From a virus, in the IMG/VR virus record IMGVR_UViG_3300042340_000110, positions 1-33,214 of that record: a stretch of 33,214 bases of DNA, one strand, 5' to 3'. The position numbers and the translations under genes were made by a program. The notes beneath the pieces were generated by a model. That model was given only the letters and a program-made list of their open reading frames with translations. It was not told where the DNA came from and made no database searches. Positions 1 to 33,214 of this stretch are shown in pieces. Each line of letters opens with the position of its first letter. Position 1 is the first letter of the stretch.

Positions 1-135
1 CCGCCAGATGAGCAGCGGGTAGGCGATCTTTTGCGGTCCCACGTACCGCAACGGGTAAATCCGGCCGCTGATTAGCGAGTTGACTGCCGTGGCGTTGACG
101 AGGGCCGTGCGAAGCACGAACTCTGGAGACTTCAT
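1..135 (-). CDS. DUF3168-like tail completion protein, N-terminal part only
   Basis: Reading leftward from an ATG at 135, the frame gives 45 codons beginning MKSPEFVLRTALVNATA and runs off the left edge with no stop. The start, with Leu/Val-rich helix followed by a segment ending YPLLIWR, fits the DUF3168 family, small proteins at the head-tail interface or tail terminator in siphophages. The ATG overlaps the stop of the preceding gp10-like gene as ATGA, so it is probably coupled to it. Position after connector, head-tail adaptor and gp10-like genes is the classical place for this protein. Family assignment rests on context plus a short N-terminus, so it is moderately sure. Confidence 0.7.
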   Translation of the reverse strand, partial: MKSPEFVLRTALVNATAVNSLISGRIYPLRYVGPQKIAYPLLIWR

Positions 136-680
136 AGCGGCCCCCTAGCGATGCTCTGGAAAGCCAGTTCTTTGACGGCAGCGTTGAATGCCTTTTCCAT
201 CTCGGCAACCAGCATCCCCTCAACGTTGCTGCGGGTTTGCTCCCACGCAGAACGCACCGGCGGCCGACCGAACCGCCCGCCCACCGGCATCTTCCCTGTC
301 GAGACTAGGCGTCCGTCCTTCGTTTTCCTGAACCGCTCCTTGGTGCCGAACTCCACCAGCCCCTGGTGGTAGCCGAGCTTGGTGTTGTCATACGGCTCGT
401 TCATCTTGCGGCCGCTCTTGTAGCCAAGGATGGCAATGCCAACGCCGGTGCGCGGGTACTTCTTTGTTTTGACGGCAATGGATCGCCGCAGGTTGCCCGT
501 CTCGCCCTTTGGCGTGTTTGCCTTGAGTGCTGCCAGCGTCCCGCCTTGCTCGGCCGCACGCTTCAGGCCTGCGGCCATGTGCTTGGCGGCCAGGTTGTTG
601 GGCAACGCCTCAAACGCCGCCCGCAGACGCTCAAGCCCAGGCACGTTCATCGTGATGCGGATGCCAACCGTCTCAGCCAT
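132..680 (-). CDS. HK97 gp10-like head-tail / tail completion protein (182 aa)
   Basis: The 182-residue product contains a central NTPKGETGNLRRSI segment typical of the HK97 gp10 family, followed by a VEFGTKE stretch and a C-terminal helix ending near the stop. Family members act in joining the tail to the filled head. The ATG at 680 overlaps the upstream adaptor gene by 8 bases (ATGGCTGA), and the stop overlaps the next start as ATGA, so all four connector genes form one coupled unit. Length is usual for the family. Nothing looks broken. Confidence 0.85.
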   Translation of the reverse strand: MAETVGIRITMNVPGLERLRAAFEALPNNLAAKHMAAGLKRAAEQGGTLAALKANTPKGETGNLRRSIAVKTKKYPRTGVGIAILGYKSGRKMNEPYDNTKLGYHQGLVEFGTKERFRKTKDGRLVSTGKMPVGGRFGRPPVRSAWEQTRSNVEGMLVAEMEKAFNAAVKELAFQSIARGPL

Positions 681-996
681 CGGTGCGCTCCGAACAGACG
701 GCTTCGTGCTCGCTGCGGTTACCGTGCTCGAGCAGGCTGACGATCTCCAGCGTGCGGCTACGCCACGAGAACCGCATTGACTGCGTCAGGCCTGGCAGAT
801 ACCGCAGCCGTACTCGGTGCGTCAGCTGCGTCTGCTCTTGGCCAGCAAGCATGGCCTCGCGGGCCGAAACGCCTTCAACGCTGGCCCACACGGCCGACGA
901 GTTGCTCCACGACAGCACCGTCTCGCCTAGCGTGTTGGTAGTGCCGCTGGCGATCTGCACCGTGACACGCTCGCGGAGCTTGCCGGCGTCGATCAT
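673..996 (-). CDS. Head-tail joining / adaptor protein, SPP1 gp16-like (107 aa)
   Basis: The product starts MIDAGKLRERVTVQ, followed by a W(A)SVEGVSAREAMLAGQ segment and a beta-rich C-terminal half with THRVRLRYLPGL. This is the signature of the phage head-tail joining family (SPP1 gp16 / HK97 gp9-like stopper), about 105-115 aa. Such proteins seal the connector after packaging. ATG at 996 overlaps the connector gene stop (ATGA). Assignment is by sequence pattern and by the conserved neighbours on each side. Confidence 0.85.
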   Translation of the reverse strand: MIDAGKLRERVTVQIASGTTNTLGETVLSWSNSSAVWASVEGVSAREAMLAGQEQTQLTHRVRLRYLPGLTQSMRFSWRSRTLEIVSLLEHGNRSEHEAVCSERTDG

Positions 997-1604
997 CGGT
1001 AGGAGCCCCAGCGTTGCGAATCGAGCAGGGACTTGACCCCGAACTCGACTTCCTTGGAAATGCTGCCGGTGAGCACGCTAGTGCGGAACTCGTACCAGTG
1101 GCCTACGAGCATCAAGATGGCGTGCCGGATCGCCGCCGGGACGCTGGAGCCGCTCGCCCCGTAGCCGGCCCACCACGTCACGCTGATGGCGTTGTCATCC
1201 TGCCGGTGCGGCGTCCACGTGCTGCCATAGATTGGCAGGATAGCCCCCGGCGTGGCGTTCCGGTCCACACGGTATTCGGCCGTGCTGTAGGTGCTAGTCG
1301 GCCCGGCTTCCTGCGTGAAGGTCACCGTGACTGCCGTGGCCGTGCCGCTCATCACCATCGGCGGCCGGGGCAACTCGACCGGCTCAATGCCGCTGTCGGG
1401 GAACTTGTCGAACCGCATCACCCACTGGGTGTGCACCAGCGTGCGGTCAAGGTACTGCTCGCACCACTCGCGGGCCGCCGTGATGAGCGTGCCGATGTAG
1501 TTGTCATCATCGCTCGTATCGACCCGCAGATGGGCCTTGGCCTCGGCGAGCGTTACAGGCTCAACGGCTGGGGCGGTCTGTCGGGTCAGGCTTCGGTACT
1601 GCAC
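993..1604 (-). CDS. gp6-like head-tail connector protein (203 aa)
   Basis: Open frame extends to 1769, but the region before 1604 is the out-of-phase shadow of the preceding small gene. I place the start at GTG 1604, preceded by GAGGA at 7 bases. The product then begins VQYRSLTRQTAP and reaches PVTLAEAKAHLRVD..DDNYIGTLITAAREWCEQYL, the classic N-terminal helix pair of the phage gp6-like connector (Phage_connect_1) family, which binds under the portal. The C-terminal half has a W(W)AGYG segment and a final helix with LMLVGHWYE. It overlaps the preceding gene by 44 bases. Confidence 0.85.
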   Translation of the reverse strand: MQYRSLTRQTAPAVEPVTLAEAKAHLRVDTSDDDNYIGTLITAAREWCEQYLDRTLVHTQWVMRFDKFPDSGIEPVELPRPPMVMSGTATAVTVTFTQEAGPTSTYSTAEYRVDRNATPGAILPIYGSTWTPHRQDDNAISVTWWAGYGASGSSVPAAIRHAILMLVGHWYEFRTSVLTGSISKEVEFGVKSLLDSQRWGSYR

Positions 1605-1800
1605 GTGGGCGTCCTCGTTTGCGTGGCGTTGCGTCGGCCGTCTCGGCCAGGTGGTCAATGGCGGCCGTCTCGAGCTCCTGCTGCCGGTCCTCGACTGCGA
1701 CCCGCTGAGCGAGCAGCTGCGTGGCGAGCCCGCCTGGGATCTCCACCACCTGCCCCTTGCGGTAGCCACGCCACGAGCGGGCGAACTTCAGTTTCTTCAT
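1561..1800 (-). CDS. Small basic-tailed hypothetical protein in head operon (79 aa)
   Basis: Start chosen at ATG 1800, which overlaps the stop of the upstream glycosyltransferase-like gene as ATGA. The product begins MKKLKFARSWRGYRKGQ and continues with VVEIPGGLATQLLAQRVA, a small SH3-like beta pattern often seen in short proteins of phage head clusters, in which a value such as RGYxxGDVVE precedes a helix. The tail contains PRKRGRPR, an AT-hook-like basic patch. Function is unknown. It may be a minor capsid or packaging-associated protein; the AT-hook resemblance is only a short motif. Confidence 0.65.
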   Translation of the reverse strand: MKKLKFARSWRGYRKGQVVEIPGGLATQLLAQRVAVEDRQQELETAAIDHLAETADATPRKRGRPRAVPKPDPTDRPSR

Positions 1801-2531
1801 TGCGGCACGCTCCATGCAGATTCCGGGCGTTTCAGCGTGTTTGTGAACTCCGTGGCCCACTGGAAAACAGGCGTACCCAAGTTCTTGCCGGGCCACGTGA
1901 CCACGTACTCGCCGTGGCCTAGCACGACGCGGGGCGAGACGAAGACCTTGTTCCCGCTTTCACGCCAGTTTTTCCAGAAGTAGATGTCATCATCGACGCG
2001 GCCTTCGTGCCACGAGCCATCGGGGCCGGGCTTACTCCAGAACCAAGGCTTCCTGCACCGCTTCAGGGCGGCCGTACTGATGACCGTGAGCCCGAAGTGG
2101 GCCGTGTCCACTTCCTGCACGGGCTCGGCGAACCACGCCGAGTCCACCTTGGTGCTGCCGTCAGGCGGCGGATTGTCCAGCGTGCCTTTCAGCGTGAGCA
2201 TCGGGCGGCCGTCCTCTCGCTTCGTCTGCAGGCCGGTGATGGCGTCGCACTGGAACGTCATCGCCAAGGCAAACAAATGCTCTACGTCCTCTTTGGTGAA
2301 GAACGTGTCATAGTCGATGGTCAGCAGATACTCGGCCTTGTCAATGAACTGCTCCATCACGCGGGTATTCACCTGCGACCAGAACGCACCCGTGCCCATT
2401 GTGGGGCGAATGCCCAGCGGCATGAGTGCCTGAGCCCATGTGAAGTGGTTGGCCGTAAAGCTCAACCTGGGCATCGACAGGATGGCTTCCACACGGATGT
2501 CAACCTCCGTGCCGCCGACCTTGACCAGCAT
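1797..2531 (-). CDS. GT-A-type glycosyltransferase-like protein in the head operon (244 aa)
   Basis: The start is taken as ATG 2531 because AGG lies five bases upstream; GTG 2537 is an alternative. The product has a Rossmann-like opening with SMPRLSFTANHFTWA, then AEYLLTIDYDTFFTKEDVEHL, where the DYD triplet looks like the metal-binding DxD of GT-A enzymes. Later come a VDSAWFAEPV segment, FWSKPGPDGSWHEGRVDDDIYFWKNW in two parts, and a GHGEYV motif. Pattern matches family-2-like glycosyltransferases in phage genomes. It sits directly after the capsid gene and a terminator-like hairpin and is coupled to the next gene. Substrate is unknown; capsid decoration or host glycan change are both possible. 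Confidence 0.7.
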   Translation of the reverse strand: MLVKVGGTEVDIRVEAILSMPRLSFTANHFTWAQALMPLGIRPTMGTGAFWSQVNTRVMEQFIDKAEYLLTIDYDTFFTKEDVEHLFALAMTFQCDAITGLQTKREDGRPMLTLKGTLDNPPPDGSTKVDSAWFAEPVQEVDTAHFGLTVISTAALKRCRKPWFWSKPGPDGSWHEGRVDDDIYFWKNWRESGNKVFVSPRVVLGHGEYVVTWPGKNLGTPVFQWATEFTNTLKRPESAWSVPQ

Positions 2532-2550
2532 GGGCACCTCGCAAACGAGA

Positions 2551-2579
2551 GCGGGCCGCCCCGATTTGGAGCGGCCCGC
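2551..2579 (-). terminator. Perfect 9-bp GC hairpin after the capsid gene
   Basis: GCGGGCCGC (2551-2559) and GCGGCCCGC (2571-2579) are exact reverse complements around an 11-base loop. On the minus strand the hairpin lies 32-60 bases after the capsid stop and is followed by a short T-containing run (TCTCGTTT). It probably attenuates transcription after the capsid gene, giving more capsid than connector message. The U tract is poor, so a processing or stabilising hairpin is also possible. Confidence 0.6.
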
Positions 2580-2610
2580 CTAGTCTGCACATCACGTCAA
2601 GCCGTCAGGC

Positions 2611-3924
2611 TCACGCACCCACGAGGGCGATGACCGGGCCAGCCGCCGTGTCCGAGCCGAGCTCGCTCCACGAGATGGCGCACCGCATGGTCGCACGGAC
2701 CACGACCTGATCGCTCAGGAACGCCACCTGATCGCTGGACGCGATCTCCAGGCCACGACGCACACCGAAGTGAGCGGCGTTGCGGAGGTTGGCGTACAGG
2801 GCCATGACCTTGCCGGTCTGATCGCCCGAGCCCACCATCTGGTGCGAGAGCAGCACCGGCGAACCCAGGAACGTCAGGCCGAGCCCCTGCGACAGACCGA
2901 CCGACCCGCCCTGGGCGAGGTCGAGAGCCTGGAGGCAGGTGGCGAACGCATAGGGGGACACGATCCACGCCGCACCCTGCCGGCTGTGGCTGGGCATCTT
3001 GGCCATCATCTCGAGGATGTTGGCCTTCGTGATCTCCTCGAAGTAGTCGCCAGCACCCGTCACGAGGCTCGCGGCGTAGGTCGCCGAAGAGCCAGCGAGG
3101 ATGCCGCCGCTGGTGAGGATGCCCGCGACGCTGGGGGCGTTCGCCGAGTTGCCGTTGAAGGCAACCGTCTCGACCGCCTGGGTCAGCGTGTAGGCCAACT
3201 CGGTGGCGAGCATCTCAGCGATGCCGACAACCGAATCCTCGAAGAGCTCGGTCGACACCTTCGTCGCGGCCGTCACCTTCTTCGCGGTCAGGGTGACCTG
3301 CGAGTGGGTGGGGTCGCTGTCGGTGATCGCGGTGTTTTCCGCGACCCAGTAAGCCGTCGCGCCGCCGGTGCGCTTGGGCACCAGCACCACGTCGCTCGGC
3401 ATGTTGATCGGCGTCGCGTTGGACGCGAACACCGAGTCCTCGTTGACGAGCCGCAGCACCTGATTGCTCAGGATGTCGGGCACGAAAGCCGAGCCGGTCG
3501 TGGACGCGGCCGAGCCCTGAGCACGGGCCTCGATGCCGTAATCGTTGCACCACCGCTTGGCCTCGGCGTCACCACGGAGGTGACCCTTGATCCACATGCC
3601 GGCCTTGTACGCCTCTTCCTCGGTCTTGAACGCACGCAGCTTGCCGGCGTACGGGATCGACTCGATCCGCACCTTCGGCTCGTCGGCACGCACCTCGGGG
3701 GCCGGGGTGCAGCGGTCGACCACGGAACGCAGGTTCTTCGCCGACTCGGCAACCGACTTCTCGAAGTCGATCTTCTTGGCGAGCTTGGCGGCGTCGGCCG
3801 TCAGCGTCTCGAGCTCGAGGTCACGCTCGGCAATCTTGTCCGCGTCGCCCTCGATGGCACGCACGGCGTCGATCCGGTTGGCGAGGGTAACGGCCTCGTC
3901 CTGCAGCTTCTTGAGGTTGTCCAC
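2611..3924 (-). CDS. Major capsid protein, HK97 fold (437 aa)
   Basis: The 437-residue product has a charged coiled-coil N-terminus (about residues 1-75, rich in Lys/Glu with repeated DAAKLAKKIDFEKS heptads), the usual scaffolding delta domain of HK97-type capsids that the prohead protease removes. The body follows with RGDAEAKRW, STTGSAFVPDI, TEL..DSVVGIAEMLATELAYTL, and a C-terminal QVVVRATMRCAISWSE segment typical of the phage_capsid family. Start is GTG 3924, with GGAG about ten bases upstream. Order protease - Zn-ribbon - capsid agrees with a classical head cluster. It is followed by a strong hairpin. Confidence 0.95.
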   Translation of the reverse strand: MDNLKKLQDEAVTLANRIDAVRAIEGDADKIAERDLELETLTADAAKLAKKIDFEKSVAESAKNLRSVVDRCTPAPEVRADEPKVRIESIPYAGKLRAFKTEEEAYKAGMWIKGHLRGDAEAKRWCNDYGIEARAQGSAASTTGSAFVPDILSNQVLRLVNEDSVFASNATPINMPSDVVLVPKRTGGATAYWVAENTAITDSDPTHSQVTLTAKKVTAATKVSTELFEDSVVGIAEMLATELAYTLTQAVETVAFNGNSANAPSVAGILTSGGILAGSSATYAASLVTGAGDYFEEITKANILEMMAKMPSHSRQGAAWIVSPYAFATCLQALDLAQGGSVGLSQGLGLTFLGSPVLLSHQMVGSGDQTGKVMALYANLRNAAHFGVRRGLEIASSDQVAFLSDQVVVRATMRCAISWSELGSDTAAGPVIALVGA

Positions 3925-3972
3925 TGTGTGATATCTCCGCCGGCGGTATTGCCGATGAAGTCCACAGTCGCA

Positions 3973-4143
3973 CTAGCGGGCATCCCTCTTGCAGAACCGC
4001 ACTTCAGAAACCGTTGTTTTCACAAACGCAACCGCACGGGCGCCGCACCTCGGGCAACGCAGATACCGCTGCCGCTCGTCACCGCATGGGCGGCTGGAAC
4101 GGCAACGGAGTTTCTCGCCGCAGGTGCAGCGGGGCTCAGCCAT
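3973..4143 (-). CDS. Zn-ribbon mini-protein between protease and capsid genes (56 aa)
   Basis: A 56-codon gene runs from ATG 4143 to TAG 3975-3973. It begins MAEPRCTCGEKLRC and has cysteines at residues 6, 8, 14, 20, 30, 33 and 51, with a CPRCG knuckle at 30-34. The ATG overlaps the end of the protease gene by 8 bases (ATGGCTGA), the same coupling geometry as at other junctions in this operon, and this supports that it is translated. A zinc-binding fold is expected from the paired cysteines. Role is unknown; its place between protease and capsid suggests a head-assembly or regulatory helper. It is easily missed because of its size. Confidence 0.7.
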   Translation of the reverse strand: MAEPRCTCGEKLRCRSSRPCGDERQRYLRCPRCGARAVAFVKTTVSEVRFCKRDAR

Positions 4144-4816
4144 TGCGGAGCCTCAGAGAAGCAGCCCAGGCGGCGGCGACGCCCCGCAGGGCCGAACGCG
4201 AGCGATCCGCCTGGGCCGCAGGCTCTGGAGTCGGCTCGGCAACCGTCTGAGAAGAAACCCACGCATCGTAAGACCGCATGGCTGCAGCGGCTGAGGCGGC
4301 CGGGTACGCTGGCGTGAGCACAACAGACACGTCGGCCAGCAGCGAGACTTCACGAATCTCACGCACGGCACCCTGTTCATCGCTCGTCCACCGCTCGCCC
4401 GTCTTGGGGTCGAGAGCGAAGGCGAAACTCGACGCCTTGAGGTCGCGGCGACGCAGGAGCTCCAGCGTGTCGCGGCCCACCTGCGTGTCGGGCGGCGTCA
4501 CCGTGTACCGCAATCCCTTCTCGTCGCTCGACAACTCAAGCGTGCCGCTTGATGTGCGACCGAGGATAAGGTCGCTGTTGTGGTTCAGCAACGCCACCAC
4601 GTCCTGCTTGCCACGCTGGCGTGTCAGAATCTTGTCAAACGCACCAGGCAGGATGATCTCGCGGAACTGCGAGCCGCCTTCCCGCAGCGGCAGGCTGAAG
4701 CGGTTGTAGACGGCGGCGTATCCGGTGATGACCTGCGTGCCATTGGCCCGCGTCTCAATCGTGAGCTCGGCCTCGGGCACTTCCTCAAAGGCGAGGCAGC
4801 GGCGTTCAAGTTCCAT
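4136..4816 (-). CDS. HK97-family prohead protease (226 aa)
   Basis: The start is ATG 4816 (MELERRCLAFEEV), with GGAGG about nine bases upstream inside the end of the portal gene. The product shows the S78/U35 prohead protease pattern: VITGYAAVYNRFS, REIILPGAFDKIL, then LLNHNSDLILGRTSSGTL carrying the catalytic His and LLRRRDLKASSFAFAL carrying the catalytic Ser. It cleaves the delta domain of the capsid protein during prohead maturation. The last ~40 residues are an Ala/Glu-rich tail, as expected for a self-cleaved end. It overlaps the portal gene by 11 bases and the Zn-ribbon gene by 8. Confidence 0.92.
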   Translation of the reverse strand: MELERRCLAFEEVPEAELTIETRANGTQVITGYAAVYNRFSLPLREGGSQFREIILPGAFDKILTRQRGKQDVVALLNHNSDLILGRTSSGTLELSSDEKGLRYTVTPPDTQVGRDTLELLRRRDLKASSFAFALDPKTGERWTSDEQGAVREIREVSLLADVSVVLTPAYPAASAAAAMRSYDAWVSSQTVAEPTPEPAAQADRSRSALRGVAAAWAASLRLRNG

Positions 4817-6098
4817 CTGTCGTGTCCTCCTCTTCGGCCTGGTCCTCGGCGTCATCGGCCGGTGTGTCTTCAACCTCGACGGCTGGCTCGGGCATCGGCT
4901 CCGGGGCAGGCGGATCCTGGCCCACCTTGTCCAGCGTGGTCATGTTGAGCTGCACGAAGTGCTTGTCGCCTTCCGGCCCGATTGGGTTCAGGTTCTCCAG
5001 CTCGCGGATCTCGTTCACAGTCATCCAGCCGTTTTGCAGGGCCGAGACGTAGTAGGCAGACCGGCTCGCGTGGTCGCCACGCAGTAGGCCGCTCACGCTG
5101 TGCTCGGCGAAATACCGCTCATCGTCCACGATCAGGTCACGCGAGATCGCGGCTTCCCATCGCTTGAGATGTGGCAACAGGCAGTGCTGCACAAACTCGG
5201 TGCCCTGCACCTCGATGTTGCTATAGGTGCTGCGGCTCAAGTCTTGAATGAGGTGAGGCGGAATCCGGAAGGCGCGTGCTATCTCAAGCAACTGCCAGCC
5301 CCGTAATTCCAAAAACTGACTCGACTCGTTGCTGCCGCTTAGTTCGTGGGCCTTTACGCCATTCGGAAGGACGGCCGTGCGAAATGCCCGGTCCGGCCCA
5401 CGGTGCATCCGCTCCCACTGCTCACGCAGCCGCTCGGCCGCTTCGACCGGAATCGGGTTGTCTGACTCTAGGATGATGCCCGGCCTAGCGCCTGAACCGA
5501 AGTACGCACTGCCGTGGGCCTCCAACGCCTGGGCCAGCCCGATGGCGTTACGGAACAGCGTGTACGTCGGGATCGGCCGGATGCCGTCCTCGGTCGTGAA
5601 CCGCAGGCAGAAAATCTGCTCCTGCGTGTAGAGCGTCTGTTTGCCGCTGGGCTCGCGGTACTTGTACCGCACGGTCCCGTTCTCAAGCCGCTCGGCTTCC
5701 ATGCGAGACGAGTGCAGCGGCCACAGTTCCGACACGGCACCTCGAGCACCTGGGCGGATCTCGGCGTAGCTCGCACCGTAATGCAGGTACATGCCGGTCA
5801 TCCAATCCCGAAACTCTTGAGCCGTCTGCCAAGGGTTGGGCTGCATGTGCAGCAGGCGGTAGACCGGATGCTGCGGAGCCTTGGCCTTGCCACCGTTGGC
5901 GAGCCGCTCATAGACGTGGAGCGGAAGGGCCGAGACGGCGTCCGAGATCACCCGGATGCAGGCCGTGTAGGCCGAGCACGCCATCGAGTTGTCGGCGTTG
6001 ACCCGGATGCCAGACGGCGTGCGGCTAGACGAGGACTCGGTCCACTCGATGCCACGCAGGTCGAACATCTTGTAGTCGGCGACGGCGTTTTCGTTCAT
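4806..6098 (-). CDS. Portal protein, HK97 family (430 aa)
   Basis: Start is ATG 6098, which overlaps the terminase stop as ATGA; the open frame upstream is terminase shadow. The product has the usual portal landmarks: SACIR-like AYTACIRVISDAVSALPLHVY near the N-terminus, HPVYRLLHMQPNPWQTAQEF, YLHYGASYAEI, LWPLHSSRM, and IPPHLIQDLSRSTYSNIEVQ followed by LLPHLKRWEAAI. It forms the dodecameric DNA gate of the capsid. The C-terminal 50 residues are highly acidic with Pro/Glu runs. It lies between terminase and protease as expected. Confidence 0.95.
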   Translation of the reverse strand: MNENAVADYKMFDLRGIEWTESSSSRTPSGIRVNADNSMACSAYTACIRVISDAVSALPLHVYERLANGGKAKAPQHPVYRLLHMQPNPWQTAQEFRDWMTGMYLHYGASYAEIRPGARGAVSELWPLHSSRMEAERLENGTVRYKYREPSGKQTLYTQEQIFCLRFTTEDGIRPIPTYTLFRNAIGLAQALEAHGSAYFGSGARPGIILESDNPIPVEAAERLREQWERMHRGPDRAFRTAVLPNGVKAHELSGSNESSQFLELRGWQLLEIARAFRIPPHLIQDLSRSTYSNIEVQGTEFVQHCLLPHLKRWEAAISRDLIVDDERYFAEHSVSGLLRGDHASRSAYYVSALQNGWMTVNEIRELENLNPIGPEGDKHFVQLNMTTLDKVGQDPPAPEPMPEPAVEVEDTPADDAEDQAEEEDTTDGT

Positions 6099-7654
6099 AG
6101 GGTGATGATGTCCCAGTTCTGCTCGGCTGGTTTCGCAGTCGCCACGGCGTGCAGCCCGAGGCCCATCACCAGCGAGACGATGCCGTCGATGCGTTCCGTG
6201 CTTTTCGCCTTGCTCGGCTTGATGTTGCCCTGGTGGTCGGTCTGCACTGCCACGTTGCCAGCCATCCACGACAGCACCGGATGATTCCCGTGGCGGATCT
6301 TCTCCGAGAGCACGAGGTTCTCCAGCTGCTTGCTCGGGCTACTCATGGAGCCGTAGCCCTGTCCAAAGCCTGTCACATTCACGCCTTCCCCTTGCAGTTG
6401 GGTAGCGAGTTGGGTGGCGTTCCAGCGGTCGATTCCCACCTGCCGGATATTGAACTTCTGCGAGAGCTCGACGATGTCGCGGCGGATTACGTCGTAGTCG
6501 GTGACGTTGCCATCAGTGGCCCTGATGTACCCGTCACGAATCCACCCGATGTAGTCCACCTTGTCACGCTGCGTCCGCTCGGCAGCGTTCTCCTGCGGCA
6601 CCCAGAAGAACGGCAGCACGTCGAACGTGCCATCGTCGGCCTGGCTGACGAGCACCAGGGCAGACAAGTCGTAAGTGGTCGCAAGGTCAAGCCCGGCGTA
6701 CCACTCACGCTGCTCGAGATCGCCAGACAGCGGCTTGCCGCACTTCGCCCAGTTGTCAGGCGAGAGCCACCGCACGTCCTGCGTGGTCCAGACGTTTAGT
6801 CTGTATCGCAAAAAGCTATTGAGCTTCGACGGCGACTGCTCGGCCTCGCGGGCATCAGCGGCGAATGAATCCACCGTGATCGTCTCGCCGAGAGACGGGT
6901 TGGCCTGCCGCCACACCTTCTCGGTCTTCCATGAATCGTTTGTGCCAGCATCCGGCGGCGCGGCGTAGATGCAGCCGAAGAAGGCCGGGTCTACTGTTGG
7001 ATCGGCAATGCACCGCTCGGCGTAGGCGTGCTGCTCCCAGCAGATGCTCTTGCGGTCGTAGCCCGCCGTGGTGATCGACAGGATGAGCGGCTGCCGGCGA
7101 GCCGCACCGCCGTATCGCAGGGCGTCCCACAATCGCCGGTCCCGCTGGGCGTGCAATTCGTCAAAGAGCAGGGCGTGAATGTTCAGCCCCTCGGCACGGA
7201 ACGCGTCGGCTGAGAGCACCCGGTAGAACGAATTGCTCGCCTTGTGAACGATGGTCTTCCGGCTGTCGATCACCTCGAGGTGCCGCGACAACGCAGGCGA
7301 AGCCCGCACCATCGACGCCGCTTCCCGGTAGATGATGCCCGCCTGCTCGCGGTCGCAGGCCGCACCGTAGACCTCCGCCCCTGGCTCGGAGTCGAAGGCG
7401 GTCATGTAGAGAGCGATGCCGGCCAGCGTGGTGGACTTGCCCTGCTTTTTCGGCAGCTCGATGTACCCGACACGGTGCTGCCGAAGCCCGTCAGGTCCGA
7501 GCCGGCCGAAAAGTTCACGCAGCACGTGGTGCTGCCACGGCAGGAGCGTGAACGGCTTGCCAGCGTTCTGCCCCTTGCTGTGGCGCAGGATCTTCTCGAA
7601 GAAGTGCACCACCCGCTCGTACTTGGCCTGGCCCTCTTTGCAGAGATCAGGCAC
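6095..7654 (-). CDS. Terminase large subunit, HK97-like (519 aa)
   Basis: The product starts MPDLCKEGQAKYERVV and contains LLPWQHHVLRELFG, the Walker-A-like ELPKKQGKST, Walker B ALLFDELHAQ, a motif-III-like ILSITTAG, and a C-terminal nuclease beginning WYAGLDLATTYDLSALV with later GIDRWNATQLATQL. This is the packaging motor ATPase and headful/cos nuclease. I chose GTG 7654, which overlaps the small subunit stop by 8 bases (GTGCCTGA). A longer version from TTG 7711 with an AGGG upstream would add a Lys/Ser-rich stretch of 19 residues; I cannot decide from sequence alone. Confidence 0.93.
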   Translation of the reverse strand: MPDLCKEGQAKYERVVHFFEKILRHSKGQNAGKPFTLLPWQHHVLRELFGRLGPDGLRQHRVGYIELPKKQGKSTTLAGIALYMTAFDSEPGAEVYGAACDREQAGIIYREAASMVRASPALSRHLEVIDSRKTIVHKASNSFYRVLSADAFRAEGLNIHALLFDELHAQRDRRLWDALRYGGAARRQPLILSITTAGYDRKSICWEQHAYAERCIADPTVDPAFFGCIYAAPPDAGTNDSWKTEKVWRQANPSLGETITVDSFAADAREAEQSPSKLNSFLRYRLNVWTTQDVRWLSPDNWAKCGKPLSGDLEQREWYAGLDLATTYDLSALVLVSQADDGTFDVLPFFWVPQENAAERTQRDKVDYIGWIRDGYIRATDGNVTDYDVIRRDIVELSQKFNIRQVGIDRWNATQLATQLQGEGVNVTGFGQGYGSMSSPSKQLENLVLSEKIRHGNHPVLSWMAGNVAVQTDHQGNIKPSKAKSTERIDGIVSLVMGLGLHAVATAKPAEQNWDIITL

Positions 7655-8117
7655 CGTGGAGCTTGAAGAACTCTTCGACTTCGTCGCTCGGCTTTTCTTC
7701 CTTGCCGCCAAGTCGCACCCTGCTGGTCGGAGTCAGGCCAAACTCGCCCATTAAGGACGCCTGCAACGCCACTAAACTTCGATATAACGGGCCAGCCGGA
7801 TTCGGTTTGACGCCACCCAGGTCGGTTCGCATCACCGGGCCAGTGGCACGAAGCTCGAGCAGGCACGCCTGCGTGGCAGCGTACACCTCGCACAAAGTCG
7901 CCAACGCCTCGCCGTCCGCAGTCGTGAGCGTGCCAAGGCCGAGCAGGATTGGCACAAGCTCGTTCCACTTCTCAACAGCGAGCGGCTCAACCATGAGACG
8001 CTTCGGCATCGGCGGTGAGCCAGCCGGGGCAGGCAGGTCGGGCCGGATCTTTCGCTTGCCGGGATTGCCGAGCAACTTTTTCACGTTGGCCGGTTGTGGC
8101 TTTCGGCCGCGTGGCAT
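7647..8117 (-). CDS. Terminase small subunit, P27 family (156 aa)
   Basis: Start ATG 8117 has AGAGG about six bases upstream. The protein opens MPRGRKPQPANVKKLLGNPGKRK, the hallmark of the P27 small terminase family, and has MVEPLAVEKWNELVPILLGLGTLTTADGEALATLCEVYA in the helical centre. The subunit recognises the packaging site and hands DNA to the large subunit. The C-terminus is acidic and runs into the coupled large subunit gene. The packaging (cos/pac) site would be expected near this gene, but I cannot point to it. Confidence 0.92.
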   Translation of the reverse strand: MPRGRKPQPANVKKLLGNPGKRKIRPDLPAPAGSPPMPKRLMVEPLAVEKWNELVPILLGLGTLTTADGEALATLCEVYAATQACLLELRATGPVMRTDLGGVKPNPAGPLYRSLVALQASLMGEFGLTPTSRVRLGGKEEKPSDEVEEFFKLHGA

Positions 8118-8230
8118 CAAACACCTCTAGAAAACAGGGCAAAAACGCTGCGGCAAAATGCGGGCGCGTTTTCGGCGGTTACGACCGTGGTCCGCAGCCC
8201 CTCAGGTCGGTATCCCGACGACCGCCCCGG

Positions 8231-9361
8231 CTACACCTGCGCCGACATCGGCAACAGACGCTGGCCGTCCCACTTGTTGCCCTTGAGTTCGTTGCATCGC
8301 TTGCAAGCACACCTGACGTTATGCCAGTCGTGATCGCCGCCTTTGCTTAATGGTATCGGGTGATGGTCAACAGTTGCAGACAGGGGATCGCTTTGCGAGA
8401 AAAGCTTGTGCGTCTTTTTATGGCATAGATGACAGATATATCTATCGCGGCTGAAGATATCAGCCGGCTTTACTTTTGCGTTGAAGTGTCCGCCATAGAC
8501 TTTGCACCGACGCCTGTAGTCCTTGCGCATACGCCCGTATTGTCGCTTACGTTTCCTTCTGCATTCTTTGCAGTAGGGTCTGCCGAATGCAGATGCGTTC
8601 TCAACAGTCGCGCCGCACTGGCACTCTTTATCCCCTCTCCATAGCTTGTTGCATTCGTAACTGCAAAACCGAGACGAACCGGGTTTGCATACCTCACCGC
8701 ACACCTCGCACCAATGTGTTTTAGCAAGAGCCTCCCACAGCCCAGCGCCGCGTTGTAGCCATCTGTGCATAACGCTTTTCGCTTTCAGAGCCCACTTCAC
8801 AGACGGGGCACTGGCGTACCTTCCTCCCCTGTGCCAACTTCCTTTTGCTATTGCACTCCTGTCCCACAAAACACGCCCAGCATTGCGTGCTGCGAAATAG
8901 CAAGGCTTTGAGCAAAACAACGCCTTATCCTTTTTGCCATTTGGCCCCTTCGGGGATCTCCTGAACTGCTTACCGCACTCAATGCAGGTTCTTGATGTCG
9001 CTCGCAACGCCTGACGCATACACACTGTTCCGCAGAACCTATGCCCTTCGGCCTTGCGTTTTAAGGTTGTTGTGAATTGCTTTTCGCACTGCTGGCACTT
9101 CAAGACCACCCTGCCGCCGCTCGTAAGGTATTGGCAGTTCCGACTGCAAAACCTGGACTTAGGATGCCTAGCAAGCCATTGGCGGTTGCAGTGCAAGCAA
9201 ACACGCAAATGTCCTGCGTCGGCTCTCCTGCGGTGGTTTTTTCTGGATCTGGTTGCGTCTGCCGATTGGCGGCATGCGTCGCAGCGCTTAGGAATCGGCC
9301 CTCTCTTGGCCGGCGACACAAACTCCTTGCGGCAATCAACGCAAACGACGTTTCGGCACAT
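8231..9361 (-). CDS. HNH endonuclease with six N-terminal zinc-knuckle repeats (376 aa)
   Basis: Six Cys4-type knuckles come first: cysteines 7/10-27/30, 55/58-72/76, 89/92-110/114, 126/129-150/154, 218/221-233/237 and 247/249-264/267. Several end in the pattern FCSxxC or FCGxxC. A C-terminal HNH domain follows at about residues 308-365, with CHLC (310-313), DHHPIPLSKGG (332-342), HN (347-348) and CKRC (353-356). The likely role is DNA nicking or cutting, as a free-standing homing endonuclease or packaging-associated HNH protein. The knuckle array probably reads DNA. Base composition looks clearly more AT-rich than neighbours, suggesting later acquisition. Its start is buried in a hairpin (see 9359-9384). 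Confidence 0.85.
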   Translation of the reverse strand: MCRNVVCVDCRKEFVSPAKRGPIPKRCDACRQSADATRSRKNHRRRADAGHLRVCLHCNRQWLARHPKSRFCSRNCQYLTSGGRVVLKCQQCEKQFTTTLKRKAEGHRFCGTVCMRQALRATSRTCIECGKQFRRSPKGPNGKKDKALFCSKPCYFAARNAGRVLWDRSAIAKGSWHRGGRYASAPSVKWALKAKSVMHRWLQRGAGLWEALAKTHWCEVCGEVCKPGSSRFCSYECNKLWRGDKECQCGATVENASAFGRPYCKECRRKRKRQYGRMRKDYRRRCKVYGGHFNAKVKPADIFSRDRYICHLCHKKTHKLFSQSDPLSATVDHHPIPLSKGGDHDWHNVRCACKRCNELKGNKWDGQRLLPMSAQV

Positions 9362-9384
9362 GAAGCAAACCTCCTTGCTTCATG
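9359..9384 (-). promoter_or_regulatory. RBS hairpin: start codon in stem, Shine-Dalgarno in loop
   Basis: On the minus strand CATGAAGCAA, GGAGGT and TTGCTTCATG follow one another. The two outer ten-mers are exact reverse complements, so the six-base loop is precisely the Shine-Dalgarno, and the AUG of the HNH gene (9361-9359) is paired. Two further G-U pairs can extend the stem. An upstream ATG at 9383 in the other arm opens a 15-codon reading frame that runs through the SD and past the start, ending at 9336. The structure should lower translation of the nuclease unless it is opened. Confidence 0.75.
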
Positions 9385-9400
9385 CAGCATGCGCGCACTG

Positions 9401-9715
9401 TCAAACTTTTTGGCGTTGCTCCTGCACAGTCTTCCTGCTGTGGCATCGCACGCATCTGGCCTCGCCATTGGCCACGTCATACCGTGCGCCGCCTTGAGCG
9501 ATTGGCACGACGTGGTCTGCGTGCATCGCACGACCGGTTGCCACGCGACCACAATCGACGCACTGCCAGGCACACTTGGTCAGCACAGCCTGCCGCCACT
9601 TGCGGTGTGCCTTGTCGCAGTACCCACGGGCTGCCGCGTTTGGCCGTCCGCTCTCGTCACGCCTTGCGGCGGTACGCAGCCTCAGCGGCCTGTGGGTTGG
9701 GATCCGCTGGGGCAT
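9401..9715 (-). CDS. HNH endonuclease next to terminase, HK97 gp74-like (104 aa)
   Basis: The 104-residue protein has a basic N-terminus (MPQRIPTHRPLRLRTAAR), then GYCDKAHRKWRQAVLTK, CAWQCVDCG, MHADHVVPIAQGGARYDVANGEARCVRC in two parts, and SRKT. This is the compact HNH type found beside terminase genes in many cos phages, where HK97 gp74 is needed for efficient terminase cutting. ATG 9715 overlaps the stop of the preceding gene as TGATG. Its composition matches the neighbouring late genes better than that of the zinc-knuckle HNH gene downstream. Confidence 0.88.
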   Translation of the reverse strand: MPQRIPTHRPLRLRTAARRDESGRPNAAARGYCDKAHRKWRQAVLTKCAWQCVDCGRVATGRAMHADHVVPIAQGGARYDVANGEARCVRCHSRKTVQEQRQKV

Positions 9716-10071
9716 CAGCTCTTGAACATCACCACACCGCTGGTGCCGGTGCTATTCGTGGTGGCACTCACGATCTTCAGGTACTCCGTGCCGAACACTT
9801 CATCCGGCAGGGAGTAGGCCCGGCCATCCGTGCTGGAAGCGGCAAGCGTCAGGTCGGCCACGCTGCCGTCGCTCTTGTACAGACGGCGGAACGTGCCAGT
9901 GCTCGACGGGCTCACCCACATCTGCAGCGAGGTGGCATTGGTGCTCATCGTGCCAAACGACACGACGGCTCCTGCAACATCACGCATGTCGAGCGTGGTG
10001 GCCAGGCTCGTTGCCGTGTGCAGGGTGATGTCAAAGTCGCGGTACTTCCGCGAGATGGTGGCGTCAGACAT
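9715..10071 (-). CDS. Small virion-type protein of unknown function (118 aa)
   Basis: The product starts MSDATISRKYRDFDITLHTA and is Ser/Thr-rich with predicted beta strands throughout (VVSFGTMSTNATSLQMWV, YLKIVSATTNSTGTSGVVM). It has no hydrophobic segment and no recognised catalytic motif. AGGAG lies seven bases before ATG 10071. Proteins of this make-up are often decoration or minor virion proteins, and the place between a LamG-like gene and the packaging genes agrees, but no family was recognised. Confidence 0.7.
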   Translation of the reverse strand: MSDATISRKYRDFDITLHTATSLATTLDMRDVAGAVVSFGTMSTNATSLQMWVSPSSTGTFRRLYKSDGSVADLTLAASSTDGRAYSLPDEVFGTEYLKIVSATTNSTGTSGVVMFKS

Positions 10072-10138
10072 GCGTGGTCTCCTGTGTCTCTAGGCTAGGG
10101 TGGCGTGGTATCAGCCTTGCAGTGCAACAGCGATGCGA
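10072..10138. other. Short intergenic gap before the LamG-like gene end
   Basis: This 67-base stretch separates the LamG-like stop from the next start. It holds the AGGAG ribosome site of the 9715-10071 gene. No hairpin with a stem over five pairs and no promoter pair were seen. Confidence 0.5.
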
Positions 10139-10849
10139 TCACTGGTCAAGGAACGGTGCGTCTGGCGGAGTGAATGCAGACGTGTAGCGTGCTGCCTTCG
10201 TGATCCTGAGCTCGTCGATGTAGCAGTCCGCACCGCGAGTCGCAGGGTCGTACCATCCAGCGCCAATAATCAGCGGCGTACCGGCAGTGCTTGCTATATC
10301 AAGTGAAGCGGACGAGGCTAATGACCCGTTGATAAAGAGGCGGGCAGTACCACTTTCGCAAGTCACGGCAACGTGAGACCATTGGCCTGTCGGCAATGAT
10401 CCAGAAAGCACGAAGTCGATAGTCCCAGACGGGTCTCCTTGGCTTGCGAAGAACGCTAAATCTTCGCCGCTTGGCTCCAGAGACCAGCAGTTCTCAACAG
10501 TTTCAGCAACACCCTGGCTAATCAGGGCAGCAGTTGCTGCCAGCGTGTTTGGGTATGTCCATAGCTCAATGCAAAAGTCCGACCCACTCAAATCAAGCTC
10601 AGGATCGCCTTCAACTGACAGGTATCCGCTGCCGTCAAAAAGCCCTGCAGAGCCGCCGAACTTACTTTCGGACGTGCTGACTTCAGCCGTGCCGCCGGCC
10701 GTTACAGCCAACGAATTGCCAGACGAGTCAACAAACGACGTGCTTCCGTTGGCCCCGTCAAAATGAATGAGCAACGACACGTCTGCGAAGTTGGGGTCTG
10801 TCGGCGCTGACGCAGCCCTCGGCCGCAGCAGCTTCGGATTCATCGCCAT
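10139..10849 (-). CDS. LamG / concanavalin A-like jellyroll protein (236 aa)
   Basis: The sequence has the laminin-G-3 fold pattern: VSLLIHFDGANGSTSFVDSSG near residue 25, KFGGSAGLFDGSGYLSV, FCIELWTYPN, the QWSHVAVTCESGTARLFINGS core, and a closing YIDELRITKAARYTSAFTPP motif that is common at the ends of phage LamG proteins. Such domains bind glycans, so a role as host-adhesion or capsid/tail decoration is likely. It is not in the tail cluster but between lysis-like and packaging genes. The DNA looks somewhat richer in A/T than its neighbours, in keeping with exchange of adhesion genes. Confidence 0.82.
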   Translation of the reverse strand: MAMNPKLLRPRAASAPTDPNFADVSLLIHFDGANGSTSFVDSSGNSLAVTAGGTAEVSTSESKFGGSAGLFDGSGYLSVEGDPELDLSGSDFCIELWTYPNTLAATAALISQGVAETVENCWSLEPSGEDLAFFASQGDPSGTIDFVLSGSLPTGQWSHVAVTCESGTARLFINGSLASSASLDIASTAGTPLIIGAGWYDPATRGADCYIDELRITKAARYTSAFTPPDAPFLDQ

Positions 10850-10852
10850 GCG

Positions 10853-11092
10853 TTAGTTCTCCACCTTGGCTGCCTTGGCCTGCAGGGCGTACAGCAACTT
10901 CGTCTGTTCTGCCACGGCCTGGCTGATCTCTCGCTGCGTCTCGCCCAACTGCTTCACAAAGGAGCGGTGCTCTTCCACTAACGGAAGCAGCACGTCGTTC
11001 CTGAGTATCCACCCGGCCGCAAGCGCCACGAGCACTGGGAAGCCCCAACGCTCCATGATGCCGAAGACGGTGTCTTTCGCTGCCTCAGTCAT
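10853..11092 (-). CDS. One-TM small protein with coiled-coil tail, holin/spanin candidate (79 aa)
   Basis: Start chosen at ATG 11092, overlapping the upstream gene by 8 bases (ATGACTGA). The product MTEAAKDTVFGIMERWG is followed by a hydrophobic helix (FPVLVALAAGWIL, about 18-30), then a long charged helix (LVEEHRSFVKQLGETQREI, SQAVAEQTKLLYALQAKAA) with heptad spacing. A single N-terminal membrane helix plus coiled coil fits small holin-like or inner-membrane spanin-like proteins. It is the last of four small membrane or lipoprotein-linked genes after a peptidase. The lysis role is inferred from context. Confidence 0.65.
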   Translation of the reverse strand: MTEAAKDTVFGIMERWGFPVLVALAAGWILRNDVLLPLVEEHRSFVKQLGETQREISQAVAEQTKLLYALQAKAAKVEN

Positions 11093-11435
11093 GGTGTCGG
11101 CTCTCGAGGACGAGTAGACGCATGGCGGCCTGGTTCTCTTGCCGCTCAAGCCACCAGCGTATGAGGATTTTCACCACCTCTTGCACCAGTGCCCCCAGCA
11201 CGAGCGTCAGGATGATGCCCATGCCGTACTGCTGACGCACTTGCCGCTCGATTGCCTTGGCCATGTGATGGCCGACAACGTCGCACTCAGCGGCGTCGCA
11301 CTGCTGCAGCACCGGGACGGGCCACGATGCGACGGCACGACGAACGATGCGGCCGACGATCCGCCGGCCCGCGATGGTCCGCTGGACGGTGGGCACGCGG
11401 TCCCATGCGTACTGCTCGAGCTCGGTGATCGTCAT
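11085..11435 (-). CDS. Small protein with one TM helix near the C-terminal third (116 aa)
   Basis: Start ATG 11435 overlaps the lipoprotein gene stop as ATGA. The N-terminal half is basic and amphipathic (RRIVGRIVRRAVASW), includes two Cys (QQCDAAECDVVG) and leads to a hydrophobic helix MGIILTLVLGALVQEVVKIL (about residues 72-91) followed by RWWLERQENQ. No family recognised. It lies in a run of membrane-linked genes between the papain-like peptidase and the LamG gene and could be a holin or antiholin; this is inference from topology and position. Confidence 0.65.
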   Translation of the reverse strand: MTITELEQYAWDRVPTVQRTIAGRRIVGRIVRRAVASWPVPVLQQCDAAECDVVGHHMAKAIERQVRQQYGMGIILTLVLGALVQEVVKILIRWWLERQENQAAMRLLVLESRHHD

Positions 11436-11728
11436 GGCTTGCACTTCCCGTCAGGGCACTTCACGACCACGCTTTTCGGCTCGCGGCCCGTGCCGCCGCA
11501 TGGCTGGCAGGTGACGCGGATTCCGTTTCCATCGCCGACGTAGCCTCGGCCATCGCAATTGCGGCACTTACCATCACTCGGCGGTGCAGGCGTCGGGGCT
11601 ATCTCTGCACGCATCTGCACGACCATGCGGGCCGTCTCGGCGGCCAGGTCGGCGGTGAGCCCGTTGTCACCGGGCAGCGTGGCGACGCAGCCAGCCATCA
11701 CGACGAGAAAGGCCAGAATGAACCGCAT
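11432..11728 (-). CDS. Lipoprotein with two DnaJ-type CxxCxGxG motifs (98 aa)
   Basis: The N-terminus MRFILAFLVVMAGC is a lipoprotein signal with lipobox MAGC, predicting acylation at Cys14. A helical segment (ADLAAETARMVVQMRAEI) and a Pro-rich linker (PTPAPPSDG) follow. The C-terminal third holds CRNCDGRG (55-62), CQPCGGTG (74-81) and CPDGKC (91-96), the repeat type of the DnaJ cysteine-rich zinc domain. TAATG couples it to the papain-like gene. Small phage lipoproteins beside lysins are often outer-membrane spanins, but a zinc domain in one is unusual. Function not known. Confidence 0.75.
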   Translation of the reverse strand: MRFILAFLVVMAGCVATLPGDNGLTADLAAETARMVVQMRAEIAPTPAPPSDGKCRNCDGRGYVGDGNGIRVTCQPCGGTGREPKSVVVKCPDGKCKP

Positions 11729-12651
11729 TACATGATTCCCCTGAGCCAGTTCTCTGGCAGCTGCGTGGGCTTGAAGCCGCTGAAGCCGGCGTAGACGTAG
11801 GAATCACGGCCGCTTAGCATGCGGTCGCACACGTCGGCATCAACGTAAAACGAGCAATTGCGGACGGCTTCCGGCATGTCGGCAGGGTAATGCTTGCCCA
11901 CGGTGTTGGAGTCGCCCCACGAGTTTGCACAGAGCAGGCCCGGCCGCTTGCCGTAACGCACGCCGATAAAGCACATGCAGTGCCACCAGACGCCGCCAGC
12001 CCGGCAGAAGCCGTCCTCGTCTCGGCTCATGCTGAAGCCCTGGCCGCTGCACACCACGACCGGGTAGCCGTTGCTGATCGCCGCAGCGGCCTCGTTGAAG
12101 TTCGTGGCCAGCGTTGTCTCGCTGCACCGCCTTTCCTTGGCGAACGGCTCGAGCACGTCGGGCACGCCGTTCCGGCCCCACTCCCGGTCTCTGGCCTGCT
12201 TTCCTTCCTCGCGGATCACCGTCCCGGCGTAGTCCACGCCATAGTGCAGCGAGCCGAAGTCTCTGATGGCCTTGGCGGCGTGGAACCCCGTAGACCCGTC
12301 GCCGCCCGTGTTGGCACGAATGCCACGAGCCTCGACGCGGGAGAACCCGTAGAGGCTCGATTCAATCGTGCGGCCCTTCCACGCTTCAGGCTCTTTCCGC
12401 CAGTGAATGTCGCACGCAGCGAGCACGTCTACCGCCAGACTGCTTCCCCAGCCGACGCAGCTACCCACTGAACCCTGCGAACCACGCTTCCACTTGCTGT
12501 CGCAGGCCAGCAGGGCCGGATACAGCATCACGTCCTCGCTGGCTGCCCGCAGGCCAGGCCCGGCCGAGGCCAGCGTAGGGTGCGGCAGAGTCGCCACGAA
12601 CGACTCGGCACCTTCAGGATCGGGCACGTAGCCCATGCCACGGTCGGCCAT
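11728..12651 (-). CDS. Papain-like (C1A) cysteine peptidase, putative lysin (307 aa)
   Basis: The papain active-site set can be read in order: Gln59 and Cys65 in QGSVGSCVGW (papain Q19 and C25 spacing is the same), His224 in WWHCMCFIG, and Asn243 in CANSWGD, matching the family NSWG box. The N-terminal 50 residues may be a short propeptide or domain linker; no signal peptide is seen. No other lysozyme, amidase or peptidase lysin was found in the window, and the gene lies between a two-TM protein and a lipoprotein plus two one-TM proteins. I therefore propose a role in cell lysis, cutting wall peptide or protein. Alternatives are virion maturation or host protein cleavage. Confidence 0.85.
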   Translation of the reverse strand: MADRGMGYVPDPEGAESFVATLPHPTLASAGPGLRAASEDVMLYPALLACDSKWKRGSQGSVGSCVGWGSSLAVDVLAACDIHWRKEPEAWKGRTIESSLYGFSRVEARGIRANTGGDGSTGFHAAKAIRDFGSLHYGVDYAGTVIREEGKQARDREWGRNGVPDVLEPFAKERRCSETTLATNFNEAAAAISNGYPVVVCSGQGFSMSRDEDGFCRAGGVWWHCMCFIGVRYGKRPGLLCANSWGDSNTVGKHYPADMPEAVRNCSFYVDADVCDRMLSGRDSYVYAGFSGFKPTQLPENWLRGIM

Positions 12652-12654
12652 GCG

Positions 12655-13260
12655 TCACCCCTTGCCGACGCCGGCCCATGCCACAGCACGACAGAACGCC
12701 ACGTAGCGGCCACGCACGTCAGCGGTGACCGGAACCACGTCCGTCCCAACAGCGGCCCCGTAGGCGGCCTCTACGGCCTTCCTGAGCGGCTCGTTGCTGC
12801 CCGGCACGTGCCCGCCAATTCGACGCCAGCCGATGTCGATGGCCAAAGCGGTGAACGCTCGCAGCGAACGGGTGTCGGTGAACACCACCTCGGTGGTCAC
12901 GGCATCGCCCGCCGCCACGGTCGCAGCCTTCGTCCAGACCTCAGCCCACAGGGCACGGTCTACAGCCGACGCACCACGCAGGGCATCGGCAATCGGCTGA
13001 ACCAGCGTCTGCATCTCGGCACTCGGCGTCTCAACGGAAACACGGGCCGGGGCGGCCGGCAGCGTGGGCATCGGCACCTTGCCCCACGCAGCGGCGAGCA
13101 GCAGGGCAATGGCCGCCACGCGGCTCAGTAGGCCGGCTTTTTCTTTTGCGGCTTCCACCGCGTGACTCGCCGCTGCTCGGATCTGCGGCCAGTACGGAGC
13201 CACCGCGAGAGCAACCGCCAGAGCGACGGCAGCGGCGCGAAATGCAGTGTCGACATTCAC
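12655..13260 (-). CDS. Two-TM protein with soluble C-terminal domain, holin candidate (201 aa)
   Basis: Start GTG 13260 overlaps the previous stop as GTGA. Two hydrophobic stretches follow: FRAAAVALAVALAVAPYWP (about 6-24) and SRVAAIALLLAAAWGKV (about 45-61), separated by an Ala/Lys/Glu helix. Then comes a 130-residue soluble part with PADALRG-like helices and an ALAIDIGWRRIGGHVPG segment. No family recognised. Two helices at the N-terminus just upstream of the peptidase gene fit a class II holin-like arrangement, but the long soluble tail is not typical, so the role is uncertain. Confidence 0.65.
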   Translation of the reverse strand: MNVDTAFRAAAVALAVALAVAPYWPQIRAAASHAVEAAKEKAGLLSRVAAIALLLAAAWGKVPMPTLPAAPARVSVETPSAEMQTLVQPIADALRGASAVDRALWAEVWTKAATVAAGDAVTTEVVFTDTRSLRAFTALAIDIGWRRIGGHVPGSNEPLRKAVEAAYGAAVGTDVVPVTADVRGRYVAFCRAVAWAGVGKG

Positions 13261-13556
13261 CGTGCGCCCTCGACTTGCAGAAGGCACCACCGGACGAGGG
13301 CTTCGCCCTGCGGCGTCTTCAGCAGGTCGCTGATAAGCCGCACCAACTGGTCATCGGCCTGGGCCTTCGTCTTGGACGCCAGCCACTCGGCCGCCTCGCT
13401 GACAATGATGCTTCGCTTATACGGGTCGAGCTCGTTGACGAACCGCTGGCCGTAGCCGATGAGCGGCGACCAGGCCGAGAGCAGTTGCAGTTGCTGCCAG
13501 ATGTTGAGGTTTGCCCCGTACTGAGCGAGCTCGGCGGGCGTGGCTTCGTAATTCAC
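13257..13556 (-). CDS. Hypothetical protein (99 aa)
   Basis: The product starts at GTG 13556 as MNYEATPAELAQYGANLNIWQ and is almost all helical, with WSPLIGYGQRFVNELDPYKRSIIV, AAEWLASKTKAQADDQLVRLI and a last helix ending in VEGAR. Both ends overlap neighbours as GTGA. No catalytic or metal-binding motif was seen and no family recognised. Place between HTH-type and membrane genes gives no clear role. Confidence 0.6.
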   Translation of the reverse strand: MNYEATPAELAQYGANLNIWQQLQLLSAWSPLIGYGQRFVNELDPYKRSIIVSEAAEWLASKTKAQADDQLVRLISDLLKTPQGEALVRWCLLQVEGAR

Positions 13557-13819
13557 GGCGTGTCCTCCTCTCCCGATTCTGCCTCGTCATCGTCACCCCC
13601 TTGCAGCGGCGTGACATTCACCGTGTCGTTGAGCCAATCCCATACCGAGCGGTAGCAGTCCTCGGCCTCGTCTGCGATGTCTCGCTTGTCCAGCCGAAAT
13701 GGCTGCTTGAACTGCTCCTCCTCGAGCACCTTGCCGTTGCCATCCGTCATGTAGGCGTAGGCGTAGAGTGCCCCGTATTCAACGACGATCCGCCGGTGGA
13801 CGTGATCTGGTCCGCTCAC
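13553..13819 (-). CDS. Hypothetical acidic-tailed protein (88 aa)
   Basis: Two GTG codons are possible starts (13822 and 13819). I chose 13819 because GAGG is then seven bases upstream and the start overlaps the previous stop as GTGA. The product has a beta-rich front (RRIVVEYGALYAYAYMTDGNG), a helix with ADEAEDCYRSVWDWLND, and a very acidic end (GGDDDEAESGEEDTP). No family recognised; a small regulator or inhibitor is possible but not supported by any motif. Confidence 0.6.
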   Translation of the reverse strand: MSGPDHVHRRIVVEYGALYAYAYMTDGNGKVLEEEQFKQPFRLDKRDIADEAEDCYRSVWDWLNDTVNVTPLQGGDDDEAESGEEDTP

Positions 13820-14178
13820 CACTGCACCTCGCCGGCCTGGTCCTCAAACGCCTCACGGGCCTCGTCGGTCATCTCAATGCGTTTGAGCGTCACGGGCTGG
13901 CTCTTGATGACCCGTCGGTCTTCACGGACTTCGTCGGTCCATGTGGATTGGATCACCTTCTTGGCCTTCTCGATCTCGCCGGGCGTCGGGTCACGCTGCC
14001 GCACGGGCTTGGCCCGCAGCCGCCGGTCGTGCCGGGGCGGCAATCCCCACACGTGCTTGAGTCGGATGACTTGGTCGCGGGAAATCGTCCAACGCTCGCA
14101 CAATGCCCGCATGGGCATGTGCGTGAGCCAATCGGCACGGAATGCGGCAACGCTAATGGTCGCCGTGCAGCCCTTCAT
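13816..14178 (-). CDS. HTH protein with DPTPxEI motif (120 aa)
   Basis: After MKGCTATISVAAFRADW comes a helix-turn-helix stretch LTHMPMRALCERWTISRDQVIRLKHVWGLPPR (in parts; residues about 18-50), resembling GcrA-like or sigma-type HTH units. It is followed by RDPTPGEIEKAKKVIQSTW, which matches the DPTPDEIVRMAAAI stretch in the HTH protein at 16017-16325, so the two look like paralogues. The first 26 bases overlap the end of the glycosyltransferase-like gene. Likely a DNA-binding regulator, perhaps for late genes, as it heads the putative lysis cluster. Confidence 0.65.
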   Translation of the reverse strand: MKGCTATISVAAFRADWLTHMPMRALCERWTISRDQVIRLKHVWGLPPRHDRRLRAKPVRQRDPTPGEIEKAKKVIQSTWTDEVREDRRVIKSQPVTLKRIEMTDEAREAFEDQAGEVQW

Positions 14179-15070
14179 CGTCGCTCATCCATGCCATGAC
14201 GCATCGCTGCGACGGGTTTAGGTACAGGTGCTGGCCCGTGGCGTTGGCGATGCTTCGGTGAAACGGCACATGCTCGCAGTCTTTCGCACCGTCGTACGTC
14301 CCTTGCAGGAACGCTTCCGTGCGATAGATGCACAGGCCGCCGAAGGCAGACGAGACGAGCACGGGCGGCGAGCCAACGGGCGGAAGCCACTGATGCTTCC
14401 ATCCGCCGAGGCCAGCGGTGTAATCGTCGAAGTCGCAGTCGGCTTGCCCAACGCCACGCAACGCCCAGGCGTCGTAGTGCGTCCATCCCTTGCCGATCTT
14501 CGGCTGACGATCCTCGCCCATGCCGAGCATCGTGAACTCGTTGAGCGACACGCTTGCCATGCCGTAGGCACCGGGCATCTCAACGAGCCACCCGATGCCG
14601 TTGAGCAGCCCGCTGTGCGACCAGCCGCCCCACTGGTCCCAGTCTATGACGATCACGTAGTCGGCGTCGGCGGCACAATCACGCACCCACCGCTGGCACG
14701 CGTCGCGGTACTCGGCCAAGGCGATAGTGCGACGGCCGGCGAACTCGGCTCCGTAGTGCTCGCGGCCCAGCGTTTGTGACGTGAACGTCGCCTGCTTGTA
14801 CGCTTCTGCGAACGCTTGGAGCACCTCAAGCGTCTGGTCAGTGCTGTCGTTTTCTTCGATGTGAAACGCCCACGATTTGCACGACCGCACAAGGTGCTCG
14901 AGCCGGCCGAGATTCTCGGCGAGACGCACGCCGCAGTTGCGGGCCAGGCCCACGAAGGCAACCCTGGAGTGGGCCAGCCGGGCCATGCCTTCCGCGTACC
15001 GTTTCTGGTACAGCTCGGCGAACGGCTCCAGTGGGTAGATGAGATGGTCGGGGACGCACGAGATGTTCAT
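14153..15070 (-). CDS. GT-A glycosyltransferase, CAP59/GT69-like (305 aa)
   Basis: Start ATG 15070 overlaps the methyltransferase stop as ATGA. The protein has VAFVGLARNCGVRLAENL, HIEENDSTDQTLEVL (the EN-S-D-T element of GT69/CAP59 enzymes) and YVIVIDWDQWGGW, with a DxD-like acidic pair for metal and sugar nucleotide. Further on are VSLNEFTMLGM, YDAWALRGVGQ and a C-terminal VSSAFGGLCIYRTEAFLQG segment. It should transfer a sugar to an unknown acceptor. Paired with a methyltransferase, it may decorate virion parts or a host glycan. No membrane helix is seen. Confidence 0.75.
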   Translation of the reverse strand: MNISCVPDHLIYPLEPFAELYQKRYAEGMARLAHSRVAFVGLARNCGVRLAENLGRLEHLVRSCKSWAFHIEENDSTDQTLEVLQAFAEAYKQATFTSQTLGREHYGAEFAGRRTIALAEYRDACQRWVRDCAADADYVIVIDWDQWGGWSHSGLLNGIGWLVEMPGAYGMASVSLNEFTMLGMGEDRQPKIGKGWTHYDAWALRGVGQADCDFDDYTAGLGGWKHQWLPPVGSPPVLVSSAFGGLCIYRTEAFLQGTYDGAKDCEHVPFHRSIANATGQHLYLNPSQRCVMAWMSDDEGLHGDH

Positions 15071-15600
15071 TTCTTCCACGCGACTCCGAGGCCGTAGTCA
15101 TCGGCGATGATCTCGTGCGGTGCGTTGTGCTTCGCCACGAACTCGTCAAAGCACCGCTGTAGGTCCGGGTGGGCCGGATGCGTGATGTCGTGAAACACCA
15201 CGCAGCCGCCGGGCATCACGAGCGGCCAGACGTTCACAAGGTCGGCCATTCCGCCTTCGTATGAGTGGTCGCCGTCCACAAGCACAAGGTCGAACGCTTC
15301 GGCTTTCTCGGGCATCAGGGCCGGGATTGTGTCTCGGCTGTTGCCGTCGAGAAACGCACGGCGGCCGTCGAAGTTGAAATCGTCCAGCAGCTGCTCGATG
15401 TGCTGATGGTTGCCACGTCCGCTTCCGCCGTAGTCGTTACCCCAGAGATCCGCCACCCAGACCGAGAGCAAGTCGGAGGCGGCGTTCTCAAGCACGATCC
15501 GCAGCGAGTCTCCGTCACGGGTGCCGATCTCAAGGTAGTGCCGCACCTTGTGCCGTTGGCAGTGCTCGGCGAGGTATCGGTACAGGCTGGCGTTGCTCAT
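15067..15600 (-). CDS. Class I SAM-dependent methyltransferase, Methyltransf_24-like (177 aa)
   Basis: Motif I is seen as HYLEIGTRDGDSLRIVL at residues about 21-37, and the later DLVLVDGDHSYEGGMADL and MPGGCVVFHDITHP give the metal-linked acidic and strand-5 region of the Methyltransf_24/cephalosporin hydroxylase-type family. No DNA-methylase DPPY or NPPY motif is present, so small molecule, sugar or protein methylation is more likely than DNA methylation. Starts at ATG 15600, overlapping the RusA stop, and is coupled to the glycosyltransferase gene. The two probably act together. Confidence 0.82.
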   Translation of the reverse strand: MSNASLYRYLAEHCQRHKVRHYLEIGTRDGDSLRIVLENAASDLLSVWVADLWGNDYGGSGRGNHQHIEQLLDDFNFDGRRAFLDGNSRDTIPALMPEKAEAFDLVLVDGDHSYEGGMADLVNVWPLVMPGGCVVFHDITHPAHPDLQRCFDEFVAKHNAPHEIIADDYGLGVAWKK

Positions 15601-15995
15601 CGGATCCGCACGGTCGTGCGTGCCTCCGTGCCGTATGACTTCTCGACCACAAGGCGAGCCACGTTCGTGTCATCGCCGACCACGTGCTGCAGTGCATCGA
15701 GCACCGCCTTGGCGAGGTTGTCCACGTCTGGCCGTGGCAGCTTCGGGGCGTCTGGCTTCACGCCGCTCTTCCGCAGGTGCGACTTCGGCCGTGCGAAGAC
15801 GGCGTCGATCACGACGCTCAGCGGCTCGCCGGTCTCCGTGAGCCCAGCGTCACGGGCTGCGGCGGCAATCTGCGTGCGGTACTCGTGCACGGGGTGCTTC
15901 GCCGGAACGTACGCACGGGCGAATCCGCCACGGGTCGAGACTCGCGGGCGTGGCTGCGGCACGGGATCGCCGGGGACCGAGAACGTAATAGCCAT
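15597..15995 (-). CDS. rusA: RusA-like Holliday junction resolvase (132 aa)
   Basis: The protein begins MAITFSVPGDPVPQPRPRVS and has the RusA core KLPRPDVDNLAKAVLDALQ with catalytic Asp residues, followed by GDDTNVARLVVEKSY and a closing beta strand. Length and order match RusA resolvases, which cut four-way junctions during recombination and before packaging in phages. It is separated by 21 bases from the HTH gene upstream and coupled to the methyltransferase downstream. Together with RecT it gives the phage a recombination route. Confidence 0.93.
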   Translation of the reverse strand: MAITFSVPGDPVPQPRPRVSTRGGFARAYVPAKHPVHEYRTQIAAAARDAGLTETGEPLSVVIDAVFARPKSHLRKSGVKPDAPKLPRPDVDNLAKAVLDALQHVVGDDTNVARLVVEKSYGTEARTTVRIR

Positions 15996-16016
15996 GCCCG
16001 CAGGATGGCTGGCGTG

Positions 16017-16325
16017 TCAAGCAAGGCCCATCCGCCGCTGGGCGGCCACCCTCTGCTGCGTTACCTCGAGCGGCTCAGCAGCCAGCTCGGCCAAGTTTTT
16101 GGCACGTATGGCCGCAGCCATGCGGACGATCTCATCCGGCGTAGGGTCAGCCATTGAGAACGCCCGGTGCGTGCGCCCTCGAGCACCGAGCCCGTGACGG
16201 CTGGCCAACCTCGTTAGCTGGCCAGCCGTCACGCCCAGTTCTCGTGCCACCTCGGCCCGCGTCAGGCTCTCGTCATTCCAGAGCGAGAACATACGGGCCA
16301 CGTCAATCTTCACACGCATCGGCAT
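16017..16325 (-). CDS. GcrA-like HTH DNA-binding protein with DPTPxEI motif (102 aa)
   Basis: The start overlaps the clamp gene stop as TGATG. Residues about 15-47 hold an HTH: LWNDESLTRAEVARELGVT and AGQLTRLASRHGLGAR. After a basic linker comes MADPTPDEIVRMAAAIRAKN, shared with the protein at 13816-14178. It probably binds DNA as a regulator of transcription. The GcrA comparison rests on the opening W-x-L pattern and the LGV-QLTRL-x-HGL layout and could be superficial. Confidence 0.75.
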   Translation of the reverse strand: MPMRVKIDVARMFSLWNDESLTRAEVARELGVTAGQLTRLASRHGLGARGRTHRAFSMADPTPDEIVRMAAAIRAKNLAELAAEPLEVTQQRVAAQRRMGLA

Positions 16326-17470
16326 CAGTCGGCCGCCAGCGGCATGATGACGCCGGTGTAGGTGTCAGTCCGCATCACGACGGCCGACTGAGCGTCAGTC
16401 GCCTGAACGCTCACGGTCGGCTCGCCGTCTGCGGGCAGGCCAGCCAGCCACTCACGCACGAACACCGGGTCCAGCTTCACTGTGCAGGCGTGGCCCGCCT
16501 CCACGATCTCGCACGTCACGCTCGACTCACCGGCCTCGGCCGACTGCCCGTGCAGGTGGATGCCTTCCTTGGCGAACGTGTACTGCACGCCCTTGCTGTT
16601 CTCGCTCGTCACGATCGCCGCCGCCCTGGTGGCCGACAGCAACTCGGTCGCCAGCACCGTGGTCGGCTCCTCGCCTTCTGCTGGGATCACGTCACGCCAC
16701 TTCGGGAACCGGCCGTTGAGTAGCCGGGCCGTAATCGTTACGGACCCGATTTCAGCAATAACCTCATGGTCTGTGGCATCTATCTGCACTGCTTGCTGGC
16801 CCTTGTCGCCGCAAAAACCAGCGATGATGTTCAACACATTCCCTGGGACCAACAGCGGCGGCTTTACTTTTTCGTCCTTGTGCTTTGGGTCACGCCTTTC
16901 GTCCACTGCCAAGTCGTGTTCCATCTCAGCAACAGAAAGACGCCTACCGTCTGTCGCAACCAACGTGACCATGTCGCCAGCCACTTCAACCAAAACAGCA
17001 CCAAGTGCGTACCGGCTGCTATCCGCGTCAACAGAGTGTGTTACGGCAACAATCGCCTTCAAAAGTTGATCTTCTGGAAGCCTTGTTACAGGTTCAGCGT
17101 TCTTTGGCTCCCAGATCGGGTACTCAGCCGCATCCTCCATCGGCAGCGTCCAAGTGCCGTGACCGCACTGCACGACGCACGACGTGCCCTTTGTCTCAAG
17201 CGTCACATCGTCGCCATTGGCGGCGTTCAGAATCGCCATCAGCCGCCCGTGCGGAAGCAGCATCGTCTCGCCGTGGTAGTCGATGGCGGCGTCGATCCGC
17301 ACCTCAAGGTCCGTGCCAGTGACGAGCCCGTCGCCGAGACGCACGTTAGTCAGAATCGGCTTCGGAGCCCTGCTCGGCACTGCCGGCTTTACGGCGTGCA
17401 GAGCACTCTTCAAATCGGCGGCGCTCAGTGTGATGCCACCACTCTTGCGACGTTCCTTCGTTGCAACCAT
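16325..17470 (-). CDS. dnaN: DNA polymerase III beta subunit (sliding clamp), phage-encoded (381 aa)
   Basis: ATG 17470 is chosen because AAGGA lies just upstream; the earlier frame is shadow. The product has three clamp-like repeats: LSAADLKSALHAVKPAVPSRAPKPIL with TNVRLGDGLVTGTDLE, RYALGAVLVEV with LVATDGRRLSVAE in the middle, and RLLNGRFPKWRDVIP followed by a C-terminal TYTGVIMPLAAD, the usual end of the beta clamp. It forms the ring that holds the polymerase on DNA. A phage-encoded clamp without any polymerase in the window suggests it recruits or redirects host enzymes. It overlaps a small membrane gene at its 5' end. Confidence 0.93.
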   Translation of the reverse strand: MVATKERRKSGGITLSAADLKSALHAVKPAVPSRAPKPILTNVRLGDGLVTGTDLEVRIDAAIDYHGETMLLPHGRLMAILNAANGDDVTLETKGTSCVVQCGHGTWTLPMEDAAEYPIWEPKNAEPVTRLPEDQLLKAIVAVTHSVDADSSRYALGAVLVEVAGDMVTLVATDGRRLSVAEMEHDLAVDERRDPKHKDEKVKPPLLVPGNVLNIIAGFCGDKGQQAVQIDATDHEVIAEIGSVTITARLLNGRFPKWRDVIPAEGEEPTTVLATELLSATRAAAIVTSENSKGVQYTFAKEGIHLHGQSAEAGESSVTCEIVEAGHACTVKLDPVFVREWLAGLPADGEPTVSVQATDAQSAVVMRTDTYTGVIMPLAAD

Positions 17471-17579
17471 TGGAATTCCTTTTCTTCTGGAGAGAACAAC
17501 CAACCAAAATGCCCAACACGAACGTGCAGGCAAGGCTTATGTGACCGATGCTGATGAGGGCCAGGTGCTCGAACGTCAT
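17346..17579 (-). CDS. Small one-TM protein overlapping the clamp gene start (77 aa)
   Basis: ATG 17579 overlaps the previous stop as ATGA. The product starts MTFEHLALISIGHISLACTF and has one hydrophobic helix (about 6-28, ending VLGILVGC) followed by basic residues, as in a real N-out/C-in membrane protein. Its last 41 codons lie inside the clamp gene in another frame. The hydrophobic part lies outside the overlap, which supports that the gene is real; the tail may simply be whatever the clamp sequence allows. Function unknown. Confidence 0.55.
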   Translation of the reverse strand: MTFEHLALISIGHISLACTFVLGILVGCSLQKKRNSNGCNEGTSQEWWHHTERRRFEECSARRKAGSAEQGSEADSD

Positions 17580-17815
17580 AGCGCCGCCCCCGGATCGTCA
17601 TCGCCAAGCAGCGGCCAGCGACGCGACGCCAACTCGGCCTCTACGATTTCCAGACACTTTGAGTTGCTTCCAAGGCGGTCGCACAGGCCGTCGATGATGA
17701 GGCTGGCGCGCTCAAGCAGAACCCGACTGCGGTCATCCACTTCGTCATCCCACGCACGACGCAGGCAGGCTTCGGCAACTGCACGTGGCGACAGTCGATT
17801 GCGACGGCGGCTCAT
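17576..17815 (-). CDS. Small hypothetical helical protein (79 aa)
   Basis: Starts MSRRRNRLSPRAVAEACLRRA, a basic helical front, then DRSRVLLERASLIIDGLCDRLG and a last helix with CLEIVEAELASRRWP. Both ends overlap neighbours as ATGA, so it belongs to the replication operon. No family or motif was recognised. Confidence 0.6.
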   Translation of the reverse strand: MSRRRNRLSPRAVAEACLRRAWDDEVDDRSRVLLERASLIIDGLCDRLGSNSKCLEIVEAELASRRWPLLGDDDPGAAL

Positions 17816-18030
17816 GCGGTCACCTCAATTCCACGGGCTTGCCCAGGATGGCGAACGATGAGGCCCTTTCGCTCAAGGGCGACGAGGTGGCACATTGCAC
17901 CGTTCACCGATTTGAAGCCGAAGTGGTGCATAACCTCGCGGACGGTCGGCCCGGCCATGCGTGAACGCTCACGAAGGAAGTCGAGAATCTCTAGCTGGCG
18001 GTCGGTTGGTGGCAATTGCGTGGTGCTCAT
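17812..18030 (-). CDS. LexA-type winged-helix DNA-binding domain without peptidase (72 aa)
   Basis: The 72 residues match the LexA N-terminal domain almost throughout: PPTDRQLEILDFLRERS, GPTVREVMHHFGF, SVNGAMCHLVALERKGLI and a closing ARGIEVTA. There is no room for the S24 autocleavage domain. It is a likely transcription regulator that would bind SOS-type or phage operator sites but could not be switched by RecA cleavage. ATG 18030 overlaps the previous stop. It is one repressor candidate in a window where no classical CI repressor was recognised. Confidence 0.85.
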   Translation of the reverse strand: MSTTQLPPTDRQLEILDFLRERSRMAGPTVREVMHHFGFKSVNGAMCHLVALERKGLIVRHPGQARGIEVTA

Positions 18031-18503
18031 GTGATGTTCCCCCAGGTGCCGCGAGACATTCCAAGCCGCTGAAGCAGGTAGCGAACCAGCCGGTACGCCG
18101 TGGCCATCTCGATCTTCAGTTGCGACGCCTTGTCGGCGATCAAGTCCCTCGTGCTCTCAAACTCTGACGCGGTTGTGATCTCCACGACGGCTCGCAGTTC
18201 GTCCTCGGTCTTCCTGTCCACGTTGGCGTCAATGTGGACACGCTGCCTCGGCTCGCCTGGTGCTGCACGCCGTCCCGATATGAGCGATGCGATGCGGCTG
18301 AGCGTGCGGTACTCGTCTCGGATCCACTTGATCTGCGGATACAGCGAGTCGTGGTTCCGCTTGGCGTTGCGGATCGCGTCGTACAGGACGATCTGATCCA
18401 TCCCGCTCAGGTCATCGTTCCACAGACGTTTTTCCTCGTCCGTGAACTGGGCCATCGGCCACAGCTGGTTGATCGCGGTTTTGTTCTCATCCCACGTCCT
18501 CAC
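18027..18503 (-). CDS. Hypothetical replication-operon protein (158 aa)
   Basis: Starts at GTG 18503, overlapping the DUF1376 gene stop as GTGA with AGGAGG upstream. The front half (INQLWPMAQFTDEEKRLWND, LSGMDQIVLYDAIRNAK, SLYPQIKWIRDEYRTL) recalls the helical N-terminus of phage helicase loader/inhibitor proteins of the G39P kind, in which W and YP positions are conserved. The second half is helical with RVHIDANVDRKTEDELRAV. I did not recognise a family with confidence. Place just after a DUF1376 replication protein fits a role in loading the host helicase. Confidence 0.6.
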   Translation of the reverse strand: MRTWDENKTAINQLWPMAQFTDEEKRLWNDDLSGMDQIVLYDAIRNAKRNHDSLYPQIKWIRDEYRTLSRIASLISGRRAAPGEPRQRVHIDANVDRKTEDELRAVVEITTASEFESTRDLIADKASQLKIEMATAYRLVRYLLQRLGMSRGTWGNIT

Positions 18504-19330
18504 AGGTTCCCTCCTGCCGGCTGGCGGCTGCGGCCTCGTGCCTGGTGCTGCACCTTCGGGTCAGCGAACTCGCCGGCCCTAATCCTGTCGATGAAGTCAA
18601 AGAACCTCGTGACCGGCAGCGGACGCTCGAAGTACGCCCGGCTCGGTAGGCGAGAAAGTGCCTCGTTGGCACGCTGAATCCAGCCTGGGCTGGCGGCGAG
18701 GTCTGCCCAGCCATCAGGGGCCGTCAGGTGCGGCCAAGGCTCAGCCCGCTCGGTGACGTTCCAGACGGCCACGAACCGCTGCCACTCGTCTGCCGCCCAT
18801 CCTGGCTGGCGAAAGTCATCCGGCTCGGCCTGTGTGTGTGTGTGTTTAATTTCTCCTTTAGGAGAAGTTGGTGTTGGTGTTGGTGTTGGTGTTGGTGTTG
18901 GTGTTGGATGGATGTCGTTTGCCCTGCGATTGCCCTGCGTTTGCTCAACGTCTGCTCCACGTTTGCTCTGCGTTTGCTCGTCGTTTGCTGGAGCAGACGC
19001 AGCACGGCCAGCCGCAGCACGCCTTGCCGCGTTTACCCTCTTTTCCTTAAGTGCCACACACTTTGTGCGGTGCTGTTCAAGCCGGCCATTCCTCCGCAGG
19101 CCGTCGCCGTCCACAGGGAACTTGTCCTGCAGGATCGGCCAGGCGGCCGTCACGCCAGGCGACAGACGCTCCAGCTGCTCGAGCTCGGCAGGCAGGCCGC
19201 CGCGATCCCAGGCCAGCATCAGAAGAGTCAGGTAGTGGCCACGCTCCTCGGCAGTCCAGCCGAACGTGCTCGTCAGGAAATCCCTGACGTACAGCGGCAT
19301 GTACACGTCAACACGCAACTCATCGCTCAT
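18500..19330 (-). CDS. DUF1376 replication initiation-type protein (276 aa)
   Basis: The N-terminal 95 residues (DVYMPLYVRDFLTSTFGWTA, EERGHYLTLLMLAWDRGGLP) are a clear DUF1376 domain, found in phage replication initiator proteins. A variable linker follows, rich in Gln/Arg/Asn, with a run of seven Thr-Pro pairs and an HTHTQ stretch. The C-terminal part (DEWQRFVAVWNVTERAEPWP onward, to about 250) is helical and ends in a basic tail. ATG 19330 has AAGGA upstream. The linker is built from simple repeats in DNA (18831-18845, 18867-18907). Confidence 0.85.
   Translation of the reverse strand: MSDELRVDVYMPLYVRDFLTSTFGWTAEERGHYLTLLMLAWDRGGLPAELEQLERLSPGVTAAWPILQDKFPVDGDGLRRNGRLEQHRTKCVALKEKRVNAARRAAAGRAASAPANDEQTQSKRGADVEQTQGNRRANDIHPTPTPTPTPTPTPTSPKGEIKHTHTQAEPDDFRQPGWAADEWQRFVAVWNVTERAEPWPHLTAPDGWADLAASPGWIQRANEALSRLPSRAYFERPLPVTRFFDFIDRIRAGEFADPKVQHQARGRSRQPAGGNL
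18831..18907. repeat. TG dinucleotide and GTTGGT hexamer repeats in DUF1376 linker
   Basis: Within the coding region lie (TG)7 at 18831-18844 and nearly seven copies of GTTGGT at 18867-18907. Between them TTCTCC (18851-18856) and GGAGAA (18861-18866) form a six-pair hairpin with a TTTA loop. On the coding strand the hexamer encodes Thr-Pro pairs, so unit gain or loss keeps the frame. The TG run could shift frame on slippage. Confidence 0.8.
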
Positions 19331-19398
19331 ATCGGATTCCTTTCCATTCCGCCCCGCCGCGTCGAAGCGGCATCGTGCCTATCACGAGGGCGGCGTTT

Positions 19399-20253
19399 TT
19401 AGTCGTCTGCGTCCTGATCGCCGAAGCGGTGCGTGCGTCGGTACTTATTCAAAACCTTAAGGATTGCGCGGCCGCAAACCTTTTCGCCGCGCTTGCCCTC
19501 TGCAGCGCCAAACTTGGAGATAGAGTCCAAGATGTCTGCTCTGCTTGCTCGCCTCAGCGCTTGGTCGAAGGCAGTAGTTCCGCATAGGCCGTACCTACGC
19601 TCAATCCAAAAAAGACCATCAAGAATGTCTCTGTGAATCGGCAGGTCGCCGCTCAATTCAATCGTTGACTGAAGTGCCCACTCAAATGTCTCTGCGTCTT
19701 GGGCGGCAAGTTGTAGGCACCTTCCAACACACTTCAATTGCCTAGCAGTGCGTGGGTTTGAATCGACGACTACTTCAAGTTCGCTGAACACCCTACTGAC
19801 AATTTTCGCTGACTCGTCGCCAGTCATTACTAATGCCTTAAATTTGTCCAATGCGGACACAGGCTTTCTCTCAGAGTTAGAAACCAAAAAGCCGGCAGCC
19901 TCTTGGGTTTTCTCGTTGCACTCAAAAACCATGCACGGCAACTCCCGTATGTCAGCCCTGTTCCTTGCGGCCAGCACTCGGTGCTGGCCGTCAAAAACCC
20001 AGAAACTGCCGTCTGGCCGCATTGCGACGAGGATGCAGCCACACCCAGCCCAAGACCATTCGGACTGTATCTGGCGAATTTTGGAAACGATGACCTTGTC
20101 GCGCTGGTACTCGTGGTCGATGTTCAGCAGCTGCTTGTCTATCCGCATGAACTCGCCTGGAATGTCTCTCAAAACCCAACCGTACCGGACAACCTTTGGG
20201 ACGTTTCCACCGCAGGTAGCAACCTCACTCGTTTCATAATTTGCAGTTGTCAT
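19399..20253 (-). CDS. ParB/sulfiredoxin-fold protein (284 aa)
   Basis: ATG 20253 is preceded by AAGGA at eight bases; the open frame upstream is not needed. The product has IPGEFMRIDKQLLNIDHEYQR and then VAMRPDGSFWVFDGQHRVLAA, the DGQHR-type loop of ParB-like nuclease fold proteins (DUF6551-like). The remainder is helical with FLVSNSERKPVSALDKFKALV, again family-like. It could be a DNA-binding or nucleotide-cleaving protein. A true ParA partner is absent, so plasmid-like partition is unlikely. The DNA is visibly richer in A/T than nearby genes. Confidence 0.75.
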   Translation of the reverse strand: MTTANYETSEVATCGGNVPKVVRYGWVLRDIPGEFMRIDKQLLNIDHEYQRDKVIVSKIRQIQSEWSWAGCGCILVAMRPDGSFWVFDGQHRVLAARNRADIRELPCMVFECNEKTQEAAGFLVSNSERKPVSALDKFKALVMTGDESAKIVSRVFSELEVVVDSNPRTARQLKCVGRCLQLAAQDAETFEWALQSTIELSGDLPIHRDILDGLFWIERRYGLCGTTAFDQALRRASRADILDSISKFGAAEGKRGEKVCGRAILKVLNKYRRTHRFGDQDADD

Positions 20254-20300
20254 TGGTCTAATCCTTTTTTTGTTTCCCTTTAACCACTCTCGGCCGCACG

Positions 20301-20633
20301 TCAACGAGACGCCGCCGTTGCTTGCCAAACCGTGGCCATCCGTCCGCTCGCAGTCCGCCTGGTCCCGGCCTCAACAACCAGACCACGCCGTGCAAGTTCG
20401 ATCCGCCGTGGCCTCTGCGTGGACGGGTTCATACCTAAACGGGTCTGCATCTCCTCGTCGGTCAGACCGCCGGGCGTCGCCGCCAGTAGCTCGAGCACGC
20501 GACGCTGCAGCACGTTGAGCGTCGCCGGGCCTAGCGAGTCGGCCGCCTTGGCCGATGTGATTGAGCCGTTGACGCTCGGGGCTCGCTGCGTGAACAGCGG
20601 CATATCGCACTGACTGTCGATGTAAACGCCCAT
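20301..20633 (-). CDS. Winged-helix DNA-binding protein (110 aa)
   Basis: ATG 20633 follows GAAAGGACACCAAGG. After a 40-residue front (MGVYIDSQCDMPLFTQRAPS) comes a winged-helix unit: LNVLQRRVLELLAATPGGLT, DEEMQTRLGMNPSTQRPRRI, ELARRGLVVEAGTRRTASGR and a final VWQATA strand. Proteins with this GLTDEE-x-STxRPRR pattern are common in replication regions of phages of GC-rich hosts. It probably regulates or helps initiate replication. Confidence 0.8.
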   Translation of the reverse strand: MGVYIDSQCDMPLFTQRAPSVNGSITSAKAADSLGPATLNVLQRRVLELLAATPGGLTDEEMQTRLGMNPSTQRPRRIELARRGLVVEAGTRRTASGRMATVWQATAASR

Positions 20634-20717
20634 CCTTGGTGTCCTTTCGTCTTCCGTGTATTTGCCCACGCGCTCTTGGGCTTAGCGCTTCGACAAGGGC
20701 TGTGCCGCCTGGAGGTG

Positions 20718-20972
20718 CTATCTCCCCATCCGTTCCCAGCGTGTCCACCGGTCCTGCTCGGCTTGGATGGCGTCGCGGTCGGCACGGCTTGTGTTCATCC
20801 CGCGATCCACGACGAGCGGCGACGGCATGTCCAGCACCTTGCCGATGTCGGTTTCAAACAACTGGGCCTCGGACTTCTCGTCCGCGATCTCGCGGTCAAC
20901 GTCATCGAGCAGGCGGTTCCACTGCCGCCGCTGCTCGCCGGGGTCATCGCTGAAGTGCACGGGGTAGTTCAT
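20718..20972 (-). CDS. Small charged hypothetical protein (84 aa)
   Basis: Starts MNYPVHFSDDPGEQRRQWNR and is rich in Asp, Glu and Arg, with helical segments RLLDDVDREIADEKSEAQ and SRADRDAIQAEQDRWTRWE. Coupled to the RecT gene by ATGA. No family recognised. As a gene directly after recT it could be a partner in single-strand annealing, but nothing in the sequence proves this. Confidence 0.6.
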   Translation of the reverse strand: MNYPVHFSDDPGEQRRQWNRLLDDVDREIADEKSEAQLFETDIGKVLDMPSPLVVDRGMNTSRADRDAIQAEQDRWTRWERMGR

Positions 20973-21805
20973 GCCGTCACCTCGTGCTCGGCGGCCTCGT
21001 GGCTGAACTCCTGGCCGTTGTCGCCAATCAGCATCTCGGCCTTGTGGTGCATCAGCGTGACGAGCTCGTCGTGCTGAGCCTGCGTGAACGTGCCCTCGCT
21101 GGTCCGCAGCTGCACCAGCGTCCGCAGCTTGTCGAGAGCGTCGATGGTTCCGGCCTTGCTCACGGCGAGCTTGGCCTTGCCCATCGGATCCTCGGTGGCG
21201 TCACGCGGGGCGAGCGTCTGCGGCTTCTCCTGACGCACCACGACGGGCTCTGGCGGCGCGACGGCCGCCGGGTAGTCCTGGGCCTCCTCGGCCGTCACCA
21301 AGCCCTTCAGCACGTCAGGGAAGCAGTCACGCAGGGCGAAGCCCCTGGCCCGCATCTGGAGCATCCGCCTGGGATACTGCGTCCACGGGCCGCTCTTGCC
21401 CCACAGGCTGGCCTTCTTGGCATCCGCCACCGTGAACCGCACCACCGTGGGCTGCGGGTAGCCACGACGCTTGGCGGTGCAGATGGCCGTCATCTGGTCG
21501 CCGTCACCCTCGATGCTCTCGGTGACGTACTCGCAGACCGGGCTCGCCTTCACGACGGCCAGGGCCGCGTCTCCGTAGACGCTCGGCCTGCCGTTCACGA
21601 CGGCAATCGACTGCAACGACTGAAGGGGGGCCAGGCCGATCTCGGCACCGCACTGGATGGCCAGCATGCAGCTGGCGGGCTTGCCCCTGAAATCCTTGGG
21701 GGCGAAGTCGCTGCTCGCCACCATCTCGCCGAACTTCATGGCGTCGGCCACCGACTGCAAGGCCAGCCCTTTGGGCGTCGTGTTGGTGCTGATTTCCGTG
21801 CTCAT
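20969..21805 (-). CDS. recT: RecT-family single-strand annealing protein (278 aa)
   Basis: The core matches RecT: DFRGKPASCMLAIQCGAEIG, LAPLQSLQSIAVVNGRPSVY, GDAALAVVKASPVCEYV, then a RFTVADAKKASLWGKSGPW and TQYPRRMLQMRARGFALRD stretch, all in the expected order. It anneals complementary single strands in phage recombination. The usual exonuclease partner (RecE or YqaJ-type) was not seen next to it, although RusA resolvase is present. ATG 21805 follows GAAAGGACGCGACG, a leader nearly shared with the next upstream gene. Confidence 0.93.
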   Translation of the reverse strand: MSTEISTNTTPKGLALQSVADAMKFGEMVASSDFAPKDFRGKPASCMLAIQCGAEIGLAPLQSLQSIAVVNGRPSVYGDAALAVVKASPVCEYVTESIEGDGDQMTAICTAKRRGYPQPTVVRFTVADAKKASLWGKSGPWTQYPRRMLQMRARGFALRDCFPDVLKGLVTAEEAQDYPAAVAPPEPVVVRQEKPQTLAPRDATEDPMGKAKLAVSKAGTIDALDKLRTLVQLRTSEGTFTQAQHDELVTLMHHKAEMLIGDNGQEFSHEAAEHEVTA

Positions 21806-21832
21806 CGTCGCGTCCTTTCGTATGGGTGTGGT

Positions 21833-22291
21833 TCAGGAGTGGAAGCCGTTGCTTTGGCAGTCAATGTCTGGCTCACAAATCGCAACGTCATCCATGCGTG
21901 CTAATGGCTTCTGGTCCGCAATTCGCTGAACGGCGTCAGCGATCTGCTCAATGGCCTGAATGAGCGTGAACTGGTTCGCAACCATCGCCGACAGCGTTGC
22001 AGTTAGGGCAGCAATTGCATCGGCCTTCTTGGCAGTCTGCGGCTCGCGGCAATGCTCGCGCCTGTCGGCACGTCGACTCTTCGTTTGTTCGACGTGTTCG
22101 TCTAGCACAAACCAAGGCCCAGAATCGCCAATGCGAAAAGCTTCAACTTCGTGCCGTTCGCACAGCCGATTTAGTTGGCGATGCAGTCCAGGGTCTGTCT
22201 TGTGAAACGAGCCGATAGCTAGGTACTGGCTGGGGATGTGTTCTCGCTTGCTAACGATGCTTGGGCGATATGTTTTTTTCGCTCTGCTCAT
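21833..22291 (-). CDS. Hypothetical protein upstream of recT (152 aa)
   Basis: I chose ATG 22291, behind GAAAGGACGCGAGAG, which matches the recT leader; an in-frame GTG 22390 with AAGGAG seven bases upstream is a real alternative and would add 33 residues. The product starts MSRAKKTYRPSIVSKREHIP and has QYLAIGSFHKTDPGLHRQLN and CERHEVEAFRIGDSGPWFVL, then helices IAALTATLSAMVANQFTLIQ and AIEQIADAVQRIADQ. No family recognised. It might bind DNA, but this is a guess. Confidence 0.65.
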   Translation of the reverse strand: MSRAKKTYRPSIVSKREHIPSQYLAIGSFHKTDPGLHRQLNRLCERHEVEAFRIGDSGPWFVLDEHVEQTKSRRADRREHCREPQTAKKADAIAALTATLSAMVANQFTLIQAIEQIADAVQRIADQKPLARMDDVAICEPDIDCQSNGFHS

Positions 22292-22503
22292 CTCTCGCGT
22301 CCTTTCTGCGTTGTGAAATCCCGCTCGGCGTCCTGCGTTGCGGGTGGTTGTTGCGTCCGTGCTGCTGGGGCTCCGCCCCACTCCTTCCACCGATTGACTC
22401 CTTCTTGCGGCAGTCCTGAACGGTTGTCACCCACCCGAATTGGCAAGGAGCGTAAGCGGGGGGGGGGGGGCAACCCCCGTGCCAAACCGCTCGTGATTTC
22501 CGG
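22292..22503. other. 212-bp intergenic stretch with hairpin and 13-G tract
   Basis: This is the longest gap in the window. It holds a perfect short hairpin TGGGGC-TCC-GCCCCA (22366-22380), a run of 13 G (22458-22470) followed by CAACCCCC that can fold back on the run, and the recT-operon ribosome site. A minus-strand open frame from TTG 22485 passes through the C run and ends at 22288, overlapping the next start as ATGA; its coding status is uncertain. No convincing promoter pair was seen. Confidence 0.55.
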
Positions 22504-22722
22504 CTAGTGCGTCACGTCCTTGGCCGACACGGCCAGCCATCCGCCGTCGATCTCGATGCTCAGGCGGTCGCCGTCGATGTCCCAAATCCGGCCCTGCCAA
22601 CGCTTGCCGCCAGACGTGCCGCTGACGTAGTCGCCGATGGCGTAGACGCGAGGGCCGGGCGTGTGCTCAGGCATCGCAGCGACGGCGGCGAGGTACTCGT
22701 TCTGGTGAGGATCATGGCTCAT
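22504..22722 (-). CDS. Small SH3-like beta-barrel protein, hypothetical (72 aa)
   Basis: ATG 22722 has GGAGG seven bases upstream. After a short front (MSHDPHQNEYLAAVAAMPEH) the protein is beta-rich: RVYAIGDYVSGTSGGKRWQG, RIWDIDGDRLSIEIDGGWLA and a final VSAKDVTH. The GDYV...GRIWDIDGD pattern suggests a small SH3- or KOW-like barrel. Two promoter candidates (22753-22780 and 22846-22875) lie directly upstream, so it is the first gene of its own unit. Confidence 0.7.
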   Translation of the reverse strand: MSHDPHQNEYLAAVAAMPEHTPGPRVYAIGDYVSGTSGGKRWQGRIWDIDGDRLSIEIDGGWLAVSAKDVTH

Positions 22723-22752
22723 TTGTGGGCCTCCTTCGTGATGTGGTGCGGC

Positions 22753-22780
22753 AGTGTAAATCCGTTCAGGCAATCGTCAA
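22753..22780 (-). promoter_or_regulatory. Promoter candidate for the 22722 gene
   Basis: On the minus strand TTGACG (22780-22775), a 16-base spacer and TACACT (22758-22753) match sigma-70-type boxes at five and four of six positions. The predicted start near 22746 leaves a leader of about 24 bases with the GGAGG ribosome site inside. Confidence 0.6.
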
Positions 22781-22830
22781 GACGTGGTGTACAAGCATTC
22801 CAGTGGGACCAACCTTGCGGGTGTTGGTAG

Positions 22831-22841
22831 CGGTAGTTGGG
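22831..22841 (-). promoter_or_regulatory. Operator-like repeat copy 1
   Basis: CCCAACTACCG on the minus strand. It shares 14 bases (CCCAACTACCGCTA) with the copy at 22853-22863, 22 bases away, and lies just after the -10 box of the promoter at 22846-22875, near the expected transcription start. A protein bound here would block initiation. Confidence 0.6.
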
Positions 22842-22845
22842 CTAT

Positions 22846-22875
22846 TGTCTAGCGGTAGTTGGGTCATCGTGTCAA
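22846..22875 (-). promoter_or_regulatory. Promoter candidate with internal operator copy 2
   Basis: TTGACA (22875-22870) and TAGACA (22851-22846) are 18 bases apart on the minus strand. CCCAACTACCG (22863-22853) lies inside the spacer. The -35 box overlaps the end of the 47-aa gene. Good -35, moderate -10. Confidence 0.55.
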
Positions 22876-23007
22876 GGCACCGGCGAGGCCGGCCAGCAAC
22901 TCAAGCAGGTCGTGGATGGCACGGGCAGCCGGCGAATCGGTGCCGAGCTCCTGGCCGATGCGGACAAGGACTAGCGATTGCAGGGCAGCGTTCCAGCGGC
23001 GTTGCAT
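22864..23007 (-). CDS. Very small helical protein (47 aa)
   Basis: ATG 23007 has an excellent ribosome site (AAGGAGG, eight bases upstream), which supports a gene too short for most callers. The product MQRRWNAALQSLVLVRIGQE continues with AARAIHDLLELLAGLAGALT, an amphipathic or weakly hydrophobic helix. No family recognised. Such small helical proteins in early regions may be host-takeover or anti-defence factors, but no evidence identifies a target. Confidence 0.65.
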   Translation of the reverse strand: MQRRWNAALQSLVLVRIGQELGTDSPAARAIHDLLELLAGLAGALTR

Positions 23008-23046
23008 GACGTGGCCCTCCTTGGCCTGAGAATCCTGTGTGCGATT

Positions 23047-23082
23047 GCCACCCGTTTCGCAGCTGTCGGCAGGCCGGGTGGC
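23047..23082 (-). repeat. Seven-base inverted repeat in leader of the 47-aa gene
   Basis: GCCACCC (23047-23053) and GGGTGGC (23076-23082) can pair around a 22-base loop in the gap between two small genes. It may be a weak terminator or leader structure. No T run follows. Confidence 0.35.
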
Positions 23083-23099
23083 CCCACCTAGTCGGCGAT

Positions 23100-23309
23100 T
23101 CAGTCGCGCCAGCCAGGGCAAACCTCGTCCATCAAGGCGTCAACGGCATCCGTGCCGAGGCGGCTTTCGATGGCGTCATAGGCACACGCCCGGATCATCC
23201 GCTCGTGCTCGCAGGCAAGTTGGCCGCCCCCCAGCTGACGAACGATGTCGTAGGCGACGTTGACCGGCTGGGCCTTGATCTTCGCGGTGATGATTTCGAC
23301 AACGTGCAT
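23100..23309 (-). CDS. Small hypothetical early protein (69 aa)
   Basis: ATG 23309 follows GGAG at eight bases. The product MHVVEIITAKIKAQPVNVAY continues with DIVRQLGGGQLACEHERMIR, ACAYDAIESRLGTDAVDALM and DEVCPGWRD; it is helical with three Cys. No family recognised. A strong promoter (23362-23390) carrying an operator copy lies about 50 bases upstream, so it is first in a regulated transcript with the 47-aa gene. Confidence 0.7.
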   Translation of the reverse strand: MHVVEIITAKIKAQPVNVAYDIVRQLGGGQLACEHERMIRACAYDAIESRLGTDAVDALMDEVCPGWRD

Positions 23310-23361
23310 GGCTTGGTCTCCCGGCTGGCGTTGCGTCAGGTCTCATGTGCCTAACGTGTGT

Positions 23362-23390
23362 ACTGTAGGGTATCGGTAGTTGGGCGTCAA
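23362..23390 (-). promoter_or_regulatory. Strong promoter with operator copy 3 in the spacer
   Basis: On the minus strand TTGACG (23390-23385), exactly 17 bases, TACAGT (23367-23362). CCCAACTACCG (23384-23374) begins immediately after the -35 box. The geometry is the best sigma-70 match in the window. The expected start is near 23355, driving the 69-aa and 47-aa genes. Confidence 0.7.
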
Positions 23391-23436
23391 GCGGATAAAT
23401 CGGATTTTCTGGAGTGCGTTTTCTCCGGGGAAAACG

Positions 23437-23712
23437 CTACTTCTGGCCGGGCTTCCGGCGGGCCGCCTTTTTCCGCTTTGCGGCGGGCCGCTTGGCCAGG
23501 TGCTTCTTGCCGACTGACCGCGTGGTCAGGGCGTCTCGAGCCTGCTTGGCGGCCGACGTGGGGATCAGCCAGACACGCTGGCCGATGCGACGTGCGCCGG
23601 GCAGCTTGCCCTCGCGGAGCAGGATTCGGACCCAGCCGTCTGTGCAGCCCATGAGCTCAACGGCCTCGGTGACCGTGAGGTATTCGCCGCCGTCAAGTTT
23701 TTGCGGTGCCAT
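23437..23712 (-). CDS. Excisionase-like HTH protein with Lys-rich tail (91 aa)
   Basis: The first 60 residues (GGEYLTVTEAVELMGCTDGW, VRILLREGKLPGARRIGQRV, WLIPTSAAKQA) are a MerR/HTH_17 excisionase-type unit. The last 20 residues (KRPAAKRKKAARRKPGQ) are histone-H1-like and nearly all Lys, Arg, Ala and Pro. It is divergent from the integrase, so a role as recombination directionality factor or as regulator of int is likely. ATG 23712 has GAGGG at nine bases. ATG 23721 is an alternative, and is almost at the predicted transcription start. Confidence 0.8.
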   Translation of the reverse strand: MAPQKLDGGEYLTVTEAVELMGCTDGWVRILLREGKLPGARRIGQRVWLIPTSAAKQARDALTTRSVGKKHLAKRPAAKRKKAARRKPGQK

Positions 23713-23728
23713 TGCAACCATCCCTCAG

Positions 23729-23756
23729 ATACTACAGTTAGCCGGTAGTTGGTCAA
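23729..23756 (-). promoter_or_regulatory. Promoter for excisionase-like gene, with operator copy 4
   Basis: On the minus strand TTGACC (23756-23751), 16 bases, TAGTAT (23734-23729). The spacer holds CCAACTACCG (23752-23743), overlapping the end of the -35 box. The predicted start lies near 23722, only about ten bases before the chosen ATG, so the message may be leaderless or nearly so. Confidence 0.6.
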
Positions 23757-23770
23757 ATCGACCACCGACC

Positions 23771-23800
23771 TTGCCTCTCGCACTAGAAACGCTGTACACT
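23771..23800 (+). promoter_or_regulatory. Weak distal integrase promoter candidate
   Basis: TTGCCT (23771-23776), 18 bases, TACACT (23795-23800). The boxes are weaker than those at 23849-23877. TGTACAC at 23794-23800 recurs at 23858-23864. Confidence 0.35.
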
Positions 23801-23848
23801 ATCAACCGACCCGCCAAGGGCCGATTGTTCAAACGGATGGGGTGCAGA

Positions 23849-23877
23849 TTGAACGTATGTACACCGTCGGATACATT
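23849..23877 (+). promoter_or_regulatory. Integrase promoter
   Basis: TTGAAC (23849-23854), exactly 17 bases, TACATT (23872-23877) on the plus strand. The expected start near 23884 gives a leader of about 26 bases carrying AAAGGGAGA before the integrase ATG. GTTCAA at 23827-23832 is an inverted copy of the -35 region TTGAAC. Confidence 0.65.
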
Positions 23878-23909
23878 CGCCCCTTTGGCACAACAAAGGG
23901 AGACGAAAG

Positions 23910-24824
23910 ATGACGCTGCGAGACCTGCTGATTGATCGTATTGCCCCGCTGAAGAACTTGAACGACCGCTCGGTGGCGATGTACCTGAGCACGCTGGAAC
24001 GGTTCAGGGACTTCCTCGGCCACGAGCCTACGGTGGATGACCTTGATGACCTGACGGCCGCCAAGTTCCTCCGGTGGCGGGCCAGCACGGTGCACAGCAA
24101 GTGCCGTGGGCTGATCTCGCCGGCTAGCCTAGCCAAAGACTCTGCTCACCTGCGGAGCCTGTGGACGTGGCTCGCAAAGAAGAGGTGGAAGAAGTCGAAC
24201 GGCGAATTGCTCGAGTTCCCCGACTACGCCCGGCCCCGCGTCCCCAAGCCCGTGCCGAAGGCGTACAAGGCCGATGAGCTCGCTAGGCTCATCAAGACGG
24301 CGCGGCACCGAAAGGGCCATGTAGCTGGCAAGCCGGCCGCCTGGTACTGGGTGACCAAACTTTTGGCCATGTTCCAGACCGGGGAGAGAATCGGTGCCAT
24401 CCTCGCCCTACGCTGGTCCGAGGTGGATCTGGAGCGGCATACCCTGACGTTTCTTGCCGCCACCCGTAAAGGCCACAGGGAGACGATTACACGCCCGATC
24501 ACGCCGCAGCTGGCCGAATACCTAGCCATGCACAAGGGGGCTCCTGGCGAGCGTGTGTGGCCCTGGTTGGATGACCGGGAATTGCTGTCGTGCTACTCGT
24601 CTCTCAGGGTGCTGTGCCGCACGGCTGGCGTGCCATACCTGCCGTTCCACAGCATCCGCAAGGCGACGGCCTCTTACCTGAAGCGGGCCGGAATCTCAGC
24701 CAAGAAGCAGCTGGGCCACAGCAGCGAAGAGATGGCCGAGACCCACTACTATGACGAAGACATCACTGGCCGGGAGTCCAACCTCGACTACCTGCCGGAT
24801 ATCAACGAGCCGCCGGCGGCTTGA
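23910..24824 (+). CDS. int: Tyrosine recombinase / integrase (304 aa)
   Basis: Only plus-strand gene. An N-terminal SAM-like core-binding domain (DLLIDRIAPLKNLNDRSVAM, about 5-90) leads to the catalytic domain with Arg160 in QTGERIGAILALRW, Lys187 in TRKGHRETI, His247 and Arg250 in HSIRKATASYL, His270 in LGHSSEEM, and the Tyr nucleophile at 280 or 281 in THYYDED. It should integrate and excise the phage genome. ATG 23910 has AAAGGGAGA just upstream. No attP core could be identified; the flanks 23757-23909 and 24825-24890 are the places to look. Confidence 0.95.
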   Translation: MTLRDLLIDRIAPLKNLNDRSVAMYLSTLERFRDFLGHEPTVDDLDDLTAAKFLRWRASTVHSKCRGLISPASLAKDSAHLRSLWTWLAKKRWKKSNGELLEFPDYARPRVPKPVPKAYKADELARLIKTARHRKGHVAGKPAAWYWVTKLLAMFQTGERIGAILALRWSEVDLERHTLTFLAATRKGHRETITRPITPQLAEYLAMHKGAPGERVWPWLDDRELLSCYSSLRVLCRTAGVPYLPFHSIRKATASYLKRAGISAKKQLGHSSEEMAETHYYDEDITGRESNLDYLPDINEPPAA

Positions 24825-24839
24825 ACCGAGCAAGCGGGG

Positions 24840-24874
24840 AGCGGCGTGGGGGAAAGGATAAAGCCCGCGCCGCT
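24840..24874. terminator. Bidirectional terminator-like hairpin between convergent genes
   Basis: AGCGGCGTGGG (24840-24850) pairs with CCCGCGCCGCT (24864-24874) over eleven positions, one of them a wobble, around a 13-base loop. It lies in the 66-base gap between the convergent ends of the integrase and the minus-strand gene. No U run is present on either side, so it may slow or block both transcripts less completely than a classical terminator. Confidence 0.6.
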
Positions 24875-24890
24875 CAACCCGCCGCCCGGC

Positions 24891-25097
24891 TCAATCTCCG
24901 CGAATGTGTGACAGCGACGGCAACTCATCACGCTGGGCAATGGTCACGGCGAGCCGGCCCTTCACACGCGAGAGCTCGGCGAGCAGCCGTAGCACGTCGG
25001 CCGCAAGCGTCCCGCTTGTTCCGGTAAATGCACCAGAGAACTTGCGGGCTCGCATCTCGCACTCAAGCAGGTAGGCGTCGGAGAGCGGCTCAGCCAC
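24891..25097 (-). CDS. Small hypothetical protein (68 aa)
   Basis: GTG 25097 is chosen because it overlaps the previous stop by 8 bases (GTGGCTGA), like other junctions here. The product MAEPLSDAYLLECEMRARKF continues with SGAFTGTSGTLAADVLRLLA and ELSRVKGRLAVTIAQRD, probably two helices with a charged end. No family recognised. Last gene of the rightward accessory operon, facing the integrase end. Confidence 0.6.
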   Translation of the reverse strand: MAEPLSDAYLLECEMRARKFSGAFTGTSGTLAADVLRLLAELSRVKGRLAVTIAQRDELPSLSHIRGD

Positions 25098-25578
25098 GAG
25101 CGTGCTCCCGGTACACCACCAAGGCAATCGCTGCATACGCCGCAATGTCTAGCAGCGTGTCCTCTACGCCGTCGAACTCGACCTCGCCACGGCGAAAGAA
25201 CGACCGCAGCCGCTGCATCTTGTCGGCCATCCGCAGCACGCAGCCAGCGTAGGCAGGGACGTTAATTACGTCGGCCGAGTTGCGGATGTTGGCCAGGGCA
25301 TCCTCATCGACGCCGTAGTCCATGGTTTTCCGCATGTGCAGCGACCGGAGTTCCTCGAGCACGGCCACGAATGAATCGGTGCCGGGGCGATACTTAGGCG
25401 TTGGCGGATTCCATTCGGCGTACGTCTCGCTCAGGACACCGTCACCGCACAGCCGCTCGCCTTCGCAGCACGACGGCTCGTATCCCACCATCTTCGGGTC
25501 ATCGGCCGGCGTTGCCGCCATGCGTGCGGAAACTGCGGAGCGGATCGCTGCGGTGCTGTCCTCAAGGGTCGTGCTCAT
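25090..25578 (-). CDS. Nmad1/DUF1599-like protein (162 aa)
   Basis: The C-terminal half (residues about 80-158) reads SLHMRKTMDYGVDEDALANI, GCVLRMADKMQRLRSFFRRG and VEDTLLDIAAYAAIALVVYR. The K-x-x-DYG, R-x-x-DK and DTL-x-DIAAYA positions match DUF1599, the nucleotide modification associated domain 1, an all-alpha fold related to MazG-type proteins. The N-terminal half with CCEGERLCGDG is not recognised. Coupled to the phosphoesterase gene by ATGA. It probably binds or processes nucleotides. Confidence 0.75.
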   Translation of the reverse strand: MSTTLEDSTAAIRSAVSARMAATPADDPKMVGYEPSCCEGERLCGDGVLSETYAEWNPPTPKYRPGTDSFVAVLEELRSLHMRKTMDYGVDEDALANIRNSADVINVPAYAGCVLRMADKMQRLRSFFRRGEVEFDGVEDTLLDIAAYAAIALVVYREHARG

Positions 25579-26639
25579 TCCTTTGCCTTTCGTAAGTCGC
25601 GGTCACAAAAGATTCTGTACGCCTTCGTCATCTCGTTCCGCTCGTGGTCAATCACGATGGCGGCCTGGCACGGATGCTCGCCGCCTTCGGCCTTGATCCT
25701 CACGCTGTACGCCGAAGGCCCGATGACACTGCCATTCGTGACGTAGTTGCGGCCGACGCTGAACTGGTGCCAATGTCCGATGCACGTCAAGTCGGCCCGC
25801 TGCGTCGTGTCCCACGCCGCAATGGCCTTCTTGAGTGGCACATGCACGCCACCGATGCCGCCCTGAAATTTCACGGCGTGACCATGACAGAACCGCATGG
25901 CGAACCCGTCAAGGTCGAGGTAGTTGAGATGCCCTTCTCCGATATGCCACCGCACGTTTTTCCGTGACTCGGCGGCCCGCATCGTCAGATACAGGTGCTG
26001 CTCGTAGGACGTGTCGGCCTCGTTGGTGCGGAGCTTCTCGGTAGTTCTCCCGTGGTTGCCGCACGACGTAGCGACGATGACTTCCTTGGCGTTGTCCGAG
26101 ACGGCATCAAGAAACCCACGCAGCCGCTCGCCAATCCAACGGATGGCGGCCAGCGGGTGCAGGCTGTTCTCCTCGGCAAGTTCTGGGTGGATCATGCCAG
26201 AGATCATGTCGCCGCCAAGCCAGAGCACGACGCGGTCGATGCTGGCCAGCCCACGCTCGTGCTCAAGCATCGCCAAGAACCGCTGCTGCAGTTCAGCCAT
26301 GCGGGCATCGCACACGTCGAGGTCATAGGCATTGGTGCCATTGACGGCCTCGGGGCGTACGGTCTCTTCGCAGTGAACGTCGCTGATGAGCAGCACCATC
26401 GTGCCGGCGTGCCGCTTGCCTTTGACGCTTTTGGTCAAGGCCCGCTTCGGGGCGATGCCCTTGAGCGACACCAGGGCGTCCGCACGCTCACGCTCTCTGT
26501 CGATCTGCGACAGGGCCGCCTTGTAACGCCCCTTCAGCGACGCCACCTCAGACCGCAGCCGGGCCAACTCCGCATCGGCTGCGAGTTGCTGGGCAGCGTC
26601 GAGCTCGTTGGCCACTTCGTCTGCTAGCTTTTTAGCCAT
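25575..26639 (-). CDS. Calcineurin-like metallophosphoesterase (354 aa)
   Basis: After a charged coiled-coil N-terminus (about 1-65) the phosphoesterase motifs appear in order: LISDVHCEE, LWLGGDMISG, TSCGNHGR, FCHGHAVKF and IGHWHQFS, giving the D-x-H, GD, GNH, GH and GHxH metal ligands. It likely cleaves a phosphodiester or nucleotide. Proteins of this kind recur in phages of many hosts; a role in DNA or RNA processing is possible. It overlaps the 78-aa gene by 16 bases and is coupled to the Nmad1-like gene. Confidence 0.88.
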   Translation of the reverse strand: MAKKLADEVANELDAAQQLAADAELARLRSEVASLKGRYKAALSQIDRERERADALVSLKGIAPKRALTKSVKGKRHAGTMVLLISDVHCEETVRPEAVNGTNAYDLDVCDARMAELQQRFLAMLEHERGLASIDRVVLWLGGDMISGMIHPELAEENSLHPLAAIRWIGERLRGFLDAVSDNAKEVIVATSCGNHGRTTEKLRTNEADTSYEQHLYLTMRAAESRKNVRWHIGEGHLNYLDLDGFAMRFCHGHAVKFQGGIGGVHVPLKKAIAAWDTTQRADLTCIGHWHQFSVGRNYVTNGSVIGPSAYSVRIKAEGGEHPCQAAIVIDHERNEMTKAYRIFCDRDLRKAKE

Positions 26640-26860
26640 CGTGCGATCACCTTTTCAGAAGGCATCGACCATCCATTCGCCTTGGCGGCTTGGATCGCCA
26701 GCCGGGCCACGACGAATGGTTTCGGCCCAAGCGTCCCAGCCTGATACCGCTCACGCAGTTCCTCGAGTTCAGCGACGGCGGCCTTCGGAAGACGAGACTG
26801 CCACGGCAGGTGGTCACGAACGCCAGACTCGACGGCCGATAGCAGCGTCATCTTGGCCAT
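26624..26860 (-). CDS. Small helical protein, phage type (78 aa)
   Basis: ATG 26860 has AAAGGAG five bases upstream; the longer open frame is shadow. The product MAKMTLLSAVESGVRDHLPW continues with LPKAAVAELEELRERYQAGT and a closing SMPSEKVIARWLKS. This looks like a small helix-turn-helix relative, with a W-x(n)-V-x-RWL end, but is not recognised with certainty. Coupled to the phosphoesterase gene by a 16-base overlap. Confidence 0.65.
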   Translation of the reverse strand: MAKMTLLSAVESGVRDHLPWQSRLPKAAVAELEELRERYQAGTLGPKPFVVARLAIQAAKANGWSMPSEKVIARWLKS

Positions 26861-26862
26861 GC

Positions 26863-27144
26863 TCACTCCTTTGGCGTCATCGTGTAGAGCATCGCCAAAA
26901 CACGCCGCTGCACCTTGGCCAGCTCGGTGACGGCCTCTTCGCTGATGCTCGGGCCTAGCGTGGCGTGTGCAATCTCGTGCAGGATGGTCTCGATGCGTGA
27001 CCACCCACGGGCACGCTCGTCGATGAGGATCCTTGGCCGAGCGGCGTTGTCAAAGAACGTCCATCCGGCAGCGTCGCCGGTGAGCTTGGTGAATCGCAGC
27101 AGCCACCGCTTGCCGTCGATCTTGACGTTGTGATCGTCTGGCAT
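26863..27144 (-). CDS. Minimal HExxH metallopeptidase (93 aa)
   Basis: The protein has an N-terminal beta part (VKIDGKRWLLRFTKLTGDAA, GWTFFDNAARPRILIDERAR) and then IETILHEIAHATLGPSISEE, with HEIAH at residues 56-60, the zincin signature. EE at 69-70 may supply the third ligand. It resembles small ImmA/IrrE- or SprT-like phage peptidases, reduced to the active-site helix and flanks. ATG 27144 has GAGG upstream. Possible jobs are cutting a repressor or host factor; no target is visible. Confidence 0.75.
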   Translation of the reverse strand: MPDDHNVKIDGKRWLLRFTKLTGDAAGWTFFDNAARPRILIDERARGWSRIETILHEIAHATLGPSISEEAVTELAKVQRRVLAMLYTMTPKE

Positions 27145-27147
27145 GGC

Positions 27148-27294
27148 TCACCTCGTCGCCGCCAGGTAGAGGCCCACGTTCGCAAACGCATATCCGGCGT
27201 AGGCAATCGCCAGCCCGGCCTTGCCGTGCCACGCGAGATCCGCAGCCACGTAGGCGTAGACCACGCCCGTGAGTGCAATGAGCCAGCCGGCCAT
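27148..27294 (-). CDS. 48-aa membrane protein with two TM helices
   Basis: ATG 27294 follows GAAAGGACTCAGC. The product starts MAGWLIALTGVVYAYVAADL and has a second helix AGLAIAYAGYAFANVGLYLA after a short HGK loop. Two helices in 48 residues leave almost no soluble part. Possible roles are a small holin, a superinfection factor or a membrane anchor; no family recognised. Small size makes it easy to miss, but the ribosome site and hydrophobic periodicity support it. Confidence 0.65.
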   Translation of the reverse strand: MAGWLIALTGVVYAYVAADLAWHGKAGLAIAYAGYAFANVGLYLAATR

Positions 27295-27329
27295 GCTGAG
27301 TCCTTTCGCACGCCACCCTAGCGTGGGCG

Positions 27330-27647
27330 TCAACTCGTCTGGCCGGGCGGCAGACCGAGCCTCTCGCCCAGACGATTCAAGGCAGCCTGCCGCTTGGCAC
27401 ACCCGCAGTCCTTCACCCCAACTGCCGAGGCCACCGCCTGGACCCGTTGCTTCGTGATGCCCACGGCGTCGAGCCCGGCGGCCACTATGTCGCCTAGGCC
27501 CGCCTTCGCTCGCGGGTACGCCGGGTGCGTCTCGTCCACCACCAGGCGGTCGCCGTCCTCGCTGACGATGCACGGCCGTACCTGCTCGAGCGTGTAACCA
27601 CGCTGGCGGCACCGGGCCTCAAGATGGGCGAGGCGGCAGGGGATCAT
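27330..27647 (-). CDS. Tail-region protein with C-terminal CGCAKR motif (105 aa)
   Basis: ATG 27647 overlaps the previous stop as ATGA. The product has a front with PCRLAHLEARCRQRGYTLEQ and VRPCIVSEDGDRLVVDETHP, and a C-terminal VGVKDCGCAKRQAALNRLGE. Both parts resemble pieces found in phage tail-tip-region proteins, with the second like the CGxCxKRxxALN motif. The role is unknown; paired cysteines may bind metal. It is the last gene of the tail cluster. Confidence 0.7.
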   Translation of the reverse strand: MIPCRLAHLEARCRQRGYTLEQVRPCIVSEDGDRLVVDETHPAYPRAKAGLGDIVAAGLDAVGITKQRVQAVASAVGVKDCGCAKRQAALNRLGERLGLPPGQTS

Positions 27648-28288
27648 GGGAGCGGGTTGCATGGGTCGACGCCGGCCGCCTCGACGCACTCCGAGTATGC
27701 CGAGCAGACTGCCCTTGTGAACGGGACGCAGGCAATCGCAATCGTCCCGGTGTCACAGTCGCCGAGAACGTCTTCGTCGATGTCCGTCACGCACTCGGCG
27801 CAGTCATTTACCAGGCGGTATCGGTAATACCACTGCGTCCTCGCCGCGGCCGCTCCTGGCGTGCGGAACGGGTCCGTTGAGTTCCAGCACGACGCCCCAG
27901 GAAAGTTGATGTGGTCCTGGAGGAGTCCAGCCGTTCCGGCGCATCCGCCCTGGCTTCCGTTGACGAACAAGGTTCCCGGCGGCTGCTCGATCGGTATCGT
28001 GTCGGGCGTCATGGGTGCGGCGTTTCCGCCTTCCGTCCAGACGACGGCATAGTGGGAGATCACCTGCTCCTGGCACAGAAACAGCCCGTAGTCACAACAA
28101 AAACACGGATCCGTACAGCTCTCCCCTGCCTTCCAGACGCCGCCCGCGTCCTCGCACTGCGTCCGCGTGTTCTTGGTCGGATCCGGCTCGCCGTCGATGC
28201 AGCAGCAGCCGCAGCAGCAATCCTGCTCCGTCCCAACCTTACCGTCACGCAGCACGGGCTTGCCGTCTTGGAACGTGATGAGCGTCAT
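27644..28288 (-). CDS. Cysteine-rich tail-region protein (214 aa, 21 Cys)
   Basis: ATG 28288 overlaps the previous stop as ATGA. The front has DCCCGCCCIDGEPDPT, with six Cys between 24 and 30, then QCEDAGGVWKAGESCTDPCFCC, a Cys-knot-like layout. The rest is beta-rich with SHYAVVWTEGGNAAP, QWYYRYRLVNDCAECVTDI and more Cys to a total of 21. No signal peptide. Probably a tail-tip or fibre part stabilised by metal or disulfides after release. No family recognised with confidence. Confidence 0.75.
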   Translation of the reverse strand: MTLITFQDGKPVLRDGKVGTEQDCCCGCCCIDGEPDPTKNTRTQCEDAGGVWKAGESCTDPCFCCDYGLFLCQEQVISHYAVVWTEGGNAAPMTPDTIPIEQPPGTLFVNGSQGGCAGTAGLLQDHINFPGASCWNSTDPFRTPGAAAARTQWYYRYRLVNDCAECVTDIDEDVLGDCDTGTIAIACVPFTRAVCSAYSECVEAAGVDPCNPLP

Positions 28289-28806
28289 GCGGCAGTGGCC
28301 GTAGAGCAGGCCGTGATCGAGTACCACTCAAGGCACGGCCCCGTGGTGTTATGCCCGAGCAACTGAATGGAGGCAGCGTCGTAGCCAGGCAACTCCGTCA
28401 GATTAAGGCTTCCCAGCGACATGTGGCATGTCTGGCACGTGGCCTGCAACTGAAGCTCCACGGCCGAGTTTGTGCCGCCTGCTTTTCCAAAGATCACGTA
28501 CCGAGTGCACGACGTGTCTGACGTGCCCAGCCCGAGAGCCGGGTTGCACCAGTTGTAGACGCTCGCCGTCTGCGTTGAGCCAGACAGCGTGACGGTCTTG
28601 TAGGTGCCGGTTTCCCAGTTGCCGGTAAAGGTGGCGAGCCGCAATCGAAAGGCGGCAGATTGCAACCGTGGGCTGACGCCCATTGGCATGATGTCTCGGT
28701 CGCCGGCCTCGACTTCACGCACGACAGCCGCAATGCGTTCAGCCGCCGGGCGAGTGAAGGTCACTCGCTCAACACGGGCCGGCTTGCCGTCTGGCTTCTG
28801 TGCCAC
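28285..28806 (-). CDS. Tail-region virion protein (173 aa)
   Basis: GTG 28806 has GAGG seven bases upstream. The product has a helical front (RVTFTRPAAERIAAVVREVE) and a beta-rich body with FRLRLATFTGNWETGTYKTV, VYNWCNPALGLGTSDTSCTR and VELQLQATCQTCHMSLGSLN. Several Cys pairs suggest metal or disulfide links to the Cys-rich neighbour. No family recognised; position after two other tail proteins supports a virion role. Confidence 0.7.
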   Translation of the reverse strand: MAQKPDGKPARVERVTFTRPAAERIAAVVREVEAGDRDIMPMGVSPRLQSAAFRLRLATFTGNWETGTYKTVTLSGSTQTASVYNWCNPALGLGTSDTSCTRYVIFGKAGGTNSAVELQLQATCQTCHMSLGSLNLTELPGYDAASIQLLGHNTTGPCLEWYSITACSTATAA

Positions 28807-28808
28807 GC

Positions 28809-29177
28809 TCAGTCCTCGAGGATGGCAACCAGCAGCCGGTAGCCCTCGGCCGCACCCTGGGCAGCGTAATTGCCAGCCGCCAGCCGCAGCATCGCAGGCT
28901 CGCCGGGACGCAGCTTGACCACAGGATGCAGCGTCGCACCGTCCAGCCGGCCGAAGGTCAGAGTGCAGGTTGTCTGCGTCGTTGTTACCAGAGACCGCAG
29001 GTAAGCCACGCCAAGCGTAGAAAGCGTGGCGGTGCTGATCTGCGACACGGCCGTGCCGATGACAGGCGAGTCGACCTTGTAGCCGGCCACGGCCATCGTT
29101 GCGGTCTGCGTGGCGGCAAACGACTCCGAGACGATGCCCTTGGCCATCGACAGGCTTACGGTGAGAGTGGCAGACAT
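28809..29177 (-). CDS. Tail-region protein (122 aa)
   Basis: ATG 29177 has AGGAG six bases upstream. The product starts MSATLTVSLSMAKGIVSESF and is beta-rich with MAVAGYKVDSPVIGTAVSQI, STLGVAYLRSLVTTTQTTCT and a closing EGYRLLVAILED. No membrane helix. Probably a small structural tail protein; not recognised as a family. Confidence 0.65.
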   Translation of the reverse strand: MSATLTVSLSMAKGIVSESFAATQTATMAVAGYKVDSPVIGTAVSQISTATLSTLGVAYLRSLVTTTQTTCTLTFGRLDGATLHPVVKLRPGEPAMLRLAAGNYAAQGAAEGYRLLVAILED

Positions 29178-29198
29178 GAGACGCTCCTGGGGTAAGTG

Positions 29199-29795
29199 CT
29201 AATTGAAACCGGGTGTGCTAGATCCGCCGCCGGAACCACCTGAGCATGGCGTCGGGACGGCTGGCGTGGGTGCGACAAACGACGCCGGCAGGCACGGCTC
29301 TGCAGGCAAAGACGCAAAGTTTGGCAAATCGTCTCCCGTAGAGACTGGCCCATATTCGTCTGATTGACCTTCGGCGGGCTCCTCGGTCGGTTCCTCACCA
29401 CCGCCACCGTCTTCGCAGTCTTTGCACCCAATGGTGCCGGACACGCTTACGGTTCCGCTTTCAATCAGCTTGGTTGTCTGGATGCCATCAAGGCCGACAT
29501 ACGAAATGCGAATTGCATACGTGCCGTCGACGAAAGTGCAGTTGCCGCAATCGCGCAGCCAGCCAATGTCGACCCCTGAAGAGGACCACGTCATATGCAG
29601 CGTTGACCCGTTAGTTGAAGAAACAGGCAGGGTCGATGACGCGGATTTTCCACGGCCCGTAATCCAAAGCCTGGCCAGCGACGCATCAAAAGCGCGCAGG
29701 TTGTTCTTCGCTAAGTCTGCAGCGGTTGGCGTCCACGACGTGCTGTAGTTGAAGCTGCCGTTTTTGCCGTCCGACCTTACGGAAATGTTTCCCAT
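29199..29795 (-). CDS. Low-complexity-tailed tail protein (198 aa)
   Basis: The N-terminal 120 residues (MGNISVRSDGKNGSFNYSTS, WITGRGKSASSTLPVSS, GVDIGWLRDCGNCTFVDGTY) look like a beta domain with a CGNC pair. The remainder is Gly/Glu/Pro-rich with CKDCEDGGGGEEPTEEPAEG and an end GGSGGGSSTPGFN, likely flexible. AGGAA lies upstream of ATG 29795. Likely a tail spike, linker or receptor-region protein; no catalytic motif seen. Confidence 0.65.
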   Translation of the reverse strand: MGNISVRSDGKNGSFNYSTSWTPTAADLAKNNLRAFDASLARLWITGRGKSASSTLPVSSTNGSTLHMTWSSSGVDIGWLRDCGNCTFVDGTYAIRISYVGLDGIQTTKLIESGTVSVSGTIGCKDCEDGGGGEEPTEEPAEGQSDEYGPVSTGDDLPNFASLPAEPCLPASFVAPTPAVPTPCSGGSGGGSSTPGFN

Positions 29796-29803
29796 ACAAG
29801 TTC

Positions 29804-30655
29804 CTAGAACGTCGGCTCGCCGAAGTATGTGGAAAACGGAACCTGACGATGCACACGTCGACGCAGAATGCGTGGCGGATTGCCGGGCTGCATCATGCGG
29901 CCATCGGCAGCCAAGGCGACGGGATTGGCAGCCGCAACCTTCTCGCCGTCAAGCTCTACAAAGCATCGCTTCCGCTCGCCATTCTCCAAAAAGTTGAAGC
30001 CAACGTCGGGCAGCAGCACAGGCCAGCCAGAGGCCCGATACACAAGCTCGACACTGATCTGGTAATAGCGGACCTCAATGCCATCGACGACTTCCGTGGC
30101 TTGTTGACCGCTAATGCCTTGGCACTTCCACGTATGCGTCGGGCACCCCATATACACGCCGTCATTCAGCGTGTTGGTCACGTAGGCCGCAACAGCCAAA
30201 GGAAACGATGCACGGTTTCCGCTTACCGTGGCACGGATCTCGGCCTCGTCGGTCATGACGTTTTCAATCAGATCCCCGGCAGAGTTGACGATTGGCTTGA
30301 GCTCATCGCCTTCACCAAAGTGCATGACTGTTGGAATCGCCACGCCACCCGTTGAGAACGACCACACGTCAGGACGCAGCAGCGGGTTGGCCTCGTAGTC
30401 CTGCTTTAGAAGCTCGTAGCGGTACGTGATCTCTGCGTGATGGCGATCCGTCTCCGTAACGGATGCGTCGGTCATTCGCAGATACGGGAACTCCGGGTGC
30501 AGCGACCCGTGCACGATTCCAACGGAGTTGATGACCGTCTGCGTCGCCGTCGGCTCGTCAACCGTGACGGCGTACTTGATCTCAGCGGTCGGGCTTTCGC
30601 CGAACTTATGCGAGAACGTGCGTGGAATGACTTCGCGGTAGGAGATGACTGCCAT
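29804..30655 (-). CDS. Tail protein following the tape measure gene (283 aa)
   Basis: ATG 30655 overlaps the tape measure stop as TGATG. The product MAVISYREVIPRTFSHKFGE continues with ETDRHHAEITYRYELLKQDY, SAGDLIENVMTDEAEIRATV and VEVRYYQISVELVYRAS-like strands, all beta-rich and with no membrane helix. Its place directly after the tape measure gene is where distal tail or baseplate hub proteins are found. Not a recognised named family; structural role inferred from context. Confidence 0.72.
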   Translation of the reverse strand: MAVISYREVIPRTFSHKFGESPTAEIKYAVTVDEPTATQTVINSVGIVHGSLHPEFPYLRMTDASVTETDRHHAEITYRYELLKQDYEANPLLRPDVWSFSTGGVAIPTVMHFGEGDELKPIVNSAGDLIENVMTDEAEIRATVSGNRASFPLAVAAYVTNTLNDGVYMGCPTHTWKCQGISGQQATEVVDGIEVRYYQISVELVYRASGWPVLLPDVGFNFLENGERKRCFVELDGEKVAAANPVALAADGRMMQPGNPPRILRRRVHRQVPFSTYFGEPTF

Positions 30656-33214
30656 CAGCCTGCAATCTCCACGGGTGCCGCATTTGCCTTGACGATCTCA
30701 CGCCTAATTTCCTGAAGCTCCCGCAGCTGCTTGCGGTACTCGTCAACGGCAGGATCTTCGCGGCCGGTCGCCAAGGCAAGGAACTGGGACGCACCAGCAC
30801 TGGTGCGGATGTCGTTGCCTTCAAGAGCCTGCTGCGAACGGCGAGACAAGGCGTCCAATCGGTCGGCCTCGATCTCCTGCAGCCGCTCAGCCAGACGCTC
30901 TCTAAGGTCGGCAATTTTCCGCTGCTGCTCCTCTTCCTGCCGCAGCCGATCATCTGCCGCCTTGGCGGCTACCTTTTCGGCTTCCTCGCGGGCCTTCGCC
31001 GCCCCGGTTGCTATGTCACGCTCGCGGGCCTCGGCCTGGTCTAGTTGAGCCAGTCGTGCAGCAGCGGCGTCTGCCGCCGCCTGGTCGTTCGCAGCCCTCG
31101 CGGCTGCCAACTCTTCTTGAACTCGGATGATCTCGCGCTCAATCGCCAGCACGGTCTCTGCGGCCTCGGCCCGCCGGTTGTCGCCGCCGAACTCGTTTTC
31201 CACACGCTGCCGGTCAATCGCTGAATCAACACGCCGCTGGTCCGCCTCAATGGCCGCTTCCGCAGAACGCCTTGCCGCTTCGGCCTTTCGCTCCTCCTCT
31301 TTGGCGGCGTCCTTGATGGTGTCGATCTGCGAACGGTACGCGGCCGTGGCGGTTTCTACTTCCTGCTTGTAGGCAGTCTCATTCAGAATGCCGTTGGCGG
31401 CCTGCTCTTGAAGCCGCTTAAGTGCTTCTTGGAACTGATACGCAGCCTCAAAGCCAGCCTGCCCGAATGCGGCAGACTCAGCGATTGCATCATTCAAGAG
31501 ACTCTGCGTTTGGCTGATCTGATCCACGAAGGTCTCAAATCCCTCGGGCGGCTCAATGCTGCGGATCTCGGCCTGCACCTCGGTTGCTGCAACCTCGACG
31601 CCGCCCAAGAGATCCCGCAGTTGCCCGAAGAACTGCAGGACGTTGAGCCCTGGTATCTGCTGCACGATTGCATCAGCGGCGGCCTGCCCAAGATCAGGGA
31701 AGGCAGACGTGAGCTTTGTGATCGACTCCAGAATCACGTTCGCACCGCCGGTCACGTTGGCTGCGGCGTTGGCGAATGACGCAGTGATCTGATTGCTGGC
31801 ACCCTGGGATGCCAAGGCGGCCCGGTCGAGCTCGTCTCCAAAGCGTTTGATCTGCTCGGCCTGCTTGTCAGTGATGGCCCCGCCGATCCGCTCGAGGTCG
31901 GCCGCTGCCTGGTCGAGCGATGCGAAGATGGGCAGCAGTTCCGTGCCCGACTTGCCGAACAAGTCCATGGCCACCGACGCACGGTCGGCAGGGTCTGTAA
32001 TTCCCGAAATGGCACGGGCCATCTGCCGGAACAACTCTTCCGGCGACTTTGTCTGCAGATCGTCACTCGAGATGCCAAGCGTGCGGAACGCATCCGCCGC
32101 AGCCTTGGAACCGTTCCGAGCGTCGCCGAGCGACCGCAGGAACTTGTTGAACGCACCGCCCAGCGACTCAACGCTTGAGCCCGACGCCTTGGCTGCGGCG
32201 TCTAGCACCTGAATGAACTGGAACGAAACTCCGACACGTTCAGCCAACTGGCCGAGCCGCTCGACTTCGCCTTCCAGTGCGACGAGGTTTTTGGCAACCG
32301 CCACGCCAGCCGCCGTGAACGCGGTGAACGCACCGATGGCCAGCGTTGTCGGATTGACCAGCGTGGCGATCTGCCCGGCGAATGCCTGCAAACCTCCACC
32401 GGCCCCAGAGAAGACACGATTGAGCCCCTCGGCCGCAGATGACAGACCAGACAGCCGGCCAGCCACATTGCCGATAGGGCCTGGCAGTGCCGACAGCAGG
32501 CCTGTCAATTCGTTGAACGCCAGGGTGTTGCCACTGCCGGCCGCGTCTGCAGCGGCGTCGTATCTGGCTGCGGCCACCGTTGCCTTGGCAAAACTCTGAG
32601 CCGACCGCTGCAGGGCAGCGTTGTACGTGTCCTGCGTGATTCGTCCCGCCGCTAGGTGCTGATTGAGCTCAAGCACCTCTTGGTCGTATTTCTGCTGCGG
32701 AGACAGGTTGGCCTGCGTGATCTGTGCGGCACGGGCCAACGCACTTGCACGGTCTGCCTCAGCCTTTGCGGCCGCCTCGTTCGCACCGCTCGCATCGGCC
32801 GCAGCCCGCTCATAGGTCTGCTGCGAGATGGCGCCCTGCTGCAACAAGTCGCTCAGCCGAGCGAGCGTGGCGGCCCGCTTCTCCTCGGCAGTCGCCACCT
32901 GTTGCGTGACACGAGCACCCTCGGCAAAAGCCGCAGCCGAAGCGTTGGCGTCGTTCACGATTGTCTTAAGCTCAGCGGCGTACTGCTCGGCCGAGACTTG
33001 GCCTGTGCGGAATGCACTATTCAGAAACGCTAGGTCGGTGGCAACCTTCTGCTGGGCCGCAACCGCCGCCTCGCTGGATCTGGTGAACGAGTCGAACAGC
33101 GACGCGGCACCGCTGGCCTGCTGCCCGAGCCGTTGCAGCTGGCGATCCACCTGCGACAGACCCTTGGTCATGCCACTGGCATTTGCCGTGAACTGCACGC
33201 CAAGTCCGATCTGC
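30655..33214 (-). CDS. Tail tape measure protein, start beyond the right edge (at least 852 aa)
   Basis: The frame stays open to the window edge and reads QIGLGVQFTANASGMTKGL, so GTG 33198 is not the real start. The front is a long Ala/Gln-rich coiled coil, followed by hydrophobic stretches at LTGLLSALPGPIGNVAGRLS and FTAFTAAGVAVAKNLVALEG, then the tape-measure core ESLGGAFNKFLRSLGDARNG and AVAMDLFGKSGTELLPIFAS-like helices, and a charged coiled-coil end. It sets tail length. By the usual ratio of about 0.15 nm per residue, a tail near 130 nm is suggested, but this uses only the visible part. Confidence 0.93.
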   Translation of the reverse strand, partial: QIGLGVQFTANASGMTKGLSQVDRQLQRLGQQASGAASLFDSFTRSSEAAVAAQQKVATDLAFLNSAFRTGQVSAEQYAAELKTIVNDANASAAAFAEGARVTQQVATAEEKRAATLARLSDLLQQGAISQQTYERAAADASGANEAAAKAEADRASALARAAQITQANLSPQQKYDQEVLELNQHLAAGRITQDTYNAALQRSAQSFAKATVAAARYDAAADAAGSGNTLAFNELTGLLSALPGPIGNVAGRLSGLSSAAEGLNRVFSGAGGGLQAFAGQIATLVNPTTLAIGAFTAFTAAGVAVAKNLVALEGEVERLGQLAERVGVSFQFIQVLDAAAKASGSSVESLGGAFNKFLRSLGDARNGSKAAADAFRTLGISSDDLQTKSPEELFRQMARAISGITDPADRASVAMDLFGKSGTELLPIFASLDQAAADLERIGGAITDKQAEQIKRFGDELDRAALASQGASNQITASFANAAANVTGGANVILESITKLTSAFPDLGQAAADAIVQQIPGLNVLQFFGQLRDLLGGVEVAATEVQAEIRSIEPPEGFETFVDQISQTQSLLNDAIAESAAFGQAGFEAAYQFQEALKRLQEQAANGILNETAYKQEVETATAAYRSQIDTIKDAAKEEERKAEAARRSAEAAIEADQRRVDSAIDRQRVENEFGGDNRRAEAAETVLAIEREIIRVQEELAAARAANDQAAADAAAARLAQLDQAEARERDIATGAAKAREEAEKVAAKAADDRLRQEEEQQRKIADLRERLAERLQEIEADRLDALSRRSQQALEGNDIRTSAGASQFLALATGREDPAVDEYRKQLRELQEIRREIVKANAAPVEIAG

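Follow-up and report, generated by a model that had tools for sequence, protein, structure and literature searches.

In phage T4, the Shine-Dalgarno (SD) sequence of the I-TevI homing endonuclease is held in pairing until transcription from a late promoter releases it (PMC2988022). In Aeh1 mobE and T4 segB, a hairpin at the ribosome-binding site (RBS) reduces initiation (PMC2988022, PMC3014915), and for the remaining free-standing T4 endonucleases translational control is not obvious and has not yet been tested (PMC2988022). HNH genes also occur upstream of the phage terminase, in a region that is a hot spot for homing endonuclease gene (HEG)-like nucleases (PMC10448857). Neither the control of phage homing endonucleases by hairpins nor the presence of HEG hot spots beside terminase is thus new in itself. 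What is new at the locus described here is an SD that is displayed while the spacer and early codons are locked, the depth of conservation despite sequence turnover, and a tie to the stop codon of the invaded gene.

As in I-TevI, I-TevII, and I-TevIII, a phage homing endonuclease gene here begins within an RNA structure that is predicted to depress its translation. In the T4 genes the SD is paired and is freed by late transcripts starting inside the structure (PMC2988022). The present gene, by contrast, is free-standing; its SD lies mostly in a loop, pairing involves the spacer and early codons instead, and a search of 8000–10200 for sigma-70-like promoters found none, inside the structure or elsewhere in that region. 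The likeness to I-TevI proposed in the first-pass annotation extends to the RNA structure covering the endonuclease start, but not to sequestration of the SD (unpaired 0.80). Like mobE and segB, the gene is a free-standing endonuclease (of HNH type in mobE) with an RNA hairpin at the RBS; in those cases the RBS is sequestered and single or few sequences are involved, while here the RBS is displayed, 38 leaders with sequence turnover carry the structure, a second helix reaches into codons 2–4, and the phages are unrelated and uncultured. The seg43 gene of Aeromonas phage 25 also has a stable hairpin adjoining an endonuclease RBS with the SD unsequestered (PMC2988022), but that hairpin lies upstream of the RBS and the present one encloses the SD. 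As in HK97-type packaging regions, HNH genes stand upstream of terminase; here, however, one of the two HNH genes serves as the host site, and the second is inserted there together with a structured leader.

Computation shows that the structure outlasts changes in its sequence, is specific to the endonuclease family, is more favorable on the sense strand, and moves along with the gene. The window, i.e. the whole 33,214-nt stretch of virus record IMGVR_UViG_3300042340_000110 that was analyzed, carries this gene (P0001) between a 104-aa packaging-type HNH gene and the terminase genes (Table 1). The protein appears to combine an HNH nuclease domain with a separate putative DNA-binding part: it matches phrog_1271 and, at C-terminal residues 310–366, the Pfam families HNH_5 (E = 1.4e-7) and HNH (4.6e-5), and its family alignment shows an invariant DH..N motif and CxxC pairs, many invariant CxxC lying in the N-terminal part. 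A first scan of genome contigs with the endonuclease returned no relative, and the sole genome match of TerL is a Phycisphaerales MAG (45% identical).

Table 1. Positions of features at the endonuclease locus (window coordinates)
Feature	Position	Strand	Basis or remark
Core hairpin, 10 perfect pairs, loop GGAGGT	9359..9384	-	Reaches 9357–9386 with G-U pairs
Shine-Dalgarno GGAGGT, in loop, 7 nt 5' of ATG	9369..9374	-	Sequence
Start codon ATG, within 3' arm	9359..9361	-	Sequence
Upstream element GCGCATGCTGC, invariant in four group-A leaders	9384..9394	-	Leader comparison
15-codon upstream frame, ATG 9383 to TGA 9336	9336..9383	-	Sequence; not conserved
376-aa Zn-finger/HNH endonuclease ORF (P0001), probable homing endonuclease	8231..9361	-	Pfam, phrog_1271, family alignment
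Insert, approximate outer limits (leader + ORF + ~29 nt)	8202..9428	-	Versus empty sites L086/L087
TGA stop of upstream HNH gene, in block GTTTGACA common to many occupied sites	9401..9403	-	Sequence, relatives
Packaging-type HNH gene, 104 aa; element inserted into 3' end	9401..9715	-	Domain/phrog matches, relatives
Terminase small subunit TerS (phrog_83)	7647..8120	-	Phrog match
Terminase large subunit TerL (phrog_9)	6095..7711	-	Phrog match

Comparison of occupied and empty sites shows the gene to be present or absent at one site, with uninterrupted empty alleles: many phages whose upstream HNH protein is at least 67% identical run directly from HNH to TerS. Two pairs are clean. In L108 versus L100, left homology stops at GTTTGAC and right homology resumes 17 nt past the ORF stop, and the insert takes the place of 12 nt of the empty site; in L124 versus L122, left homology stops 57 nt before the ATG and right homology resumes 15 nt past the stop, with 19 nt replaced. 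The insert is thus the leader, the ORF, and a short tail, and the leader moves together with the ORF. Past its RKT motif, the HNH protein has a tail of 5–10 aa at occupied sites versus 8–41 aa at empty ones, so the insert supplies its own end to the reading frame it invades. P0001 is therefore probably a free-standing homing endonuclease.

The site also holds other material. Inserts of ~1.5 kb unrelated to the HNH family lie between HNH and TerS in L099, L139, and L142–L149, and L101, L135, and L141 carry short, weakly similar Zn-finger ORFs at the same place; having no SD near the start, these last three were left out of the leader counts. Packaging-type HNH genes 67–93% identical (L086–L164) are followed by two unrelated-looking TerS/TerL sets, with TerS either 84–98% or 25–40% identical to that of the window, and since the same HNH gene precedes both, modules appear to be exchanged with this gene as their boundary. 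A conserved TTTGACA was considered as a -35 box; the inspected leaders have no -10 at 16–18 nt, the search for sigma-70-like promoters found none, and the motif is better read as the HNH stop and insertion flank.

On the minus strand, the hairpin consists of CATGAAGCAA (9384–9375), GGAGGT (9374–9369), and TTGCTTCATG (9368–9359), i.e. 10 perfect base pairs around a 6-nt loop, and occurs in a single copy in the window. RNA folding gives 12 pairs with a G-U pair at each end, the inner of which reduces the loop to GAGG. The perfect ten-pair stem of the first-pass annotation is thus confirmed, while its loop made up of all of GGAGGT and its two extra G-U pairs do not hold literally together. Pairing of the endonuclease start codon was also correctly called, as the ATG at 9361–9359 lies inside the 3' arm; in the L085 leader, which is identical to that of the window, pairing probabilities leave the SD unpaired at ~0.8 and the start codon at 0.00. 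The annotation had further pointed to a 15-codon upstream frame passing through the hairpin. That frame exists, but we reject it as a regulator because it lacks conservation: it has 12 codons in L043, has lost its ATG in L045 and L046, and has no counterpart in other groups. It arises because the arms are palindromic, so that a CAT in one reads as ATG in the other.

Scans with the protein, the family alignment, the N-terminal alignment, and the group-B leader pattern gave 38 distinct leaders; an exact pattern, GCATGCTGC-N8-AAGGAGGTTT, had the wrong spacer length and found no match. Within group A, the arms CATGAAGCAA/TTGCTTCATG of the window become CATGGAACAA/TTGTTCCATG in L043 through two-sided changes, with A-U/G-C and G-C/A-U compensatory pairs (two such pairs among four sequences). 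The more distant L046 has lost the 10-bp stem and forms CGGCACA/UGUGCCG instead, again including the start codon. Other groups build unrelated stems around the SD, i.e. GUCACAC-GGAG-GUGUGGC, UGCCACC-CACAAGGA-GGUGGCA, and GUGGCAACU-CAGGAGAA-AGUUGCCAU. In most leaders an outer helix is added, in which the upstream element pairs with the AUG and codons 2–4 (e.g. GCAGGC with GCCUGC); the counterpart of GCGCATGCTGC in other groups pairs with codons 1–4. One design thus recurs across unrelated stems: pairing covers the SD-AUG spacer, places the SD in the loop in most leaders, and is usually extended by an outer helix.

Compensation is also seen in group B, where both sides have changed (C-G/A-U/U-A and U-G/U-A/G-U) and the covariation score is matched by 1 of 500 shuffles. 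The MAFFT alignment of group C (A5) has gaps within the stem and was excluded from pair counts. The pairing reaches into codon choice: the Ala codon at position 2 is GCC or GCU in 12/12 leaders with GCAGG, and GCG or GCA in 9/10 leaders with TACAC/TACAA-type elements. Swapped combinations of leader and coding start are less stable than native ones, which were equaled by 20 of 20,000 permutations (0 of 20,000 for MAC-only proteins), shared descent being uncorrected in these figures. The comparison with relatives that the annotation had proposed therefore finds compensatory pairing conserved in groups A and B and specific to the family. L156 (as part of L156/L178) has a group-B leader whose junction with the coding sequence falls precisely on the start codon; the protein begins MSAWKPRFC, and L134 has the same protein type, starting VSAWKPRYC, behind a different leader. 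This resembles an exchange of leaders at that codon, and in both L156 and L134 an outer helix still takes in the start-codon region (z -3.1 and -3.6).

Folding statistics set these leaders apart from other genes. Relative to shuffles, the -36 to +12 region of the 38 leaders has a median z of -2.65, with 63% below -2, versus +0.13 and 4.3% for control genes on the same contigs (n = 278); the leaders are related, so that the effective sample is smaller and the P-values inflated. Because of this inflation, orthologue sets of co-resident genes were analyzed identically. Median z is +0.18 to +0.54 for HNH, TerS, TerL, and a 118-aa gene (0–2% below -2) and +0.06 for the portal (14% below -2); alone among the six co-resident families, the capsid gene is also low (six leaders, median z -2.3). 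In a first set, a hairpin of -8 kcal/mol or lower with the SD in its loop was found in 17/23 leaders versus 5/224 controls, and 4 of those 5 control hairpins belong to family members missed by the filter. A few leaders (L053, L226, L234, L237, and L076) fold no better than shuffles. Neither the window nor four relatives contain an Rfam match above the gathering score. At the start of the major head protein (2611..3924, minus strand) and in its relatives L189 and L192, a GGCAATACCGCC-type stem lies just 5' of the SD.

Conserved compensated pairing, family specificity, and the better fit on the sense strand make translational control of a DNA-cutting enzyme, as the annotation had suggested, the best reading, without the upstream frame that went with it. 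The hairpin is very likely a genuine means of control, and the gene it serves is probably mobile. With moderate confidence, we interpret the leader structure as an RNA lock that would lower initiation, the gene probably being mobile and the lock perhaps opened by the ribosome translating the HNH gene. The endonuclease mRNA start would fold so that the SD is shown in an apical loop, the spacer is paired, and the AUG and codons 2–4 are paired through the stem or the outer helix; this structure would lower de novo initiation and thereby throttle the endonuclease.

How the lock might open is suggested, more tentatively, by spacing. The distance from the HNH stop to the first paired base has a median of 7 nt (IQR 5–8) whether that stop is TGA, TAG, or TAA, and this closeness, kept with differing stop codons, would fit opening by a terminating ribosome; in the window itself the main 12-bp stem begins ~15 nt past the TGA. 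A ribosome terminating at the HNH stop may invade the base of the structure, the next initiation may then use the already exposed SD, and endonuclease output may be a small fraction coupled to HNH translation. A broader and doubtful, though possible, extension is that the left end of the insert forms a self-contained coupling cassette, in which the invaded gene terminates at an in-frame stop, followed within a few bases by a two-helix RNA that shows the SD and locks the AUG and codons 2–4, so that the intruder would be translated only as a by-product of the invaded gene, wherever inserted.

The exposed SD could instead aid initiation, the hairpin promoting translation by displaying the SD and keeping competing structure off, so that an inserted gene would be read well in any genome. 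The SD is indeed more accessible than in control genes (unpaired, 0.72 vs. 0.46; family median, 0.80). However, the SD-AUG spacer is paired at 0.83 versus 0.54 in controls and codons 2–3 are unpaired at 0.20 versus 0.46, although the accessibility of the AUG alone is not significantly below controls, and in many members the structure that locks the spacer and codons 2–4 amounts to -17 to -29 kcal/mol over 48 nt. Display of the SD is itself common, not universal, because the SD is mostly paired in about seven of the 38 leaders (L073, L109, L051, L265, L246, L134, and L046), and its pairing in members such as L107/L051, L073, and L265 argues against promotion. The known endonuclease RBS structures are repressive (PMC2988022), and we regard promotion as unlikely.

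A protein operator, bound either by the encoded Zn-finger protein in autoregulation or by a host protein of CsrA/RsmA type, appears improbable for its part. CsrA/RsmA-type proteins recognize ANGGA in hairpin loops; 28/38 leaders, against 21/220 controls, have CANGGA before the SD or overlapping it, and group C keeps an unpaired ACANGGA loop while N is A, U, or C. Against this, pairing with the UG that follows GGA partly accounts for the CA before it, some leaders depart from the motif by having CAGGA or CACAGGA, and the window contains no CsrA gene, so that we treat a CsrA site as a lead only.

The palindrome sits at the insert's left end, as it might if it worked as DNA, where the mobile element would be cleaved, recombined, or recognized by its end. 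The evidence favors RNA, since 29/38 leaders fold more stably on the sense than on the antisense strand (-19.1 vs. -15.3), 15% of leader pairs are G-U, and control genes are nearly symmetric (-11.2 vs. -10.7). Beyond this strand asymmetry, the pairing register is fixed to the SD and AUG, codon choice tracks the upstream element, and sequences differ wholly between groups, unlike a recognition site; a DNA-level role is very unlikely.

Perfect stems of at least 10 bp with loops of 3–10 nt number 2 in the window (the second at 19968–19990, with a 3-nt loop) versus 0.43 per dinucleotide shuffle, 28% of shuffles containing at least one. At that frequency, and with the 91-nt region around the hairpin of ordinary stability overall (z -0.67), the window by itself could not exclude chance, which is excluded by the position of the stem on the SD and AUG and chiefly by the comparative evidence. 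A functionless chance palindrome in this phage is accordingly most improbable, given compensated conservation in relatives and absence from other gene families.

Beyond a few T4-type cases, little is understood of how free-standing homing endonucleases are controlled. With an RNA lock on initiation as the preferred reading, the 38 leaders, which keep their shape despite sequence turnover, together with the empty alleles form a ready comparative set for asking whether a mobile gene arrives with a translational governor of its own.
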